64,000 nucleotides of DNA, from assembly GCF_003330845.1 (NCBI RefSeq), contig NZ_CP026121.1, forward strand, positions 7,173,501-7,237,500, given 5' to 3'. This DNA comes from Streptomyces sp. Go-475. GTDB taxonomy: Bacteria > Actinomycetota > Actinomycetes > Streptomycetales > Streptomycetaceae. This document shows positions 1 through 64,000 of this stretch, piece after piece. A program made the position numbers and the translations under genes. The number at the start of each line of letters is the position of its first letter. Position 1 is the first letter of the stretch. Under the pieces are notes generated by a model. It was not told the origin of the DNA and did no database searches. It was given only the letters and a program-made list of their open reading frames with translations.

Positions 1-347
1 GGATCCGGCAGCACGGTGGGCCGTACCACGCGGTAGAGCTGGTAGGCCCTGGGTGTTCCCGGCTCGATGCCCAGCGCTCGCCAGTCGGGGCGCCGCGCGT
101 CACCCGCCCGCTCCAGCTCCTCGACGGAGGCCCACTGGGCGTAGGTCAGCAGCGAGGTGCCGTCGGTGCTGGTGAACAGGGACTGGGACACCAGGCCGGC
201 CGGCCACGGGTCGGATTCCCACCGCGCCACGACGGCGGCCGCGGCGGAGCGCTGCCGCCGGGCGTCGCCGGTGACGACTTCCTCGACCTGGGCGACGGAG
301 ACGTCACCGCGGTCGATGACGGGCCGGACGTCGGACGCTGGGGGCAT
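1..347 (-). CDS. ABM-family oxygenase, truncated by the window edge
   Basis: The reading frame opens at ATG (345-347) behind the strong Shine-Dalgarno GAAGGAG and runs off the left edge, so about 115 N-terminal residues are visible. The segment LLTYAQW matches the beta-strand signature of antibiotic biosynthesis monooxygenases (ABM, small cofactor-independent oxygenases with a ferredoxin-like fold), and the protein at 1514-2176 carries a parallel segment, VLNFAEW. It is the last visible gene of the polyketide operon, 85 bp after the O-methyltransferase. In such clusters ABM enzymes oxidise anthrones or quinones or cleave rings. Which reaction this one performs cannot be read from the fragment, nor whether it has one or two ABM domains. 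Confidence 0.7.
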   Translation of the reverse strand, partial: MPPASDVRPVIDRGDVSVAQVEEVVTGDARRQRSAAAAVVARWESDPWPAGLVSQSLFTSTDGTSLLTYAQWASVEELERAGDARRPDWRALGIEPGTPRAYQLYRVVRPTVLPD

Positions 348-432
348 GATGGCGACTCCTTCAAGGACGTACTCACGGGCGGGGTGGGGGACTTGGCGGT
401 ATCGGCGGTTCTCAGCGGTCGTCGGCGGCCAC

Positions 433-1464
433 TCACCGATCCTTGTGGCCGATGACGAGAACGTCGTCGTGAAGGCCCGGAACCTCCGTGGTCTCGGGCC
501 TGAAGCCCGCCTCGGACAGCCAGCCGTGCAGCTCTCGCACGGTGTACTCGTGACCGCCCCGGGACCAGACGAGCATGGCCAGACTGGCGAGCACCGCGTG
601 CATCGGCGGCTGTTCGCCGCCCGCCATCGGGTCGTAGACGAACACCGCCCCGCCCGGCCGGACCGCCTCGTAGGCGCTCTTGAGCAGCCGGACACGGTCC
701 TCGGTGTTCCAGTTGTGCAGGACGTGGCCGAAGACCAGGACGTCGGCCTCGGGCAGCGGATCCTCGAAGAAGTCGCCGCCGTGGAAGGTGATCGCCGAGG
801 CGGCGCCGCCGAGGGCGGCCATGTGCCGGGTGAAGGCCGGCTCCAGCTGCGGCAGGTCGAAGACCGCGCCCGTCAGGTGCGGGTTCTGCGACACCACGTG
901 GTGGGCGAAGTTGCCGCGCGCGCCGCCGATGTCGACGAAGGACGTGTAGCGGCTCCAGTCGAGCCGGCTCAGGGCCAGCGACACGGGCGTGTTGAGCAGG
1001 TCCATGCTGTCGAGGAAGCCGTCGGTGGCCTCCGCGTCCTGGTAGAGGGTGTCGTACGGGTTGCCCGCGACGGCGGCGCGGTTGTGCGGCCGGCCGGTGC
1101 GCAGCGTGGAGGCGAGCCCGTCCCAGGCCGGGTTCAGCTCGCGTTCGCAGAACTGCAGGTAGCCACCCAGGTATTCGGCACGCCCCCGCACCAGGAAGCG
1201 TTCGGCGACAGGCGCGTTGGAGAAGGTGCCGTCCACCTGTTCCAGCAGACCGAGGTGGGTGAGCCCGACGAGGAGGTCATGGGTGCCGAGCGGCACCAGC
1301 CCGGTCCGGTCGGCGAGTTCGGCGGAGGTGGCGGGCTTGTCCGACAGCGCGGTGAAGACGTCGGACTCGACGGCGGCCAGCAGGATCCTCGTCTGCCAGT
1401 AACCGGCCATGATGCCCATGATCGGTCCGGGGGTCACGGGCGACTCGGGTGACTCAGCAGCCAT
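433..1464 (-). CDS. SAM-dependent O-methyltransferase
   Basis: A 343-residue methyltransferase of the acetylserotonin/caffeate O-methyltransferase type common in aromatic polyketide clusters. Residues about 20-110 form the winged-helix dimerisation region. The SAM-binding motif is DIGGARGNF (about 173-181), followed by GGDFFEDPLPEADV and the conserved HVLHNW helix, and PGGAVFVYDPM follows. The start has AAGGAG about ten bases upstream. It is expected to methylate a phenolic hydroxyl of the angucyclinone after oxygenation. The position (C-6, C-8 or other) cannot be assigned. It lies 49 bp downstream of the two-domain ABM gene and is probably co-transcribed with it. Confidence 0.88.
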   Translation of the reverse strand: MAAESPESPVTPGPIMGIMAGYWQTRILLAAVESDVFTALSDKPATSAELADRTGLVPLGTHDLLVGLTHLGLLEQVDGTFSNAPVAERFLVRGRAEYLGGYLQFCERELNPAWDGLASTLRTGRPHNRAAVAGNPYDTLYQDAEATDGFLDSMDLLNTPVSLALSRLDWSRYTSFVDIGGARGNFAHHVVSQNPHLTGAVFDLPQLEPAFTRHMAALGGAASAITFHGGDFFEDPLPEADVLVFGHVLHNWNTEDRVRLLKSAYEAVRPGGAVFVYDPMAGGEQPPMHAVLASLAMLVWSRGGHEYTVRELHGWLSEAGFRPETTEVPGLHDDVLVIGHKDR

Positions 1465-1513
1465 GTTCGGAAGACTCCTTGATGCGAAGGGGATGGAGGG
1501 GCAGGGGAATGCG

Positions 1514-2176
1514 TCACGCGCTTCGGACGTGCCGGTGGAAACGCTTGAAGCCGATCGGCCGCACCCCCGGGATCCGGGTACTGACGCGGTAGGTGCCGGC
1601 CCGGCCCGCGCCGTCGAGGAAGGCGTCGTGTGCCTCGTCGGTGGTCCATTCGGCGAAGTTCAGGACCCGGGTGCCGTCGAGCGTGGTGTGGAAGGTGGCG
1701 GAGAGCATGCCGGCGCGCGTGTCCTCGGGCTGCGACTCCAGCGCGTCGCAGAGCGCGTCGATGACGGCCCGCTGCCGGTCCGGCCCGTCCACGTCGAACG
1801 TCGCGACGACCACGCAACCGGGCTCGGCCGGCGTCGGGTCGAACACCACACCGCGGTACGGCCGGTAGTCGACGGCCTCGACGGCGGCCGGTCCGGTCAG
1901 CGACCGGGCGAAATCCCGGTAGGCGTCGGGGTCCGAGACCTGGACGCAGGTGAGGGCGGTCTCCTCCGCCGTGTCCAGGTAGGCGCCGTGCGAGAGGACT
2001 CCGGCGGGCCGCGGCACGGCCGCCCACTCGTCCAGGACGTCGTCGAGGAGCGCACGGCCGGTCGCCGCGTCGGGCACGTACCGCATGGTGACGAACGCGG
2101 CGGCCGCGCCGCTGCGGTGGAAGGCGTGCGCGCCCCGGTGCTGTCGGGTGGTTGTGCGCTGTTCAGTGCCCGGCAT
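1514..2176 (-). CDS. two-domain ABM oxygenase
   Basis: A 220-residue protein with two tandem ABM-like halves (about 20-110 and 120-215). The second contains VLNFAEW. The in-frame ATG at 2174-2176 is preferred over a codon 75 bases upstream because GGAAGGA stands in front of it and it overlaps the end of the MFS gene by only 14 bp, as in translational coupling. Cofactor-independent oxygenases of this fold include anthrone oxygenases. The two-domain form also recalls the AlpJ/JadG/GilOII group, which opens ring B of angucyclines in kinamycin, jadomycin and gilvocarcin biosynthesis. Assignment to that group rather than a quinone-forming oxygenase is inference. Confidence 0.75.
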   Translation of the reverse strand: MPGTEQRTTTRQHRGAHAFHRSGAAAAFVTMRYVPDAATGRALLDDVLDEWAAVPRPAGVLSHGAYLDTAEETALTCVQVSDPDAYRDFARSLTGPAAVEAVDYRPYRGVVFDPTPAEPGCVVVATFDVDGPDRQRAVIDALCDALESQPEDTRAGMLSATFHTTLDGTRVLNFAEWTTDEAHDAFLDGAGRAGTYRVSTRIPGVRPIGFKRFHRHVRSA

Positions 2177-3413
2177 GGTCCGTCCTTCCGATCCTTCCGT
2201 GGGGGGTGCGTCGGCCGGTGACCGCGACGGCGAACCCCAACGCCGTGACACCGGTGCCGATCAGGAGCGCCGCGCGATAGCCCTCCCCGTACGTGAGCGG
2301 CAGCGCGACCAGCGGCAGCAGGAGACCGGTGCCCAGCTGGACGCACGTCTGGTAGAGCGAGACCGCCGCGCCCCGGTCGGCCGCGCCGACGGACGCGGTC
2401 GCCTGGAGGTTCAGGGCCGTGAAGGCGCAGCAGAAGCCGGCCTCGACCAGCAGCAGCGCCGGCAGCATCCCGAGGACGTACGGGCTCCCCTCGGGCTTCG
2501 CGAGGTAGAGGGCGTGGCCGAGCAGCGGAAAGAGCGCGCCCAGGGCGATGAGCCGCCCGGTCCCGTACCGGGCCACGAGACGGCCCGCGAACGGCACGGC
2601 CAGGGCCAGCGGCAGGCAGGCGGGCAGCAGGGCGAGCGCGGTCTGCCAGGGCGTCCAGCCGAGCCGCTGCGCCTGGAACGTCATCAGCACCAGCAGGCTC
2701 TGGTAGGTCCCGTTGAGCGAGGCGGCGCCGAGCGCGGAGCGCAGCAGGGCGCGGTCCCGCAGCAGGGCCGGGCGCGGGGGGCGCGGGGCGGGGCCGTCCG
2801 CGCGGCCCGGCGGCAGGACGTACAGTCCGCACACCAGCAGCACCAGTGCCACCGGCGCCGGGAACAGGAACGTCCAGCGCCAGCTCGACTCGACCAGCAG
2901 GCCCGCGAGCAGAAGTCCGGCGGTGAAGCCGGCGGCGCCGAAGAGCGAGTAGAGCGACACCGCCCGGCGGCGCGCGCGGCCTTCCGGGAAGGTGTCGTTG
3001 ATGATGGCCAGGCCGGCCGGCGCGGTCAGCGCCGCGCAGCAGCCCTTGAGGACGCGGAGGGCGACGAGCGCGGCCAGGCCGTCGACGAAGCCCCCGGCCA
3101 GCGAGGCGAGACCGAACAACAGCATCGCGCCCAGGTACACCGGGCGCCGCCCGGCGCGTGCCGCGAGCCGCGGCCCGGCGAGCAGCGTCACGGCGAAGCC
3201 GAGCGCGAAGCCGCTCATCAGCCACTGGACCTCCCAGACGGACAGCCCGAGCCGGGTGCCGATCGTCGGCAGGGCCATGAGGACGACGGACACCTCGATG
3301 GCGTCGAGGAGCATGTTGCCGCTGAGCACGAACAGCAGCAGCCGCTGTCGCCCGGTCCGGCGTCCGGCTGCCTCGGCGGCACCGGCGACGGGGTGCGCGG
3401 TGTCGCTCACCAC
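2163..3413 (-). CDS. MFS efflux transporter of the PKS cluster
   Basis: A 416-residue major facilitator protein with about twelve hydrophobic segments. The first reads LLLFVLSGNMLLDAIEVSVV, and the loop-2/3 motif appears as GPRLAARAGRRPVYL (about 80-94). It probably exports the polyketide across the membrane and gives self-resistance. Its start overlaps the end of the SDR by 7 bp (3407-3413), and its end overlaps the start of the ABM oxygenase, so all three are translationally coupled. A second, unrelated exporter with its own TetR repressor lies at 18755-20203. Substrate specificity is inferred from context only. Confidence 0.85.
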   Translation of the reverse strand: MVSDTAHPVAGAAEAAGRRTGRQRLLLFVLSGNMLLDAIEVSVVLMALPTIGTRLGLSVWEVQWLMSGFALGFAVTLLAGPRLAARAGRRPVYLGAMLLFGLASLAGGFVDGLAALVALRVLKGCCAALTAPAGLAIINDTFPEGRARRRAVSLYSLFGAAGFTAGLLLAGLLVESSWRWTFLFPAPVALVLLVCGLYVLPPGRADGPAPRPPRPALLRDRALLRSALGAASLNGTYQSLLVLMTFQAQRLGWTPWQTALALLPACLPLALAVPFAGRLVARYGTGRLIALGALFPLLGHALYLAKPEGSPYVLGMLPALLLVEAGFCCAFTALNLQATASVGAADRGAAVSLYQTCVQLGTGLLLPLVALPLTYGEGYRAALLIGTGVTALGFAVAVTGRRTPHGRIGRTDHAGH

Positions 3414-4207
3414 GGCAGCACCTGGCCGCCGGGCGTGCCGTCCTCCCCCAGGAAGGCGGCGGTGGGCCCGTCGTCGTCGAGGGTGGCGAGCAGCACCGGG
3501 ACGCGGGCGCCCTGCTCGACGCCGAGGACGCCGTTGTGCCCGTTGATGTCGGTGGCGACGAAGCCGGGGGAGGCGGCGTTGACGAGGATGCCGGTGTCGC
3601 GCAGTTCGTTGGCGTAGGCGAGGGTGACGGCGTTGAGCGCGGCCTTGGAGGTGCCGTAGGCGAGCATGGCGGGGAACGTGCCCGGCGGGAACACCCCCGA
3701 GGGGTCCTCCCGCGCGGCGGCGGCCGCGAGTGAGCCCACCGCGCTGCTGACGTTGACGATCCGGGCGGAGCCCGCCCTGCGCAGCAGCGGCAGGAACGCG
3801 TTGGTGACGGTGACGACGCCGAACACGTTGGTCTCGTAGACCCGGCGCACCTGCTCGGCCGAAGTCTGGCTGGGGGCCTGCTCGGGGACGCCGATGCCGG
3901 CGTTGTTGACCAGGACGTGCAGCGGGCCCGTCTCGTCCGCCACGCGCTTGGCGGCGAGCGCGACCGAGTTCTCGTCGGTGACGTCGAGGTGCAGGAACCG
4001 TACGTCCAACCCCTCGGCGCGCAGCTCGCGTTCGGCGGCGTGGCCGCGCCCCGGGTCCCGGGCGCCGAGATGGACGACGTGGCCGCGTTCGGCGAGCTGC
4101 CGGGCGATCTCACGGCCGATTCCCTTGTTGGCTCCGGTGACGACGGCGACGCGTGCGGTGCCGGGGGCCTGCTCGCCGCGGGACGGGACCTGCTTACCGG
4201 GGGTCAT
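3407..4207 (-). CDS. SDR-family oxidoreductase (cluster tailoring)
   Basis: A 266-residue classical short-chain dehydrogenase/reductase. The NADP-binding TGANKGIGREIA motif is near residues 24-35, NNAGIG near 100, and the catalytic Tyr-Lys pair sits in YGTSKAAL, with an insertion before it as in plant carbonyl-reductase-like SDRs. The start has AAGGAG close upstream (GGAAGCAAGGAGCCC then ATG). It lies 70 bp after the hydroxylase-SDR fusion and overlaps the MFS gene, so it is in the tailoring operon. A keto group of the angucyclinone is the probable substrate. The paralogue at 23642-24349 has the same architecture. Confidence 0.85.
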   Translation of the reverse strand: MTPGKQVPSRGEQAPGTARVAVVTGANKGIGREIARQLAERGHVVHLGARDPGRGHAAERELRAEGLDVRFLHLDVTDENSVALAAKRVADETGPLHVLVNNAGIGVPEQAPSQTSAEQVRRVYETNVFGVVTVTNAFLPLLRRAGSARIVNVSSAVGSLAAAAAREDPSGVFPPGTFPAMLAYGTSKAALNAVTLAYANELRDTGILVNAASPGFVATDINGHNGVLGVEQGARVPVLLATLDDDGPTAAFLGEDGTPGGQVLPW

Positions 4208-4277
4208 GGGCTCCTTGCTTCCTTCGTCGGTCGTGGGCGGCCGGCCGAACCGGTCGGCGGGCGGGGCGCGGCCGGGA

Positions 4278-6233
4278 TCAGCCGAGCAGGGTGCCGCCGG
4301 TGGCGTCGATGAAGGCCCCGGTGATCCAGCGGGCCTCGTGGGTCGCCAGGAAGGTCACCACGTCGGCGACGTCGTCGGCCTCGCCGACCCGTTTGAAGGC
4401 GGAGAGCTGGGCCATCGCCTCGACCGCCTCGGGTATGTCGAAGATCGCGCCGCCGTTGTTGGTGATACCCGGCGCCACGGTGTTGACGGTGATGCCGCGG
4501 GGCGCGAGGTGGCGTGCCAGGTGCAGGGTGAGCTGCTCCACCGCGCCCTTGGTCATCGCGTAGACCAGCTGGTCGGGGTTGGCGGTGCGGGTGAGGCCGG
4601 AGGAGATGTTGACGATGCGGCCGCCGTCGGGCATGAGCGGCAGGGCACGCTGCACGATGAAGTACGGCGCCCTGGCGTTGACCGCGAAGTAGCGGTCGAA
4701 CTCCTCGGGGGTGATGTCCTCGGGCGGTTGGCCGGTCGTGGTGACACCGGCGTTGTTCACGAGGATGTCGAGCCGGCTCTCGCCTATGCGTTCCTTCAGG
4801 CCCTGCTCCACGCCGAGGAACAGCTCGTGCGCGTCGCCGGGGACGCCGAGTTCGGCGCGGACCGCGAACGCGGCCCCGCCCTCCTGCTCGATGAGGGCGA
4901 CGGTCTCCTGCGCCGCCTGCTCGTTGGCCGTGTAGTGCACGGCGACCAGGGCGCCCTGGCGGGCGAGGGCCACGGCGGTGGCCCTGCCGATGCCGCGGCT
5001 GGAGCCGGTGACGAGGGCGGTCTTGTCGATGAGCCTGTCCACGGTTGACCTTCCGGGTGTCGGGGTGTGCCGGGCGGGCGGCCTGGGCCGCTCCTGGACG
5101 TCGAGGCCGCTGATCATGCGGGCGAGGTGGCGCTGAACGGCGTCGTGGCGCAGCAGTTCGCCGAAGACGTCCCGCAGCGCGGTGACCTCCTGGCCGCCGA
5201 ACAACAGCCGTGCCTGGGCCTGGATGTTGGTCAGCGTGCGGGCGCCCACGGGGTGCCGCTCGTCGTGGTAGCTGTCGAGGAGTCCGGGCCGGGCCGTGCC
5301 GGTGACCTCGCGGGCGAGTTTCCAGCCGAGGCCCGCCGCGTCCTGCAGCCCGAGGTTCAGGGCCTGCCCGCCGACCGGCATCTGGACGTGGGCGGCGTCA
5401 CCGGCGAGCAGCACCCGGCCCCGGCGGTACTGCGTGACCTGCCGGGAGGCGTTGCCGAACCGGTTCAGCCAGAGCGGCTCGCCGTGGCGGATGTCCTCGC
5501 CGGTGACCGCCGACCAGGCCGCGGCGACGCGCTCGAAGTCGACCTCGCCGCCGGGCGCGGCACCGTACTGGTGGACCATGAGCCGGGTGACGCCGTCGGG
5601 CCTGCGGTAGGCGGTGGCGACACCGTCCGGGTAGCGCTTCAGGCGCCGGTCGTCGAGGGTGAGGCCCGCGACGTCGGCGCGCAGCATCTCCTTGTCGGCG
5701 TCGCGCCCGGCGAACTCGAAGCCGGCGAGTTCGCGCACGGTGCTCGGTTCACCGTCGCAGCCCACGAGGTAGGCGGCGGTGAGGTCGTACGGTTCCCGGT
5801 CCGGGCCGAGGACCCGCACCCGTACACCGTCCGCGGTCTGGGTGAGGCCGGTGACCGTGTGGCCGCGGCGGATCTCGGCGCCGAGGTCGGACGCGTGCCG
5901 CTGGAGGACCGCTTCGAGCCTGCTCTGCAGGCATTCCCACTGCCCGGCGTACGGGTGCTCCGGCTCGGCGGCCGCGAGGTCGAAGCGCAGGCCGCCGAAG
6001 TGGCCGGGGCCGAGGGCGGGGAGGGGGCCGAGGCGGTCCAGGATGCCCCGCTCCGCGAAGATCTCCATGGTCCGGGTGTGCAGCACGGACGCCCGTGACT
6101 CGCCGGTCGGCTCGGGCAGTGTCTCCAGGACCAGGGCGCGCGCGCCGTTCTCCCGCAGTTCGGCGGCGAGCAGCAGACCGACCGGTCCGGCGCCGACGAC
6201 GATGACGTCGGCGGCCGTGGCGCGCCGGGTCAC
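4278..6233 (-). CDS. fused FAD-dependent hydroxylase and SDR reductase (PgaM/UrdM-like)
   Basis: A 651-residue natural fusion. Residues 1-395 are an aromatic-ring hydroxylase: FAD-binding VVGAGPVG near 12-19, GCDGEPSTVR in the middle, and LLAGDAAHVQMPVGG near 280. Residues 398-651 are an SDR: TGSSRGIGRA, NNAGVT and YAMTKGAVEQL. The usual C-terminal thioredoxin-like domain of the hydroxylase is absent and replaced by the SDR. This architecture is known for PgaM (gaudimycin) and UrdM (urdamycin), which act late on angucyclinones and strongly indicate the product class. The gene starts by a 4-bp ATGA overlap with the preceding hydroxylase gene. An internal start may also yield the SDR alone. Confidence 0.9.
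   Translation of the reverse strand: MTRRATAADVIVVGAGPVGLLLAAELRENGARALVLETLPEPTGESRASVLHTRTMEIFAERGILDRLGPLPALGPGHFGGLRFDLAAAEPEHPYAGQWECLQSRLEAVLQRHASDLGAEIRRGHTVTGLTQTADGVRVRVLGPDREPYDLTAAYLVGCDGEPSTVRELAGFEFAGRDADKEMLRADVAGLTLDDRRLKRYPDGVATAYRRPDGVTRLMVHQYGAAPGGEVDFERVAAAWSAVTGEDIRHGEPLWLNRFGNASRQVTQYRRGRVLLAGDAAHVQMPVGGQALNLGLQDAAGLGWKLAREVTGTARPGLLDSYHDERHPVGARTLTNIQAQARLLFGGQEVTALRDVFGELLRHDAVQRHLARMISGLDVQERPRPPARHTPTPGRSTVDRLIDKTALVTGSSRGIGRATAVALARQGALVAVHYTANEQAAQETVALIEQEGGAAFAVRAELGVPGDAHELFLGVEQGLKERIGESRLDILVNNAGVTTTGQPPEDITPEEFDRYFAVNARAPYFIVQRALPLMPDGGRIVNISSGLTRTANPDQLVYAMTKGAVEQLTLHLARHLAPRGITVNTVAPGITNNGGAIFDIPEAVEAMAQLSAFKRVGEADDVADVVTFLATHEARWITGAFIDATGGTLLG
5040..5054 (-). 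promoter_or_regulatory. internal ribosome-binding site and GTG start for a free SDR domain
   Basis: At the exact domain boundary of the fusion, the minus strand reads GGAAGG (5049-5054), six bases, then GTG (5040-5042), beginning residues V-D-R-L-I-D-K-T-A-L. The GTG is in frame and would give a 254-residue reductase (4278-5042). From memory, related pgaM genes are described as making both the fusion and a separate reductase from an internal start. The spacing here is fully consistent with that. Confidence 0.6.
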
Positions 6234-7726
6234 CGGCGGCCTCCCCGGCCGCGCCGGGCGGCCGCCGGGCCGAACCAGCGGTCCAGTGCGGTGCTCACGC
6301 CGTGGTGGCTGCCGGGGGCGGCCCAGGCGACATGGCCGTCCGGGCGCAGCAGGACGGCACTGGTGCCGGCCAGCGGGCTGTCGTCGGGCAGGGCACCGGG
6401 GGTGGCCGTCACGATGTCGACGCGGGCGCGCCAGCCCTCGGCGCGGCGGCGCAGTACGGCGTTGTCGGCGAGGTCGAGCAGCACGCCGCGGCCGGGCCGC
6501 AGCAGCTCGGTGCTGCTGGTGGCCCGGGTGCCGGCGGTCAGGGGCAGGTGGGGCATGCGGCGGCCGAGGAGCGGGTGGGTGCCGGGGCCGACGTCGTAGC
6601 GGATGTCCAGGCCGCTGACCTTGGCGGCGAGGTGCCGGGCCACCTCGGGGTACGGGAGGAGTTCGGACAGCACGTCGCGCAGCGGCTGCACCTCGGCGCC
6701 GCCGAGGACGAGCAGGCTCTGGGCCTGGGTGTTGGCCAGCATCCGGCGGCCGACCTCGTGGCGCTCGGTGTGGTAGGTGTCGAGCAGCGACGCGGGGGCG
6801 TCGCCCTTGAGGACGGCGGCCAGCTTCCAGCCGAGGTTGAAGGAGTCCTGGACGCTGGTGTTCATGCCCTGTCCGCCCGCGGGCAGGTGCACGTGCGCGG
6901 CGTCCCCGGCGAGCAGGACACGTCCGCGGCGGTACTCCGTCACCTGGCGGGTGGCGTCGCCGAACGCGCTGACCCAGACGGGTTCGGCGTGCGAGATGTC
7001 GATGCCGGTGAGCCGCTTCCAGTGATCGGCGACCTCCGCGAAGGCGGGCGGGGCGGTGCGCCGCTGCGGGGGGATGCCGCGCTCGCCGACGATGATCCGG
7101 TGGATCCCGCCGGGCAGCTTGGCGACCATCACGAAGCCACCGCCGACCTGCTGACCCGTCATGCGGGGCTCCAGGTCGACGCCGCGGATGTCGGCCAGCA
7201 GCATCTCCGTGGTCGCGGCGGTGCCGGGGAAGTCGAATCCGGCCGTCTTGCGCACGGCGCTGCGGCCGCCGTCGCAGCCGACGAGATAACGGGCCTCGAT
7301 CTCCTCCTCGCCGGCCGCGCCGCGCACCCGCACGGTGACCGACTCCCCGCCGTCGCTCAGGTCGAGGAAGGTGTGCCCGCGGCGGATGTCGGCGCCGAGT
7401 TCGGTCGCCCAGGACTCCAGGGCCGCCTCGGTGACCGACTGGGGTACGGTGCGGGCCGCCTGGTGGGCGGCGCCGAGCACCCCGACGTCGAGGGGCAGGC
7501 CGCCGAAGTGGCCCATGTCGCTCGTCTCGTACGCACCGAGGCGGCGCAGCAGCCCGCGTTGGTCGAATATCTCCATGGTGCGGGTGGCCAGACCTATTCC
7601 CCGGGATTCTCCGGTGCGCTGTGGCAGGCTTTCCAGCACCGTCACGTCAATTCCCGCGAGACGCAGTTCCCCGGCGAGCATGAGCCCTGCGGGCCCGGCT
7701 CCGACAATGACCACCGAAGTGTCCAT
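6230..7726 (-). CDS. FAD-dependent angucyclinone hydroxylase (PgaE/JadH/UrdE-like)
   Basis: A 498-residue class A flavoprotein hydroxylase. FAD-binding VGAGPAGLMLAGEL is near residues 7-20, GCDGGRSAVR near 150-160, VLLAGDAAHVHLPAGGQGM near 280, and a full C-terminal thioredoxin-like domain (about 400-498) includes GRGVLLDLADN. The ATG at 7724-7726 is chosen because AGGGGA precedes it. The longer frame upstream has no ribosome site. Members of this group hydroxylate C-12 or C-12b of the angucycline skeleton using NADPH and oxygen. It overlaps the fusion gene by four bases. A 168-bp gap separates it from the epsilon subunit gene, so it may have its own promoter. Confidence 0.9.
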   Translation of the reverse strand: MDTSVVIVGAGPAGLMLAGELRLAGIDVTVLESLPQRTGESRGIGLATRTMEIFDQRGLLRRLGAYETSDMGHFGGLPLDVGVLGAAHQAARTVPQSVTEAALESWATELGADIRRGHTFLDLSDGGESVTVRVRGAAGEEEIEARYLVGCDGGRSAVRKTAGFDFPGTAATTEMLLADIRGVDLEPRMTGQQVGGGFVMVAKLPGGIHRIIVGERGIPPQRRTAPPAFAEVADHWKRLTGIDISHAEPVWVSAFGDATRQVTEYRRGRVLLAGDAAHVHLPAGGQGMNTSVQDSFNLGWKLAAVLKGDAPASLLDTYHTERHEVGRRMLANTQAQSLLVLGGAEVQPLRDVLSELLPYPEVARHLAAKVSGLDIRYDVGPGTHPLLGRRMPHLPLTAGTRATSSTELLRPGRGVLLDLADNAVLRRRAEGWRARVDIVTATPGALPDDSPLAGTSAVLLRPDGHVAWAAPGSHHGVSTALDRWFGPAAARRGRGGRR

Positions 7727-7894
7727 GCATATCCCCTGACGTACCCGCGACGGAAATCGAATACAAGGTCTGCCGACATCATTCCGGAGATTCAGAAACC
7801 GGTTCAAGCGGCTCCGCTCCAGAGGAATCACAAGAAATGTCAGGCGAATGAAAAGTCCGCTGACACCGCGGCGGCCGCACGCGCCGCGAGAAGG

Positions 7895-8107
7895 TCACGC
7901 GGCGCGGCGCCAGCTGCGCGGGCCGCCGAAGCCGGTCGCGCGTTCCAGCCGTCGCCAGCGGGCGAGTGGCCGGGACGGCTCGGCCGCCGGCGCGGGGACG
8001 CCGGCCGCCGCGGCGCGGGCGAGCAGGACCACGGTGAGCGCGGCCAGTTCCTCCTCGCTCGGGCTGCCCTTCTCCACCCGGAAGTACGTCGTGTGCCGGT
8101 CATTCAT
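7895..8107 (-). CDS. acyl-CoA carboxylase epsilon subunit
   Basis: A 70-residue protein beginning MNDRHTTYFRVEKGSPSEEE. The pattern of a short strand, EELAALTVVLLARAAA, a proline/alanine stretch and a tryptophan-rich end (ARWRRLERATGF) is typical of actinobacterial AccE/PccE subunits, which bind and stabilise the AccA-AccB complex. AGGAG precedes the ATG, and it starts 16 bp after accB. Its presence with alpha and beta subunits in the cluster means a complete carboxylase is encoded here, presumably to enlarge the malonyl-CoA pool for the PKS. Confidence 0.8.
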   Translation of the reverse strand: MNDRHTTYFRVEKGSPSEEELAALTVVLLARAAAAGVPAPAAEPSRPLARWRRLERATGFGGPRSWRRAA

Positions 8108-8123
8108 GGGGGGCTCCTGTCCG

Positions 8124-9725
8124 TCACTGGGGAGGGTTGCCGTGCTTGCGGTGCGGCAGGCCGGCGTCCTTGGCCCGCAGCATGGCGAGTGAGCGGATCA
8201 GCACCGCACGCGTGTCCCTGGGGTCGATGACGTCGTCGACGAGGCCCCGTTCCGCCGCGTAGTAGGGATGCACCAGCTCCCTGCGGTACTCCTCGATCTT
8301 CTGCGCCCGCATCGCCTCGGGGTCCTCGGCCGCGGCGATCTCCCTGCGGAAGACCACCCCCGCAGCCCCTTCGGCGCCCATCACCGCGATCTCGTTGTCC
8401 GGCCAGGCCAGTGCCACGTCCGCACCGATGGAGCGCGAGTCCATGACGATGTACGCGCCTCCGTACGCCTTGCGCAGGACCACCGACACCCGGGGGACCG
8501 TCGCGTTGCAGTACGCGTACAGCAACTTGGCGCCGTGGCGGATGATCCCGTTGTGTTCCTGGTCCACTCCGGGCAGGAATCCGGGTACGTCGACGAGGCT
8601 GACGAGCGGGATGTTGAAGGAGTCGCAGAACTGCACGAACCGCGCGCCCTTCTCGCTGGCCCTGATGTCCAGCACGCCGGCCAGGGCCGCGGGCTGGTTG
8701 GCGACGAAGCCGACGACCTGCCCGTCCAGCCGGGCCAGCGCGCAGACCAGGTTGGTCGCCCACGCGGCGTGGACCTCCATGAAGTCGCCGTCGTCGACGA
8801 GTTCCGCGATCACCGACCGGACGTCGTAGGAGCGGTTGCCGTCGGCGGGGACCAGGTCGGGCAGGGCGTCGCCGCGCCGGTCCGCGGGATCGTCGCTGTG
8901 CGCCGCCGGCGGGAGTTCACGGTTGTTGGACGGCAGCAAAGACAGCAGGTAGCGGACCTCCGCCAGGCAGGTCTCCTCGTCGTCGTAGACGAAGTGCGCG
9001 ACGCCGGAGGCCGTGCCGTGGGTGTCGGCGCCGCCGAGGCCGTCATGGGTGATCTCCTCGCCCGTGACCGCCTTCACCACGTCCGGGCCGGTGATGAACA
9101 TCTGCGAGGTCTCGCGGACCATGAACACGAAGTCCGTCAGGGCGGGACTGTAGGCGGCGCCGCCCGCGCACGGGCCGAGCATCACGCTGATCTGCGGGAT
9201 CACCCCGCTCGCCTGGGTGTTGCGCTGGAAGATGCCGCCGTAGCCGGCGAGGGCGGACACGCCCTCCTGGATGCGGGCGCCCGCGCCGTCGTTCAGCGAC
9301 ACCAGCGGGGCCCCGGCCGCGATGGCCATGTCCATGATCTTGTGGATCTTGGCGGCGTGCGCCTCGCCCAGCGCTCCGCCGAAGATGCGGAAGTCATGGG
9401 CGTACACGAAGACCGTCCGGCCCTCCACCGTGCCCCAACCGGTGACCACACCGTCCGTGTGCGGCCTCCTGTGCTCCAGCCCGAACCCGGTCGCCCGGTG
9501 CCGGCGCAGCGCCTCGATCTCGGTGAAGCTCCCCTTGTCGAGGAGCAGTTCGATGCGTTCCCGGACCGTCAGCTTGCCCTTCGCGTGCTGGCGTTGCGTC
9601 GCCTTCGGATCCGGGCCGCCGCGGATACGTTCCTTCAGTTCGGCCAGTTCACCGAACCGGTCGGGGCCCGGCGTCCCGGGTGCCTCGGCCCCGGGTGCCT
9701 CCGGCGACGATGTCCGACCTGGCAT
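8124..9725 (-). CDS. accB: acyl-CoA carboxylase beta subunit (carboxyltransferase)
   Basis: A 533-residue carboxyltransferase. Conserved segments include the N-terminal KERI..GGP..ATQRQHAKGKLTVRERI region, GLGGADTHGTASGVAHF, the oxyanion-hole glycines around MLGPCAGGAAYSPALTDF, and ALAGVLDIRASEKGARFVQF followed by LVDVPGFLPGVDQE. It transfers carboxyl from biotin to acetyl- or propionyl-CoA with the alpha subunit encoded at 15417-17189. The ATG at 9723-9725 was chosen because the preceding frame overlaps the carrier-like gene and lacks family similarity. Dedicated carboxylase genes are a feature of the jadomycin cluster. Acetyl- versus propionyl-CoA preference is not resolved. Confidence 0.92.
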   Translation of the reverse strand: MPGRTSSPEAPGAEAPGTPGPDRFGELAELKERIRGGPDPKATQRQHAKGKLTVRERIELLLDKGSFTEIEALRRHRATGFGLEHRRPHTDGVVTGWGTVEGRTVFVYAHDFRIFGGALGEAHAAKIHKIMDMAIAAGAPLVSLNDGAGARIQEGVSALAGYGGIFQRNTQASGVIPQISVMLGPCAGGAAYSPALTDFVFMVRETSQMFITGPDVVKAVTGEEITHDGLGGADTHGTASGVAHFVYDDEETCLAEVRYLLSLLPSNNRELPPAAHSDDPADRRGDALPDLVPADGNRSYDVRSVIAELVDDGDFMEVHAAWATNLVCALARLDGQVVGFVANQPAALAGVLDIRASEKGARFVQFCDSFNIPLVSLVDVPGFLPGVDQEHNGIIRHGAKLLYAYCNATVPRVSVVLRKAYGGAYIVMDSRSIGADVALAWPDNEIAVMGAEGAAGVVFRREIAAAEDPEAMRAQKIEEYRRELVHPYYAAERGLVDDVIDPRDTRAVLIRSLAMLRAKDAGLPHRKHGNPPQ

Positions 9726-10095
9726 GACGTTCCCCGTTCCTCTCGTGGCGTGTCTCTGTGTCCGTCCCGAAGCCCGGCGCCAGTCGCTCGGCCAGGGTCC
9801 GCGCCGAGTCGCCGGGCAGCAGCTCCACGGGGTGCGGGGTGACGCCCAGCGCCTGTTCCAGCCGACGTTTGAGCAGCAGCGCGGTGACCGGGTCCACCCC
9901 CTGGTGGCACAGCGGCCGGTCGGCGCTGAACCGGTGACCCGGCGGCACCCCCAGGAACTCCGCCAGCGCACGGCAGATGTGCTGCTCGATGACCCCGGCG
10001 CGGGCGTCCGGACGCACCGTCGGCAGCACCTCCGGCAGCCGCTGGAACCAATGGCGCACGGCGTGGGGTGAGGACTTGCGGCGGCTTGCCTCCAT
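9649..10095 (-). CDS. carrier-protein-like protein lacking the phosphopantetheine serine
   Basis: A 148-residue protein whose residues about 35-108 align by eye with a PKS acyl-carrier/PCP fold. After helix 1 comes LCHQGVDPVTALLLKRRLE, then a helix 3 region and LLPGDSARTLAERL. In true carriers the segment reads GxDSL. Here the codon at residue 69 is CCG (proline), so no 4'-phosphopantetheine can attach at the usual position. A good ribosome site (GAGGGAAGG) precedes the ATG. The last 25 codons overlap accB by 77 bp. It sits between the aromatase/cyclase and accB. A docking or scaffold role is a guess, and a decayed carrier is the alternative. Confidence 0.65.
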   Translation of the reverse strand: MEASRRKSSPHAVRHWFQRLPEVLPTVRPDARAGVIEQHICRALAEFLGVPPGHRFSADRPLCHQGVDPVTALLLKRRLEQALGVTPHPVELLPGDSARTLAERLAPGFGTDTETRHERNGERHARSDIVAGGTRGRGTRDAGPRPVR

Positions 10096-10133
10096 CGGCC
10101 CTTCCCTCTCGAACGGAAATCCTCCGGCCGGCG

Positions 10134-11069
10134 TCAGCGCCGGCTCTCCGCGTAGGCCTTCGCATGGCCGAGCGTGGCGCGGCTGTTGGTGCTGAGCGCG
10201 GCCTGCACGTACGCGCGTGCGTCCTCGACCGTCGCGCTCTCGCCCAGGACGGAGGCGATGTTGGCCGTGTTGAGGACGACGGTGTGCTGCGAGGAGGCGG
10301 CGACGCCGCCCTCGTTCTCCCGGAAGGTCCAGTAACCGGTGTGCAGGGTCATCAGCGCCGGAAGCGTGACCTGCTTGTACGCGATCTTCTGGACCGGCTG
10401 GCAGACCCGGTACGACTTGGTGGTGTGGGTGGAGCCGTCCTTGGCCCGGGTGTCCATCTCGAGGATCTGCAGCCCCGGCGACAGCTCCTGGAGGTGAACG
10501 CGGGCCACGTGCGGCAGGCGTTCCTCCCAGAGTCCGGCCTCGTTGACGAAGTCGTAGACGTCCTTCGCGGTGCCGTCGATCTGCACGGTGTCCTCGAAGG
10601 AGAACGTCACCGCCTCCGCGGCGTGCGCGGCCTCCACGTTCGTCCTGAGGGCGGCGAGCTCCGCGCGCGAGTTGCGGTCGACGGCCTCGTCGATCCAGGC
10701 CAGGGACTTCGGGTCGTCGTCGATCGCCCGGTAGTCGTGCAGCAGCCGGACGCGGGCCTGTGCGTCGGACAGCGGCTCGATGATCCAGGTGCCGCCCATG
10801 GCGGCGACCGGCGGGGCCGGCACCTCCTGGCGGAAGGTGATCCGCAGGGCTTCCGGGTCCAGCGTGCGGTGCGAGGTCCAGTTCTTCGCCGTGTCGTTGG
10901 CGGTGGCCCAGATGCGGATGCGTTCCTCGTCCGCGCCGCGCTCGACATGGTCGACGTGGATGGTGGGCGGGAAGATGCGGGGCCAGTTCTCCACCTCGGC
11001 GATCAGCCGGTAGACGGCGGTGGCCGGCGCAGCGATCGTGATCTCGTGCTCCACTTCGCGCACGGTCAT
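10134..11069 (-). CDS. two-domain aromatase/cyclase (JadD/LanL-like)
   Basis: A 311-residue protein with two START/Bet v1-like domains (about 1-150 and 155-311). Each begins with the same type of segment (EVEHEITIAAPATAVY and FEDTVQIDGTAKDVY). This didomain type aromatises the first ring of C9-reduced decaketides and occurs in actinorhodin- and angucycline-type pathways, matching the ketoreductase gene immediately downstream of the ACP. The start has AGGAGGA well placed. It follows the ketoreductase by 20 bp and precedes the carrier-like gene by 38 bp. Confidence 0.92.
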   Translation of the reverse strand: MTVREVEHEITIAAPATAVYRLIAEVENWPRIFPPTIHVDHVERGADEERIRIWATANDTAKNWTSHRTLDPEALRITFRQEVPAPPVAAMGGTWIIEPLSDAQARVRLLHDYRAIDDDPKSLAWIDEAVDRNSRAELAALRTNVEAAHAAEAVTFSFEDTVQIDGTAKDVYDFVNEAGLWEERLPHVARVHLQELSPGLQILEMDTRAKDGSTHTTKSYRVCQPVQKIAYKQVTLPALMTLHTGYWTFRENEGGVAASSQHTVVLNTANIASVLGESATVEDARAYVQAALSTNSRATLGHAKAYAESRR

Positions 11070-11089
11070 CTTCGGTCCTCCTGTCGGGA

Positions 11090-11875
11090 TCAGAAGTTGC
11101 CCAGCCCGCCGCAGACGTTCATGGCCTGGGCGGTGATGGAGGCGGCGGAGTCGGACGCGAGGTAGCCGACCAGGCCGGCGACCTCCTCCGGGGTGGAGTA
11201 ACGGCCGAGCGGGATCTTGGCCTGGAACTTCTCCAGGATCGCCTCCTCGGACGTGTCGTAGGCGGCCGCGTAGCCCTGCCGCACCCGCTGGGCCATGGGG
11301 GTCTCGACGTAGCCGGGGCAGACGGCGTTGACCGTGATGCCGGTGGGGGCGAGTTCGTTGCCGAGCGCCTTGGTGAAGCCCACCACACCGTGCTTGGAGG
11401 CGGAGTAGGGGGCGCCGAGCACCACGCCCTGCTTGCCCGCGGTGGAGGCGATGTTGATGATGCGTCCGCGCTTCTTCTCCCGCATGCCGCCCGTGGTCAG
11501 CACCTCACGGGTCAGGCGGAAGACGCTGTTGAGGTTGGTGTCCAGGACGTCGTACCAGAGTTCGTCGGCGATCTCGGCGGTGACGCCGCCACCGGACCGG
11601 CCCGCGTTGTTGACCAGGACGTCGATGGTGCCGAACGTTTCGACGGCCGCGTGCACGAAGGCCTTGACCTCGTCGCTCGAACGGACGTCCACCGCGGCGC
11701 CGGCGGCCTCGTGGCCCGCCTCCCGCAGTTCCTTGACGGTGTTCTCCACGTTCGACGCGTTGCGCGCGCCGATGAACACCCGGTGCCCCTGAGCGGCCAG
11801 GAGCCGGGCGATCGCGAGACCGATTCCGCTGGTGGCGCCCGTGATCAGGGCGACGCGCTTGTCCTGCTGCGACAT
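11090..11875 (-). CDS. polyketide C9 ketoreductase (ActIII type)
   Basis: A 261-residue SDR closely resembling ActIII/JadE ketoreductases: TGATSGIGLAIARLLA at the N terminus, NNAGRSGGG near 90, the catalytic Ser-Tyr-Lys as IASTAGKQG and YSASKHG, PGYVETPMA near 190, and the characteristic C-terminal VCGGLGNF. It reduces the C9 keto group of the nascent poly-beta-ketone before first-ring cyclisation. GAGAGG precedes the ATG. A 172-bp gap containing a 15-bp tandem repeat separates it from the ACP gene, which is unusually long for a PKS core. Confidence 0.95.
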   Translation of the reverse strand: MSQQDKRVALITGATSGIGLAIARLLAAQGHRVFIGARNASNVENTVKELREAGHEAAGAAVDVRSSDEVKAFVHAAVETFGTIDVLVNNAGRSGGGVTAEIADELWYDVLDTNLNSVFRLTREVLTTGGMREKKRGRIINIASTAGKQGVVLGAPYSASKHGVVGFTKALGNELAPTGITVNAVCPGYVETPMAQRVRQGYAAAYDTSEEAILEKFQAKIPLGRYSTPEEVAGLVGYLASDSAASITAQAMNVCGGLGNF

Positions 11876-11895
11876 GGTGTGCCTCTCCGCTGGTC

Positions 11896-12000
11896 GGTGT
11901 GACCGTGGTCGGTGGAGCTGTGTTCGGTGGAGCTGTGTTCGGTGGAGTCGTGGTCCGTGGGGCTGTGGTTTGTGAGGCTGTGGTCCGTGGGGCTGTGGGC
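11896..12000. repeat. 15-bp tandem repeat, seven copies, between ACP and ketoreductase genes
   Basis: On the plus strand the units are variants of GGTGGAGCTGTGTTC. Copies start at 11896, 11911, 11926, 11941, 11956, 11971 and 11986. The copies at 11911 and 11926 are identical, and the others differ by a few bases. The array lies wholly between the ACP stop (12048) and the ketoreductase start (11875). Read on the minus strand it would encode repeated Thr/Asp/His/Ser pentapeptides, but no start or ribosome site supports translation. Confidence 0.85.
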
Positions 12001-12047
12001 GGACACCGGGTGGGGCGGTGCACCGGTCCGGCCCGCCGCGGTGGCGG

Positions 12048-12314
12048 TCAGGCGGCCGCCGCGCGCAGCTGCGCGTTGACGGAGGAGAGCAGCGCGCGCG
12101 GCGTGTTCACGATGGCCAGCGCCTCCTCGTCGAGGCTGATGCCGTACTCGCGCTCGATGCGGCTGCCGGTCTCCAGCAGCGCCAGCGACTCGTAGCCCAG
12201 CGACTCGAACGGCACGTCGAGGATGTCGCCGTCGAGGTCCACGCTCTCGTCGGCGCCGGCGCCCTCGGTCAGGATCCGCCGCAGGTCGTCGAGGGTGAAT
12301 TCGGGGGTGGGCAT
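12048..12314 (-). CDS. type II PKS acyl carrier protein
   Basis: An 88-residue ACP. The phosphopantetheine site is LGYESLALLE with Ser43 (Glu replaces the usual Asp of DSL, as often in aromatic PKS carriers). The ATG at 12312-12314 has AGGAG upstream (CAGAAGGAGAACTGGC). It follows KS-beta by 94 bp. It carries the growing decaketide during extension by the KS-alpha/KS-beta pair. The extended upstream reading frame is not part of the protein because it runs antisense into unrelated sequence and lacks family similarity. Confidence 0.95.
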   Translation of the reverse strand: MPTPEFTLDDLRRILTEGAGADESVDLDGDILDVPFESLGYESLALLETGSRIEREYGISLDEEALAIVNTPRALLSSVNAQLRAAAA

Positions 12315-12408
12315 GCCAGTTCTCCTTCTGCGCCGGAACGACGCCTTGGGACAGGGGGCGCTCCCGCACGCGGTCCGTGTGCCCGCGCGGAACGCCGGTC
12401 GGAAACGG

Positions 12409-13623
12409 TCAGTCGGCGGCGCGCACGACGACGGCCGAGTTGAAGCCGCCGTGCCCGCGGGCGAGCACGAGCGCCGTGCGTACCGGGGCGGTACGGGGTC
12501 GGGGCCCGACCAGGTCGAGGGGGTATTCGGCGGAGAGCTCCACGTTGACCGTGGGCGGGATCCGGCCGTCCCGGATGGACAGCAGCGCGGCGGCGAGGTC
12601 GAGGGGGCCCGCACCCGAGTACAGGCGTCCGGTCATCGTCTTCGGGGCCGTCACCGGAACTCCCCGCGGCCCGAAGACCGCCGTGAGGGCCTCGGCCTCG
12701 ACGCGGTCCAGTTCGGGGACGGCCGCGGCGTCCGCGAAGACCACGTCGACCTCGCCCGGCTCGACGCCCGCGTCGGCCAGGGCCAGTTCGACGGCCTTGC
12801 GCAGCCCGGGTTCACGTCCGCTGCCGGGCCGTGGGTCGAACGTGGCGCCGTACCCGGCGATCTCGCCGTAGACACGGGCGTCGCGCGCCCGGGCCGACTC
12901 CCCGGACTCCAGGATCAGGATGGCGCCGCCCTCACCCGGCACATGCCCGGCGGCCTCGGCGTCGAAGGGCAGGTACGCGCTCGACGGCTCCTCGCCGCCG
13001 CTGATGCGGCCACTGGTGAGCTGGGCGACCCAGCCCCAGGGGCAGATCGAGGCGTCCACGGCACCGGAGACGATGAGATCGGTGCCCTTGCGGATCTGCC
13101 GCCGGGCCTGCGCCACGGCGTCCAGCCCGCCGGCCTGGTCGCTGACGACCACACCGCTGGGACCCTTCATGCCGTTGCGGATCGAGATCTGCCCGCTGTT
13201 GACGGCGTAGAACCAGGCGAACGACTGGTACGCGCTGACGTACTGGCCGCCCTGGCTCCACAGCTTCTGCAGTTCACCCTGGCCGAACTCGAATCCGCCC
13301 GACGAACTGGCCGTGACCACACCCATGTCGAACTCGGCGCGCTCCCCGGGGACGACGCCCGCGTCGGCCAGTGCCCAGTCGGCGGCGACGAGCGCGAGGC
13401 GGGTCATGTGGTCGGTCTGCGGAAGCAGCCGGCTGGGCAGCAGGTCCTCGGCGACGAAGCCGGGAACCTCGCCGGCCAGGGTCGCCGGGTAGGCGGACGG
13501 GTCGAACCGGGTGACGCGGCCGATGCCGTTCTTCCCCGTCAGGGTCGCCGCCCAGAAGTCCTTCGTGCCCAGCCCGTTGGGCGCGGCGACGCCCAGGCCG
13601 GTCACCACCACGGTCGCCGTCAT
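12409..13623 (-). CDS. ketosynthase beta subunit / chain length factor
   Basis: A 404-residue ketosynthase homologue in which the active-site cysteine is replaced by glutamine ([12 protein letters not shown], Gln163), the hallmark of the chain length factor. It forms a heterodimer with KS-alpha and sets chain length (decaketide expected for angucyclines). The start codon overlaps the KS-alpha stop by 4 bp (13620-13623), so the two are made in equal amounts by coupling. Residues [14 protein letters not shown] lie in the region that shapes the polyketide tunnel. Confidence 0.95.
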
Positions 13624-14891
13624 CCCCGGTTCCTCTCGGGTCGGGCCAGCACCATGGCGCTCTGGAACCCGCCGAAGCCGCTGCCGACGGTCAGGACGGT
13701 GTCGACGAGCTGCTCACGGGCGACCAGCGGGACGTAGTCCAGATCGCACTCCGGGTCCGGCGTGTGCAGGTTGGCCGTGGGCGGCACGACGTTGTACTCC
13801 ATGGCGAACGCCGACGCGGCGATCTCGATGGACCCGATCGCGCCGAGCGAGTGGCCGACCATCGACTTGATGGAGCTGACCGGCGTCCGGTACGCGTGGT
13901 CGCCCAGGCTGCGCTTGAAGGCCGCGGTCTCGTGGCGGTCGTTCTGCTTGGTGCCCGAGCCGTGGGCGTTGACGTAGTCGATGTCGGTGGGGTTCGTCCG
14001 CGCCTCGTCGAGGGCGACCCGGATGGCCTCGGCCATCTCCGCGCCGTCCGGCCGCAGACCGGTCATGTGGTACGCGTTGGAGCGCGTCGCGTAGCCGGCG
14101 ATCTCGGCGTACACGTGCGCGCCGCGCTTCCTGGCGCTGTGCAGCTCCTCCAGGACGAAGACGGCGGCGCCCTCACCGAGGACGAATCCGTTGCGGGTGT
14201 TGTCGAAGGGCCGGGAGGCGTGTTCGGGGTCGTCGTACCGGGGCGTGGTCGCCTTGATGGCGTCGAAGCACGCCATGGTGATCGGCGAGATCGGGGCGTC
14301 CGAGGAGCCGGCGACCATGACGTCGGCGGAGCCTTCGCGGATCAGCTCGACGGCGTGTCCGACGGAGTCGATCCCGGAGGTGCAGCCCGTGGAGACGACG
14401 GTGGAGGGGCCCTGCGCCCCCACCGTCCAGGCGACCTCGGCGGCGAAGGAGCTGGGGACCAGGTAGTTGTACAGGTGCGGCACCGCGTACCGGTGGTCGA
14501 CCAGGTGGAGCCGACCGCTGTCGCTGACGACGTTGTACTCCTGGTCGAGCCCCATGGTGGCGCCCACGGCGCTGCCGATGGTCACGCCGATCCGGTAGGG
14601 GTCGTACGCGTCCAGGTCGATGCCGCTGTCGGCGACCGCGCCCCGCGCCGCGACCACGGCGAACTGCGCGGCGCGGTCCATGCGCCGGACCTCCTGCGGG
14701 GTCAGGCCGTGGAACTCGGGGTCGAAGTCGATCTCCGCGGCGACCCGGGAGCGGAAGGGCGTGGGGTCGAAGAAGGTGATGCCGCGGGTCGCGGTACGGC
14801 CGTCGCTCAGCAGACTCCAGAAGTCCTTCGCCCCGACGCCACCCGGGGCGAGCACCTCTATACCGGTGATGACGACTCGCCGGCCGGTCAC
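13620..14891 (-). CDS. ketosynthase alpha subunit
   Basis: A 423-residue condensing enzyme with the catalytic Cys170 in [12 protein letters not shown], His310 in [13 protein letters not shown] and His347 in KSMVGHSLG. It performs decarboxylative condensation of malonyl units on the ACP. Its start overlaps the cyclase stop by 4 bp and its end overlaps the CLF start by 4 bp. Length and motifs are normal for the family, and no damage is visible. Confidence 0.97.
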
Positions 14892-15217
14892 GCCGATGCC
14901 TCCCAGGTGTAGAAGCGGCTGGCCATCGCGTCGGCGGGTGAGCGCCAGGTCGCCGGGTCGTACGCCTCGATGTACGGCTTCAGGTCGTTGCTGATGCGGA
15001 TGAAGCGCGGGTCGTCCTTCGCCTCCTGGATCAGCTCACCACCGTTGTCCGTGTCGAAGTCCTGCAAATGGAAGTACAGGCCTCGGAACTGGAAGAGCTG
15101 CCGTCGCCGCGTTCCCATACGGTGCGGCATTTCCGTCCCGTCGAAATCGGCGAAGATCTTGGCGACGTCATCGCTGGATCCGGGATCCATCCGGGCCACG
15201 ATCAGCGTGCTGTGCAT
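14888..15217 (-). CDS. TcmI-family polyketide cyclase (JadI-like)
   Basis: A 109-residue ferredoxin-like cyclase. It begins [20 protein letters not shown] and has the family segments [23 protein letters not shown] and [22 protein letters not shown]. The ATG at 15215-15217 is chosen because GAGGAGAG lies seven bases upstream. The longer frame has no ribosome site and would run through the regulatory repeats. In angucycline pathways this cyclase closes the later rings. It opens the KS-alpha/KS-beta/ACP operon and is coupled to KS-alpha by a 4-bp overlap. Confidence 0.92.
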
Positions 15218-15313
15218 GCGTATTCTCTCCTCACTGCCCCGTCGAAGAAAAAGACGGCCAATGGATTCGGATTCAGTATCCGGGGGGAACTCGCACGACT
15301 TCAACAGCCGCAG

Positions 15314-15341
15314 TGTCAGAGCATTGTCAGAACCTGTCAGA
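15314..15341. promoter_or_regulatory. three direct repeats of TGTCAGA upstream of the cyclase/KS operon
   Basis: Exact copies of TGTCAGA start at 15314, 15325 and 15335 (spacing 11 and 10 bp, about one helical turn), roughly 100 bp upstream of the cyclase start. Such heptamer arrays with 3-4 bp gaps are typical binding sites of OmpR- or SARP-type winged-helix activators. A related array lies upstream of accA. The divergent OmpR-type regulator at 17796 is the obvious candidate to bind both. Confidence 0.65.
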
Positions 15342-15416
15342 TTCTTCACGGGAATTCCGGGGGAGGGTCGGGGGCTGGATTCCCCAAGGACTTCGTCCCT
15401 TGATTCCCGCCGCCTG

Positions 15417-17189
15417 TCAGTCCTTGATCTCGCAGATCACCGCGCCCGAGGTCACCGACGCGCCGATCTCGGCGGACAGGGCCTTGATCGTGCCGGACTT
15501 GTGGGCGTTGAGGGGCTGTTCCATCTTCATGGCTTCCAGGACGACGACCAGGTCGCCTTCCTTGACTTCCTGGCCCTCCTCGACCGCGACCTTGACGATC
15601 GTGCCCTGCATGGGGGAGGCGAGGGTGTCGCCGGAGGCGACGGGGCCCGACTTCTTCGCCGCGCGGCGCTTCGGCTTGGCGCCCGCCGCCAGTCCCGTAC
15701 GGGCCAGGGACATGCCCAGCGAGGACGGCAGGGAGACCTCCAGCCGCTTGCCGCCGACCTCGACGACGACCGTCTCGCGGCCCGGCTCCTCGTCCGTCTC
15801 GGCGTCGGCCGGCGCGGCGAACGGCTTGATCTCGTTGACGAACTCCGTCTCGATCCACCGGGTGTGGACCGTGAACGGGTCGGACGAGCCGGTGAGCTCC
15901 GGCGCGAAGGCGGGGTCCTTCACCACCGCGCGGTGGAACGGGATGGCGGTGGCCATGCCCTCGACCTGGAACTCCTCCAGGGCCCGGGCGGCGCGCTCCA
16001 GGGCCTCCTTGCGGGTGCGGCCGGTGACGATCAGCTTGGCCAGCAGCGAGTCCCACGCCGGGCCGATCACGCTGCCGGACTCCACGCCCGCGTCCAGGCG
16101 CACGCCCGGGCCGGACGGCGGGGCGAACGTGGTGACCGTGCCGGGCGCCGGGAGGAAGTTGCGGCCCGGGTCCTCGCCGTTGATGCGGAACTCGAAGGAG
16201 TGACCGCGCAGGACCGGGTCGTCGTAGCCCAGTTCCTCGCCGTCGGCGATGCGGAACATCTCGCGCACCAGGTCGATGCCGGCGACCTCCTCGGTGACCG
16301 GGTGCTCCACCTGCAGGCGGGTGTTGACCTCCAGGAAGGAGATCGTGCCGTCGAGGCCGACGAGGAACTCGACCGTGCCGGCGCCGACGTAGCCGGCCTC
16401 CTTCAGGATGGCCTTCGACGCGCGGTACAGCTCGGCGACCTGCTGCTCGGACAGGAACGGCGCGGGGGCCTCCTCGACCAGCTTCTGGTGGCGGCGCTGC
16501 AGCGAGCAGTCACGGGTGGAGACGACCACGACGTTGCCGTGGGTGTCGGCCAGGCACTGCGTCTCCACGTGGCGCGGCTTGTCCAGGTAGCGCTCGACGA
16601 AGCACTCGCCCCGGCCGAACGCGGCGACGGCCTCACGGACCGCCGAGTCGTACAGCTCGGGGACTTCCTCGAGGGTGCGGGCGACCTTCAGGCCGCGGCC
16701 GCCGCCGCCGAAGGCGGCCTTGATGGCGATCGGCAGCCCGTGCTCCTCGGCGAAGGCGACGACCTCCTCCGCACCCGAGACCGGGTCGGGCGTGCCCGCC
16801 ACCAGCGGGGCGCCGGCGCGCTGCGCGATGTGCCGGGCGGCGACCTTGTCACCGAGGTCGCGGATCGCCTGCGGGGGCGGGCCGATCCAGATCAGGCCCG
16901 CGTCCAGGACCGCCTGGGCGAAGTCGGCGTTCTCGGAGAGGAAGCCGTAGCCGGGGTGGATCGCGTCCGCGCCCGACTCCCGCGCGGCCTTCAGCACCTT
17001 CTCGATGTCGAGGTAGCTGGTGCCCGGGGTGTCACCGCCCAGGGCGAACGCCTCATCCGCGGCGCGGACATGCGACGCGTCCCGGTCCGGGTCGGCGTAG
17101 ACGGCCACGCTCGCGATCCCGGCGTCCCGGCAGGCCCGGGCCACGCGGACAGCGATTTCGCCACGGTTGGCGATCAGCACCTTGCGCAC
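15417..17189 (-). CDS. accA: acyl-CoA carboxylase alpha subunit (biotin carboxylase plus BCCP)
   Basis: A 590-residue biotin-dependent carboxylase subunit, the usual length for Streptomyces AccA proteins. It starts [20 protein letters not shown], has the ATP-grasp glycine loop [11 protein letters not shown] (about 160-170) and the catalytic [14 protein letters not shown]. The C-terminal biotinyl domain carries EAMKME with the biotinylated Lys555. It acts with the beta and epsilon subunits at 7895-9725 to make malonyl-CoA. Its place next to the TcmI-type cyclase and divergent from the regulator corresponds to jadJ of the jadomycin cluster. It ends 199 bp before the cyclase start, and that gap holds the TGTCAGA repeats. 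Confidence 0.95.
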
Positions 17190-17352
17190 AACGGCTTTCT
17201 CCCGACTCGCTCGGCAACCTGGATTTCCGAGGCCTCGGATGCGACGCCCCGGCCCCGCCCATCAGCCTGCGCCGCCGGCCAACGCTCGTTCAACAAGGGC
17301 CGATTCAGACTTCTTCAGCTTTCCGCAGACGCGGTCAGGAACGCGAGAGGAG

Positions 17353-17381
17353 CCTCAGAAGAACGTCAGACGTGTGTCAAG
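17353..17381. promoter_or_regulatory. heptamer direct repeats upstream of accA
   Basis: Three heptamers occur at exactly 11-bp spacing on the plus strand: CCTCAGA (17353), CGTCAGA (17364) and TGTCAAG (17375). They are variants of the TGTCAGA triplet found upstream of the cyclase/KS operon and lie 164-192 bp upstream of the accA start. A regulator binding one face of the helix would contact all three. Confidence 0.55.
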
Positions 17382-17719
17382 TCGGCGAGATTGAGAGCTA
17401 CTTCTCACCACCACGCTGAGTGACCGCACCACCTCCTCCTTACGGTTCGTTTCCCCCACCCGAAGACCGCCTGCAATGCACAGTTAACGTACGTTCCGGG
17501 TGTCGCGCGGCACGCGATGCGGACCGCGACGTGCGTGCCCGAGACCCGCAGCAGTTCACGGCCGCGAACCCCCGGGAAGCGCAAAGACCCGGTAACCAAA
17601 CCGAAACGTCTCGTTCGATACCTGCTCTGATCACTTTCCGCTTACGCGTGCACACCTTGCGGGCATGTTGCATGGGTAAATGTCGGATATTCCACCCGTC
17701 TTACCCCTCGGTGTCCTCA

Positions 17720-17750
17720 TTGACAAACCGACGGGAATGCTTGTTACCGT
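17720..17750 (+). promoter_or_regulatory. probable promoter of the OmpR-type regulator gene
   Basis: A perfect -35 hexamer TTGACA stands at 17720-17725. Candidate -10 sequences are TTGTTA (17741-17746, spacer 15) or TACCGT (17745-17750, spacer 19), neither ideal. The regulator start is at 17796, leaving a short leader of about 40 bases with a GGAGG ribosome site at 17786-17790. Confidence 0.4.
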
Positions 17751-17795
17751 CCGACTGTCGTTCAACACTTGATGACGCGACGTCCGGAGGAGTGG

Positions 17796-18590
17796 ATGGA
17801 CCGGATGGCCTTATTACCCGTCGACCACCACATGCAGCGCCCGAGCGAAACGCACTCGGTGACTCACCACCTTGACAGACCCTCACCTCCGGTCGTCGCG
17901 GAGCGATCAGCCGCCACGAGCGGCCGGGCCCTGCGGGTCCTCGTCGTCGAGAGCGAGAAGCAGGCCGCGGACACCCTGGTGGAAGGGCTGCGCAGACACG
18001 GCCACCGCGCCCAGAGCGTGACCACCGGTGTCAAGGCACTGCAAGCGCATCACAGCGCCGACCTCGTCCTCCTCGACCTCGACCTGCCCGACCTGGACGG
18101 CTTGGAGGTGTGCCGGGGCATTCGGGCCACCAGCGAGACGCCGATCATCGCGGTCACCGCCCGCGGCACCGAACTCGACCGCGTACTCGGGCTCCAGGCG
18201 GGCTCCGACGACTACGTCGTCAAACCGTACGGCTTCCGCGAACTGCTGGCCCGGATCGAAGCGGTGATGCGCCGGGTCCGCTCCCGGCAGCCGGCCGCGC
18301 GGGTCATCACCTACGGCTCGTTGCGCATCGACGCCGACACCCGCGAGACCCGGGTGGACGGGCGGCGTGTGGAGCTGACCCGCAAGGAGTTCGATCTCCT
18401 CCATCTGCTCGCCTCGCAGCCCGGCGCCGTCTTCTCCCGTCGTCAGCTGCTGACGCAGGTCTGGGACGACGCCTGGTCGCGCCAGGGGCGCACCCTCGAC
18501 ACCCATGTCAGCAGTCTGCGGGGCAAGCTCGGGTCGAGCAGCTGGATCGTCACGATCCGAGGAGTCGGATTCCGGCTCGGCCATCCGTGA
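17796..18590 (+). CDS. atypical OmpR-family response regulator (JadR1-like pathway activator)
   Basis: A 264-residue protein with a receiver domain (about 46-160) and an OmpR-type winged-helix DNA-binding domain (about 170-262, LTRKEFDLLHLLASQPGAVF and GRTLDTHVSSLRGKLG). The phospho-acceptor Asp94 (VLLDLDLPDLDG), Thr121 and Lys143 (VVKPYG) are present, but the N-terminal acidic pair is E52-S53 instead of D-D. That is the hallmark of atypical regulators such as JadR1 and LndI, which are controlled by ligands rather than phosphorylation. No histidine kinase gene is adjacent. The ATG at 17796 is preferred for its GGAGG site. It probably activates the divergent PKS operons through the heptamer arrays. 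Confidence 0.88.
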   Translation: MDRMALLPVDHHMQRPSETHSVTHHLDRPSPPVVAERSAATSGRALRVLVVESEKQAADTLVEGLRRHGHRAQSVTTGVKALQAHHSADLVLLDLDLPDLDGLEVCRGIRATSETPIIAVTARGTELDRVLGLQAGSDDYVVKPYGFRELLARIEAVMRRVRSRQPAARVITYGSLRIDADTRETRVDGRRVELTRKEFDLLHLLASQPGAVFSRRQLLTQVWDDAWSRQGRTLDTHVSSLRGKLGSSSWIVTIRGVGFRLGHP

Positions 18591-18685
18591 TCTGGCGGGG
18601 GGATTTCGGATGATCCTGGTGCCGCCTCCCGGCCCCGGGCCGGCGTGTGCGTCCTGAAGCGCGTCCCGCCCTCGGGTGGCGCTCC

Positions 18686-18727
18686 GGAGGCCGCCGTTCC
18701 GAGCGCGTGCCCGGAACGGCGGCCTCC
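18686..18727. terminator. bidirectional terminator hairpin
   Basis: A perfect 16-bp inverted repeat (18686-18701 GGAGGCCGCCGTTCCG; 18712-18727 its complement) with a 10-base loop stands between the convergent regulator and exporter genes. It is well placed to stop transcription from both sides. Confidence 0.8.
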
Positions 18728-18754
18728 TCGTGTGCCCCTGGGCACCGGTGGCCG

Positions 18755-20203
18755 CTACCGGGAGACGGTGGCCGCCTCCTCGGCCGGCCCCGCGGCGGCC
18801 GCGGGCGCGTCCTCGGACCGCCCCGGCAGGAAGACCGTGGCGATCACCACCAGGGCGAGCGTCGCGATGGTGAACCAGTAGACGCCGTGGATGCCGCTCA
18901 TCACGTCCCCGTCGCCCATGGTCTTCATGATCACGGTGACGAGGGCGATGCCGACGGCCGCGCCGAGCTGGTTGAGCATGTAGAGCACGGAGCTGCCCTG
19001 CGGCACCAGCGGCCCCGGCAGGGTCCGGTACAGCGAGCCCATCGTCGGCGCGCCGACGAAGCCCATGCCCGCGCCCATGATCAGCGCCGCTGCCGACGGC
19101 CACACCTCGGACGTGTCGGCGGAGATCTGAGTCAGCCACAGGCCGCCCAGCGCCGCGGCGACGGCGCCCCCTCGGGCCAGGCTCCGGCTGCCGATCCGGT
19201 CACTGAGGGTTCCGGCCAGCGGCATCGCGATGGCGGCGCCCAGGCCGATCGGTGTCACCAGCAGGCCGGCCGCCAGCGTGCCGTGACCGTGCGCCTGCTG
19301 GTAGTACAGCGGCAGGGCGAACAGGCTCGCGAACGTGGCCAGACCGTTCAGCGTCATCACCGAGACGCTCGCGGTGAAACTGCTGCTCCTGAACAGGCGC
19401 AGGTCGATCAGCGGGGGCGTACGCCGGACGCGCAGGGCATGCGTGGCGTAGGCGATGAGCATCGCCACACCGAGGGCGAGCGGGACGAGGACCAGTCCGT
19501 CGACGAACGCGCTCCGCTCCGCGCTCTGGGTCAGCGCCAGGACCAGGGCCGAGAAACCCGGCCCGAGCAGGGCCAGCCCGATGACGTCGAGACGGTGGTG
19601 GGCGGGCTCCGCGCCGCTCGGCTCGTCGGAGGGGACGACCTTCACCGCGAGCAGCAGCGCGAGGAGGCCGAGGGGGACGCTGAGCCAGAACATCCAGCGC
19701 CAGGAGAGGCCTTCGAGGATGGCGCCGCCGGCGACCGGACCGAGCACCGGCCCGAGCGAGAGGACGACACCCATCAGCCCCATGACCCGGCCGGCGCGCG
19801 CGGGCCCGGCGCCACGCGCCAGCAGCACGAGCACCAACGGGTCGAGAATGCCCGCCCCCAGTCCCTGCACGACGCGGAAGCCGATGAGGCTGCCCACGTT
19901 CCAGGCGAGCGCGCAGGCAAGTGACCCCGCCAGGAAGAGCGTCAGGCCGATGAGCCACATCCGCTTGCTGCCGAACCGGTCGACGGCCCAGGAGGTGAAC
20001 GGGATCAGAGCGGTGACGGCCAGCAGGAAGCCCGTGGAGGCCCATCCGATGGCGCCGATGGACGCACCGAACTCCTCGCTCAGGGGATCGAGCGCGACCG
20101 ACACCATGGTGCTGTTGAGGATGCCGAGCATCCCGCCCAGCAGGACCACGGCGATCAACCGCACCAGAGCGGGTTCCAGGCGGTCGGTCCGTAATTGCGT
20201 CAC
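18755..20203 (-). CDS. DHA2-type MFS drug exporter
   Basis: A 482-residue transporter with about fourteen hydrophobic segments, as in the EmrB/QacA (DHA2) family. Motif C-like glycine-rich LGPVLGPVAGGAILEGLSWRWMF (about 155-180, quoted in part) and the DRFGSKRMWLIG loop are visible. The start is GTG (20201-20203) with GGAGGAG in front. It is divergent from a TetR gene, with two matching operators between them, the layout of LanJ/LanK and UrdJ/UrdK angucycline exporter-repressor pairs. It probably exports the finished polyketide and is induced by it. Confidence 0.88.
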   Translation of the reverse strand: MTQLRTDRLEPALVRLIAVVLLGGMLGILNSTMVSVALDPLSEEFGASIGAIGWASTGFLLAVTALIPFTSWAVDRFGSKRMWLIGLTLFLAGSLACALAWNVGSLIGFRVVQGLGAGILDPLVLVLLARGAGPARAGRVMGLMGVVLSLGPVLGPVAGGAILEGLSWRWMFWLSVPLGLLALLLAVKVVPSDEPSGAEPAHHRLDVIGLALLGPGFSALVLALTQSAERSAFVDGLVLVPLALGVAMLIAYATHALRVRRTPPLIDLRLFRSSSFTASVSVMTLNGLATFASLFALPLYYQQAHGHGTLAAGLLVTPIGLGAAIAMPLAGTLSDRIGSRSLARGGAVAAALGGLWLTQISADTSEVWPSAAALIMGAGMGFVGAPTMGSLYRTLPGPLVPQGSSVLYMLNQLGAAVGIALVTVIMKTMGDGDVMSGIHGVYWFTIATLALVVIATVFLPGRSEDAPAAAAGPAEEAATVSR

Positions 20204-20228
20204 GACTCCTCCGTTGCTCTCCAGGGAA

Positions 20229-20248
20229 AATGAACCAAGGGGTTCAAT
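20229..20248. promoter_or_regulatory. TetR operator 1 (exporter proximal)
   Basis: AATGAACCAAGGGGTTCAAT is an inverted repeat with 8-bp arms (one mismatch) and a 4-bp spacer, 26 bp from the exporter start. It matches operator 2 arm for arm, so it is very probably bound by the divergently encoded TetR protein. Confidence 0.75.
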
Positions 20249-20282
20249 GTAGCTATCTGACGAGTACCGACGCAACCATAGA

Positions 20283-20302
20283 ATTGAACCTGCTGGTTCA
20301 AT
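20283..20302. promoter_or_regulatory. TetR operator 2 (repressor proximal)
   Basis: ATTGAACCTGCTGGTTCAAT is a perfect inverted repeat with 8-bp arms and a 4-bp spacer, 28 bp upstream of the TetR start. The same arms occur in operator 1, 54 bp away. Autoregulation plus exporter control is expected. Confidence 0.8.
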
Positions 20303-20330
20303 TAAGAGGGACCTCAGGTACGATGCCCAG

Positions 20331-21011
20331 GTGACCGAAGCAACCTCGACAGCAGCGTCGCGACGCCAGGCACCACGCGGCCGCATCGACAAGAGGCAGG
20401 CGATCCTGGATGCCGCGTTCACCGTGTTCGCGCGGGAGGGGTACGCCAACGCCTGCGTCAAGGAGATCGCCGCCGAGGCGCGCGTGGCCAAGCCGACCGT
20501 CTACAACCACCTCAACGACAAGGCGAACCTCTTCCACCACGCGGTGAAGCTGGCCGCCGAGACCGCCCTCGCCGAGAATCTGAGGGTCGTCGAGCGGCTC
20601 GCCACGCCGGCCGACGATCTGCGCGGCACGCTGGAGGACGTCGGCCGGCTCCTGCTCCGCTGCTACTGCAGCGACGAGTCCCGGGCCCTGCGACGGCTGC
20701 TCTGCGCGGAGGCCCACCGGTTCCCGGAACTGCTGGAGACCGTGCAGGCCACCGGGACGAGCCGGGTCACCGAGGCGTTGGCCGACCGGTTCGCGCGACT
20801 CACCCTCAGCGGCCACCTGCGCACACCCGATCCGGCGGAGGCCGCGGAGCAGTTCGTCGCGCTCCTCACCGGCCCCGCCGAGGGCCGGTCCCGCTTCGGG
20901 ACCCGCCGGCTTCCCGACGAGGAACTCAGCTCCCTGGCCCGGTCGGCGACCGGCACGTTCTACCGGGCCTTCGGGGTCCCGGCCGCCGCGGCGCCGGCCG
21001 AACGGCCCTAG
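20331..21011 (+). CDS. TetR-family repressor of the exporter
   Basis: A 226-residue TetR protein. The N-terminal helix-turn-helix reads IAAEARVAKPTVYNHLNDKANLF (about 45-67, quoted in part), with a C-terminal ligand domain of the TetR_C type. The GTG start at 20331 lacks a strong ribosome site and may be leaderless or read from a nearby start. It is probably released from the two operators by the polyketide or an intermediate. Its TAG stop (21009-21011) coincides with the target site of the IS element immediately downstream, so the protein is intact. Confidence 0.88.
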   Translation: MTEATSTAASRRQAPRGRIDKRQAILDAAFTVFAREGYANACVKEIAAEARVAKPTVYNHLNDKANLFHHAVKLAAETALAENLRVVERLATPADDLRGTLEDVGRLLLRCYCSDESRALRRLLCAEAHRFPELLETVQATGTSRVTEALADRFARLTLSGHLRTPDPAEAAEQFVALLTGPAEGRSRFGTRRLPDEELSSLARSATGTFYRAFGVPAAAAPAERP

Positions 21012-21918
21012 GGCCTGTCTGACAAAGGATCTTGGTTGGGTTCGCGGAGCCAGAGGATGAGTGCGGCGAGGTGGACTCCGGCCTTGTAGCGGGTGGCGAG
21101 TTTGTCGAAGCGGGTGGCGATCGCGCGGAACTGCTTGAGGCGGTTGAAGCAGCGTTCGATCACGTTGCGGGCCTTGTAAAGCTCGCGGTCGAAGGCCGGC
21201 GGTCTGCCGCCGGCCTTCCCTCGCCGCAGGCGGTTGGCCTTCTGGTCCGCCCGCTCCGGGATCACTGCCCGGATGCCTCTGCGTCGCAGGGACTGGCGGA
21301 TCGCCCGGGACGAGTACGCCTTGTCCGCGACGACCGCATCGGGCCTGAGGCGGGGGCGCCCGGCGCCGGTCCGGGGCACCCTCAGCTCGTCCATGACCAT
21401 GTCGAAGACGGTGGAGTCGTTGACGTTGCCGGGCGTGATGACGACAGCCAGGGGCAGGCCCCGGCCGTCGCAGGCGAGGTGGAGCTTGGTGGTCAGCCCG
21501 CCGCGGGACCGGCCCAGCGCCTGGCCAGCCGACGGGCGTGCCGGATCTTCCAGTTCGTCCCCCGCCGCCGCCCCTTTTTGCGGGCTCCGGCGGCGTGCTG
21601 ATGGGCCCGGCTGATCGTGGAGTCGACAGACACGGTCCACTCCACGGCTCCGACGGAGTCGTCGCGGACATGGACCTGTTCGAGCAGGCGAGCCCAGGTT
21701 CCGTCCGCCTCCCAGCGGGCGAACCGTTCATAGACCGTCTGCCACGGCCCGTAGCGTTCCGGCAGGTCACGCCACGGAGCACCGGTCCGCAACCGCCACA
21801 ACACCCCGTTGATCACCTGCCGGTGATCCCGCCACGGACGACCACGACCGTCAACACCAGGCAGCAGGGGCGCTATCCGCTCCCATGCCGCATCCGTCAA
21901 CTCACCTCGACCCACCAC
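21008..21918 (-). CDS. IS5-family transposase, two frames joined by -1 frameshifting
   Basis: The first frame (start GTG near 21918, to 21493) carries the N-terminal domain ELTDAAWERIAPLLPG and VSVDSTISRAHQHAAGARKKG with the first catalytic Asp. The second frame (to a TAG at 21008-21010) carries GRSRGGLTTKLHLACDGRG, the second Asp (VVADKAYSSR) and the Glu (NVIERCFNRLKQFRAIATR). They meet at C-AAAAA-GGGG, where a -1 slip on AAA-AAG joins them. This organisation is normal for this IS group. The stop codon of the second frame lies in the flanking target DNA, just outside the element. Confidence 0.82.
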
Positions 21919-21941
21919 AAGATCAATTATCAGACAGTGCC
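21012..21941. mobile_element. IS5-family insertion sequence, 930 bp
   Basis: The ends are imperfect inverted repeats. Left is GGCCTGTCTGACAAAGGATC. The right end, reverse-complemented, is GGCACTGTCTGATAATTGATC, shown here in outline: GGCACTGTCTGAT then AATTGATC. Direct TAG trinucleotides flank it (21009-21011 and 21942-21944) and represent the target duplication. The left TAG is the stop codon of the TetR gene, and the sequence that originally followed that gene continues after 21944. Confidence 0.8.
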
Positions 21942-21990
21942 TAGCCGAAGCGGAGGCGCCCCGGTGCTCGGACACGTCGCCCGAACCAGG

Positions 21991-22037
21991 AAGCGCCCGG
22001 TGGGACGCCGACCGTGTCGGCGCCCCACCGGACGCTT
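21991..22037. terminator. long hairpin terminator
   Basis: An extended stem pairs AAGCGCCCGGTGGGACGCC (from 21991) with its near-complement ending CGCTT at 22037, around a short loop. It probably served as the TetR transcript terminator before the IS inserted, and it also ends the opposing SDR transcript. A second smaller stem lies at about 22045-22085. Confidence 0.65.
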
Positions 22038-22092
22038 CTCTCCCCGCTCCCCGGGCCTGTCCCGGCCTGGCGGGGCCCGGAGAGCGGTTCCG

Positions 22093-22920
22093 CTAGCGGG
22101 CCAGCAGCCGCTCGGTGAACTCGGCCAGGCGCGCGGCGGCCTCGCGATCGAACAGCCGCGGGTCGTCCACCCCGATCCGCTGCCCCTCGACGAAGGCGCT
22201 CAGCGGCTCGGCGGGCGGGGCGTCGATCACCTCCGCGATCGGCGCGACGGCCTGCTCCACCGGCTTGCCCATCCGCCTGATCATCTCGACCTGGGACTTG
22301 GTCACCGGGTCGTACTCCCCGGCGAAGCTGGTCGCCGTGCTCCCCGGATTGACCAGCACGTACCGGGTGCGTCCGCTGCCGTTGCGGGCCGCGTAGGCCA
22401 CGCCGAGCAGGTCGTTCGCCATCCCCGCGTGCCGCTGCGCGGCGAGGCCGTCGTAGCCGGCGCGGAAGTGGGGGTCGTCCCACCGGATGGGCGGCTTGGG
22501 GATGCCCGGACCCGACACGTTGACGATGACCGGGGACTCGGACTTCTCCAGCGCGTCGGTCAGCCCATGGCTCAGCACATGGCGGCTGAGGTACTCCAGG
22601 GCGAAGGTGCTCTCGTACCCCTCGGCCGTCTCGGCGCGGGCGGACCGGAAGAACCGTGCGCACAGCACCAGGGCGTCGAGGGCGCCGAAGGTCTCGGTGA
22701 GCTCGCCGACGACCCGCCGGCTCTCGCCGACCAGGCTCAGATCGGCCGCGACGAAATGGGCGCGCTCGCCGGCGCCGCGCTTCTCCGCCTCCGCGAGTAA
22801 CCGTTGCCCCTTGTCCGCGCTGCGGCCGATCACGACGACCCGGTCTCCCCGCTCCAGACGCTCCTGGGCCAGCCCCCTGCCGATCCCGTCGTTGCCGCCG
22901 GTGATCACGACCGTCTTCAT
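22093..22920 (-). CDS. SDR-family oxidoreductase
   Basis: A 275-residue short-chain dehydrogenase-like protein: TGGNDGIGRGLAQERLERG at the N terminus and VNVSGPGIPKPPIRWDD in the catalytic-serine region. The usual YxxxK is not obvious (the matching stretch reads YDGLAAQRHAG), which suggests an altered active site of the retinol-dehydrogenase/WWOX-like subgroup. The ATG at 22918-22920 has AAGGAG in front. It is divergent from a TetR gene and shares palindromic operators with it, so it is likely a repressor-controlled detoxification or tailoring gene. Confidence 0.75.
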   Translation of the reverse strand: MKTVVITGGNDGIGRGLAQERLERGDRVVVIGRSADKGQRLLAEAEKRGAGERAHFVAADLSLVGESRRVVGELTETFGALDALVLCARFFRSARAETAEGYESTFALEYLSRHVLSHGLTDALEKSESPVIVNVSGPGIPKPPIRWDDPHFRAGYDGLAAQRHAGMANDLLGVAYAARNGSGRTRYVLVNPGSTATSFAGEYDPVTKSQVEMIRRMGKPVEQAVAPIAEVIDAPPAEPLSAFVEGQRIGVDDPRLFDREAAARLAEFTERLLAR

Positions 22921-22962
22921 GAGAAGTCTCCTTGCGTTGCGCGCGGTGGGCAGCAGCTCCAT

Positions 22963-22982
22963 AAGTCATCGATCGATGACTT
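22963..22982. promoter_or_regulatory. perfect 20-bp palindrome, TetR operator
   Basis: AAGTCATCGATCGATGACTT is a perfect palindrome 43 bp upstream of the SDR start in the divergent region with the TetR gene. A second related site lies at 23011-23030. Confidence 0.78.
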
Positions 22983-23010
22983 GTCTCAAGCTACGCATCC
23001 CCGCCGTAAG

Positions 23011-23030
23011 ATGTCAACGACCGCTGACTT
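23011..23030. promoter_or_regulatory. second, degenerate TetR operator
   Basis: ATGTCAACGACCGCTGACTT matches the palindrome at 22963-22982 at 16 of 20 positions and lies just before the TetR ribosome site. It is consistent with autoregulation. Confidence 0.6.
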
Positions 23031-23043
23031 GGAGGGGACGCCG

Positions 23044-23619
23044 ATGCCTCAGCCCGTGAAGCGCAAGCGTGACCGCGCCGCCACCCGGGCCGCCCTGCTC
23101 GCCGCGGCCCGGGCCCGTTTTGCCCTCCGCGGGTACGACGCGACGAGCGTCCGGGACATCGCCCGCGACGCGGGGGTCGATCCGGCGCTGATCTTCCGCT
23201 ACTTCGGTTCGAAGGAGCAGCTGTTCGAGCAGGCGGCGCAGGCCGCCGAGGAGTACGGGACGGAGCCCGCCGACGTCCCGGAGGACGTGCCGACGCGCCT
23301 GCTCCACGCGGCCATGCGGCAGTCCGCCGGCTCCGAGAGCGGCCATCCCCTCGCCGCCCTGCTGATGTCCTCGGGCCGGCCGGACTGCCGGGAACGGCTC
23401 AACGCGCAGCTGCATCACGACTATGTGCAGGCCCTGGAGCAGCTCGTCGACCTGCCGGACCGCGAGCTGCGCGCGGAACTCCTGACCGCGTGGCTGCTGG
23501 GGATCACGGTCGCGCGTTCGCTGGCCCACACGCCCGCCCTCTCGGAGGCGTGCGTCGACGAGATCTCGCCCTACTTCGAGCAGGTCGCCGCCGTTCTGCT
23601 GGGCACGTCCGCACGCTGA
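23044..23619 (+). CDS. TetR-family transcriptional regulator
   Basis: A 191-residue TetR protein. The HTH is in VRDIARDAGVDPALIFRYFGSKEQLF (about 36-61, quoted in part). The ATG at 23044 has GGAGGGGA upstream. A TetR_C-like domain follows (LLHAAMRQSAGSESGHPLAALLMSS). It presumably represses itself and the divergent SDR through the AAGTCA-type palindromes. The inducing ligand is unknown. Confidence 0.88.
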   Translation: MPQPVKRKRDRAATRAALLAAARARFALRGYDATSVRDIARDAGVDPALIFRYFGSKEQLFEQAAQAAEEYGTEPADVPEDVPTRLLHAAMRQSAGSESGHPLAALLMSSGRPDCRERLNAQLHHDYVQALEQLVDLPDRELRAELLTAWLLGITVARSLAHTPALSEACVDEISPYFEQVAAVLLGTSAR

Positions 23620-23641
23620 CGGCGGACCCGCCGGCCGGCGT

Positions 23642-24349
23642 TCACCACGGGACGGGCCCGTCGTTGCCGAAGAACCCGCCCGTGGGCCCGTCCGGGCCGA
23701 TCAGGGCCATGCGGACGATGATGTCGGCCCCCTCGGCCACCGTCTGCGGCCCGGTATGCCCGTTCAGATCCGTCGCGGTGTGGCCGGGGTCGACGGCGTT
23801 GATCCGCATCTTCGGGTGGGTGCGTGCGTACTGCGCCGTGATCATGTTCAGCGCGGCCTTCGAGGAGTTGTAGGCCAGGGCGGGGTAGTAGACGGGCAGG
23901 ATCGACGTATGGCGCTCCGGGGCGGCGGCGATCCCGAGAGAGCCCAGACTGCTGCTGACGTTGACGATGACGGGCGACTCGCTCGCCTCCAGCAGCGGCA
24001 GGAAGGCATGGGTCACGCGGACGGCGCCGAAGACGTTGGTCTCGTAGGTGGTGCGGACCTGCTCCGCGGTGGCGTCGTGGGCGTCATTGCCCGGGCCGAT
24101 GATCCCGGCGTTGTTGACGAGGACGTCGAGGCACCCCGCCTCCGCGCCGACCTGCTCCGCCGCCGCCCGTACCGACGCGTCGTCCGTGATGTCGAGGGCC
24201 AGGGGGCGACCGCCCAGTTCCGCCGCGGCCTCTTCCCCGAGCCGCTTGTCGCGGGCCCCGATGTACACCGTGTGCCCGGCGGCGATGAGCCGCCTGGCGG
24301 TCTCCTTGCCCAGCCCCCGGTTGGCACCCGTGATCAATGTGATGGTCAT
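23642..24349 (-). CDS. SDR-family oxidoreductase, carbonyl-reductase-like
   Basis: A 235-residue SDR with TGANRGLGKETARRL, NNAGIIGPGNDAHD, YETNVFGAVRVTHAFLPLL and a Tyr-Lys region YNSSKAALNM. Its C terminus GGFFGNDGPVPW parallels that of the PKS-cluster SDR at 3407-4207, so the two are paralogues. It converges with the TetR gene 22 bp away and is divergent from the HipA-like kinase gene. A detoxification role is the default guess. Confidence 0.85.
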   Translation of the reverse strand: MTITLITGANRGLGKETARRLIAAGHTVYIGARDKRLGEEAAAELGGRPLALDITDDASVRAAAEQVGAEAGCLDVLVNNAGIIGPGNDAHDATAEQVRTTYETNVFGAVRVTHAFLPLLEASESPVIVNVSSSLGSLGIAAAPERHTSILPVYYPALAYNSSKAALNMITAQYARTHPKMRINAVDPGHTATDLNGHTGPQTVAEGADIIVRMALIGPDGPTGGFFGNDGPVPW

Positions 24350-24478
24350 GGAGCCACCCTCCCCCTATGGCCCGGCCGGCGCGCCACCCGCTTCACAAGA
24401 ACGTGAAACACCTCTCACACTGCTCTGAACCACCGTTGGTTACTATGCTCACTTCGCGCAGGGGAGACAGGGTGGAGG

Positions 24479-25384
24479 ATGTTGAGAGAGGTCACCGCCA
24501 CCGGCTACATCGCACCCCTGACGTCCGGCGGCTCCGTCCCCGGAGTCTTCGAGGCCGATGACCTGGGCACCTACGTCGTGAAGTTCACCGGCTCCGCCCA
24601 GGGCCGCAAGGCGCTCGTCGCCGAGGTGATCGTGGGCGAACTGGCCCGCGCCCTCGGACTGCGGTTCCCCGAGCTGGTCCTCGTGCACTTCGACCCGGAG
24701 GTCGCCGCGGGCGAGCCCCACCAGGAGGTGCGGGACCTCCACCGCGCGAGCGCCGGCGTCAACCTCGGCATGGACTACCTGCCCGGCGCCCGGGACTTCA
24801 CCCCGGAGGTCGCGAAGGCCTTCCCCGTCGACCCGCTGGAGGCGGGCCGGATCGTCTGGCTGGACGCCCTGACCGCCAACGTCGACCGTACGGTCCACAG
24901 CTCCAACCTGATGATCTGGCCCACCCTGGGCGTCGCGCCCCCGCGCCTGTGGCTGATCGACCACGGGGCGGCCCTGGTCTTCCACCACCGCTGGGACGGC
25001 ACCGACCCCGCCAAGGCCTACGACTTCCGGCACCACGCCCTCGGCCACTACGCCCCGGACGTGCGGGCCGCCGACGCGGAGCTGGCGCCCAAGGTGACCG
25101 AGGAGCTGCTGCGGGAGATCGTGGCGGAGGTGCCGGACGCCTGGCTGACCGGCTTCGCCTCTCCCGGCGAGGCCCGCCAGGCGTACGTGGCGTACCTGCA
25201 CGCGCGCGTGGGCGCCTCGGCGCAGTGGCTGCCCACCGACTTCCCCAGCCGGGAGGAGGTCGCCGCCGAGCAGGCCCTGCGGACGGCGAGGAACCAGCGA
25301 GGACGCCCCGCGTGGCTGAGGCAGGTCCCGGATCTGCACGGCAGGCCCGCGGTCGAACAGGACGGGTCGGTGCACATCCGATGA
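24479..25384 (+). CDS. HipA-like kinase
   Basis: A 301-residue protein resembling the HipA_2 family of HipA-like Ser/Thr kinases that occur without a HipB antitoxin in actinobacteria. It starts MLREVTATGYIAPL. Probable ATP-binding Lys35 is in TYVVKFTG, catalytic-loop Asp136 and Asn143 are in LTANVDRTVHSSNLM, and the metal-binding Asp161 is in WLIDHGAAL. GGTGGAGG stands directly before the ATG. A TACTAT -10-like element is at about 24441. It overlaps the downstream SelW-like gene by four bases, which suggests a joint function. The substrate is unknown. Confidence 0.8.
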   Translation: MLREVTATGYIAPLTSGGSVPGVFEADDLGTYVVKFTGSAQGRKALVAEVIVGELARALGLRFPELVLVHFDPEVAAGEPHQEVRDLHRASAGVNLGMDYLPGARDFTPEVAKAFPVDPLEAGRIVWLDALTANVDRTVHSSNLMIWPTLGVAPPRLWLIDHGAALVFHHRWDGTDPAKAYDFRHHALGHYAPDVRAADAELAPKVTEELLREIVAEVPDAWLTGFASPGEARQAYVAYLHARVGASAQWLPTDFPSREEVAAEQALRTARNQRGRPAWLRQVPDLHGRPAVEQDGSVHIR

Positions 25385-25650
25385 GTGGCCGTGTCGAGAT
25401 CGAGTACTGCACGCAGTGCCGCTGGCTGCCCCGCGCGGCCTGGCTGGCGCAGGAACTGCTGACGACCTTCGAGACCGAACTGACGGAGCTGGCCCTGAAG
25501 CCCGGCAAGGGCGGCGTGTTCGTCGTCCGCGTCGACGGCGAGGTCGTCTGGGACCGCCGCGAGCAGGGCTTCCCGGAGCCGACGGCCGTGAAGAAGGCCG
25601 TACGCGACCGAGTGGCCCCGGGGAAGTCCCTGGGCCACTCGGAGCGCTAG
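25381..25650 (+). CDS. SelT/SelW/SelH-family (Rdx) thioredoxin-fold protein
   Basis: An 89-residue protein beginning MSGRVEIEYCTQCRWLPRAA. The CxxC (Cys10, Cys13) aligns with the C-x-x-Sec site of SelW, with Cys in place of selenocysteine. The C-terminal part, VDGEVVWDRREQGFPEP, matches the end of the Rdx fold. Its ATGA start overlaps the HipA-like kinase stop, so it is translationally coupled. A small redox protein is expected. A functional link with the kinase is inferred only from the overlap. Confidence 0.85.
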   Translation: MSGRVEIEYCTQCRWLPRAAWLAQELLTTFETELTELALKPGKGGVFVVRVDGEVVWDRREQGFPEPTAVKKAVRDRVAPGKSLGHSER

Positions 25651-25661
25651 CGGTCCCGCCG

Positions 25662-27287
25662 TCAGCCCTCGAGCTGCTCGTACGCCGGCAGCGTCAGGAA
25701 GTCGGCGTAGTCCTCGTCGAGGGAGACCTTCAGGAGCAGGTCGTGGGCCTGCTGCCAGTTGCCCGCCGCGAAGGCCGCGTCGCCGATCTCGGCGCGGATG
25801 TTCGCGAGTTCCTCGGCGGCGACCTTGCGGGCCAGGTCGGCGGTGACCTGCTCGCCGTTGTCGAGGACGACCCCGGCGTTGATCCACTGCCAGATCTGCG
25901 AGCGGGAGATCTCGGCGGTGGCCGCGTCCTCCATGAGGTTGAAGATGGCGACGGCGCCGAGGCCGCGCAGCCAGGCCTCGATGTAACGGATGCCGACCTG
26001 CACGGCGTTGACCAGGCCCGCGTACGTCGGCTTGGCGTCCAGCGAGTCGACGGCGATCAGGTCGGCCGCCTTGACGTCGACGTCCTCGCGCAGCCGGTCC
26101 TTCTGGTTCGGCTTGTCGCCGAGGACCTTGTCGAAGGACTCCATGGCGATCGGCACGAGGTCGGGGTGGGCGACCCAGGAGCCGTCGAAACCGTCGTTCG
26201 CCTCGCGGTCCTTGTCGGCGCGGACCTTCTCGAAGGCGACCTTGTTGACCTCGGCGTCCCGGCGGGACGGGATGAAGGCCGCCATGCCGCCGATCGCGTG
26301 CGCGCCGCGCTTGTGGCAGGTGCGGACGAGGAGTTCGGTGTAGGCGCGCATGAACGGGGCCGTCATCGTCACCGCGTTGCGGTCCGGCAGCACGAACTTG
26401 GCGCCGCCGTCACGGAAGTTCTTGACGATGGAGAACAGGTAGTCCCAGCGGCCCGCGTTCAGCCCGGAGGCGTGGTCGCGCAGCTCGTAGAGGATCTCCT
26501 CCATCTCGTACGCGGCCGTGATCGTCTCGATCAGCACGGTCGCGCGGACGGTGCCCTGCGGGACGCCGACGTAGTCCTGCGCGAAGACGAAGACCTCGTT
26601 CCAGAGGCGGGCCTCCAGGTGGGACTCGGTCTTGGGCAGGTAGAAGTACGGGCCCTTGCCCAGGCCCAGCAGGCGCTTGGCGTTGTGGAAGAAGTACAGG
26701 CCGAAGTCGACGAGCGCGCCGGGCACCGGGGTGCCGTCCGCGTCGACGAGGTGACGCTCGTTCAGGTGCCAGCCGCGGGGGCGCATGACGACCGTGGCGA
26801 GTTCCTCGTTCGCCTTCAGGGCGTACGACTTGCCCGACTTCGGGTCCGTGAAGTCGATGTTCCGGGTGTAGGCGTCGATCAGGTTGAGCTGGCCGAGGAC
26901 CACGTTCTCCCAGGTGGGCGCCGAGGCGTCCTCGAAGTCCGCGAGCCACACCTTCGCGCCGGAGTTGAGCGCGTTGATGGTCATCTTGCGGTCGGTGGGG
27001 CCGGTGATCTCGACCCGCCGGTCGTTCAGGGCGTCCGGGGCCGGGGCGACCCGCCAGGAGTCGTCGGCGCGGATCGCGGCGGTCTCCGGGAGGAAGTCGA
27101 GGGTGGAGGTACGGGCGATCTCGGCGCGGCGCTCGGCGCGGCGGGCGAGGAGCTCGTCACGCCGGGGCGTGAACCGCCGGTGCAGCTCGGCCACGAAGGC
27201 GAGCGCCGCTTCGGTGAGGACCTCCTCCTGCCGGGGCAGGGGCTCGGCGTCGACGATGGCCAGCGGGGACGGCGCTGGAGCGGACAT
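25662..27287 (-). CDS. aceB: malate synthase A
   Basis: A 541-residue malate synthase with the family signature [17 protein letters not shown] and the conserved [11 protein letters not shown] segment. It condenses glyoxylate with acetyl-CoA to malate. Next to an IclR regulator, allantoinase and allantoicase it would consume glyoxylate released from allantoin breakdown. In S. coelicolor, from memory, aceB, allR and the allantoin genes are likewise neighbours. An inverted repeat matching one upstream of the IclR gene lies about 125 bp upstream. Length is normal. Confidence 0.97.
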
Positions 27288-27411
27288 GAACGGTCACTTC
27301 CTTCAGCGAGCTGTGAAGACGAGTCGGCGGTGGCACCCGGTGCCAGTCTTCCCGGATACGGCGTTCGGCGCCCGGGGAGCCGGCGGGCGCTTCTGAACAG
27401 TGGATAGTAGT

Positions 27412-27426
27412 TTCCTCATGGTGGAA
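27412..27426. promoter_or_regulatory. IclR-type operator candidate upstream of aceB
   Basis: TTCCTCATGGTGGAA shares 12 of 15 positions with TTCCGCTTTGTGGAA upstream of the IclR gene (30205-30219). Both have TTCC/GGAA arms. Immediately beyond it lies TTCAA-N7-TTGA, recalling the allantoinase palindrome. Common control by the IclR protein is inferred. Confidence 0.55.
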
Positions 27427-27492
27427 GTTCAATCGTCTGTTGATGTCGAGATTCTCTGAGTCGAGGCAAGGTGGCGCTCCGTGCCACCCCGC

Positions 27493-28107
27493 TCACTCCA
27501 GGTGCGCCAGATCGGCCTCCGTATCGATGTCGAAGGGCCGGGCCACGTCCCCGCACTCGACGAGCGAGATCGCCGGCTCGTGCTGCTTCAGATACGCGCG
27601 TGCCCCCTGGTCCCCGAGGGCAGTCGTGGCGATCCCCGCCCAGTGGGCGGCGCCGAACAGGACCGGATGGCCGCGCACTCCCTCGTACGCCGCCGAGGCG
27701 AGCGACTCCTCGCCCTCGTAGGCCCCCAGGACCCGGGCCACCGCCGCCGGCCCGATGCCGGGCTGGTCGACGAGCGCGACCAGGGCCGCCCGGGCGCCCG
27801 TACCGGCGAGCGAGTCCAGCCCGGCCCGCAGGGACGTCCCCATGCCCTCCTCCCAGGCGGGGTTGTCGACGAGGACGCACCCCGCCAGGGCGGCCCGTGC
27901 GCGTACCTCCTCGGCCCGCGCGCCCAGAACCACGTGCACACGGGCGCAGCCGCCCTCGCGCAGCACCCGCACCGCGTGCTCCACGAGCGGCCTGCCGCGG
28001 TGGGGGAGCAGCGCCTTGGGACGCCCGCCCAGCCGCCGCCCGCCTCCCGCGGCCAGCAGCAGCCCCGCAACCGCACCCGCCCCGTCCGTCGTCTCCCTTG
28101 TCGTCAT
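27493..28107 (-). CDS. MobA/MocA-like nucleotidyltransferase
   Basis: A 204-residue NTP transferase of the molybdenum-cofactor guanylyl/cytidylyltransferase type. The nucleotide loop is LLLAAGGGRRLGGRPKALLP near 16-35, followed by VDNPAWEEGMGTSLRAGL and LVALVDQPGI (metal-binding Asp). In purine catabolism such MocA-like enzymes mature the molybdopterin cofactor of xanthine dehydrogenase, which fits the allantoin neighbours, but no dehydrogenase gene is in the window. The ATG at 28105-28107 has only a weak GCAGG site. Confidence 0.82.
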   Translation of the reverse strand: MTTRETTDGAGAVAGLLLAAGGGRRLGGRPKALLPHRGRPLVEHAVRVLREGGCARVHVVLGARAEEVRARAALAGCVLVDNPAWEEGMGTSLRAGLDSLAGTGARAALVALVDQPGIGPAAVARVLGAYEGEESLASAAYEGVRGHPVLFGAAHWAGIATTALGDQGARAYLKQHEPAISLVECGDVARPFDIDTEADLAHLE

Positions 28108-28331
28108 GGAACCTGCATACCGCAGCAGGGCTGCCGCGCCCCGGGTCTCTCGCGCCCCCGGGGCCGGAAAGTCACGCAGCGAAACAAGTCGATGACGCAA
28201 TGGACTGGCGCCTGGCGGCCCGCGTCGTTTACTGTCGCCCGCACCGACCGGCCGGGCGTCGGGCCGAGGCCCGGTGTGGGGGACTTCGCGTCGGAAGGGC
28301 ACGCGCACGGCGAGGTGCGAGGGGGAGGACT

Positions 28332-28661
28332 GTGTTGCGGAGCGTGGAGCAGAAGCGGCAGCGGCCCGTGGCGGGCGACGAGGCGGATCCGCGCGTGACG
28401 GAGCTGCGCTCCGCCGTGTCCCGGCTGCGCCGACGGCTCGCCGCTCATCCCGGCGAGTTCGCCGACCGGAGCATCGCCGAGGAGGAACTCGCCGCCCTGG
28501 ACGCCATGGCCGCCGACGGCATCCCCGAGATCCCGCGGCTGCACAGCTCGCTGCTGCTGATCGCCGGCGCGATCGGCTCGGTGAGCGCGCTGTCCCCCGG
28601 GCTGGCGGAGGTCCGCCGGGCGGTGGACCTCTTCGGAGGGCCGGTGCGCGGACAGGGCTAG
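28332..28661 (+). CDS. small conserved actinobacterial protein (resembles DUF5955)
   Basis: A 109-residue alpha-helical protein, mostly coiled helices with conserved RLRRRLAAHPGEF and IPEIPRLHSSLLLIAGAIGS. GTG (28332) or TTG (28335) follows GGGGGAGG, and GTG is taken. The identification with DUF5955 is from memory of Streptomyces proteins. No function is known. It converges with the next gene 19 bp away. Confidence 0.65.
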   Translation: MLRSVEQKRQRPVAGDEADPRVTELRSAVSRLRRRLAAHPGEFADRSIAEEELAALDAMAADGIPEIPRLHSSLLLIAGAIGSVSALSPGLAEVRRAVDLFGGPVRGQG

Positions 28662-28680
28662 TCCTGGCGCCTGGCCGGCG

Positions 28681-29367
28681 CTACGGAAAGGTGCCCCGGT
28701 AGCCCGTGTGCGCGCCCCGGGGCTCGAAGTCGCCGCAGAGCCAGGTCTCCTGGACCAGTTCCGTGTGGGCCGGCCAGATCGCGAAGACGCCCCGGGGGCC
28801 TTGCTTGCCGTCGACCTGCCGGTAGCGGGCCTTGACGTCCCGGAAGCAGGCCAGACCGGCCATCAGGCCGTGGCCGGCCGGGCTGTAGTCGGACCAGGCG
28901 CACGCGATGCACGCCTTGAGCCGGGCGCCCGGGGGCAGTTCGCGCTGGATCGCGTACAGGCCGTTCTCGAAGTCCCCGCAGTCGTCCGCGCCGCCGTACT
29001 CCCGCCCGTCGAGACGCAGGGTGAGGACCAGCCTCTCCCCGTCCGCGCCGGGCGCGGTGCCCGCGGCCGGGTCCGGCAGCCGCAGGGCGCAGTGCAGCAC
29101 CCCTTCCCGGACGCCCTGCCCGGCGCACTCGACGGGCAGGGGCAGCCGCCATTCCAGCAGGCAGGAGCAGAGGGCGCCGTGGAGGAAGCGGAACATCGCC
29201 TCGGGCGGCTCACCGGCCAGCGCGCCCAGGTCGTCCATGCTGTCGCCCTCGAAGAGGACGCCCCGGATCGTCGTACGGATCAGCTCCCGGCCGTCGGTCT
29301 CGAAGACGACCTCCTGCGAGCCGTGCCGGTCGGTGTACCGGCCGGGCCAGCGCTGTAAGCCCGTCAC
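28681..29367 (-). CDS. conserved hypothetical protein (resembles DUF6304)
   Basis: A 228-residue soluble protein. Motifs include WPGRYTDRHGSQEVVFETDG near the N terminus, ACIACAWSDYSPAGHGLMAG and a C-terminal WPAHTELVQETWLCGDF. Six cysteines are spread along the chain, two of them in ACIACAW. The GTG start overlaps the IclR stop (GTGA, 29364-29367), so it is translated from the IclR transcript. A role connected with allantoin control is possible but not shown. The family name is from memory. Confidence 0.7.
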   Translation of the reverse strand: MTGLQRWPGRYTDRHGSQEVVFETDGRELIRTTIRGVLFEGDSMDDLGALAGEPPEAMFRFLHGALCSCLLEWRLPLPVECAGQGVREGVLHCALRLPDPAAGTAPGADGERLVLTLRLDGREYGGADDCGDFENGLYAIQRELPPGARLKACIACAWSDYSPAGHGLMAGLACFRDVKARYRQVDGKQGPRGVFAIWPAHTELVQETWLCGDFEPRGAHTGYRGTFP

Positions 29368-30161
29368 GCGGGACTCTGGCTGGCCAGGGCCTCGGACAGT
29401 TCGCCGGCGACCTGCTGGAGCACCGGCACGATCTTCTCCGTCGCCGACTCCGTGACCCGGCCCGCCGGGCCGGAGATGGAGATGGCGGCGGCGGTGGGGG
29501 AGTCGGGCACCGAGACCGCGAGGCAACGGACCCCGATCTCCTGCTCGTTGTCGTCGATCGCGTAGCCCTGGCGGCGCACGTCCTCCAGCGCCGCGAGGAA
29601 CCCGTCGGGCGTCGTGATCGTCTTGTCCGTGGCGGCGGGCATGCCCGTCCGGGCGAGCAGGGCCCGCACCTCCTCCGGCGGGAAACCGGCGAGCAGGGCC
29701 TTGCCCACGCCCGTGGAGTGCGGCAGCACGCGCCGGCCGACCTCCGTGAACATCCGCATCGAGTGCTTCGACGGCACCTGCGCCACGTAGACGATCTCGT
29801 CCCCGTCCAGCAGCGCCATGTTCGCCGTCTCGCCGGTCTCCTCGACCAGCCGGGCGAGGTACGGCCGCGCCCAGGTGCCCAGCAGCCGGGAGGCCGACTC
29901 GCCGAGGCGGATCAGGCGCGGGCCGAGCGCGTACCGCCGGTTGGGCTGCTGACGTACGTACCCGCAGGCCACCAGCGTGCGCATCAGGCGGTGGATGGTC
30001 GGCAGGGGCAGTCCGCTGCTCGCGGACAGTTCGCTCAGGCCGACCTCGCCGCCCGCGTCCGCCATCCGTTCGAGCAGGTCGAAGGCGCGCTCCAGGGACT
30101 GGACCCCGCCGTTGGCGGAGGACCGGGCGGAGTCGGTGGTGCTGGCGCTGGACGTCGGCAC
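29364..30161 (-). CDS. IclR-family regulator of allantoin/glyoxylate metabolism (AllR-like)
   Basis: A 265-residue IclR protein. The N-terminal winged helix (LSELSASSGLPLPTIHRLMRTL, about 42-63, quoted in part) is followed by an effector-binding domain with HSTGVGKALLAGFPPEE and NEQEIGVRCLAVSVPD. It is divergent from the allantoinase/allantoicase genes and near malate synthase, as AllR is in S. coelicolor. It probably represses these genes until glyoxylate, allantoate or a related metabolite releases it. Confidence 0.9.
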   Translation of the reverse strand: MPTSSASTTDSARSSANGGVQSLERAFDLLERMADAGGEVGLSELSASSGLPLPTIHRLMRTLVACGYVRQQPNRRYALGPRLIRLGESASRLLGTWARPYLARLVEETGETANMALLDGDEIVYVAQVPSKHSMRMFTEVGRRVLPHSTGVGKALLAGFPPEEVRALLARTGMPAATDKTITTPDGFLAALEDVRRQGYAIDDNEQEIGVRCLAVSVPDSPTAAAISISGPAGRVTESATEKIVPVLQQVAGELSEALASQSPA

Positions 30162-30204
30162 GGGGCGTTCCTTTCGGGTAGCATTTCGCTTCCCGGGATA
30201 TTAA

Positions 30205-30219
30205 TTCCGCTTTGTGGAA
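30205..30219. promoter_or_regulatory. IclR-type operator candidate upstream of the IclR gene
   Basis: TTCCGCTTTGTGGAA lies 44 bp upstream of the IclR start and matches the aceB site at 12 of 15 positions. It is a plausible autoregulatory site. Confidence 0.55.
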
Positions 30220-30293
30220 AAGTCCAGGGGTGGGGTGCTGGTGTGCCCTGTAGCAGTGTGCCCTTGACGGGGCCGGAACGGGAGTGAAGACTC

Positions 30294-30312
30294 CTTCAAC
30301 AGAACGTTGAAG
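30294..30312. promoter_or_regulatory. palindrome upstream of allantoinase
   Basis: CTTCAACAGAACGTTGAAG has perfect 7-bp arms (CTTCAAC/GTTGAAG) and a 5-bp spacer, 13 bp before the allantoinase GTG and next to its ribosome site. Its position would block transcription or initiation. It does not match the TTCC/GGAA sites, so two binding modes or two regulators may exist. Confidence 0.65.
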
Positions 30313-30324
30313 AAAGGGGTTCGG

Positions 30325-31665
30325 GTGTCCGACGCTGAACTGGTGCTCCGCTCGACACGTGTCATCACTCCCGAGGGGACGCGCGCCGCATCGGTCGCGG
30401 TCTCCGGCGGCACGATCACGGCCGTCCTCCCCTACGACGCCCCCGTACCGCAGGGGGCCCGCCTGGAGGACCTGGGCGACCACGTCCTGCTGCCCGGCCT
30501 GGTCGACACCCACGTGCACGTCAACGACCCGGGCCGCACCGAGTGGGAGGGCTTCTGGACCGCCACCCGCGCCGCGGCGGCCGGCGGCATCACGACCCTC
30601 GTCGACATGCCCCTCAACTCCCTCCCGCCGACCACCACCGTCGCCCACCTGCGCACCAAGCAGCAGGTCGCCGCCGACAAGGCGCACATAGACGTCGGCT
30701 TCTGGGGCGGCGCCCTGCCCGACAACATCAAGGACCTGCGCCCGCTGCACGAGGCCGGGGTCTTCGGCTTCAAGGCGTTCCTGTCGCCGTCCGGCGTGGA
30801 CGAGTTCCCGCACCTGGAGCGGGACCCGCTCGCCCGCACGATGGCCGAGATCGCCGCCTTCGACGGCCTGCTCATCGTGCACGCCGAGGACCCCCACCGC
30901 CTCGCCTCCGCCCCGCAGCGGCCCGGCCCCCGGTACGCCGACTTCCTCGCCTCCCGCCCCCGGGACGCCGAGGACAGCGCCATCGCCCAGCTCATCCGCG
31001 AGGCCAAGGCCCTCGACGCCCGCGTGCACGTGCTGCACCTGTCGTCCAGCGACGCCCTGCCGATGATCGCCGAGGCGCGGGCCGAGGGCGTGCGCATCAC
31101 GGTGGAGACCTGCCCCCACTACCTGACCCTCACCGCCGAGGAAGTCCCCGACGGCGCCAGCGAGTTCAAGTGCTGCCCGCCGATCCGCGAGGCCGCCAAC
31201 CAGGACCTGCTCTGGCAGGCGCTGGCCGACGGCACCGTCGACTGCGTCGTCACCGACCACTCCCCGTCCACCGCCGACCTCAAGACCGACGACTTCGCGA
31301 CGGCCTGGGGCGGCATCTCCGGACTCCAGCTGAGCCTCGCGGCGGTGTGGACGGAGGCCCGCAGGCGCGGACACGGCCTGGAGGACGTCGTCCGCTGGAT
31401 GTCGGCGCGGACCTCCGAACTCGTCGGGCTCGACGACCGCAAGGGCGCCATCGCCGCCGGCCGCGACGCCGACTTCGCCGTCCTCGCCCCCGACGAGACC
31501 TTCACCGTCGACCCCGCCTCCCTCCAGCACCGCAACCGCGTCACGGCCTACGCGGGCAAGACCCTGTACGGCGTCGTGAAGTCCACCTGGCTGCGCGGAC
31601 AGCGCATCGTCGCGGACGGCGAGTTCACCGAACCGAAGGGGCGGCTCCTCACCCGGACCCACTGA
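30325..31665 (+). CDS. allantoinase
   Basis: A 446-residue cyclic amidohydrolase: metal-binding HxH in [17 protein letters not shown], the carboxylated lysine in FKAFLS, further histidines in VHAEDPHR and VLHLSSS, and the catalytic Asp in VTDHSPS. It opens the hydantoin ring of allantoin to allantoate. The GTG at 30325 is chosen for its AGAAAGGGG site. An upstream TTG would sit inside the palindrome. It is followed 36 bp later by allantoicase, with which it forms an operon. Confidence 0.95.
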
Positions 31666-31701
31666 ATCCCCCCGGCCACCCGAAAGGAAGACCTGATCAT
31701 C

Positions 31702-32817
31702 GTGACGGCGATTCCCAGCTTCACCGGCGACGCGAACCCCTACGGAGGCGGCGACCCGTACGCGGACTACCGCACCGCCGACTTCCCCTTCACCCAGTAC
31801 GCCAACCTCGCCGACCGGCACCTCGGGGCCGGGGTCATCGCCGCCAACGACGAGTTCTTCGCCCAGCGCGAGAACCTGCTGGTGCCCGAGCGCGCCGAGT
31901 TCGACCCCGAGCACTTCGGGCACAAGGGCAAGATCATGGACGGCTGGGAGACGCGCCGCCGCCGGGGCGCCTCCGCCGAGCACCCGTGGCCGACCGCCGA
32001 GGACCACGACTGGGCGCTGGTCCGCCTCGGCGCCCCCGGCGTGATCCGCGGGATCGTCGTCGACACCGCCCACTTCCGCGGCAACTACCCCCAGGCCGTG
32101 TCCGTCGAGGGCACCTGCGTCGCGGGCTCCCCGTCGCCGGAGGAACTCCTCGGGGACGACGTGAAGTGGACGACCCTGGTGCCGCGCACCGCGGTCGGCG
32201 GCCACGCGGCGAACGGTTTCGCCGTCGCCGTCGAGCAGCGCTTCACCCACCTGCGGGTCAACCAGCACCCCGACGGCGGCATCGCCCGCCTGCGCGTGTA
32301 CGGCGAGGTCGTCCCCGACCCCGAGTGGCTGGCGGTCCTGGGCACCTTCGACGTCGTCGCCCTGGAGAACGGCGGCCAGGTCGAGGACGCCTCCAACCTC
32401 TTCTACTCGCCCGCCACCAACACCATCCAGCCGGGCCGCTCCCGCAAGATGGACGACGGCTGGGAGACCCGCCGCCGCCGCGACCAGGGCCACGACTGGA
32501 TCCGCTACCGGCTCGCCGCCCAGGCGCAGATCCGCGCCCTGGAGATCGACACCGCCTACCTCAAGGGCAACAGCGCCGGCTGGGCCTCCGTGTCCGTCAG
32601 GGACGGCGAGGACGGCGACTGGCGGGAGATCCTGCCCCGCACCCGCCTCCAGCCCGACACCAACCACCGCTTCGTCCTCCCGGAACCGGCCGTCGGCACG
32701 CACGCGCGCGTGGACATCTACCCCGACGGCGGCATCTCCCGCCTGCGCCTCTTCGGCTCCCTGACCCAGGAGGGCACGAGCCGACTGGCGGCCCGCCACC
32801 AGGAACTGGGCGGCTGA
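31702..32817 (+). CDS. alc: allantoicase
   Basis: A 371-residue protein with the duplicated allantoicase domain. KIMDGWETRRRRG (first half) and KMDDGWETRRRRDQGHDWI (second half) are the repeat signatures, and PDGGIARLRVYGEV / PDGGISRLRLFGSL end each half. It hydrolyses allantoate to ureidoglycolate and urea. The GTG start has AAAGGAAG about 12 bases upstream. Downstream glyoxylate can enter malate synthase (aceB). It is followed by a long tandem-repeat array. Confidence 0.96.
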   Translation: MTAIPSFTGDANPYGGGDPYADYRTADFPFTQYANLADRHLGAGVIAANDEFFAQRENLLVPERAEFDPEHFGHKGKIMDGWETRRRRGASAEHPWPTAEDHDWALVRLGAPGVIRGIVVDTAHFRGNYPQAVSVEGTCVAGSPSPEELLGDDVKWTTLVPRTAVGGHAANGFAVAVEQRFTHLRVNQHPDGGIARLRVYGEVVPDPEWLAVLGTFDVVALENGGQVEDASNLFYSPATNTIQPGRSRKMDDGWETRRRRDQGHDWIRYRLAAQAQIRALEIDTAYLKGNSAGWASVSVRDGEDGDWREILPRTRLQPDTNHRFVLPEPAVGTHARVDIYPDGGISRLRLFGSLTQEGTSRLAARHQELGG

Positions 32818-32847
32818 CGCGGCTGCCCGGTGGGGCGCACAGCGTGA

Positions 32848-33220
32848 CGGCACGGGTGCTGGGGTGCACGGCCTGACCGCGCGGGTACTGGGTGCACCAT
32901 TGGGCCGCACGGGTGCTTGTGCGCACCGATCTGGCCGCACGAGTGCTGGGGTGCACGGCCTGACAGCGCGGGTGCTGGCATGCAGGGTCTGGCCGCGCGG
33001 GTGCTGGCATGCAGGGCCTGGCCGCACGGGTGCCGGTGGTGTACCGGCCTGGCCGCACGGGTGCCGGTGGTGTACCGGCCTGGCCGCACGGGTGCCGGTG
33101 GTGCACCGGCCTGGCCGCACGGGTGCCGGTGGTGCACCGGCCCGACATCACGGGTGCTGGGGTGTGCGACCTGACCGCACGGGTGCTGGGGCGCACCGGC
33201 CCGACCGCGCCGGTGCGCCC
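32848..33220. repeat. tandem array of about thirteen 28-31 bp units
   Basis: The core CGCACGGGTGC recurs with anchors at 32853, 32882, 32910, 32940, 32969, 32998, 33027, 33058, 33089, 33120, 33151, 33180 and about 33211. Spacing is 28-30 bp in the older, diverged part and exactly 31 bp in the central, nearly identical part (33027-33151). Each central unit contains the inverted repeat GCCGGT-N5-ACCGGC, so it can form a short hairpin. The array fills the space between the convergent allantoicase and SDR genes. The long open frames through it are artefacts of the repeat. Confidence 0.9.
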
Positions 33221-33228
33221 CGTGCGTC

Positions 33229-33972
33229 TCATGCCGCGTGGCCGCCGTCGACCGCGAACTCCGCTCCGGTCACATAAGCGGCCCCGGCCAGGTAGGCGAC
33301 CATCGACGCCACCTCGTCCGCCGTCCCGAACCGGCCCAGCGCCGTCATCGCCGCCTGCCCGGACGCGTACGGCCCGTCCGCCGGGTTCATGTCCGTGTCG
33401 ATCGGCCCGGGATGGACGAGGTTCGCGGTGATCCCGCGCTCGCCCAGTTCCCTGGCCAGGGCCTTGGTCAGACCCGTCAGCGCGGCCTTGCTCATGGCGT
33501 ACAGCGTGCCGCCGGGCCCCGTTACCCGCATGGCGATGCAACTGCCGATCGTGATGATCCGCCCGCCCTCGCCCATCCGAGCGGCGGCCGCCTGGGACGC
33601 CAGGAAGACCCCGCGCACGTTGACCGCGAGGACCCGTTCCACGTCCGCGAGCGACAGGCTCTCCAGCGGCCCGAGCACACCCACGCCCGCGTTGTTCACC
33701 AGGACGTCGAGCCCGCCGAGCGCCTCGGCCGCCGCGTCCACGACACCGGCCGCGTCGACGGCCTCCGCGGCGTCCGCCCGCAGCGCCACCGCCCGGCGCC
33801 CCAGCGCCTCCACGGCCCGTACGACGTCGTCGGCCGCATCCTTGCCGTGCACGTAGCCGACGGCCACGTCCGCGCCCTCCCGGGCGAGCCGCAGCGCCGT
33901 CGCCGCACCGATACCACGGCTCCCGCCCGTCACGAGAGCCACCTTGCCGTCCAGAGTTCCTTGAGAAGTCAT
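33229..33972 (-). CDS. SDR-family oxidoreductase (FabG-like)
   Basis: A 247-residue classical SDR: TGGSRGIGAATALRLAREG, NNAGVGVLGPL, ITIGSCIAMRVTG with the catalytic Ser, YAMSKAALTG with Tyr and Lys, and C-terminal VTGAEFAVDGGHAA. Its ATG at 33970-33972 has only weak upstream GGATGG. It is divergent from the RibD-type reductase gene and ends directly after the tandem array. The substrate cannot be assigned. Confidence 0.88.
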   Translation of the reverse strand: MTSQGTLDGKVALVTGGSRGIGAATALRLAREGADVAVGYVHGKDAADDVVRAVEALGRRAVALRADAAEAVDAAGVVDAAAEALGGLDVLVNNAGVGVLGPLESLSLADVERVLAVNVRGVFLASQAAAARMGEGGRIITIGSCIAMRVTGPGGTLYAMSKAALTGLTKALARELGERGITANLVHPGPIDTDMNPADGPYASGQAAMTALGRFGTADEVASMVAYLAGAAYVTGAEFAVDGGHAA

Positions 33973-34152
33973 GGATCCATCCCAGCGCCCGGCGGCCGGC
34001 GAGGCCGGCGGCGAACGGACATCGAGACTCCGGGCCGCCGGCGACCGGGCGGCCGGGAGGGATCCGCGCGGCCCAGCGATGAGTTGCGGGTGCCGGCGGA
34101 GTCTGAACCGATGACAGCAGATCCGTCCGCCCCCGGAAGGAAGGCACCCGCC

Positions 34153-34779
34153 ATGGGCAAGCTCGTCTCCACCCTCTTCGTCACCCTCGACGGCGTCTAC
34201 CAGGCCCCCGGCGGGCCGCACGAGGACACCCGCGGGGGCTTCACCCACGGCGGCTGGAGCTTTCCGTACGCCGATGACGACTTCGGCCGGTTCATCAGCG
34301 AGGTCTTCACCCGCCCGGGCGCCTTCCTGCTGGGCCGCCGTACGTACGACATCTTCGCCACGTTCTGGCCCAAGGTGACCGACCCCGCCGACCCGGTCGC
34401 CTCCGGGCTCAACTCGCTGCCGAAGTACGTCGTCTCCTCGACCCTGACGGACCCCGAGTGGGCGGGCACCACCGTGCTCTCCGGCGACCTCGCCAAGGAG
34501 GTCACCGGCCTGAAGGAGCGCACCGACGGCGAACTCCAGGTGCACGGCAGCGGCGCCCTGCTCCGGTCGCTGCTGGCGCTCGACCTGGTCGACACGCTCC
34601 ACCTGCTGACCTTCCCGGTCGTGCTGGGCACCGGCTTCCGGCTGTTCCCGGAGGGCTCCGTGCCGACCGCGTTCGAACACGCCGGAGGGAGCGTCACCGG
34701 CGCGGGCGTCTCGATCCAGACGTACAACCTGGCGGGCCGACCGCAGTACGGCGAGTACACCCTGCCGGAGAACGACTAG
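34153..34779 (+). CDS. RibD C-terminal/dihydrofolate-reductase-fold protein
   Basis: A 208-residue protein of the RibD_C (DHFR-like) family that is abundant in actinobacteria: MGKLVSTLFVTLDGVYQAPGG, LLGRRTYDIFATFWP, LQVHGSGALLRSLLALDLVDTL and FPVVLGTGFRLFPEG. The ATG at 34153 is supported by GGAAGGAAGG. An upstream ATG at 34111 is also open but less well placed. An NADPH-dependent reductase is expected with unknown substrate. Confidence 0.88.
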   Translation: MGKLVSTLFVTLDGVYQAPGGPHEDTRGGFTHGGWSFPYADDDFGRFISEVFTRPGAFLLGRRTYDIFATFWPKVTDPADPVASGLNSLPKYVVSSTLTDPEWAGTTVLSGDLAKEVTGLKERTDGELQVHGSGALLRSLLALDLVDTLHLLTFPVVLGTGFRLFPEGSVPTAFEHAGGSVTGAGVSIQTYNLAGRPQYGEYTLPEND

Positions 34780-34811
34780 CCGCCGCGTCCCGAGCCGGTT
34801 CGCCCCCCTCA

Positions 34812-34826
34812 GTTGCTTGACGCAAC
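34812..34826. promoter_or_regulatory. MarR/HxlR-like operator in front of a gene remnant
   Basis: GTTGC-TTGAC-GCAAC is a 15-bp inverted repeat typical of MarR/HxlR-type operators in Streptomyces. A degenerate copy (GTTGCTTCACGAAAC, 13 of 15) lies at 35042-35056, on the other side of the regulator remnant. Confidence 0.5.
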
Positions 34827-34861
34827 GTGTTCGCCGAGGATCCGGCCGCCCGCCGCGGATC

Positions 34862-34987
34862 GCTGACCACGCGGGATGCGGGGGCGACGTCCGGGAGCGG
34901 CTCGTGTGCACGCGGTGCGGCCAAGCGGTGGGCCCGGACGCCGTCCAGCTGCTCCCCGGTCCAGGGCTCACGGACTCGCCGGCCTGA
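34862..34987 (+). pseudogene. C-terminal remnant of a winged-helix regulator
   Basis: In one frame ending with TGA at 34985-34987 the peptide GGDVRERLVCTRCGQAVGPD continues AVQLLPGPG. It resembles the zinc-ribbon-like C-terminal tail (CxxC) of HxlR-type regulators. The DNA-binding part is missing. Flanking operator-like repeats suggest that a regulator gene and its control site were deleted internally. Confidence 0.4.
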
Positions 34988-35059
34988 CCTCCGGAACGCT
35001 CCCCGACGCCGACGGACTCGCCGGCCGTCGGCTGGCAGTAAGTTGCTTCACGAAACTCG

Positions 35060-35440
35060 TCCGGCTGGGGCGTCCAGGCCCGTCGGCGCGACCGCACGGC
35101 CGACCGGCCCGCCGGGCCGCTGGACGCGTCGTGGCTGCGCCGGCTGTGTCTCGACGCGGGCGCGGACGACGTCGGCTTCGTCGAGATCGACCGGCCGGAC
35201 ATCGCCGACCGGCGAGAGGACCTGAGCGCCGCGCTGCCGGGTGTCCGGACGTCGATCAGCATCGCGACCCGGATGAACCGGGAGAACATCCGCGCTCCCG
35301 CGCGCTCGGTCGCCAACCTGGAGTTCCATCACACCGGCGACCACACCAACGAGGTCGGCCGGCACGTGGTGGATGAGCTGGAAGCGATGGGCGTGCGCGC
35401 CATCAACCCCGCGATGGGTTTCCCGGTCGGAGACGATCCG
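35060..35440 (+). pseudogene. N-terminal remnant of a QueG-like 4Fe-4S oxidoreductase
   Basis: An open frame without a normal start codon encodes LDASWLRRLCLDAGADDVGF, then RMNRENIRAPARSVANLEFH and MGVRAINPAMGFPVGDD. This resembles the beginning of actinobacterial epoxyqueuosine-reductase-like Fe-S proteins. The cysteine motifs and remaining two thirds are missing, and the sequence then runs into an oppositely oriented fragment. It is therefore a remnant. Confidence 0.6.
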
Positions 35441-35451
35441 TCCCCCGCCCG

Positions 35452-35690
35452 TTACCGCACCACCGGCAGGACGACGCGGGAAGGGCGGTCGGGGTCGTGG
35501 AAGATCTGCTGCCGGGGCACTCGGGCCGTGGTCGCGCTCGCCTCGGGTTCGCCCGTGTTGAGGTTGCGGTCCCAGCGCGGGAGGTCGCCGGAGGTGACCT
35601 GGACCCGTATGCGGTGCCCTGCCCGGAAGACGATGCTGGTCGACCACGGGGCCACGACGTGCTCGGCAAGCTCAGCCGGTTTTCGACGAG
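35452..35690 (-). pseudogene. C-terminal remnant of a CocE/NonD-type hydrolase
   Basis: On the minus strand the frame reads AELAEHVVAPWSTSIVFRAG, then HRIRVQVTSGDLPRWDRNLN and ends VVLPVVR with TAA at 35452-35454. This matches the jelly-roll C terminus of X-Pro dipeptidyl-peptidase/cocaine-esterase-like enzymes. The catalytic domain is absent, because the frame is cut just before the RNase gene end at 35703. Confidence 0.6.
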
Positions 35691-35702
35691 TGTTTCTCGG
35701 GC

Positions 35703-36089
35703 TCAGCAGCCGTAGTCGACCAGGTCGAACGACTCGTAGTGGTCGGCCGTGTAGTAGTCCTCCTGGTGCTCCTCGCCGGTGACGATGCGGCGAGCTCCGC
35801 GCGTGGACGAGCCCGGAGTGATGACGGTGTACTCGTGGTAGTAGCCGGACGCCCGGCTCGGCAGGATGCCCTCCCGGTTCTGGAAGACGGTGCCGTCCTG
35901 GTCGTACGGGAAGGGGCCGCCCTGCTCGATCAGGTCGAGCGTGTCGTGTGCCTGGGAGGGCAGATCGCTGTAGCAGATGCTGCCGACCGCGGCGGCGGCC
36001 GGGGTGGCGGTGACGGTGCCGCCGACGAGGAGGGCGGAAAGGACGGCGGCCGCGGCGCCGATGCGGGTGATGCGTGGGGGGAATCTCAT
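35703..36089 (-). CDS. secreted guanyl-specific ribonuclease (RNase Sa family)
   Basis: A 128-residue precursor with a Sec-type signal peptide (about 1-34, ending TPAAAA) and a mature part closely resembling RNase Sa: QDGTVFQNREGILP, GYYHEYTVITPG with catalytic Glu86, RGARRIVTGE with Arg101, and DYYTADHYESF with His117. Cys39 and Cys128 would form the single disulphide. It cleaves RNA 3' of guanosine outside the cell. No barstar-like inhibitor gene is adjacent. Confidence 0.95.
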   Translation of the reverse strand: MRFPPRITRIGAAAAVLSALLVGGTVTATPAAAAVGSICYSDLPSQAHDTLDLIEQGGPFPYDQDGTVFQNREGILPSRASGYYHEYTVITPGSSTRGARRIVTGEEHQEDYYTADHYESFDLVDYGC

Positions 36090-36174
36090 GCCGTCATGAT
36101 GACGCGCGTAGACAGTGGCATGTCAATGTCAAGTTCGGAGATTCACCCCTCAAGTCCAATGAGTTTTCGGGAAG

Positions 36175-36381
36175 TTAACCTCCGCCGGACCTCCGGCTCC
36201 CGGCCGCCGCGAACAGGGCGACGCCGAGCGCGAGCAGCGCGACGCTCGCGTAGACCTCGAACCCGTCGAGGAACCCCAGTCGTTGCACGACGCCCCAGTT
36301 CCAGTCGGTGAACTCGTGCACCAGGCCCGCCACGCCCTGGAGGAGGGCGAGGAAGCCGAGAACCTCCATTGCCTGCTTCAT
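36175..36381 (-). CDS. small membrane protein
   Basis: A 68-residue protein beginning MKQAMEVLGFLALLQGVAGL with two hydrophobic segments (about 7-22 and 43-62) and a positively charged C terminus (GSRRSGGG). CGAGGA precedes the ATG. It resembles small actinobacterial membrane proteins with a conserved HEFTDWNWGVVQRLGFLDG loop. No function is known. It is divergent from the histidine kinase gene. Confidence 0.7.
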   Translation of the reverse strand: MKQAMEVLGFLALLQGVAGLVHEFTDWNWGVVQRLGFLDGFEVYASVALLALGVALFAAAGSRRSGGG

Positions 36382-36561
36382 TCCTCGAGCCTCGCCCCGA
36401 AGGCTCGCCGCGCGCATCGGCCACGGGGCGGGCACCCCGGAACGGAAGTTCCCTCTCCGGCTCGGCCGGCCGCGCCGAAAGTCTGCGGTGCGGCGACTTT
36501 GGTCCAGGATCTCTCCCGAGGAGAGGTGGAACGGGCCGTCGGCTGCGTAGATTTGTCGACC

Positions 36562-37836
36562 GTGAAGTGTGACGACGTGGGGCAGGCCTCCCCGGTGCCG
36601 TGGGGAGAGACACCCGCGCTGTTCACCGGGCGGAGATGGTTCATCCCGTCCGCGCTCCTCCACGAACTCGAGCCCGACGCCACCCGGGCCGGGCGGCGGC
36701 CCCGGCGCACCGCCCGGGACTGGGTCGTCGACTTCTCCTGCTTCCTGCTGGCCGTCGTGGTGGGCGCCATCGCCGTCGAGGCGCTCCACCACAACCCCCA
36801 CGTGCCGCCCGGACTGGCCGTCGTCGACCAGGTGGTCGGCGCACTGGCCTGCGCGGCGGTCTGGCTGCGCCGCCGCTGGCCGTTGGGGCTGGCCGTGGCC
36901 ATGACGCCCGTCACCTTCGTCTCGGACACCGCGGGCGGCGCGGGCCTCATCGCCCTGTTCACCCTCGCCGTGCACCGCCCCTTCCGGTACGTGGCCTGGG
37001 TGGGCGGGGTCAACGCGGCGCTGGCCCCGCTGTACTACTGGCTGCGTCCCGACGCGGACGTCCCGTACGTGGTGAGCGTGCCCTTCGCCGTGGTGCTCAC
37101 CGTGGCGATCGTGGGCTGGGGCATGTTCGTACGGGCCAAGCGGCAGCTGCTGCTGAGCCTGAGGGACCGGGCCCGGCGGGCCGAGACGGAGGCGCGGCTG
37201 CGGGCCGAGCAGGCGCAGCGGCTCGCCCGCGAGGCCATCGCGCGGGAGATGCACGACGTGCTCGCCCACCGGCTGACGCTGCTGAGCGTGCACGCGGGCG
37301 CCCTGGAGTTCCGGCCCGACGCGCCCCCGGCGGAGACGGCGCGCGCGGCGGGTGTGATCCGGGAGAGCGCGCACGAGGCCCTGCAGGACTTACGGGAGAT
37401 CATCGGCGTGCTGCGGGCGGGTGAACCCGACGACACGGGCCGGCCGCAGCCGACCCTCGCGGCGCTGGACACGCTGGTCGCCGAGTCCCGCGAGGCCGGC
37501 ATGAAGGTCTCCCTCGACCAGCGCGTCGACGACCCCGCCGCCGTCCCCGCCTCCGTCGGCCGCACCGCCTACCGGATCGCCCAGGAGGGCCTGACCAACG
37601 CCCGCAAGCACGCGCCCGGCGCGGAGGTCACCGTGTCCGTCGGCGGCGCACCGGGCGAGGGCCTCGCCGTCGCCGTACGCAATCCGCCGCCCGAGGGCGA
37701 GGTGCCACCCGTCCCCGGCTCCGGCCAGGGCCTGATCGGCCTGACGGAGCGGGCGACCCTCGCGGGCGGCCGCCTGGAGCACGGCGCCACTCCGGACGGC
37801 GGATTCGAGGTACGGGCCTGGCTGCCGTGGTCGTGA
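36562..37836 (+). CDS. NarL-type membrane sensor histidine kinase
   Basis: About 424 residues. Several hydrophobic segments (about 55-185) are followed by a HisKA_3 dimerisation domain with the phospho-acceptor in REMHDVLAHRLTLLS and an HATPase domain (RIAQEGLTNARKHAPGAEV, GSGQGLIGLTERATLAGG). The start is uncertain: in-frame GTG codons at 36562, 36577 and 36595 lack clear ribosome sites. No response regulator is adjacent, and the nearest NarL-type regulator is at 44522, on the far side of the CHAT/caspase genes. They may pair. Confidence 0.85.
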   Translation: MKCDDVGQASPVPWGETPALFTGRRWFIPSALLHELEPDATRAGRRPRRTARDWVVDFSCFLLAVVVGAIAVEALHHNPHVPPGLAVVDQVVGALACAAVWLRRRWPLGLAVAMTPVTFVSDTAGGAGLIALFTLAVHRPFRYVAWVGGVNAALAPLYYWLRPDADVPYVVSVPFAVVLTVAIVGWGMFVRAKRQLLLSLRDRARRAETEARLRAEQAQRLAREAIAREMHDVLAHRLTLLSVHAGALEFRPDAPPAETARAAGVIRESAHEALQDLREIIGVLRAGEPDDTGRPQPTLAALDTLVAESREAGMKVSLDQRVDDPAAVPASVGRTAYRIAQEGLTNARKHAPGAEVTVSVGGAPGEGLAVAVRNPPPEGEVPPVPGSGQGLIGLTERATLAGGRLEHGATPDGGFEVRAWLPWS

Positions 37837-37869
37837 TCCGAGCCCGCGGGCCGGCACGCGGCCGCGGGC

Positions 37870-38040
37870 CTGCATGAGGCCGCTCGCCCCCCCGGGGCCG
37901 CCCGGCAGTGTGGCCACTCGCCAGCCCGTGCGGCCACTCGCCCCTGCGGCCGCCCGCCCGCGAGGCCACCCGCCCGTGCGGCCACTCGCCCCTGCGACCG
38001 CTCGCCGGTACGGCCGCCCGCCCTGCGGCCGGTCGCGGGT
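37870..38040. repeat. degenerate 15-19 bp GC-rich repeat
   Basis: About eight variants of GCGGCCACTCGCCC(CT) recur in direct orientation, for example TGCGGCCACTCGCCC at about 37929 and again at about 37977. The array lies in the 280-bp gap between the kinase stop and a small open frame. Open frames across it are repeat artefacts. Confidence 0.7.
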
Positions 38041-38117
38041 CCGCCGCCGCGCCGGCGGTCTGAGGGCCTGGACCGAAGCCCTTGTGGCCGGTGAGGTGAC
38101 CGGCGGATCATGGGCAT

Positions 38118-38270
38118 ATGTCGCCAGCCGCACCGCAGTTGGAGGTCGTGTCCGTGCCGACGGAGGTGAGGACGGTCCGGGCGGGGTTCGTGTGGCCGTC
38201 GGAGCGCGAGCCGGCCGACCGGGTCGCGATCCTCTGCGACGACCGGGGCGGGCGCGAACGAAGGGCGTGA
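38118..38270 (+). CDS. possible 50-residue protein upstream of the CHAT gene
   Basis: ATG at 38118 opens a 50-codon frame ending with TGA at 38268-38270, two bases before the CHAT protein GTG. The product begins MSPAAPQLEVVSVPTEVRTV and ends CDDRGGRERRA, is highly charged and has no recognised domain. The tight junction suggests translational coupling, and the GAAGGG at its end can serve as ribosome site for the next gene. The frame could also be a leader without a functional product. Confidence 0.4.
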   Translation: MSPAAPQLEVVSVPTEVRTVRAGFVWPSEREPADRVAILCDDRGGRERRA

Positions 38271-38271
38271 C

Positions 38272-41200
38272 GTGACGACACCGTACGACCCGCAGGCACT
38301 GCTGTGGGAGATCGAGCAGCGGACGCGGGGCGTCGTCAGCGGTGAGGATCTCGCCGGGCTGGCCGCGCTGGTGCTGGACCGGCTGGGCTGTACGACGGCC
38401 CGCCAGGCGTACGACCGCCTGTACGCGGACTGGGCCGGACTGCCCCGGGGCGGTGTCGCGTCCGGGCTGCGGGCCGGTCAGGTGCTCAGCCTGCTCCCGC
38501 TGCTGCGGCTCGAAGGGCCGCTCGCCGACGCGCGGCAGGAGGAGGAACTGTGGCAGGCGATGTGGGAGCACGGGCCGGCGGACGAGACGTGGAAGGCGAA
38601 CGTCGTCGTCAAGCACAGCGCGTGGGGCCTGCGGCACCTCACCGACCCCGAGCAGCTGGAGGCGGCGCTGGCCCGGATCGAGCGGGCCCGGGCCGCGCAC
38701 CCGCCGGGCACCCGCATCCGCGAGAACCTGGACATGGCCCATGCCGGGCTGCGGACCTATCTCGGCCAACTGGGCGGCGGTGAGGACGATTTCGACACGG
38801 CCGTCGACGACATGGCCCGGCTCGCCGAGTCCTCGGACCTGACACCGGACCAGCGTCTGGTCATGGCCGCGCAGATCGCCCTGCTCCGCATCCACCAGGC
38901 CTTCCGCCGCGCGGACGAGCCGGCCCTGGCCGAGCAGATCCAGGTTCTCGAAGCCGCCCTCAACCGGCTGCCGGCCGACCACATGGACCGGTTCGCGTTC
39001 GAGTCGCACCTGGAAGCCGCCCGGGGCTCCCTGACCTACCTGCGGGCCCAGCGCACCGGCCGGTTCGAACCGGCCGCCGAAGGAGCCGACGCCGCGACGC
39101 CCACCCAGGAGATCCGGCGCCGGATCGCCACCCTGCCGGTCAACGCCCAGGCCGACAAACTGGCCGAAGCGGCCTTCGCGGTGGGACAGCGCGCCCTGCT
39201 CGCCATGGACCACCAGGGGATGCTGGAGTCCCTGGCCCTGCGGGAGGCCGCGCTGGACCTGCTCGAACCCGACGACGACCGGTGGATCCGCGTCGCGGGC
39301 GGGCTGGGCGTCAGCCACTGCGTCATGGCCGACCTGGAGCTCGCACCGCCCGCCGACCGCGCCCTCCACCTCGACCAGGGCATCGCCTGGCTGCGCCACA
39401 CCCTGAGGCTCACCGGCGGACCCCACCACCCGCTGTGGGGCGGCACGGGCTTCAACCTGGCCAAGGCCTACCGCCTGCGGGGCGACGCGCACGCGCACGA
39501 CAGCCGCGTCAGACGCCTGAACTACGACGCCTCCCGCCGCGTCGGCCTGGAGTGCCTGCGCGCGGACGCCTGGAGCTCCCTGCTCCAGTCCGGTACGGCC
39601 CATGCCGCGCAGACCGCCCGGATGGCGGGCGGCCAGGCCCTCGACGTGGCCCGCTGGTGCCTGGCCGACGGGGCCCACACCGACGCCGTACGGGCCCTCG
39701 ACGCGGGGCGCGGTCTCGTCCTGCACGCGGCGACCGTGGCCACCACCGTGCCGGACATGCTGAGGGAACTCGGCCGGCCGGAGCTCGCGCGGGAGTGGCA
39801 GGACGCGGGCAGCGTGCCCGAACTGGGGGAGGAGATGCTGTTCGCCGCGCAGACCGCGGTCGCCGGGCCCTCCAGCCGGCTGCGCCGACGGGTCCTGGAG
39901 GCGCTGGCCGGCTCCCCACGGCACCAGGCACTGCTGGACGTGCCCTCACCCGCCGACATCGGCAACGCGCTGCACGCCCTGGGCGCCACGGCACTGGTCT
40001 ACCTCGTGCCCGGCGACGGGGCCGTACCCGGACTCCTCGACTCCCGGCCCGGCTTCCGGTCCGACTCCGGCGCGGCCGTCGTCGTCACCGCCGACGGCAC
40101 CACCCGCTCCCTCGACCTGCCCGACCTCACCCTGGACGCGCCCCCGCTCACGACGTACCGCGCCACCGGCACCCCGGGCCGTGCCGCCGACGGCCCGCAC
40201 GACGCCGGGGCGGCCGCGGGCCGGGGGACGGGCATCCCCGGCGCCGCCACCCGCGCCCCGGACAGCGGCACGGGCTTCCCCGACAGCGGCACCGGATTCC
40301 CAGGCAGCGGCACCGGCTTCCTCGCCTCCGCGATGGGCGCCCCGGGCACCGGTACCGGCCTCCCCGGCCACGCCACCCCCGCCCCCGGCCGCGACGCCGG
40401 TGGCCCGCTTGGCGCCGAGTCGCCGTCCGGGCCCGCCCCGAGCCCGGAGGCGAGTCGGCACGCCCTGGAGGAGCTGTGCGCCTGGGCCGGTACGGCGGCG
40501 ATGCGACCCGTGCTGAGCCAGCTGCCGCGCGGCTTCGGCCGGGTGCCCTCGCTGGTGCTCGTCCCCATGGGCGACCTGGGTGTGGTGCCCTGGCACGCGG
40601 CCCGCGTGCCGGGCCGGCGCCGCTCGCACGGATACGCCTGCGAGGAGGCGGCCATCTCCTACACGCCCTCCGCCCGGCTCCTGTGCGAGGTGGCCGCCCG
40701 GCCCGCCGCCGGCACCCGGCAGACCCTCGTCGTCGGCAACCCGACCCGCGATCTGCACCACGCCGGCGAGGAGGCCGAGGCCGTCCACCGCGTCTTCCAC
40801 CCGGACGGCGACCTCCTCGGCCCCGGCACCGCCACACCCGCGGCCGTCACCGACTGGCTGCGCCGGCAGCGCGGCGGACTGCTGCACCTGGCCTGCCACG
40901 GCGTGGTGCGCCAGGGGGAGCGGCACAGCGCGTATCTCGCCCTGTCCGGCGGGCGGTTGGCCGCGGAGGAACTGACCGAGGGCGCGACCCGCTACCGCGG
41001 CCTGGACCTGGTGGTGCTCGCCGCCTGCCGCACCAACGTCTCCGGGCACGGCTACGACGAGGCGTACAGCCTGTCGACCGCGTTCCTCGTCGCGGGCGCC
41101 CGCTCGGTCATCGGCTCCCTGTGGCCGGTGCCCGACGAGGCGACGTCCCTGCTGATGTACATGACCCACCACTTCATGAGCCGGGAGGGCCTGCCGCCGG

Positions 41201-41349
41201 GCCGGGCACTGCGCAGCGCCCAGTCGTGGATGCTGAACGACCGCCGGGAGGCGCCGCCCGGCATGCCGGACCGGCTGCGGGCCCGGGTCGGCGACATCCG
41301 CGGCGACGACCTGACCGCCTGGGCGGGCTTCACCCACCTCGGCTGGTGA
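38272..41349 (+). CDS. CHAT-domain protease with N-terminal helical repeats
   Basis: A 1025-residue protein. Residues about 1-560 are helical, TPR-like repeats. A Gly/Thr/Pro-rich linker with a GTGFP-type repeat lies at about 645-715. The C-terminal caspase-like CHAT domain (about 720-1025) has the catalytic dyad His876 (LLHLACHGVV) and Cys919 (VVLAACRTN) and the typical GARSVIGSLWPVPDE. CHAT proteases cleave partner proteins when the helical part senses a signal, as in the gRAMP/Craspase and gasdermin-linked systems. It converges with a caspase-family gene only 7 bp away, so the two form a probable unit. The target is unknown. Confidence 0.9.
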   Translation: MTTPYDPQALLWEIEQRTRGVVSGEDLAGLAALVLDRLGCTTARQAYDRLYADWAGLPRGGVASGLRAGQVLSLLPLLRLEGPLADARQEEELWQAMWEHGPADETWKANVVVKHSAWGLRHLTDPEQLEAALARIERARAAHPPGTRIRENLDMAHAGLRTYLGQLGGGEDDFDTAVDDMARLAESSDLTPDQRLVMAAQIALLRIHQAFRRADEPALAEQIQVLEAALNRLPADHMDRFAFESHLEAARGSLTYLRAQRTGRFEPAAEGADAATPTQEIRRRIATLPVNAQADKLAEAAFAVGQRALLAMDHQGMLESLALREAALDLLEPDDDRWIRVAGGLGVSHCVMADLELAPPADRALHLDQGIAWLRHTLRLTGGPHHPLWGGTGFNLAKAYRLRGDAHAHDSRVRRLNYDASRRVGLECLRADAWSSLLQSGTAHAAQTARMAGGQALDVARWCLADGAHTDAVRALDAGRGLVLHAATVATTVPDMLRELGRPELAREWQDAGSVPELGEEMLFAAQTAVAGPSSRLRRRVLEALAGSPRHQALLDVPSPADIGNALHALGATALVYLVPGDGAVPGLLDSRPGFRSDSGAAVVVTADGTTRSLDLPDLTLDAPPLTTYRATGTPGRAADGPHDAGAAAGRGTGIPGAATRAPDSGTGFPDSGTGFPGSGTGFLASAMGAPGTGTGLPGHATPAPGRDAGGPLGAESPSGPAPSPEASRHALEELCAWAGTAAMRPVLSQLPRGFGRVPSLVLVPMGDLGVVPWHAARVPGRRRSHGYACEEAAISYTPSARLLCEVAARPAAGTRQTLVVGNPTRDLHHAGEEAEAVHRVFHPDGDLLGPGTATPAAVTDWLRRQRGGLLHLACHGVVRQGERHSAYLALSGGRLAAEELTEGATRYRGLDLVVLAACRTNVSGHGYDEAYSLSTAFLVAGARSVIGSLWPVPDEATSLLMYMTHHFMSREGLPPGRALRSAQSWMLNDRREAPPGMPDRLRARVGDIRGDDLTAWAGFTHLGW

Positions 41350-41356
41350 CGGCTCC

Positions 41357-43228
41357 TCACACCTCCGTGCGGACGACGACCTGTGCCGTCCCCCACCGGC
41401 CCGCCCCGTACGCCGGACCGCCCGCGTCCCGGCCGCCCTCGGTGCCCGCCCCGACCAGCCGCAGCAGACCGCCGTCCCCGCCGGCCGGCGCCGGGCTCAG
41501 GCGCGCTCCGGAGGGCGCGGCGGGGGACCAGGCGGGCAGCCGGAAGGGGGCGAGGTTCAGTTCGTCCTCCGCGACGATCACCTTCAGCCAGTCCCGGGTG
41601 AAGGCGCCCGGCACCGGTGCGCGCCCCTGTGGCAGCCGCAGCCACACGGGCTGCCCGCGCCGGGCCCACCCGGCCCTGCCGTCCCCGATGAACTCGCCCT
41701 CGAACAGGTGCGGGGACGAGCCGTAGCTGTCCGTCAGGTCGAGCAGGACCGCCCACAGGTCGCGCCCGGAGGAGTTGTGGATCCCCACCCGCACCTGCGG
41801 CTCCCGGCCGTCGGGCGCGTACCCGCAGACGATCTCGCCGTCCGCCGCGTGCCGCAGGCTGCCCACCGGCGTCTCCTCGACGGTGATCCGCACCAGCGAC
41901 GACAGCAGCGGATCGGGGTTGGCGAGATCCCGGATGTGGTGCCAGCGCGCGATGTGCGCCAGGCAGTCGGCGACGCGCGCCGCGTCCGCGGGGGAGCGCA
42001 GCGGCAGGTCCGGCACGGGATGACCGGCCCCGCCCGACACCCGCGCCCGGCCGCCCCCGGCCGCCACGCGCAGCCGCAGGAGGCCCGCTTCCGCGGATTC
42101 CGGGGAGGGCCCGTCCGACGCGAGGGCCAGCGCGGGCACCGCCTCGACGGCCTCGGCGACCATGCGCACGGCGACCGCCTCACCGGACAGCGCCACGACG
42201 GCCGGCGGGAACGCCAGCGCCGACGGGGTGACGGCATGCGCCAGCCGCTCGTCCTCGGCCGTCGGCCGCCAGCCGACCGGGTCCACCAGGGCCGACTCGG
42301 GGCGCACCTCCCGCACCACCACCGCACGCGCCCCGGCGTCCCCGAGCAGCGCGAACTCGGCGCCGGCCGAGCGCAGCCCGTGCGCCGCACCGCAGTTGAC
42401 CTCCCAGCCCCACGGCGTGTGCCGCAGCAGGAAAGGCGAGGCCGGCACCGGCTCGCCGGACAGGAAACCCCCGTCCTCCGGCCCGCGCAGCTCGGGATGC
42501 TGGAGCAGGCTCAGCGCGCGCACCCCGCCCTCAGCGAGCGCGTGCACCTCGCCGTACGTGGCCGAGGGGCCGAGCCGGTCCAGCGCGCTCAGCAGCGCAT
42601 GGCTGAAGCACCCCCGGATCCGGCCGTCGAGGAAGTGCTCGTACGCGCGCTCCTGCGGCCGGCACGCGGCCAGCAGCACGTGCCGGCCCGGCTCGGGCCC
42701 CTGCCCTCCGCCGTCGCGGGACGTCCCGCGCCACCACGGCTGCCAGGGCACACCCCGCACCGCGGCACCCGAGGGCACGCCGCCGTCCTCCCGCGTCGCA
42801 CCGCCCGAATGGCAGCAGTCCAGCACCGCGACGACATGCGTGCCGCGCGCGGCGAAGCGGTCCAGGAGCGCGCCGAGTTCGGTGTCCCGCAGCACCGGCT
42901 GCCCGCCCGGGACGAGGCTGTCGTGGCACACCAGCGCCTGGGACCAGCCGGTGGCCTCGCCCGGATCGGCGGTCGGGCTCTGGCTGCCGTGCCCGGCGAA
43001 CCACAGCAGCGCGGTGTCGCCCGGGCCGCTGCGCCCGAGGTGCTCCTCCAGACCCGCGAGCACGGCCGCCCGGGTCGCCCGGTCGTCGTACAGCGTCCGG
43101 ATGCGGACCGGCGGGCCGCTCCTGCTCCGCAGCCAGCTCTCCGCGGCCCGCACGTCGTTGACGCAGCCGCTCAGCGGCCGTCCCGGGTAGTCGTCGATGC
43201 CCACGAGCAGGGCGTACACGGTGCGCAT
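41357..43228 (-). CDS. caspase-family (C14) protease with C-terminal extension
   Basis: A 623-residue protein. The peptidase C14/metacaspase domain (about 1-270) has the catalytic His80 in LLWFAGHGSQ and Cys139 in AVLDCCHSGGATRE, and a regulatory-looking insertion follows. The C-terminal half (about 280-623) contains beta-rich segments (RVGIHNSSGRDLWAVLLDLTD, quoted in part) resembling the DUF4384-like modules found behind bacterial caspases. It has no signal peptide. It stands tail to tail with the CHAT gene. Regulated proteolysis, cell death or phage defence are family-based possibilities only. Confidence 0.88.
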   Translation of the reverse strand: MRTVYALLVGIDDYPGRPLSGCVNDVRAAESWLRSRSGPPVRIRTLYDDRATRAAVLAGLEEHLGRSGPGDTALLWFAGHGSQSPTADPGEATGWSQALVCHDSLVPGGQPVLRDTELGALLDRFAARGTHVVAVLDCCHSGGATREDGGVPSGAAVRGVPWQPWWRGTSRDGGGQGPEPGRHVLLAACRPQERAYEHFLDGRIRGCFSHALLSALDRLGPSATYGEVHALAEGGVRALSLLQHPELRGPEDGGFLSGEPVPASPFLLRHTPWGWEVNCGAAHGLRSAGAEFALLGDAGARAVVVREVRPESALVDPVGWRPTAEDERLAHAVTPSALAFPPAVVALSGEAVAVRMVAEAVEAVPALALASDGPSPESAEAGLLRLRVAAGGGRARVSGGAGHPVPDLPLRSPADAARVADCLAHIARWHHIRDLANPDPLLSSLVRITVEETPVGSLRHAADGEIVCGYAPDGREPQVRVGIHNSSGRDLWAVLLDLTDSYGSSPHLFEGEFIGDGRAGWARRGQPVWLRLPQGRAPVPGAFTRDWLKVIVAEDELNLAPFRLPAWSPAAPSGARLSPAPAGGDGGLLRLVGAGTEGGRDAGGPAYGAGRWGTAQVVVRTEV

Positions 43229-43341
43229 GCGCTGATCCTTTCAGGCGTGCCCCCTTCGCTCCGCGGCCAGTTGACCAGGACGTGGCGATGGCTGATGTTT
43301 GTGCCGCCTGCAGCACCACGCGTAACGGAGGGAACACGCAC

Positions 43342-44421
43342 GTGAGTTTCGGGGGACCCACCAACCCGTACCAGCCGCCGAACGGCGGACCCTACCCGCC
43401 GCCTCCGGCCACCGGCCCGTACGTGCCGCCCCAGCCGGGCCCGGTTCCGTACGGCCCTCCGCCGCCCCAGCCGTACCCTCCCCAGCCCTGCCCGCCGCCC
43501 CAGCCCTACCCGTACGTGCCGCCAGGAGGGCCGGGCTCCCGGGGGCCGGGGTGGGGCGGCCCGCGCGGTGCCGAATGGCCGTCGGTGCGTCAGCTGCTGC
43601 GGCGGGGGCAGGGGCGGATCTCCGGCTGCGTGTGGCTGGTGCTGCTCGCCCCGTGCACCTGGTTCACGATGGTTCCGCTCGTGGCGTGCTACTCGTTCGC
43701 CCGCTCGGCCCGCGTCCGCGCCCACCGGCTGTTCCCGCCGCACGGGCACCGGGCCGTCGACGACCGGCAGGTGCTGCGCGTGCAGAAGGCCCGGGCCTGG
43801 ATCGCGGCCGTGATGTCCCTGCTGCTGCTCGCCGTGTACGGCACTCCGGAGGACGCCGTCGAGGCCCGCGAGCTGTACCTCATGCGGCTGGCGGTCACGC
43901 CGCCCCTGTTGCTGCTGAGCGCGCCCGTCGTGATCGCGGTGCTGTTCCGCTGGGCGTCGGACCAGACGCGGTCGGCCATGCGGGTACGGGTACGGGCCGC
44001 GCTGCGGTCGGCCGGCTGGTACATCGGCGCCGTGACGGCCCTGCCGCTGCTCGGCGGGGCGATCGTCCTGCTCGGCCGGGAGCAGGAGGCCTCCTCCGGG
44101 TCGCCGGGCGCCGCCCCCTGGCTGATCATCGCGGCGGCCCTGCCCCTGGTCTGGCTCCTGTTCTTCGTCGGGTTCGCCACCGGCCCGGCCATCCGCACCG
44201 GCTTCAACACCGCGGCCGTGCACCTGGCGCTCCCGGCCCTGCTGACGGGCACGCTGGTGTGGGAGTTCACGGTCATCAGCCTGCTCGCCGGCGGTCTGCC
44301 GCCCGGCCCGCCGGTGATCCAGGTCCTCGCCGTCCTCGGCGGTCCCGCCTCGGTGACGGCGGTGGCCTGGTGGGAGATCCGCCGCCTGCGCGCCCGGCAC
44401 GGGGTGACGCTGCGCGCCTGA
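43342..44421 (+). CDS. proline-rich N-terminal, multi-pass membrane protein
   Basis: A 359-residue protein. Residues 1-70 are a Pro/Tyr/Gly-rich cytoplasmic-type tail (PYPPPPATGPYVPPQPGP). About six hydrophobic segments follow from residue 90 onward. The GTG at 43342 has CGGAGGGAA upstream. It is divergent from the caspase gene (113-bp gap) and 100 bp before the NarL-type response regulator. No enzymatic motif is visible. It could be a membrane sensor or effector for the neighbouring proteases, which is unproven. Confidence 0.8.
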   Translation: MSFGGPTNPYQPPNGGPYPPPPATGPYVPPQPGPVPYGPPPPQPYPPQPCPPPQPYPYVPPGGPGSRGPGWGGPRGAEWPSVRQLLRRGQGRISGCVWLVLLAPCTWFTMVPLVACYSFARSARVRAHRLFPPHGHRAVDDRQVLRVQKARAWIAAVMSLLLLAVYGTPEDAVEARELYLMRLAVTPPLLLLSAPVVIAVLFRWASDQTRSAMRVRVRAALRSAGWYIGAVTALPLLGGAIVLLGREQEASSGSPGAAPWLIIAAALPLVWLLFFVGFATGPAIRTGFNTAAVHLALPALLTGTLVWEFTVISLLAGGLPPGPPVIQVLAVLGGPASVTAVAWWEIRRLRARHGVTLRA

Positions 44422-44521
44422 CCGCACGGGCCGTCAACTCCGCGCCGGCACATGGCTGTCGGCGCGGACCCCTGGCACATCCGCGCCCCGGCGCGCCCGC
44501 GACCGTGATTACGTAAGGCCC

Positions 44522-45196
44522 ATGACTGCGATCAGACTGCTCCTCGTCGACGACGATCCGCTGGTGCGGGCCGGGCTGTCCTTCATGATGGGCGGGGCCG
44601 ACGACGTCGAGATCGTCGGCGAGGCCGCCGACGGCGGCGAGGTGGAGGCGCTCGTCGACCGCACCCGTCCCGACGTCGTGCTCATGGACATCCGGATGCC
44701 GACGGTGGACGGTCTCACGGCCACGGAGCGGCTGCGGGCCCGCGAGGACGCCCCGCAGGTGGTGGTCCTCACCACCTTCCACGCCGACGAGCAGGTGCTG
44801 CGTGCGCTGCGGGCGGGCGCCGCCGGTTTCGTCCTCAAGGACACCCCGCCGGCCGAGATCCTCGCGGCGGTACGCAAAGTCGCGGCGGGCGACCCGGTCC
44901 TGTCGCCGACCGTCACCCGCCAGCTGATGCGGCACGCGGCCGGCACCGCCGCCGACACCCGCCGCACGCGCGCCCGCGCGCGCATGGCCGTCCTCAACGA
45001 CCGCGAGCGCGAGGTCGCCGTCGCCGTCGCCCGGGGCCTGTCCAACGCCGAGATCGCCTCCGGGCTCTTCATGAGCGTCGCCACCGTCAAGACGCACGTC
45101 TCGCGCATCCTGGCCAAGCTCGACCTGAACAACCGGGTGCAGATCGCCCTGCTCGCCTACGACGCGGGGCTGCTGGACGAACAGGAAGAGAGCTGA
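44522..45196 (+). CDS. NarL/FixJ-family response regulator
   Basis: A 224-residue regulator with a complete receiver domain (VDDDPLVRAGL, phospho-Asp55 in VVLMDIRMPTVDG, Lys in FVLKDTPP) and a LuxR-type HTH (LNDREREVAVAVARGLSNAEIA, then VATVKTHVSRILAKL). It belongs with a HisKA_3 kinase, and the kinase at 36562 is the only one in the window and is eight kilobases away. The ATG follows closely after a TTACGTAAGG sequence. Confidence 0.93.
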   Translation: MTAIRLLLVDDDPLVRAGLSFMMGGADDVEIVGEAADGGEVEALVDRTRPDVVLMDIRMPTVDGLTATERLRAREDAPQVVVLTTFHADEQVLRALRAGAAGFVLKDTPPAEILAAVRKVAAGDPVLSPTVTRQLMRHAAGTAADTRRTRARARMAVLNDREREVAVAVARGLSNAEIASGLFMSVATVKTHVSRILAKLDLNNRVQIALLAYDAGLLDEQEES

Positions 45197-45206
45197 CCGC
45201 CCGCCG

Positions 45207-46229
45207 TCACGGGTGGGCGGGCGCGGCCCCGCCGGGGATCTCCGCGAGGCGCACCGGCCTGCGCTCCCGGCGCGACATCTCGCACGCCTCGGCGATCCGC
45301 AGCGCCTGCAGGGCCTCGCGCCCGTCGCAGGGGTTGGCCCGCTCGCCCCGGACGACCTCGACGAACGCGTTCAGCTCCGCCTCGTAGGCCGGGCCGAAAC
45401 GCTCCAGGAAGCCCGTCCAGGGCTTGTCCGCGGCCGGTGGCCCGGTCGGCTCGGTGGACGCGATCGGCGTACGGTCGTCCAGGCCCACCACGATCTGGTC
45501 GCGCTCCCCGGCGAGTTCCATGCGCACGTCGTAGCCCGCCCCGTTCAGCCGGGCACCCGTGACCGCCGCGAGCGTGCCGTCGTCGAGGGTGAGCAGCGCG
45601 GCGCCGGTGTCGACGTCGCCGGCCTCGCGGAACATCGCGGGCCCGGCGTCCGACCCGGTCGCGTACACGTCCGCCACCTCCCGGCCCGTCACCCAGCGCA
45701 GCACGTCGAAGTCGTGGATCAGCGTGTCCCGGTACAGCCCGCCGGACACCGGCAGCCAGGCGGCCGGCGGCGGCGTCCGGTCGCTGGTCAGCGCCCGCAC
45801 GGTGTGCAGCCGCCCCAGCCGGCCCGCGCGCACGGCCTCGCGCGCACCCGCGTACCCCGGGTCGAAGCGGCGCTGGAAGCCCATCTGGAGCACCGTCCCG
45901 GCCGTCTCGACCTCGGCGATCGCGCTCAGCGTGCCCGGCAGGTCCAGCGCGATGGGCTTCTCGCAGAACACCGGCAGGCCCGAGCGTGCTGCCCGACCGA
46001 TCAGTTCGGCGTGGGCCGACGTCGCCGTCGTGATCACCACCGCGTCGACGCCCCAGCGGAAGATCTCCTCCACCCCCGGCGCCGCCGTCTCACCCAGCCG
46101 GTGCGCCAGTTCCTGGGCCCGCGCGGGGTCCGCGTCCGTGAGGATCAGGGAACCGACATCGCGGTGCCTGCTCAGGGTGTTCGCGTGGATCGTGCCGATG
46201 CGGCCCGTACCGATGACGCCGATGCGCAT
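45207..46229 (-). CDS. Gfo/Idh/MocA-family dehydrogenase (inositol 2-dehydrogenase-like)
   Basis: A 340-residue NAD-dependent dehydrogenase: Rossmann GVIGTGRIGTIHA at the N terminus, FCEKPIALDL with the catalytic EKP, QMGFQRRFDPGY, and HDFDVLRWVTG with the conserved Asp and His. It resembles IolG-type enzymes that oxidise myo-inositol or related cyclitols. It is divergent from a GntR regulator with a palindromic operator between them. Substrate assignment is by family only. Confidence 0.88.
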   Translation of the reverse strand: MRIGVIGTGRIGTIHANTLSRHRDVGSLILTDADPARAQELAHRLGETAAPGVEEIFRWGVDAVVITTATSAHAELIGRAARSGLPVFCEKPIALDLPGTLSAIAEVETAGTVLQMGFQRRFDPGYAGAREAVRAGRLGRLHTVRALTSDRTPPPAAWLPVSGGLYRDTLIHDFDVLRWVTGREVADVYATGSDAGPAMFREAGDVDTGAALLTLDDGTLAAVTGARLNGAGYDVRMELAGERDQIVVGLDDRTPIASTEPTGPPAADKPWTGFLERFGPAYEAELNAFVEVVRGERANPCDGREALQALRIAEACEMSRRERRPVRLAEIPGGAAPAHP

Positions 46230-46270
46230 GAAAACAAAGTGCGGGCCCGACCCGCCCCTGTCAATCTGTA

Positions 46271-46280
46271 TGTCCGGACA
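46271..46280. promoter_or_regulatory. GntR operator candidate in the divergent region
   Basis: TGTCCGGACA is a perfect palindrome flanked by AT-rich bases (CTGTATGTCCGGACAATC). It is centrally placed between the dehydrogenase and GntR starts. Similar ATGTCCGGACAT-type boxes are known for inositol-related GntR regulators in Streptomyces (from memory). Confidence 0.65.
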
Positions 46281-46330
46281 ATCTGACTACACAACTTCCC
46301 GTCAACAACGCACGGAGCTACGCTCGGCCC

Positions 46331-47096
46331 GTGCCGAAACCAGAAGTGGACCCGACCGTGCAGCTCGAGCTCAGCGTGGACCGCAGCTCTCCCGTGCCGT
46401 TGTACTTCCAGCTGTCCCAGCAGCTGGAGGCCGCGATCGAGCACGGCACGCTGACCCCCGGCAGCCTGCTGGGCAACGAGATCGAGCTCGCCGCCCGGCT
46501 CGGCCTGTCCCGGCCGACCGTCCGCCAGGCCATCCAGTCGCTCGTCGACAAGGGCCTCCTCGTACGCCGCCGCGGCGTGGGCACCCAGGTCGTGCACAGC
46601 CAGGTCAAGCGCCCCCTGGAGCTCAGCAGCCTCTACGACGACCTGGAGGCGGCGGGCCAGCGCCCCGCCACCAAGGTCCTGGTCAACACGGTCGTCCCCG
46701 CCTCCGCCGAGGTCGCCGCCGCGCTCGGCGTCGCCGAGGACAGCGACGTCCACCGCGTGGAACGCCTGCGCCTCGCCCACGGCGAGCCCATGGCCTACCT
46801 CTGCAACTTCCTGCCCCCCGGCCTGATCGACCTCGACACCGGCCAGCCTGGAGACCACGGGCCTCTACCGCCTGATGCGGGCGGCCGGCATCACCCTCCA
46901 CAGCGCCCGCCAGTCCATCGGCGCCCGGGCGGCGACGGCGGAGGAGGCGGAACGACTGGCGGAGGAGGCGGGTGCCCCGCTGCTCACCATGCAACGCGTC
47001 ACGTTCGACGACACGGGCCGCGCGGTCGAGTACGGCACGCACACGTACCGTCCGACGCGCTATTCCTTCGAGTTCCAGCTGCTCGTGAGGACGTGA
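46331..47096 (+). pseudogene. GntR/HutC-family regulator broken by a +1 frameshift
   Basis: The first frame (GTG 46331 to about 46846) encodes a normal GntR winged helix (LAARLGLSRPTVRQAIQSLV) and the first half of the UTRA effector domain up to LPPGLIDLDTGQ. The second frame continues the domain from LETTGLYRLMRAAGITLHSA to the stop at 47094-47096 (EFQLLVRT). One extra C in CAGCCTGGAG at 46847-46848 separates them, and without it the protein would be a complete regulator of about 255 residues. It may be a true mutation or a sequencing error. The remaining frame 1 tail is unrelated. Confidence 0.75.
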
Positions 47097-47160
47097 GAGG
47101 ACGGTCCGCACCACCCCTCTGCACCGCACCCTGCCGTCCTGTGAGGCAGAATCGGGCGCG

Positions 47161-48309
47161 ATGAGCACCTACCGCGACTTCACCGCCCCCATCGGCTCCC
47201 GCCGTGCCACCGTGCTCCGCACGGTCGGCACCCGGGAGCGCCGCTCACACCTGACGGCCCCCCGCGTGCCCACGGTCGGCATCGACATCGGCGGTACGAA
47301 GGTCATGGCGGGCGTCGTCGACGCCGACGGCAACATCCTGGAGAAGCTCCGCACGGAGACCCCGGACAAGTCCAAGAGCCCCAAGGTCGTCGAGGACACG
47401 ATCGCCGAGCTGGTCCTGGACCTCTCCGACCGGCACGACGTGCACGCCGTCGGCATCGGCGCGGCCGGCTGGGTCGACGCCGACCGCAACCGCGTGCTGT
47501 TCGCCCCCCACCTGTCCTGGCGCAACGAACCCCTCAGGGACCGCCTCGCCAGCCGCCTGTCCGTCCCCGTGCTCGTCGACAACGACGCCAACACCGCCGC
47601 CTGGGCCGAGTGGCGCTTCGGCGCCGGCCGCGGCGAGGACCACCTCGTCATGATCACGCTGGGCACCGGCATCGGCGGCGCGATCCTGGAGGACGGCCAG
47701 GTCAAGCGCGGCAAGTACGGCGTCGCCGGCGAGTTCGGCCACATGCAGGTCGTGCCCGGCGGCCACCGCTGCCCCTGCGGCAACCGCGGCTGCTGGGAGC
47801 AGTACAGCTCCGGCAACGCCCTGGTCCGCGAGGCGCGCGAACTGGCCGCCGCCGACTCCCCGGTCGCGTACGGGATCATCGAGCACGTCAAGGGCAGCAT
47901 CGGCGACATCACCGGCCCGATGATCACCGAGCTGGCCCGCGACGGCGACGCCATGTGCATCGAGCTGCTCCAGGACATCGGCCAGTGGCTCGGCGTCGGC
48001 ATCGCCAACCTCGCCGCCGCCCTCGACCCCTCCTGCTTCGTGATCGGCGGTGGCGTCTCGGCCGCCGACGACCTGCTGATCGGCCCGGCCCGCGACGCCT
48101 TCAAACGGCACCTCACCGGCCGCGGCTACCGCCCCGAGGCCCGCATCGTCCGCGCCCAGCTCGGCCCCGAGGCCGGCATGGTCGGCGCCGCCGACCTCGC
48201 CCGGCTCGTCGCCCGCCGCTTCCGCCGCGCCAAGCGCCGCCGTGTGGAGCGCTACGAGCGCTACGAGCGGTACACGCAGTCGCTCCGCAGCTCCCAGGAG
48301 ACGCTGTGA
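47161..48309 (+). CDS. ROK-family sugar kinase
   Basis: A 382-residue kinase with VGIDIGGTKVMAGVVD (ATP loop, about 39-54), LGTGIGGAIL, the ROK zinc site in HRCPCGNRGCWEQYSS and a catalytic DNDANTAAWAE. It resembles actinobacterial glucokinases but has an extra 37-residue N terminus and a basic C-terminal tail (RRFRRAKRRRVERYERYERY). It is coupled by GTGA overlap to a membrane protein gene. Glucose or another hexose is the probable substrate. Confidence 0.9.
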   Translation: MSTYRDFTAPIGSRRATVLRTVGTRERRSHLTAPRVPTVGIDIGGTKVMAGVVDADGNILEKLRTETPDKSKSPKVVEDTIAELVLDLSDRHDVHAVGIGAAGWVDADRNRVLFAPHLSWRNEPLRDRLASRLSVPVLVDNDANTAAWAEWRFGAGRGEDHLVMITLGTGIGGAILEDGQVKRGKYGVAGEFGHMQVVPGGHRCPCGNRGCWEQYSSGNALVREARELAAADSPVAYGIIEHVKGSIGDITGPMITELARDGDAMCIELLQDIGQWLGVGIANLAAALDPSCFVIGGGVSAADDLLIGPARDAFKRHLTGRGYRPEARIVRAQLGPEAGMVGAADLARLVARRFRRAKRRRVERYERYERYTQSLRSSQETL

Positions 48310-48887
48310 CCGCCTCCCTGCCCCACCAGGGCCCCTGGCCCGACGACCCGGACCGCCCGGTCGAGGACCGCCGCCACATGATCCGCCGCAGGGCGCTCAC
48401 CCTGCTGATCATCGTGCTGCTCATCGGCATCCCGGCCGGTTACCTGGTGATCTCCGCGAACCAGAGCCGCGACAGCGGCAAGGACAAGGAGGCCAAGTAC
48501 TCGGCGACCGGCCTCACCGAGGGCTGGCCCTCCAAGCTCCAGCGCCGCATCTACCAGGTGCCCGTCCCGCACCCGGCCTGGCACGTGGCGTACTACGAGA
48601 CCAACAACTGGAAGACCAGCCGCCTCTACACCCAGTTCGAGACGAACGCGGCCGGCCTGGACGCCTACCTGACGGGCCTCGGCATGACCCGCGAGGACCT
48701 GAAGAAGGGCGACATCACCATCGGCGCCCGCGACCGGAAGGTGACCGGCTGGAAGTTCCCCGGCGGCGACGGGTGGTACGGCTTCGTCCACCGGCAGAAG
48801 AACCCGGCCCCCACGCACGACGTGGTCGTGGACCTCTCCAACCCGGCGTACCCCTGGGTGTACGTCGTCTCCCGGACCGTGCCCTGA
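48306..48887 (+). CDS. membrane-anchored protein coupled to the ROK kinase
   Basis: A 193-residue protein with one hydrophobic segment (LTLLIIVLLIGIPAGYLVIS, about 31-50) after a basic N terminus and an extracytoplasmic domain with conserved HPAWHVAYYETNNWKTSRLY. The GTG start overlaps the kinase stop by four bases. No catalytic motif is recognised. It is probably a surface partner of the kinase pathway. Confidence 0.75.
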   Translation: MTASLPHQGPWPDDPDRPVEDRRHMIRRRALTLLIIVLLIGIPAGYLVISANQSRDSGKDKEAKYSATGLTEGWPSKLQRRIYQVPVPHPAWHVAYYETNNWKTSRLYTQFETNAAGLDAYLTGLGMTREDLKKGDITIGARDRKVTGWKFPGGDGWYGFVHRQKNPAPTHDVVVDLSNPAYPWVYVVSRTVP

Positions 48888-48926
48888 CCGCTGCGGGGGC
48901 CGAGTGCCGGGTCCCCGCCCCGACCC

Positions 48927-48998
48927 GCCGCCGGGGCGGATCGTCAGACCCCGCCCCCACCCGCCGCCGGGGCCGATTGTCAGACCCCGCCCGTAGAG
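48927..48998. repeat. 36-bp tandem duplication upstream of the helicase gene
   Basis: Two copies starting at 48927 and 48963 share GCCGCCGGGG, GAT and GTCAGACCCCGCCC with few differences. Both lie between the membrane protein stop and the SNF2 helicase start. Confidence 0.75.
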
Positions 48999-49043
48999 TC
49001 GGAGACAACTGATCCGACAGGCGGGCGGGAGGTGGCAGGACGT

Positions 49044-51872
49044 ATGGGTGACACGGCTGCGGTGGCCGAGCGGGCGGGGGAGCCGACGGCCCCGGTCCGG
49101 CTCCCGGCCGTCTTCCTGCCCGCGCCCCTGCCGCGCCAGGGACGCATCGCCTTCTGGGACCCCGAGGGCGAGCCCCTGCCCGCCGAGGACACCGAGCTGA
49201 CCGTCGTACGACGGCACGGCGCGGGAGTCCGGCGGCGGACCGCCCCGGCGCTGACCCTCCCGCTGGAAGCGGCCCTGCCGCTCCTGGTGCGGGCGCGCCA
49301 CGACCCGGCGGCCCACCCCGCCACGGCCTGCTGGGGCGCGGCCGCCCTGCACGCCCTGCGGCTCACCGCCCGCGGCCGGCTCCTGCCCGGCCTGACCGCC
49401 ACCGGCCACGACGCCTGGCGCGCGGGCCCCCTCGACCCGGACGACATCGCCCACCTGCGCGCGGTCGCCGCCGCCCTGCCGTACGAAGGGCACGCCGTGC
49501 CGCTGCCCGGCCCGGGCCCGATCCGCCTGCCCGAACCGGAAGCGCTGGTCCGCGCCTTCCTGGACGCGGTCGCCGACACCCTGCCCCGCACCCCGGCCGC
49601 ACCCCACACCACCGGCCGCCCCTTCGCCGCCCGCGAGGCCCAGCACCTGCCCGGCGCCCAGGACTGGGCCGCCGAGGTCGCCGCCGGCATGGACGCCGGC
49701 GTGCGCATCTCGCTCCGCCTCGACCTGTCGGCGTACGACCTGTTCGACGACGCCCTGGACGGCGGGGCGCGCAGCGCCGGCGCGGCCGTCGTCCAGGTGC
49801 ACAGCCTCGCCGACCCCACCCTCGTGGCCGACGCGGCGGCCCTGTGGGCGGGCGAGACCGACGACGCCTTCGGCCCCCGCGCGCGGGTCGACGCCGCCCT
49901 CGCCGTCCGCCGCGCGGCCCGGGTGTGGCCGCCCCTGGACCGGCTCTCCGAGCAGGACGTGCCCGACGTGCTGGCCCTGAGCGAGGAGGAAGTCAGCGAC
50001 CTGCTCGGCATCGCCGCCACCCGGCTCGCCGCGGCCGGTGTCGCCGTGCACTGGCCGAGGGACCTCGCGCAGGACCTGTCCGCCACGGCGGTGGTCCGCC
50101 CCGCGCCCGGCTCGGCGACCGACGGCACCGGCTTCTTCGAGAGCGAGGACCTCCTCCAGTTCCGCTGGCAGCTGGCGCTCGGCGGCGACCCGCTCACCGA
50201 CAGCGAGATGGACGCCCTGGCCGAGGCCCACCGCCCGGTCGTCCGGCTGCGCGACCAGTGGGTGCTGGTCGACCCTGCCCTCGTCCGCAAGGCCCGCAAG
50301 CGCGACCTCGGGCTGCTCGACCCCGTCGACGCCCTGTCCGTCGCCCTCACGGGCACGGCCGAGGTGGACGGCGAGACGGTCGAGGCCGTCCCGGTCGGCG
50401 CGCTGGCCGCCCTGCGCGACCGCCTGACCAGGGGGATCCGCCCGGCCGAGCCGCCCCCGGGCCTGCACGCCACCCTCCGCGACTACCAGCTCCGCGGCCT
50501 CGCCTGGCTCGACCTCATGACCTCCCTCGGCCTCGGCGGCTGCCTCGCCGACGACATGGGCCTCGGCAAGACGATCACCCTCATCGCCCTGCACCTGAAG
50601 CGGGCCCGCCGCGAGCCGACCCTGGTGGTCTGCCCGGCCTCCCTGCTCGGCAACTGGCAGCGGGAGATCAACCGCTTCGCCCCCGGCGTCCCCGTCCGCC
50701 GCTTCCACGGCCCCGACCGCAGCCTCGCCGGCCTGGACGGCGGCTTCGTCCTGACCACGTACGGCACGATGCGCTCGGCGGCCCCCGCCCTGGCCGAGCA
50801 GGCCTGGGGCATGGTCGTCGCCGACGAGGCGCAGCACGTCAAGAACCCCTACTCGGCCACGGCCAAGGCGCTGCGCACGATCCCGTCCCCCGCGCGCGTG
50901 GCCCTCACGGGCACGCCCGTCGAGAACAACCTCTCGGAGCTGTGGGCCCTGCTCGACTGGACCACCCCGGGCCTGCTCGGGCCGCTGAAGTCCTTCCGCG
51001 CGCGGCACGCCCGGGCCGTCGAGACCGGCGAGGACGAGGAGGCGGTCGAGCGCCTGGCCCGCCTGGTCCGGCCCTTCCTGCTGCGTCGCAGGAAGTCCGA
51101 CCCGGGCATCGTGCCCGAGCTGCCGCCCAAGACGGAGACCGACCACCCGGTCCCGCTCACACGCGAACAGGCCGCGCTGTACGAGGCGGTGGTCCGCGAG
51201 TCGATGCTCGCCATCGAGACGGCCGAGGGCATGGCCCGGCGGGGCCTGGTGCTGAAGCTGCTGACGTCCCTGAAGCAGATCTGCGACCACCCCGCGCTGT
51301 ACCTGAAGGAGGAGCACGTCCCGGCCGGAGACCGGCACGCCACCCGCTCCGGCAAACTCGCCCTGCTGGACGAGCTGCTGGACACCTTGCTCGCCGAGGA
51401 CGGCTCCGCCCTGGTCTTCACGCAGTACGTGGGGATGGCCCGCCTGATCACCTCCCACCTGGCCGGCCGCGCGGTCCCGGTCGACCTCCTGCACGGCGGC
51501 ACGCCGGTCCCGGAGCGGGAACGCATGGTGGACCGCTTCCAGGCCGGCTCGACCCCGGTCCTGGTGCTCTCCCTGAAGGCGGCGGGCACCGGCCTGAACC
51601 TCACCCGCGCGGGCCACGTCGTGCACTTCGACCGCTGGTGGAACCCGGCCGTCGAGGAACAGGCCACCGACCGCGCCTACCGCATCGGCCAGACCCAGCC
51701 CGTCCAGGTCCACCGCCTCATCACCGAGGGCACGGTCGAGGACCGCATCGCCGAGATGCTCCAGGCCAAGCGCGCCCTGGCCGACGCGATCCTCGGCTCC
51801 GGCGAGTCGGCCCTCACCGAACTGACGGACCGCGAGCTGTCCGACCTGGTGTCCCTGCGGAGGACGACATGA
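49044..51872 (+). CDS. SNF2-family DNA-dependent ATPase/helicase
   Basis: A 942-residue SNF2/RapA-type ATPase. The N-terminal 430 residues are the bacterial SNF2-associated region. The motor carries motif I DDMGLGKTIT (about 503-512), motif II DEAQHVKN, GTPVENNLSELW, and C-terminal motifs VFTQYVGMARL and QATDRAYRIGQ. The ATG at 49044 has AGGA upstream. GTG at 49032 is an alternative. It overlaps the SWIM gene by four bases. Such SNF2-SWIM pairs are frequent in actinobacteria, and DNA repair or restriction of foreign DNA is suspected. Confidence 0.93.
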   Translation: MGDTAAVAERAGEPTAPVRLPAVFLPAPLPRQGRIAFWDPEGEPLPAEDTELTVVRRHGAGVRRRTAPALTLPLEAALPLLVRARHDPAAHPATACWGAAALHALRLTARGRLLPGLTATGHDAWRAGPLDPDDIAHLRAVAAALPYEGHAVPLPGPGPIRLPEPEALVRAFLDAVADTLPRTPAAPHTTGRPFAAREAQHLPGAQDWAAEVAAGMDAGVRISLRLDLSAYDLFDDALDGGARSAGAAVVQVHSLADPTLVADAAALWAGETDDAFGPRARVDAALAVRRAARVWPPLDRLSEQDVPDVLALSEEEVSDLLGIAATRLAAAGVAVHWPRDLAQDLSATAVVRPAPGSATDGTGFFESEDLLQFRWQLALGGDPLTDSEMDALAEAHRPVVRLRDQWVLVDPALVRKARKRDLGLLDPVDALSVALTGTAEVDGETVEAVPVGALAALRDRLTRGIRPAEPPPGLHATLRDYQLRGLAWLDLMTSLGLGGCLADDMGLGKTITLIALHLKRARREPTLVVCPASLLGNWQREINRFAPGVPVRRFHGPDRSLAGLDGGFVLTTYGTMRSAAPALAEQAWGMVVADEAQHVKNPYSATAKALRTIPSPARVALTGTPVENNLSELWALLDWTTPGLLGPLKSFRARHARAVETGEDEEAVERLARLVRPFLLRRRKSDPGIVPELPPKTETDHPVPLTREQAALYEAVVRESMLAIETAEGMARRGLVLKLLTSLKQICDHPALYLKEEHVPAGDRHATRSGKLALLDELLDTLLAEDGSALVFTQYVGMARLITSHLAGRAVPVDLLHGGTPVPERERMVDRFQAGSTPVLVLSLKAAGTGLNLTRAGHVVHFDRWWNPAVEEQATDRAYRIGQTQPVQVHRLITEGTVEDRIAEMLQAKRALADAILGSGESALTELTDRELSDLVSLRRTT

Positions 51873-54229
51873 CGTCCCGCCCCGCCGACGAGGCCCGCCG
51901 CGCCCTGCGGGCAGCCCGAGAGCGAGCGCCCCAGCCCCCGCGCTCGACGCCCCCTCCACCACCCACTGCCGACCAGGAGACACCCCGCCCGGGGGACGTG
52001 GCACGCGAGGCGCTGCGGAGGGCGGTGTCCGAGCATCGGGGGAGTGGCTGGGGTGGCGAGGACCGGGCGGGCGAGCAGGGTGCGGTCGCGGGGAGCGGCT
52101 GGGGTGGTGACGGCCGGGTCAGCGGGCAGGACGCGGTGGAGGACGCCGGTGCGTCTGAGGACGCCCGTGCGCCCGAGGACCCCGCTGCGCCCGAGGACGC
52201 CCAGGCGGTGGGGGCGCCGCCGGAGCCGGCAGCGCCTGGCGATCCGCAGGAGGGCCGCACGGGGGCCGTCCCGGCCGACGCCCACCCTGGGGAGGAAGCC
52301 GAGCAGGCCTCGACGGCCGGCCGTGACACCGACGGGCCCGGGCCCCGCGCGGCGGACGTCGCACGTGAGGCGCTGCGCGCCGCTCGGGACGACGCGCGGC
52401 GGGCCCGGGAGGAGACCGAGCGGGAAGGGGCCCGGCGGAGGCGCCGGGCCCGGCAGAGCGCCGTGGACGACAGAGCCGCGGCCGCGCGGCGAGCGCGGGA
52501 CCGCGGCGCCGGTGGGTCAGTGCGTGACGTACGCCCGTTGCTGTCCGGCGCTTTCCGACTGCCGGGCCTGCCGGATGCGACGCCTGACGACCGGCCCGAC
52601 GCGCCCCCCGGCGACCGACCGGGCGCGACCCCTTACACCCTGGAGGGCTTGGCGGACGAGGCCGGTGATCAGGAGCCCTGGGGGAGTGGGCCCGTGTCCG
52701 GCGACCACGTGCCCCAAGACCCCGCGTCGGAGTCCGGCGACCCAGTGTCGGCGCCCGGCGCCTCCGAGTCGGAGTCCGGCGCCTCCGGGTCGGAGTCCGG
52801 CGACCCCGGGTCGGAGTCCGGCGACCCCGGGTCGGAGTTCGGCGCCCCCGCGTCCCGGCCCTCCGTGCCGGCGTTCGACCCACCGTCGGACGCCCCGGAG
52901 TCCGACCCACCGTCGGAACCGGCTCCGACGTCGGCCTCCACCCGTCCCACCCCCCACACAGCCCCCCGTTCGATGGCCGCCCCCCACCGCGACAGTGACC
53001 TCCGTCGTACCTTCCCGCCCTTCCCGGCCCGGGAGGGCGAGACCTTCGCCGAGAGCTGGTGGGGGAACGCCTGGGTCGGTGCGCTGGAGCAGGGGGCGTT
53101 GGATGCCAAGCGGCTGGAGCGCGGGCGGGGGTATGCCGAGCGGGGGCATGTCGACGCCATCACGGTGACGCCCGGTCTCGTCCTGGCCTACGTGCGCGGC
53201 AGCCGCCCGCGCCCGTACCGCGTCCAGCTACGGCTGCGCACCCTCGGCGACACCGACTGGGACCGGTTCCTGGACGCCGCCGCCGACCGGCCCGGCCACA
53301 TCGCCGCGCTGCTCGACAAGGAGATGCCGCAGTCCCTGGCCGACTGCGGCGTGCCCCTGCTCCCCGGCCCGGGCGACCTCGAGCCGCGCTGCAGTTGCCC
53401 CGACCGCGGCCACCCCTGCAAGCACGCCGCCGCCCTCTGCTACCAGACCGCCCGGCTGCTCGACGCCGATCCCTTCGTCCTGCTCCTGCTGCGCGGCCGC
53501 GGCGAACGCGAACTGCTCGACGCGCTGTCCCGGCTGAGCGCCACCCGCGCGGCGCGCGCCGCCCAGGACCGTAAACCGGCCCCGACGCCCGGGGTACGGG
53601 CGAGTGACGTCCTCGCGCCGCGCACCCTCCCGCCCCTTCCGGCGCCGCTGCCCGCGCCCCCGCACCCCGAGCAGCCCCCGGCCTACCCGGCCGCCCCCGG
53701 CGGCCCGGATCCCTTCGCCCTGGACCAGCTGGCCACGGACGCCGCCGCCCGGGCGCACGCCCTGCTCACCACCGGCCGCGACCCGGTCGGCCAGCTCACC
53801 CTCTGGCAGGACGCGGTGCGCTTGGCCGCGGCCCGTCCCGGCTCGGGCCTCACCGCCGGCACCCGGGCGCTCTACTCCTCCCTGGCCGCCGCAGCGGGCC
53901 GTACGCCGTCCGACCTGGCCCGCGCGGTCGCGGCCTGGCGGCAGGGCGGGCTGGAAGGCCTCGCCGTACTGGAGGAGCCGTGGGACCCGCCGGCCGGGCG
54001 GTTCGACCGGGCCCGGCCGCTCCTCCTCGCCGCCGACCTGCCCGCGTTCCGGCCCTGGCGCAACCACCTCACCCACCCCCGGGGCCACGTCCAGCTCCGC
54101 CTCGGCCGTGACGGCCTGTGGTACGCCTACGAGTCCGAGCCCGGCCAGGACGACTGGTGGCCGCGCGGCACCCCGGACCTGGATCCGGTCGGCGCACTGA
54201 CGGGCCTCGGGTTTTCCGGCGAACTCTGA
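51869..54229 (+). CDS. SWIM zinc-finger protein partnered with the SNF2 ATPase
   Basis: A 786-residue protein. The first 375 residues are low-complexity Ala/Glu/Pro/Asp-rich, with a Ser/Glu/Gly/Asp repeat (SESGDPGSESGDPGSE) near 290-330. The folded part begins at RRTFPPFPAREGETFAESWW. The SWIM motif is Cys508, Cys510, Cys517, His519 in CSCPDRGHPCKH. SWIM domains bind nucleic acid or proteins. Its ATGA start overlaps the helicase stop, so it is a cofactor of that ATPase. The disordered N terminus is much longer than needed for the SWIM fold. Confidence 0.9.
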   Translation: MTSRPADEARRALRAARERAPQPPRSTPPPPPTADQETPRPGDVAREALRRAVSEHRGSGWGGEDRAGEQGAVAGSGWGGDGRVSGQDAVEDAGASEDARAPEDPAAPEDAQAVGAPPEPAAPGDPQEGRTGAVPADAHPGEEAEQASTAGRDTDGPGPRAADVAREALRAARDDARRAREETEREGARRRRRARQSAVDDRAAAARRARDRGAGGSVRDVRPLLSGAFRLPGLPDATPDDRPDAPPGDRPGATPYTLEGLADEAGDQEPWGSGPVSGDHVPQDPASESGDPVSAPGASESESGASGSESGDPGSESGDPGSEFGAPASRPSVPAFDPPSDAPESDPPSEPAPTSASTRPTPHTAPRSMAAPHRDSDLRRTFPPFPAREGETFAESWWGNAWVGALEQGALDAKRLERGRGYAERGHVDAITVTPGLVLAYVRGSRPRPYRVQLRLRTLGDTDWDRFLDAAADRPGHIAALLDKEMPQSLADCGVPLLPGPGDLEPRCSCPDRGHPCKHAAALCYQTARLLDADPFVLLLLRGRGERELLDALSRLSATRAARAAQDRKPAPTPGVRASDVLAPRTLPPLPAPLPAPPHPEQPPAYPAAPGGPDPFALDQLATDAAARAHALLTTGRDPVGQLTLWQDAVRLAAARPGSGLTAGTRALYSSLAAAAGRTPSDLARAVAAWRQGGLEGLAVLEEPWDPPAGRFDRARPLLLAADLPAFRPWRNHLTHPRGHVQLRLGRDGLWYAYESEPGQDDWWPRGTPDLDPVGALTGLGFSGEL

Positions 54230-54347
54230 GGGGCCGCCTGTCGACGGGTCAACTCCCCGGCGGTTCAGGCACGATCTTCCGAGAGGCCGGTTCAGTGCCT
54301 GTTTGCGATCCCGGGTTTTGAGTAGCTTTGTGCCCTAAGCTGGCTGA

Positions 54348-55226
54348 GTGTCCGAGGATGCCGGGCAGGCTGTGGAGCGTGCGTGCGTGGGGTGTGGGAG
54401 TCGGCTGAGGCCGGGTGCTCCGCCTTGGGCGAGGTTCTGCTCTACGGCGTGTCGTGCCAGGCAGTGGCGTCGGGACCTACGGTTGCGCAAGCGGGTGGCT
54501 GCGGAACTGGGTGGCGCCGGTCGTGCCGAGTGCCCCGAGCGGGACAACTTGGGTCGCGAGGGTGGACCGCCGTTCGAACGCGGTCTTGCGTTCGTCGCGG
54601 CGGCCGGCCGGGTCGTCCCCGGGATGCGCGACCGCCAGCTCGGCGACGACGAACGCGTGATCGTGCACGAGAACGTCGCACGCGTGAGGGCGACGCCGGA
54701 CTGGATCGAGACGGCCGTGGACACCGGCAAGGTCGACGTCGACGGCGAACTGGCCAAGCTCCTGCAGGGTGAATGGCCGATGCCCCGTGCCTCCGAGCGC
54801 AGATCGCCGGCGGCCCAGCGACACGCCGACACCGTCCGGTTCGTGCCCTTCGAAGCCCGGCCGGCCGGACTGACCTTTGTCCAGCTGGTCAGATCCAGGG
54901 AACTCTCCCCTCACCAGACCCGCGCGGGGCTTGCCTGCCTGCGGGACATCATCACCGAACGCGGCTGGCCGCCGCTGATCTGGACGAAGAAGGACGGCTA
55001 CAAGTTCTGCGCCGACCCCGTCGAACTCCAGGCATACGAGATCGCGATCATCCGGGGCAAGCTCACCGAGATCCGCCGGTTCATCACCGGAACCGTCGCC
55101 CCGCACGCGGCCCTCCAGCCCAAAGGCCGGTGGATCAAACACCTCAACACCCAGCTCAACTCGGTCGAGTCGACACTCGACGTCATCGCCGACTACACCG
55201 ACGCCGACGCCCGCCCCCGTCTTTGA
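54348..55226 (+). CDS. RacP-like protein with N-terminal zinc ribbon
   Basis: A 292-residue protein. Four cysteines (CVGCGSRLRPG ... FCSTACRAR) form a zinc ribbon at the N terminus. The C-terminal 130 residues (LTFVQLVRSRELSPHQTRAG, then DIITERGWPPLIWTKKDGYKF) match the RacP-type winged-helix proteins that occur on Streptomyces mobile elements (from memory). The GTG start lacks a ribosome site. It stops 11 bp before the transposase ATG, too little space for a normal IS left end, so it may belong to the same element. Confidence 0.65.
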   Translation: MSEDAGQAVERACVGCGSRLRPGAPPWARFCSTACRARQWRRDLRLRKRVAAELGGAGRAECPERDNLGREGGPPFERGLAFVAAAGRVVPGMRDRQLGDDERVIVHENVARVRATPDWIETAVDTGKVDVDGELAKLLQGEWPMPRASERRSPAAQRHADTVRFVPFEARPAGLTFVQLVRSRELSPHQTRAGLACLRDIITERGWPPLIWTKKDGYKFCADPVELQAYEIAIIRGKLTEIRRFITGTVAPHAALQPKGRWIKHLNTQLNSVESTLDVIADYTDADARPRL

Positions 55227-55237
55227 GGGAGGCAACG

Positions 55238-56071
55238 ATGCCGCGCAGGCGCTGCTACCCCTCTGACACCTGGGACGACGAATGGGCGCTGATCGAACCA
55301 CTGCTGCCGGTCCCGGCCTGTGAGCCCCCGGCCGGCGGCCGTCCGGAGAAGCACCCCCGCCGGGCGATCGTGGACGCCATCCGCTACGTCGTGGATACGG
55401 GCTGCAAGTGGAGGGCCCTGCGCAAGGACTTCCCGTCCTGGCGCACGTGTTACGGGTTCATGGCCCGCTGGGCCGCCTGCGGCGTCATCCGGCAGATCCG
55501 TGACCAGCTCCGCAAACGGATCCGCCGCGAGATGGGCAAGGCGCCCGGAGCGGTCGCCACCGTCATCGACTCGCAGTCGGTCAAGGCCGCCGAGACCGTC
55601 GGCAAGGACTCCCGCGGCTACGACGCCGACAAGAAGATCAACGGCCGCAGGCGACACCTGGTCGTGGACACCAAGGGCCTGCCGCTCTTCGTCATGGTCA
55701 CCCCGGCCGACATGACCGACCGCACCGCGGCCAAGGAAGTACTGTTCCGGCTGCGGCTGATGCACCCCGAGATCACCATCGTCTGGGCCGACTCCGCCTA
55801 TGCCGGACAGCTCGTCGACTGGGCGAAGACCTTCCTGGGCTTGACGATCAAGACCGTCAGCCGGCCGAAGAACGTCCCCGGGTTCGTCGTCCTGCCCCGG
55901 CGCTGGGTCGTCGAACGTTCGCATGCGTGGGTCATGCATGCCCGCAGACACGCGCGTGACTACGAACGGCTCGTCCAACACTCGGAATCGCTCATCACCC
56001 GCCGAAGCTCTCGCAGGAGCGGACAGCCGGCCTCCCGCGAGGCCCACCGCGACCGATCCGATCGGCACTGA
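55238..56071 (+). CDS. IS5-family transposase, intact
   Basis: A 277-residue DDE transposase in one frame: DEWALIEPLLPVP and CKWRALRKDFPSWRTCYGF at the N terminus, catalytic Asp in TVIDSQSVKAAETVG, second Asp in IVWADSAYAGQ and Glu in RRWVVERSHAWVMHARR. GAGGGAGG precedes the ATG. No convincing terminal inverted repeats were found. A direct repeat TCGACGGGTC lies at 54241-54250 and 56147-56156, bracketing this gene and the RacP-like gene. Confidence 0.9.
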   Translation: MPRRRCYPSDTWDDEWALIEPLLPVPACEPPAGGRPEKHPRRAIVDAIRYVVDTGCKWRALRKDFPSWRTCYGFMARWAACGVIRQIRDQLRKRIRREMGKAPGAVATVIDSQSVKAAETVGKDSRGYDADKKINGRRRHLVVDTKGLPLFVMVTPADMTDRTAAKEVLFRLRLMHPEITIVWADSAYAGQLVDWAKTFLGLTIKTVSRPKNVPGFVVLPRRWVVERSHAWVMHARRHARDYERLVQHSESLITRRSSRRSGQPASREAHRDRSDRH

Positions 56072-56170
56072 CGGTCAGCAGTGCCACCGAGAAGTCACCG
56101 GGTCCTCAAGTCAACCCAATTCGTCCACCAGGCCGGCACGCTCTGCTCGACGGGTCTGTAGTGTGCGGCA

Positions 56171-56734
56171 ATGACAAGAAGCGAGCGGCTCGCGGAGCAG
56201 TTGGACTGGTACTGGCGCAAGAACCTGCGGCCACGGCTGGACGGTCTTACCGACGAGGAGTACTTCTGGGAGCCGGTGCGCGGCTGCTGGAGCATCCGCC
56301 CACGTGGCACGTCGGCCGCACCGATGTCGGCGGGTTCAGGGGAGTGGACGATGGACTTCGCGTCCCCTGCCCCGGAGCCGGCGCCGGTGACCACGATTGC
56401 CTGGCGGCTGGCGCACATCATCGTCTCGTGCCTGGCCTATCGGGTCGAATGGTACTTCGACGGCCAGGACTTCGACGCCGAGGCGTTCGCCTACGCGGGG
56501 ACCGCTGACGAGGCGCTAAAACAGCTCGATGAGTTGTACGGGAGATGGAACGCGGGGGTCCGCGAACTCTCGGACGCTGACCTGGGCAATCCGCCCGCGA
56601 TGGGTCCCGAGCCGTATCCCATGGAGAACAGGGTCCTGCACGTCAACAGGGAGCTGATCCATCACGGCGCCGAAATTTCCCTGCTGCGCGACCTCTACCG
56701 CTGGCAGGACGGAGCCGCGCCGCACCGAATATGA
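56171..56734 (+). CDS. DinB-family protein
   Basis: A 187-residue four-helix protein of the DinB/mycothiol-dependent type: MTRSERLAEQLDWYWRKNLR, the first metal-ligand His in TIAWRLAHIIVSCLAYR, and the second His pair in HVNRELIHHGAEISLLRDLY. Such proteins are metal-dependent transferases or hydrolases. Without adjacent genes its substrate is unknown. The start ATG has no clear ribosome site (leaderless translation is possible). Confidence 0.85.
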   Translation: MTRSERLAEQLDWYWRKNLRPRLDGLTDEEYFWEPVRGCWSIRPRGTSAAPMSAGSGEWTMDFASPAPEPAPVTTIAWRLAHIIVSCLAYRVEWYFDGQDFDAEAFAYAGTADEALKQLDELYGRWNAGVRELSDADLGNPPAMGPEPYPMENRVLHVNRELIHHGAEISLLRDLYRWQDGAAPHRI

Positions 56735-56861
56735 GCCGGGTGCGGTGAGCAGCAGTCGACCAGCCGCCCCCGCCAACCAAACCCCGCCGTTCGAATTCTG
56801 AGCTGGGCAAACGCCCAGACACCGCAAGTGGTCATGTCATGTTCAGCTCAGAAACAGGCAC

Positions 56862-57596
56862 TCAGAACGCCGTGTAGCCGCCGTCCACGGGCAGGACGGC
56901 GCCGGTGATGTACGACGACTCCGGGCAGGCGAGGAAGAGGACCGCGTCGGCGATCTCCTCGGGTGTGGCGAGGCGGCCGATCGGGATCGAGTCTTCCCGG
57001 CTGCGACGGTAGGCGGCGGGATCGGGCCGTCGTTGGAACGCCGCCTCGATGACGGGTGTCATGGTCAGACCGGGCGCCACCACGTTGACGCGGATGCCGC
57101 GGTCCGCCCATTCGACGGCGGCGCCGCGCGCCAGCGCGATGAGGCCGCCCTTGGCCGCGGAGTACATGGTCTGGTTCGGCATACCGACCATGCCGAGCCG
57201 CGAGCTGACGCACACCATCGACGCCCCCGACTCCGGCGCGAGCGGCATCAGGTGCTTCATGACCAGGAACGCGCTCAGCAGGTTGCCGTGCAGCACCTCA
57301 CGCGCGTCGTCGTAGCTCATGTCCTGCAGCGGACTGGACGCCTGGTGTCCGTGGCAGAGGACGACGACACCGACCTCTCCCAGGTGATCCGCCGCGCGGT
57401 CGGCGAGCGTCGAGACGAAGTCCTCGTCGTTGAGGTCCCCTGGCAGGTAGACGTCGCCCGCACTGCCGTCGGGGACCTCGGCTCGCCGTCCGGTGAGCAG
57501 GAGGTTGGCGCCCTCGCGGCGGAAATGGGAGGTGACCGCCCTGCCGATCCCGCTCGACGCACCCGTGATCACAGCATTGACATCGCGAAGTCTCAT
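56862..57596 (-). CDS. SDR-family dehydrogenase in a catabolic operon
   Basis: A 244-residue SDR: TGASSGIGRAVTSHFRREG, VSSRLGMVGMPNQTMYSAAKGG with Ser, Tyr and Lys, PGLTMTPVIEAAF, and C-terminal VLPVDGGYTAF. GAGGAGG precedes the ATG at 57594-57596. It is the last gene of the row that begins with the ABC importer, 50 bp after the cupin gene. It would oxidise or reduce an intermediate of the imported compound. Confidence 0.88.
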   Translation of the reverse strand: MRLRDVNAVITGASSGIGRAVTSHFRREGANLLLTGRRAEVPDGSAGDVYLPGDLNDEDFVSTLADRAADHLGEVGVVVLCHGHQASSPLQDMSYDDAREVLHGNLLSAFLVMKHLMPLAPESGASMVCVSSRLGMVGMPNQTMYSAAKGGLIALARGAAVEWADRGIRVNVVAPGLTMTPVIEAAFQRRPDPAAYRRSREDSIPIGRLATPEEIADAVLFLACPESSYITGAVLPVDGGYTAF

Positions 57597-57646
57597 GTAT
57601 GCCTCCTCGGCTGGCTGGGATCGACTGAGCGGAAGCCGTGAGGCCG

Positions 57647-57997
57647 TCACCTGCCGATGCTGTACACCTTGCGGATCGTCTCCTTGACGTCCCAGCGGCC
57701 GGACCAGCCCTTGGGCTGGACGATGACGTCACCGGCCGATATCTCGAAGGTCTCACCCGTCGCGGCGTCGGTGATGATCGCGCGGCCGCTCAGGATGTAG
57801 CAGGTCTCGGTGTCCTCGCGCTCCTCGACAGGCCACCCGCCGGGCTGGGACTCCCAGACGCCCGCCAGGACCGTCTCATCGGTGTCGAAGCGGAGACGGC
57901 CCAACTGCGGGTCGCCGGAGTCCGCACCAGGGCGCTGACCGATCGGCTCGAGATCCCCGGTGATCCTCGCGGCGGGAACGTGGACGAAAGCGGACAT
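57647..57997 (-). CDS. small cupin protein (EutQ/DUF861-like)
   Basis: A 116-residue cupin: GVWESQPGGWPVEEREDTET, YILSGRAIITD, GETFEISAGDVIVQPKGWSG and WDVKETIRKVYSI. This is the DUF861 subgroup found with amine and ureide catabolism. GAGGAGT precedes the ATG at 57995-57997. It lies between aldehyde dehydrogenase and SDR genes of the same strand. Confidence 0.85.
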   Translation of the reverse strand: MSAFVHVPAARITGDLEPIGQRPGADSGDPQLGRLRFDTDETVLAGVWESQPGGWPVEEREDTETCYILSGRAIITDAATGETFEISAGDVIVQPKGWSGRWDVKETIRKVYSIGR

Positions 57998-58099
57998 CAA
58001 TGACTCCTCATCTCTAGGGATCGATTCCTCTACGGGGATCGACAGGAATGTGGGTGCCTCGGCCTTGCCTTCATCGCGGCCCGGCACCCAGGCGCGTCG

Positions 58100-59554
58100 T
58101 TATGCCACGGGGACGGCGATGTACTTGTATTCGAGGAATTCGCCGATGCCGACGGTGCCGCCTTCGCGGCCGAGGCCGGACTGCTTGATGCCGCCGAAGG
58201 GGGCTGCGGGGTTGGAGACGAGGCCGGTGTTGAGGCCGATCATGCCGCTTTCGAGGCGTTCGGCGACGCGCAGGGCGCGGTCGAGGTTCTGGGTGAACAG
58301 GTAGGCGGCCAGGCCGAATTCGGTGTTGTTGGCGGCGGTGATGGCCTGGTCCTCGGTGTCGAAGGTGAGGATGGCGGCGACGGGGCCGAAGACTTCGGTG
58401 TCGTTGATGGCGGCGTCGGGGGTGATGCCGGTGAGGACGGTGGGCGGGTAGAAGCAGCCGGGTCCTTCGGGGAGTTGGCCGCCGGTGAGGACGGTGGCGC
58501 CGCGCTTGACGGCGTCTTGGACGATGTCGTGGGCCTTGCTGCGGCCGGCGGTGTCGATGAGGGGGCCGACGTCGGTGCCGGGGTGGGTGCCGTCGCCGAC
58601 TTTGAGCTGGGCCATGCGGGCGGTCAGGCGCTGGGCGAACTCGTCGGCGATGGAGGTGTGGACGTAGATGCGGTTGGCGGCGCAGCAGGATTCGCCCATG
58701 TTGCGCATCTTGGCGACCATGGTGCCCTCGACGGCGGTGTCGAGGTCGGCGTCGTCGAAGACGATGAGGGGGGCGTTGCCGCCCAGTTCCATGCTGGTGC
58801 GGATGACGGTGTCGGCGCACTGGGCGAGCAGGATCCGGCCGACCTGGGTGGAGCCGGTGAAGGACAGCTTGCGGATGGCGCCGCCGCGCAGGAGGGGTTC
58901 GACGACCCCGGCGGCGTCGGAGGTGACGACGATGTTGAGCACGCCGGCCGGCAGACCCGCTTCGGTGAGGATCTGTGCCAGGGCGAGGCTGGTCAGGGGG
59001 GTCTGGGGGGCGGGTTTGAGGATCATGGTGCAGCCGGCGGCGATGGCGGGGCCGATCTTGCGGGTGCCCATGGCCAGGGGGAAGTTCCAGGGGGTGATGA
59101 GCAGGCAGGGGCCGACGGGCTGGCGGGTGACCAGCAGGCGGTTCTTGCCGTCGGGGGCGGTCATCATGCCGCCGTCGATGCGGACGGCTTCTTCGGAGAA
59201 CCAGCGGAAGAACTCGGCGCCGTAGGCGACTTCGGCGCGTGCCTCGGCCAGGGGCTTGCCCATCTCCAGGGTCATCAGCAGGGCGAGTTCTTCGGTGCGG
59301 GCGATGATGAGGTCGTAGGCGCGGCGCAGGATCTCGCTGCGCACGCGGGGTGGGGTGGCGGCCCAGGCGGGCTGGGCGGCGACCGCGGCCTCGGCGGCGC
59401 GGCGGCCGTCGGCGGGTGAGGCGTCGGCGACGCGGCACAGTTCCTCGCCGGTGGCGGGGTTGTCGACGGGCAGGGTCCGGCCGGACTCCGCGTCCTGCCA
59501 ACTCCCCCCGATGAACAGCTGCTTGGGAACATCACGGACGACGGTCGTGGTCAT
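58100..59554 (-). CDS. NAD(P)-dependent aldehyde dehydrogenase (succinate-semialdehyde type)
   Basis: A 484-residue aldehyde dehydrogenase: LITPWNFPLAMGTRKIGPAI, LSFTGSTQVGRIL, the general-base Glu in SMELGGNAPLIVFDDADLD, and the catalytic Cys in NMGESCCAANRIYVH. It resembles GabD-type succinate-semialdehyde dehydrogenases. ATG at 59552-59554, preceded by GAGGAGAAG. Next to a polyamine-type importer it may oxidise an amino-aldehyde or succinate semialdehyde derived from putrescine or GABA. Confidence 0.92.
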   Translation of the reverse strand: MTTTVVRDVPKQLFIGGSWQDAESGRTLPVDNPATGEELCRVADASPADGRRAAEAAVAAQPAWAATPPRVRSEILRRAYDLIIARTEELALLMTLEMGKPLAEARAEVAYGAEFFRWFSEEAVRIDGGMMTAPDGKNRLLVTRQPVGPCLLITPWNFPLAMGTRKIGPAIAAGCTMILKPAPQTPLTSLALAQILTEAGLPAGVLNIVVTSDAAGVVEPLLRGGAIRKLSFTGSTQVGRILLAQCADTVIRTSMELGGNAPLIVFDDADLDTAVEGTMVAKMRNMGESCCAANRIYVHTSIADEFAQRLTARMAQLKVGDGTHPGTDVGPLIDTAGRSKAHDIVQDAVKRGATVLTGGQLPEGPGCFYPPTVLTGITPDAAINDTEVFGPVAAILTFDTEDQAITAANNTEFGLAAYLFTQNLDRALRVAERLESGMIGLNTGLVSNPAAPFGGIKQSGLGREGGTVGIGEFLEYKYIAVPVA

Positions 59555-59695
59555 GGCTGACTTCTCCTCGGAATGTGAAAAGGCGGGTGCTGTTGCCCCG
59601 TGTTTCGCGGACGGACGTCGCACCGCGTCCGGTTGGTGGGCACCACACCTGCGGCCCGGGGGAGGCAGCAGGTGTGGGCCGCTCTGGGTCGCTGG

Positions 59696-60538
59696 TCAGG
59701 CGAGGGGTTCCGTCGGCAGGAGGCCGCCTTGCTGGTTGCGGTGGCCACCCAGCTTGCGGACGAGGGCGACCAGGGCGAGGGCCAGGATGGCCAGGGCGAT
59801 CAGGACGGCGCTGACGGCGGTGACGGTCGGATCGACGTCGAACTGCAGGGCGTTGTAGACGAGGACCGGCAGGGTGCGGGTGTCGGGGGTGGACAGGAAC
59901 TGGGCGATGAAGAACTCGTCGAAGCTGGTGATGAAGGAGAACACCGCGGCGGCGATCAGGCCGGGGGTGGCCAGGGGGAAGGTGATGCGCCGGGCGATGG
60001 TCATCCGGCTCGCGCCCATGCTGGCGGCGGCGTCCTCCAGCCGCTCGTCGATGCCCTTGAGGGTGGAGATCATGATGAGGATCGCCACCGGCGAGGCCAG
60101 CACGGTGTGGCCCAGGGCGATGGCCAGGGGACTGCCGAGCATGCCGACCGGCTCGAAGAACAGGAACAACCCGAGCGCGATGACCACCTGCGGGATGAGC
60201 ATGGGGGCCAGGACCAGTCCGTAGACGGCCGCGTGCAGGGGCAGCCGGCCACGGGCCAGGGCGGTCGCCGCGGTCACGCCCAGGATCAGGGAGAACACGG
60301 TGGTCAGTGCCGCGATGAGGCTGGACAGGGCGATGGAGGTGGCCCAGTTGCCGCCGGGTGCGGCCATCTGCTCGTACCAGCGGGTGCTGTAGTCCTTGGG
60401 CGGGAAGGTGCCGATGCCGTCGGCGCCGAAGGACGTGACCAGGATGATCACGATGGGCATCGCCAGGAACAGCAGGATGGCGGTGGCGCTCAGGGCCCGG
60501 CCGATGTGTCCGGCCCGGGTGGGGGGCAGTTCCATCAT
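59696..60538 (-). CDS. ABC importer permease 2 (PotC type)
   Basis: A 280-residue binding-protein-dependent permease with six hydrophobic segments and the EAA-loop-like DERLEDAAASMGASRMTIARR. Its ATG overlaps the stop of permease 1 by four bases (60535-60538). Together they form the channel of a spermidine/putrescine-type transporter. Confidence 0.92.
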   Translation of the reverse strand: MMELPPTRAGHIGRALSATAILLFLAMPIVIILVTSFGADGIGTFPPKDYSTRWYEQMAAPGGNWATSIALSSLIAALTTVFSLILGVTAATALARGRLPLHAAVYGLVLAPMLIPQVVIALGLFLFFEPVGMLGSPLAIALGHTVLASPVAILIMISTLKGIDERLEDAAASMGASRMTIARRITFPLATPGLIAAAVFSFITSFDEFFIAQFLSTPDTRTLPVLVYNALQFDVDPTVTAVSAVLIALAILALALVALVRKLGGHRNQQGGLLPTEPLA

Positions 60539-61440
60539 GAGCTGCCTCCTCGTGCTGCCGTCTTCTTCCGGCGGAGCTTGGCCAGGCCGAGGATGCCCAG
60601 GCCGGCGAAGGTGAGCAGGAGCAGGATGACGCCGAAGGCGGCGGCCGAGTTCCACTGGTCCTGCTTCATGACCTGCTGGTCGATCAGTGCGGCGACGACG
60701 GTCTGCTGGTCACCGCCCATCAGGGCGGGGGTGATGTAGTAGCCCAGGCAGAGGATGAAGCTCAGCAGCCCCGCCGTGCCGATACCCGGCGCGACCAGCG
60801 GCAGATACACCCTGACGAAGATCGTCCAACGGGAGGCACCGAACCCGGCGGCCGCGGCGAGCAGCCGACGGTCGACGCCCCGCATCACGCCCTGCAACAC
60901 CAGGACGGTGTAGGGGAGCATCACCGAGGTGGTACCGATCACCACACCCGTCTCGTTGTAGAGCAGCGAGTACGGCGCGCCGGGCATGTCCATGGAGGTC
61001 AGCAGTGTGTTGATCAGGCCGTGTTCACCGAGCATGATGATCCAGCCGTAGGTGCGCACCAGGGCGCTGATGAAGTGCGGCACGACCACGATCAGCATGG
61101 CCAGTGCGGCGAAGACGGGCCGCATGCGGGCGATGGCGTGGGCCAGGACGAAGCCCACCAGCAGGCTGAGTACCGCGGTCTCCGCCGAGATGCGCAGGGT
61201 GGACATCAGCACGGACAGGTTCGCGCCGCTGAGGGCGTCGGTGTACCAGTGCAGGGTGAACCCGCCGCTGTCGCCCTTCAGGCTCAGCGAGAGCACGCCG
61301 ACGATCGGGTAGACGAACAGCACGAGGAGGAACACCGTGACGGGGACGGCGTTGACCAGGGCGATGCGGGAGCGGTGTCCGCGCTTGGCGGACGTTTTCC
61401 TCACGGGCACCTTGGCGGGTGCGAGAGCGGTGCCGGCCAT
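60535..61440 (-). CDS. ABC importer permease 1 (PotB type)
   Basis: A 301-residue permease with six hydrophobic segments; EAA-like segment DRRLLAAAAGFGASRWTIF. A basic N-terminal tail (KTSAKRGHRSRIALVN) precedes the first helix. It follows the ATPase gene by three bases and is coupled to permease 2. Confidence 0.92.
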   Translation of the reverse strand: MAGTALAPAKVPVRKTSAKRGHRSRIALVNAVPVTVFLLVLFVYPIVGVLSLSLKGDSGGFTLHWYTDALSGANLSVLMSTLRISAETAVLSLLVGFVLAHAIARMRPVFAALAMLIVVVPHFISALVRTYGWIIMLGEHGLINTLLTSMDMPGAPYSLLYNETGVVIGTTSVMLPYTVLVLQGVMRGVDRRLLAAAAGFGASRWTIFVRVYLPLVAPGIGTAGLLSFILCLGYYITPALMGGDQQTVVAALIDQQVMKQDQWNSAAAFGVILLLLTFAGLGILGLAKLRRKKTAARGGSS

Positions 61441-61443
61441 GAC

Positions 61444-62610
61444 TCACCCCCCGTCCGTCTCGTCGAAGACACTGACGTCCTCACGGTCGGCGGTGACACA
61501 CACCCGCTCGCCCGGGCGCGGCGGGGTGGCGGCGGTTTCGATGCGCAGTGGGGGTGTGCCGGGGGCGGCTCCGTCCAGGCGCACGGTGACGCGGGTCAGC
61601 GAACCGCAGTACACAGACGTCTCGACCGTGCCGGTACAGCAGCTCTCCTCGGCGCTGACCAGGCGGAGCTTGCTCGGCCGGACGGCGGCGCGGACCCGTT
61701 GGCCCGGAGCCAAGGCGTGCGCGCGGGCCTTGAGGACACCGCCGGTGTCCAGACGCACCGGGGTGCACCCGTCCTCGGTCGATTCCTCGACCTTGCCGGT
61801 GAGGAAGTTGGCGGCGCCCAGGAAGTCGGCGACGAAGGGAGAGGAGGGTCGTTCGAAGAGGCCGCGAGGGGTGTCGAACTGCTCGATGCGGCCGTCCTTC
61901 ATGATGGCGATCCGGTCCGACATGACCAGGGCTTCCTCCTGGTCATGTGTCACATACACGACGGTCAGGCCGAGTTCGCGCTGGATGGACTTGATCTCGG
62001 TCTGCATCTGGTCGCGCAGCTTCTTGTCCAGCGCGCCCAGCGGTTCGTCCATCAGCACGATCGGGGGGCGGTAGACCAGGACCCGGCACAGCGCGACGCG
62101 CTGCTGCTGGCCGCCGGAGAGTTCGCGGGGCTTGCGGCCGGCGAACTTCGACAGCCCGGCCGCCTCCAGTGTCTCCCCGACCCGTCGGCGGATCTCCGTC
62201 TTCGACACGCCGCGCAGTTGCAGGGGGAAGGCGACGTTCTCCGTCACGGTCATGTGGGGGAAGAGCAGGTACTGCTGGAAGACGAAGCCGAAGTCGCGCT
62301 TGCCGGGGTTGAGGCGGGTGATGTCCCGGCCGTCGACGGCGATGGTGCCGGAGTCGGGCTCGGTGAACCCGGCCAGCATCATCAACGTCGTGGTCTTGCC
62401 CGAGCCGGAGGAGCCGAGGAAGGTGACGAACTCACCCGCCGCGATCTCCATGTCCACACCGTCGACCACCGTCGTCCCGCTGTAGGACTTGCGCAGCCCC
62501 TTCACCGACAGCGACCTGCCGGTCGGCGCGTTGGACCGTGGGGCCAGGACGGCGGCGAGGTCGTCTGCTGACAGCTGCCCGGTGTTGAGCGTATGGGTCG
62601 TCTCAGGCAT
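61444..62610 (-). CDS. ABC importer ATP-binding protein (PotA type)
   Basis: A 388-residue ATPase: Walker A LGSSGSGKTTTLMM, Q-loop VFQQYLLFPHMTV, signature LSGGQQQRVALCRVL, Walker B VLMDEPLGALDKKL and a C-terminal TOBE domain (about 300-388). The ATG at 62608-62610 has CAGGAG upstream and overlaps the binding-protein stop by 8 bp. It energises the two permeases. Confidence 0.95.
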   Translation of the reverse strand: MPETTHTLNTGQLSADDLAAVLAPRSNAPTGRSLSVKGLRKSYSGTTVVDGVDMEIAAGEFVTFLGSSGSGKTTTLMMLAGFTEPDSGTIAVDGRDITRLNPGKRDFGFVFQQYLLFPHMTVTENVAFPLQLRGVSKTEIRRRVGETLEAAGLSKFAGRKPRELSGGQQQRVALCRVLVYRPPIVLMDEPLGALDKKLRDQMQTEIKSIQRELGLTVVYVTHDQEEALVMSDRIAIMKDGRIEQFDTPRGLFERPSSPFVADFLGAANFLTGKVEESTEDGCTPVRLDTGGVLKARAHALAPGQRVRAAVRPSKLRLVSAEESCCTGTVETSVYCGSLTRVTVRLDGAAPGTPPLRIETAATPPRPGERVCVTADREDVSVFDETDGG

Positions 62611-63700
62611 CGGCCCACTCCTGCCAGCGCTTGGTGACGGCGTCACGGTTCTTGTCCCACCAGGCGACGTCGGCGTCGAAACCGACCTTCAGGTTCTGCG
62701 GCGAGGTCGGCAGCGTGGCCAGGACGTCCTCCGAGAGGAGCTTGATCGCGCCGGGAACGACCGGGCCACCGGGGTAGAGCTTGGCGAAGGCCGCCTGGAC
62801 CTCGGGGCGCAGGGAGAAGTCGATCAGCTTGTAGGCGGCGTCCGGGTTGCTCGCGCCCTTGGGGATGCCCCAGCCGTTGGTGAGCCGTCGCGCGCCGTTC
62901 CACTGGTAGGCGACCGGCATGCCCTGCTTGATCAGCTCGTCCGCCCGGCCGCCGTACAGGCTGGTCGCGACGACTTCCTTGCGGCCGATCAGGACGGCCG
63001 GCAGGGCGCCGGTGTTCCAGAACTTCTTCACGCCGCCGCGGATCCGCGACATGGCCTTGAAGGCCCGGTCCACGTCCAGCGGGTAGAGCTTGTCCAGCGG
63101 CACACCGTCGGCCAGCAGCGCGAACTCCAGCTCCGGGATGTCGACCTCCGCGCTCTGCAGCGAACGCGGGCCGGGGAAGGCATCGGTGTTCCAGAAGTCC
63201 GCCCAGCTCTTCGGGGCGCGCTTCAGGCTGTCCGTGCGGTAGGCCATCAGGCTGCACCACACGTTCTTGCCGACCGCGTGCTCCGGCAGCTGGTGCTCCG
63301 GGATGCCGGCGCCCTTGACGCTCTTCAGCCGGTCGTGGTCCATCGGCTCCAGACAGTCCAGCCGGGCCATCTTCTGGAAGATCAGCAGCGAGTTGTCCAT
63401 CAGGTCGACCTGCGGACGGCCCTGCTTGACCTGGGCGATGACCTGCGCCGACTGGTAGTTCACCGTCGTGACCGTGATGCCGGTCTCCTTGGTGAACGGC
63501 TCGTAGATCGCCTTCGTCAGAGCATCGTTGTAGGCGCCACCGCTGTTGCTGACGACGAGCCGCTTCTTACCGCCACCGCCCGACGAGGTGCGGCTCTCGC
63601 CGTTGCCCATGAGGTTGCCGCAGCCGGCCACCGTGGTGGCGGCAGCCAGGGCTCCTGCGGTGCGGAGTACGGTTCTGCGTCCTATCTGCTTGCCTTCCAT
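62603..63700 (-). CDS. extracellular solute-binding lipoprotein (PotD-like)
   Basis: A 365-residue periplasmic-type binding protein. The twin-arginine segment GRRTVLRTAG and the lipobox VAGC (Cys27) indicate export and lipid anchoring. The mature part begins KKRLVVSNSGGAYNDALTKA and contains GIPKGASNPDAAYKLIDFSL, as in spermidine/putrescine and other bacterial type-1 solute-binding proteins. It is the first gene of the importer operon. The ligand is not determined. Confidence 0.92.
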   Translation of the reverse strand: MEGKQIGRRTVLRTAGALAAATTVAGCGNLMGNGESRTSSGGGGKKRLVVSNSGGAYNDALTKAIYEPFTKETGITVTTVNYQSAQVIAQVKQGRPQVDLMDNSLLIFQKMARLDCLEPMDHDRLKSVKGAGIPEHQLPEHAVGKNVWCSLMAYRTDSLKRAPKSWADFWNTDAFPGPRSLQSAEVDIPELEFALLADGVPLDKLYPLDVDRAFKAMSRIRGGVKKFWNTGALPAVLIGRKEVVATSLYGGRADELIKQGMPVAYQWNGARRLTNGWGIPKGASNPDAAYKLIDFSLRPEVQAAFAKLYPGGPVVPGAIKLLSEDVLATLPTSPQNLKVGFDADVAWWDKNRDAVTKRWQEWADA

Positions 63701-64000
63701 GGCGGTGCCTCCTGGAGATCGCTGGGGATGCGGGAAATCCGTGATGCGGGGACATAGGTGTCCCGATGCGGGGGGCTTTTGGGGCGCCGGTAATCGGCGG
63801 AGGGAAACGCACGGGGCCCGAGGGGCCCGCCGAGCGAGACCCGGAGGAAAGAGAAGAAAGGGAGAATCTTCGGTGAAGCCGCACCGTAACCGTCACGAGG
63901 TAATCAGCGCGAGGTTCCTCGCTATCGATTTGATTACCGTCGCGCCCGCAGTGCAGAAGAGGCCGATTGCGGGGCAGGCCGGAGCTTCATCCCGCACGGC
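63701..64000. other. upstream region of the ABC importer operon, window edge
   Basis: No gene is supported. The stretch holds the operon promoter region and the nested inverted repeat at 63899-63938. The minus-strand frame across it has no family similarity. Confidence 0.6.
63899..63938. promoter_or_regulatory. nested inverted repeat upstream of the importer operon
   Basis: Outer arms GGTAATCA (63899-63906) and TGATTACC (63931-63938) enclose an inner stem GCGAGG-TT-CCTCGC (63909-63922). It is a strong candidate operator, about 200 bp upstream of the binding-protein start. Confidence 0.6.

What the first reader, a model, noticed from the sequence alone, without database searches (positions are those of the whole stretch)
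36562..45196. Convergent CHAT protease and caspase-family protease inside a split two-component module
Two different caspase-like proteases stand tail to tail with 7 bp between them. CHAT has His876/Cys919 and an N-terminal TPR-like sensor, and the caspase has His80/Cys139 and a beta-rich C terminus. On one side is a NarL-type kinase, on the other a Pro-rich membrane protein and a NarL-type regulator. One protease may activate the other in a cascade, with the membrane protein as sensor or effector. I know of no characterised system with this composition.
Basis: partly seen in the sequence, partly recalled or inferred. Interest (0 to 1): 0.76.

Follow-up and report, generated by a model that had tools for sequence, protein, structure and literature searches.

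The report
Protease pair from a toxin cassette
Two caspase-like proteases in this Streptomyces are the surviving part of a mobile gene cassette that, in relatives, also carries an NAD-destroying toxin and its probable antidote, which suggests that proteases may set off a cell-shutdown programme in these bacteria.

Summary
In detail: CHAT (38272-41349, His876/Cys919) and a metacaspase-like protease (41357-43228, His80/Cys139) stand tail to tail, 7 bp apart. The dyads are invariant in 23 of 23 aligned members, and close orthologues of both occur in the same 20 of 199 Streptomyces genomes. The reading changes. (1) Kinase and regulator are the insertion site, not partners: in 24 of 26 other regulator loci the kinase lies 2-392 bp away, in two about 1 kb. 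In the window a deletion of about 2.2 kb fused the start of macro to the end of RES (scar 38118-38270). RES is an NAD+-consuming toxin family; X8's C-terminal half resembles RES antitoxins, weakly. (3) A second branch keeps CHAT with X8-RES but no caspase (9 of 10 loci examined). Best explanation: a protease-gated RES toxin-antitoxin system, here without its toxin. Gene anatomy is shown; cleavage is inferred. Trigger, substrate and phenotype are unknown; sampled loci do not look like defence islands.

The parts
36283..37836 (+). NarL-type sensor histidine kinase; longest ORF given, true start is probably later. Flanking two-component gene, not part of the cassette
   Evidence: Pfam HisKA_3 2e-15; next to RR in 24 of 26 other loci, about 1 kb away in two
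38118..38270 (+). Deletion scar: a 50-aa in-frame fusion of the start of the macro-like gene (to about 38182) and a decayed end of the RES gene (from about 38183)
   Evidence: blastn against 7 relatives: matches end at 38181-38184 and restart at 38183 in all seven; translation; DNA alignment
38272..41349 (+). CHAT protease, 1025 aa, His876/Cys919; carries a 42-bp tandem-repeat expansion at 40213-40400
   Evidence: Pfam CHAT 6.8e-54; dyad invariant in 23 of 23; repeat
41357..43228 (-). Metacaspase-like C14 protease, 623 aa, His80/Cys139, with a conserved beta-rich C-terminal region
43342..44421 (+). Pro-rich probable membrane protein (MEM), 359 aa; optional cassette member
   Evidence: start chosen by comparison with 13 relatives; no Pfam, PADLOC or NCBIfam family; occurs without the cassette
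44506..44516 (+). TGATTACGTAA just upstream of RR; belongs to the two-component locus
   Evidence: only match in the window with up to 1 mismatch, 0.03 expected; exact before RR in empty sites L046, L047 and L052, close variants in others
44522..45196 (+). NarL-type response regulator; flanking two-component gene, not part of the cassette
   Evidence: Pfam Response_reg 7.8e-27, GerE 5.6e-16; empty sites

Best explanation
The protease pair is the surviving part of a mobile cassette whose full form is macro-like, X8, RES, CHAT, then (convergent) caspase, and often MEM. SHOWN by sequence: the gene order, the co-occurrence, the insertion into a two-component locus, and the later deletion of the toxin part in this strain. 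INFERRED mechanism: RES is an NAD+-consuming toxin held in check by X8, whose C-terminal half is the RES-binding antitoxin domain. CHAT, helped or switched on by the metacaspase, senses an unknown signal and cuts X8, freeing RES. NAD+ falls and the cell stops or dies. The macro-like protein may bind or clear an ADP-ribose product. In this strain the toxin, X8 and most of the macro gene are gone, so the proteases are disarmed or serve another substrate.
Confidence: 0.52

Rival explanations
1. The two proteases form their own cascade (one matures the other) with the membrane protein or a cellular protein as substrate; the X8-RES pair is an addiction module that merely stabilises the cassette.
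For: The protease pair is the constant core: same 20 genomes, 7 of 25 relatives show none of the three toxin-side genes, and the pair in the window stays constrained without them. A convergent pair is seen in another class of the phylum with no X8 or RES matched in the 19.5-kb stretch (L082).
Against: CHAT stays near X8-RES in 9 of 10 loci of a second branch in which no caspase was detected, in a different gene order; a mere addiction pair need not track one protease. MEM is not constant (13 of 25).
Confidence: 0.25
2. Reverse polarity: the proteases remove RES or its products, i.e. they are the off-switch of the toxin rather than the trigger.
For: Tight coupling of RES and CHAT (1-7 bp in 12 loci) would fit either direction.
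Against: In the window and in L019 the toxin side was lost and the proteases kept, which an off-switch would not need; a stable toxin with a cleavable antitoxin is the commoner arrangement (recalled TA biology).
Confidence: 0.1
3. The kinase and regulator control the protease cassette as a dedicated signalling system.
For: They flank the cassette in the window and in eight relatives of the same site group.
Against: The kinase is the neighbour of RR without the cassette in 24 of 26 other loci and about 1 kb away in two. Among the other 15 site groups none shows intact orthologues of both as flanks: L027 has only broken HK and RR pieces around a complete cassette, L039 has two other HK-RR pairs (33-51% identity), L030, L033 and L036 have partial RR-like matches, the rest none.
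Confidence: 0.03
4. The window copy is simply a decaying relic with no present function.
For: About 2.2 kb lost, toxin side gone; another genome (L107) shows caspase pseudogene pieces beside MEM.
Against: CHAT, caspase and MEM frames are intact with catalytic residues, and window-specific codon changes are not enriched in non-synonymous ones for CHAT (19 synonymous, 9 not) or caspase (17, 6); MEM is 8 to 7.
Confidence: 0.1

Closest known systems
RES-Xre / MbcTA / NatRT toxin-antitoxin systems
   Same: RES toxin with Arg-Glu-Ser residues, upstream partner gene nearly touching it, partner C-terminal domain with weak MbcA/NatR-like fold match
   Different: X8 has an extra N-terminal helical part and no Pfam match; the pair is linked to a CHAT protease and, in one branch, a metacaspase. 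The NatRT paper says the signals controlling the toxin remain to be defined and that none of the RES systems has been implicated in immunity (PMC11535050, passages read)
Type III CRISPR protease effectors: Craspase (Cas7-11/Csx29 TPR-CHAT), SAVED-CHAT, CalpL/T/S
   Same: A signal-activated protease cuts a regulator; CalpL cuts an anti-sigma factor (PMC11417357, passages). That SAVED-CHAT acts on a prokaryotic caspase is recalled, not read here
   Different: Pfam finds no domain but CHAT in this protein, Csx29 model far below cut-off (40.6 against 300 bits), effector side is a RES toxin
EACC1-caspase two-gene membrane conflict system and proteolytic-cascade conflict systems (Kaur et al. 2020)
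   Same: Caspase-family protease with a putative membrane partner in multicellular actinobacteria (PMC7159879, passages)
   Different: NCBIfam EACC1-type caspase model far below cut-off (42.3 against 140 bits); MEM matches no NCBIfam family; 'CHAT' and 'RES domain' have no occurrence in the held main text of that paper
Metacaspases / orthocaspases (C14)
   Different: Carries a conserved beta-rich C-terminal region of about 360 aa whose fold was not identified here

Membership tests
CHAT protease (PF12770) | CHAT domain above gathering score with His/Cys dyad | tested here: met
   183.7 bits against 24; His876 and Cys919 invariant in 23 of 23
C14 caspase / metacaspase | Caspase fold with His/Cys dyad | tested here: met
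C14 caspase / metacaspase | Cleavage after Arg or Lys (metacaspase) rather than Asp | not tested
   GCxNDV motif with invariant Asp25 fits a basic P1 pocket; the meaning of the motif is recalled
RES-Xre/MbcTA toxin-antitoxin (full cassette in relatives) | RES domain toxin with Arg-Glu-Ser | tested here: met
   PF08808 65 bits against 23.2; Arg27, Glu75, Ser164 kept; triad named in PMC12457610 (passages). That these three are the triad is inferred
[quoted passage not shown]
RES-Xre/MbcTA toxin-antitoxin | Toxin present in the window | tested here: not met
   Only a scar at 38118-38270; no RES match at E<=1e-25 in the window's genome
EACC1-caspase system | Caspase of the EACC1-associated type | tested here: not met
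   42.3 against 140 bits
Csx29 / Craspase | Csx29 family score | tested here: not met
   40.6 against 300 bits
Anti-phage defence system | Defence-island location or phage phenotype | tested here: inconclusive
Two-component system with protease outputs | HK and RR travel with the proteases | tested here: not met
   HK-RR without proteases in 26 of 26 other RR loci (adjacent in 24); 16 site groups for the cassette; HK and RR broken in L027 beside a complete cassette

The most novel reading that the evidence does not exclude
A bacterial death programme in which two caspase-fold proteases (CHAT and metacaspase) release an NAD+ phosphorylase toxin by cutting its antitoxin at the flexible linker around invariant Arg75, with a macro-domain protein reading or clearing the ADP-ribose-1''-phosphate that is made: a caspase-to-NAD+-collapse circuit built from a toxin-antitoxin module, and the first RES system with a known trigger.
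Probability: 0.3. Interest if true: 0.86.

Novelty: new variant of a known kind. Interest (0 to 1): 0.7.

Why it matters
What turns RES toxins on is an open question: the NatRT paper says the controlling signals remain to be defined, that none of the RES systems had been implicated in immunity, and that known NAD-targeting immunity uses TIR and SIR2 enzymes (PMC11535050, passages). A RES pair kept beside a CHAT protease in two branches makes that question directly testable: cut X8, measure NAD+. It would also join caspase-type proteolysis and NAD+ depletion in one bacterial circuit. The window shows how a strain can lose the toxin side and keep the proteases.

Tried and rejected
Two-component frame rejected by empty sites and by L027, where HK and RR are broken beside a complete cassette. 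Defence-island frame: not supported in the sample (25 of 122 Pfam families were shown). EACC1 and Csx29: below cut-offs. PADLOC gave 'caspase' 1.6e-35 and weak BovA matches for the proteases. CHAT in phages: no match. Phylum-wide caspase search: 2 of 246 genomes, the window's own included. RES profile against PDB gave mostly antibody chains, noise; X8 profile against PDB, nothing. X8 against Pfam with 61 members: no RES-antitoxin family. Foldseek alone gave no hit with E<=0.001 for X8, so the antitoxin claim rests on the second-look aligner, gene position and the plasmid pairs. No fold was identified for the caspase C-terminal region, since the caspase domain filled the list. MEM as effector: neither supported nor refuted. 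Cleavage of X8 at Arg75: Arg75 is invariant in 61 of 61 and lies in the stretch 71-80 of lowest mean confidence; in a second alignment an Arg stands there in 10 of 10 distant members, but that alignment shifted two close members; cleavage was not tested.

Papers: nine searches, listings only, several of them capped (25 of 14,380; 15 of 309). 'RES toxin' with 'CHAT domain': 0 papers; six terms together: 0. Passages were read from PMC8195603, PMC7159879, PMC11535050, PMC8883491, PMC11417357 and PMC12457610; no paper was read whole. The library lacks most subscription journals, so this is weak evidence of absence.
Full report
OBSERVATION. The window is Streptomyces DNA: the five loci found in named genome contigs are all Streptomyces, and its genome is one 8.57-Mb contig. 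ORFs and codon-position GC support HK, CHAT, caspase, MEM and RR as described. Pfam confirms the kinase, CHAT, C14 and regulator. CHAT and caspase are convergent with 7 bp between stops. The caspase folds as a metacaspase over residues 1-259.

CONSERVATION OF THE PAIR. Caspase orthologues at E<=1e-30 occur in 20 of 199 Streptomyces genomes, the window's own included. A search with the CHAT C-terminal 305 residues gave 30 of 199 genomes at E<=1e-40; the 20 genomes with 58% identity or more (E<=9.4e-93) are the same 20, and the next match drops to 48%. Of 25 fetched relatives, 24 have the pair on opposite strands and one (L036) in tandem; in 19 the stops lie between 20 bp of overlap and 57 bp apart. 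L020, L021, L022 and L040 have larger gaps, some with broken frames, and L042 has 9.3 kb with other genes between. A genome outside the class has the same convergent arrangement (L082). In the wider phylum sample 2 of 246 genomes matched at 1e-35, own included.

THE TWO-COMPONENT FRAME IS A SITE, NOT A PARTNER. RR orthologues were found in 26 of 61 relatives, 28 loci in all, two of them second copies. Two of the 28, the window and G009, hold the cassette. In the other 26 the kinase lies upstream of RR: 2-392 bp away in 24 and about 1 kb away in two, L056 and L061. The window and eight relatives share this site; the 26 cassette loci fall into 16 site groups by shared flanking genes. In L027, grouped apart, a complete cassette is flanked by broken pieces of HK and RR: there the two-component genes decayed and the cassette stayed. 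In three of ten MEM-only loci examined the order is HK-MEM-RR with no protease, so MEM may have been there first or have been left behind; this is not resolved. TGATTACGTAA lies directly before RR in the window and in three empty sites, with close variants in others, so RR probably keeps its own promoter (inference).

THE MISSING HALF. Relatives carry three further genes: macro-like (PF01661 20.1 bits, below the cut-off of 22; best PDB profile match a TTHA0132 chain, E 0.0023, aligned to the macro region, followed by macro-domain proteins), X8 (no family) and RES (PF08808, 65 bits). All three are present in 16 of 25 relatives, in 15 of them upstream of CHAT on its strand; in L034 macro lies beyond the caspase. 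L022 and L031 show two of three. Seven show none (L019, L033, L035, L036, L039, L040, L042), but for L039 and L042 the stretch ends just upstream of CHAT. X8-RES spacing is 1-5 bp in 17 loci; RES-CHAT is 1-7 bp in 12 close-branch loci, 38 bp as annotated on pSCL4. RES of 56% identity or more occurs in 15 of 199 genomes, all among the 20. The complete cassette lies on plasmid pSCL4 of S. clavuligerus, where RES is annotated as RES family NAD+ phosphorylase.

DELETION IN THE WINDOW. blastn against seven relatives shows window 38073-38182 matching the start of the macro gene and 38183-38252 the end of RES, with about 2.18 kb between them in six relatives and 2.6 kb in L020. The left matches end at 38181-38184 and the right ones start at 38183 in all seven; about 0.1 kb of the RES end is missing too. 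What is left is a 50-aa in-frame fusion ORF, 38118-38270. The genome has no RES match at E<=1e-25. L019 also lacks the three genes and MEM. CHAT and caspase in the window remain constrained: dN/dS against L018 0.31 and 0.25; window-specific codon changes 19 synonymous to 9 non-synonymous (CHAT) and 17 to 6 (caspase), 8 to 7 for MEM.

A SECOND BRANCH. One search also gave 24 more distant RES places (38-44% identity). I fetched 10 of them. X8 is adjacent in 10 of 10. CHAT is in the stretch in 9; in L075 none is there, although one search lists one about 16 kb away on the same contig. A macro-like match lies within the stretch in 9: right beside RES in five, about 4 kb away in L076, and partial at the edge of the stretch, about 7 kb away, in L073, L074 and L080. 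No caspase was matched in any. There the order is usually CHAT-X8-RES rather than X8-RES-CHAT; in L072 CHAT lies on the opposite strand. The RES residues are kept in 10 of 10 and the CHAT His and Cys in 9 of 9. L073, L074, L075 and L080 carry a ClpB-like AAA+ gene nearby, and the first three a kinase-like gene (L080 was not scanned for it). The link of CHAT with X8-RES may thus be older than that with the caspase (inference).

MECHANISM. [quoted passage not shown] MbcT, PMC8883491, passages), although some RES proteins do other chemistry (PMC12457610, passages). Macrodomain proteins hydrolyse ADP-ribose cyclic phosphate (PMC8883491, passages), which gives the macro-like gene a possible role. 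The simplest circuit is signal, CHAT (with caspase), cleavage of X8, RES free, NAD+ down. Every step after gene content is inferred.

COMPARISON AND NOVELTY. The parts are known kinds; the combination did not appear in the listings of nine paper searches, several of them capped, in a library that lacks many journals. I file it as a new variant of protease-gated toxin systems rather than a new category. The interest comes from the system; the window's own copy is incomplete.

Noticed in passing
window 40213-40400: 42-bp tandem repeat expansion inside CHAT, between N-terminal part and CHAT domain; window CHAT is 1025 aa against 951 in L018, L023 and L024.
   Followed up: partly
window 37919-38030: GC-rich 16/32/48-bp tandem repeats between the kinase and the deletion scar.
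   Followed up: no
L027 7443-7736 and 16410-16734: Broken pieces of RR and HK on either side of a complete cassette.
   Followed up: partly
L032, L033, L035, L041, L042 (L038 in part): In the distant caspase branch a different set stands in MEM's place: a coiled-coil protein, an AAA+ ATPase and small proteins.
   Followed up: partly
L073, L074, L075, L080: Distant X8-RES loci with a ClpB-like AAA+ gene nearby, and a kinase-like gene in the first three; L075 has no CHAT in the stretch.
   Followed up: partly
L107, about 0.3-0.5 kb upstream of MEM: Caspase pseudogene fragments beside an intact MEM frame, another decayed cassette.
   Followed up: no
L105, L106, L108: Order HK-MEM-RR without proteases; no convincing cassette remnant in the 900 bp upstream of MEM (best E 0.004).
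   Followed up: partly
L039 and L040 (genome G149): Two different CHAT/caspase pairs in one genome; no X8-RES matched in either stretch.
   Followed up: no
L116, L117 (Rhodococcus plasmids): Stand-alone X8-like/RES pairs overlapping by one base on plasmids typed as mobilizable.
   Followed up: yes
one of the 73 neighbour proteins of A9: One neighbour matches the Scabin-like Pfam family, 2.4e-41; which locus was not looked up.
   Followed up: no
window 49032-51872: SNF2-type helicase with DUF3670; strong PADLOC matches to DpdE and ZorD are probably general helicase similarity. It is part of the flank in relatives of the same site.
   Followed up: no
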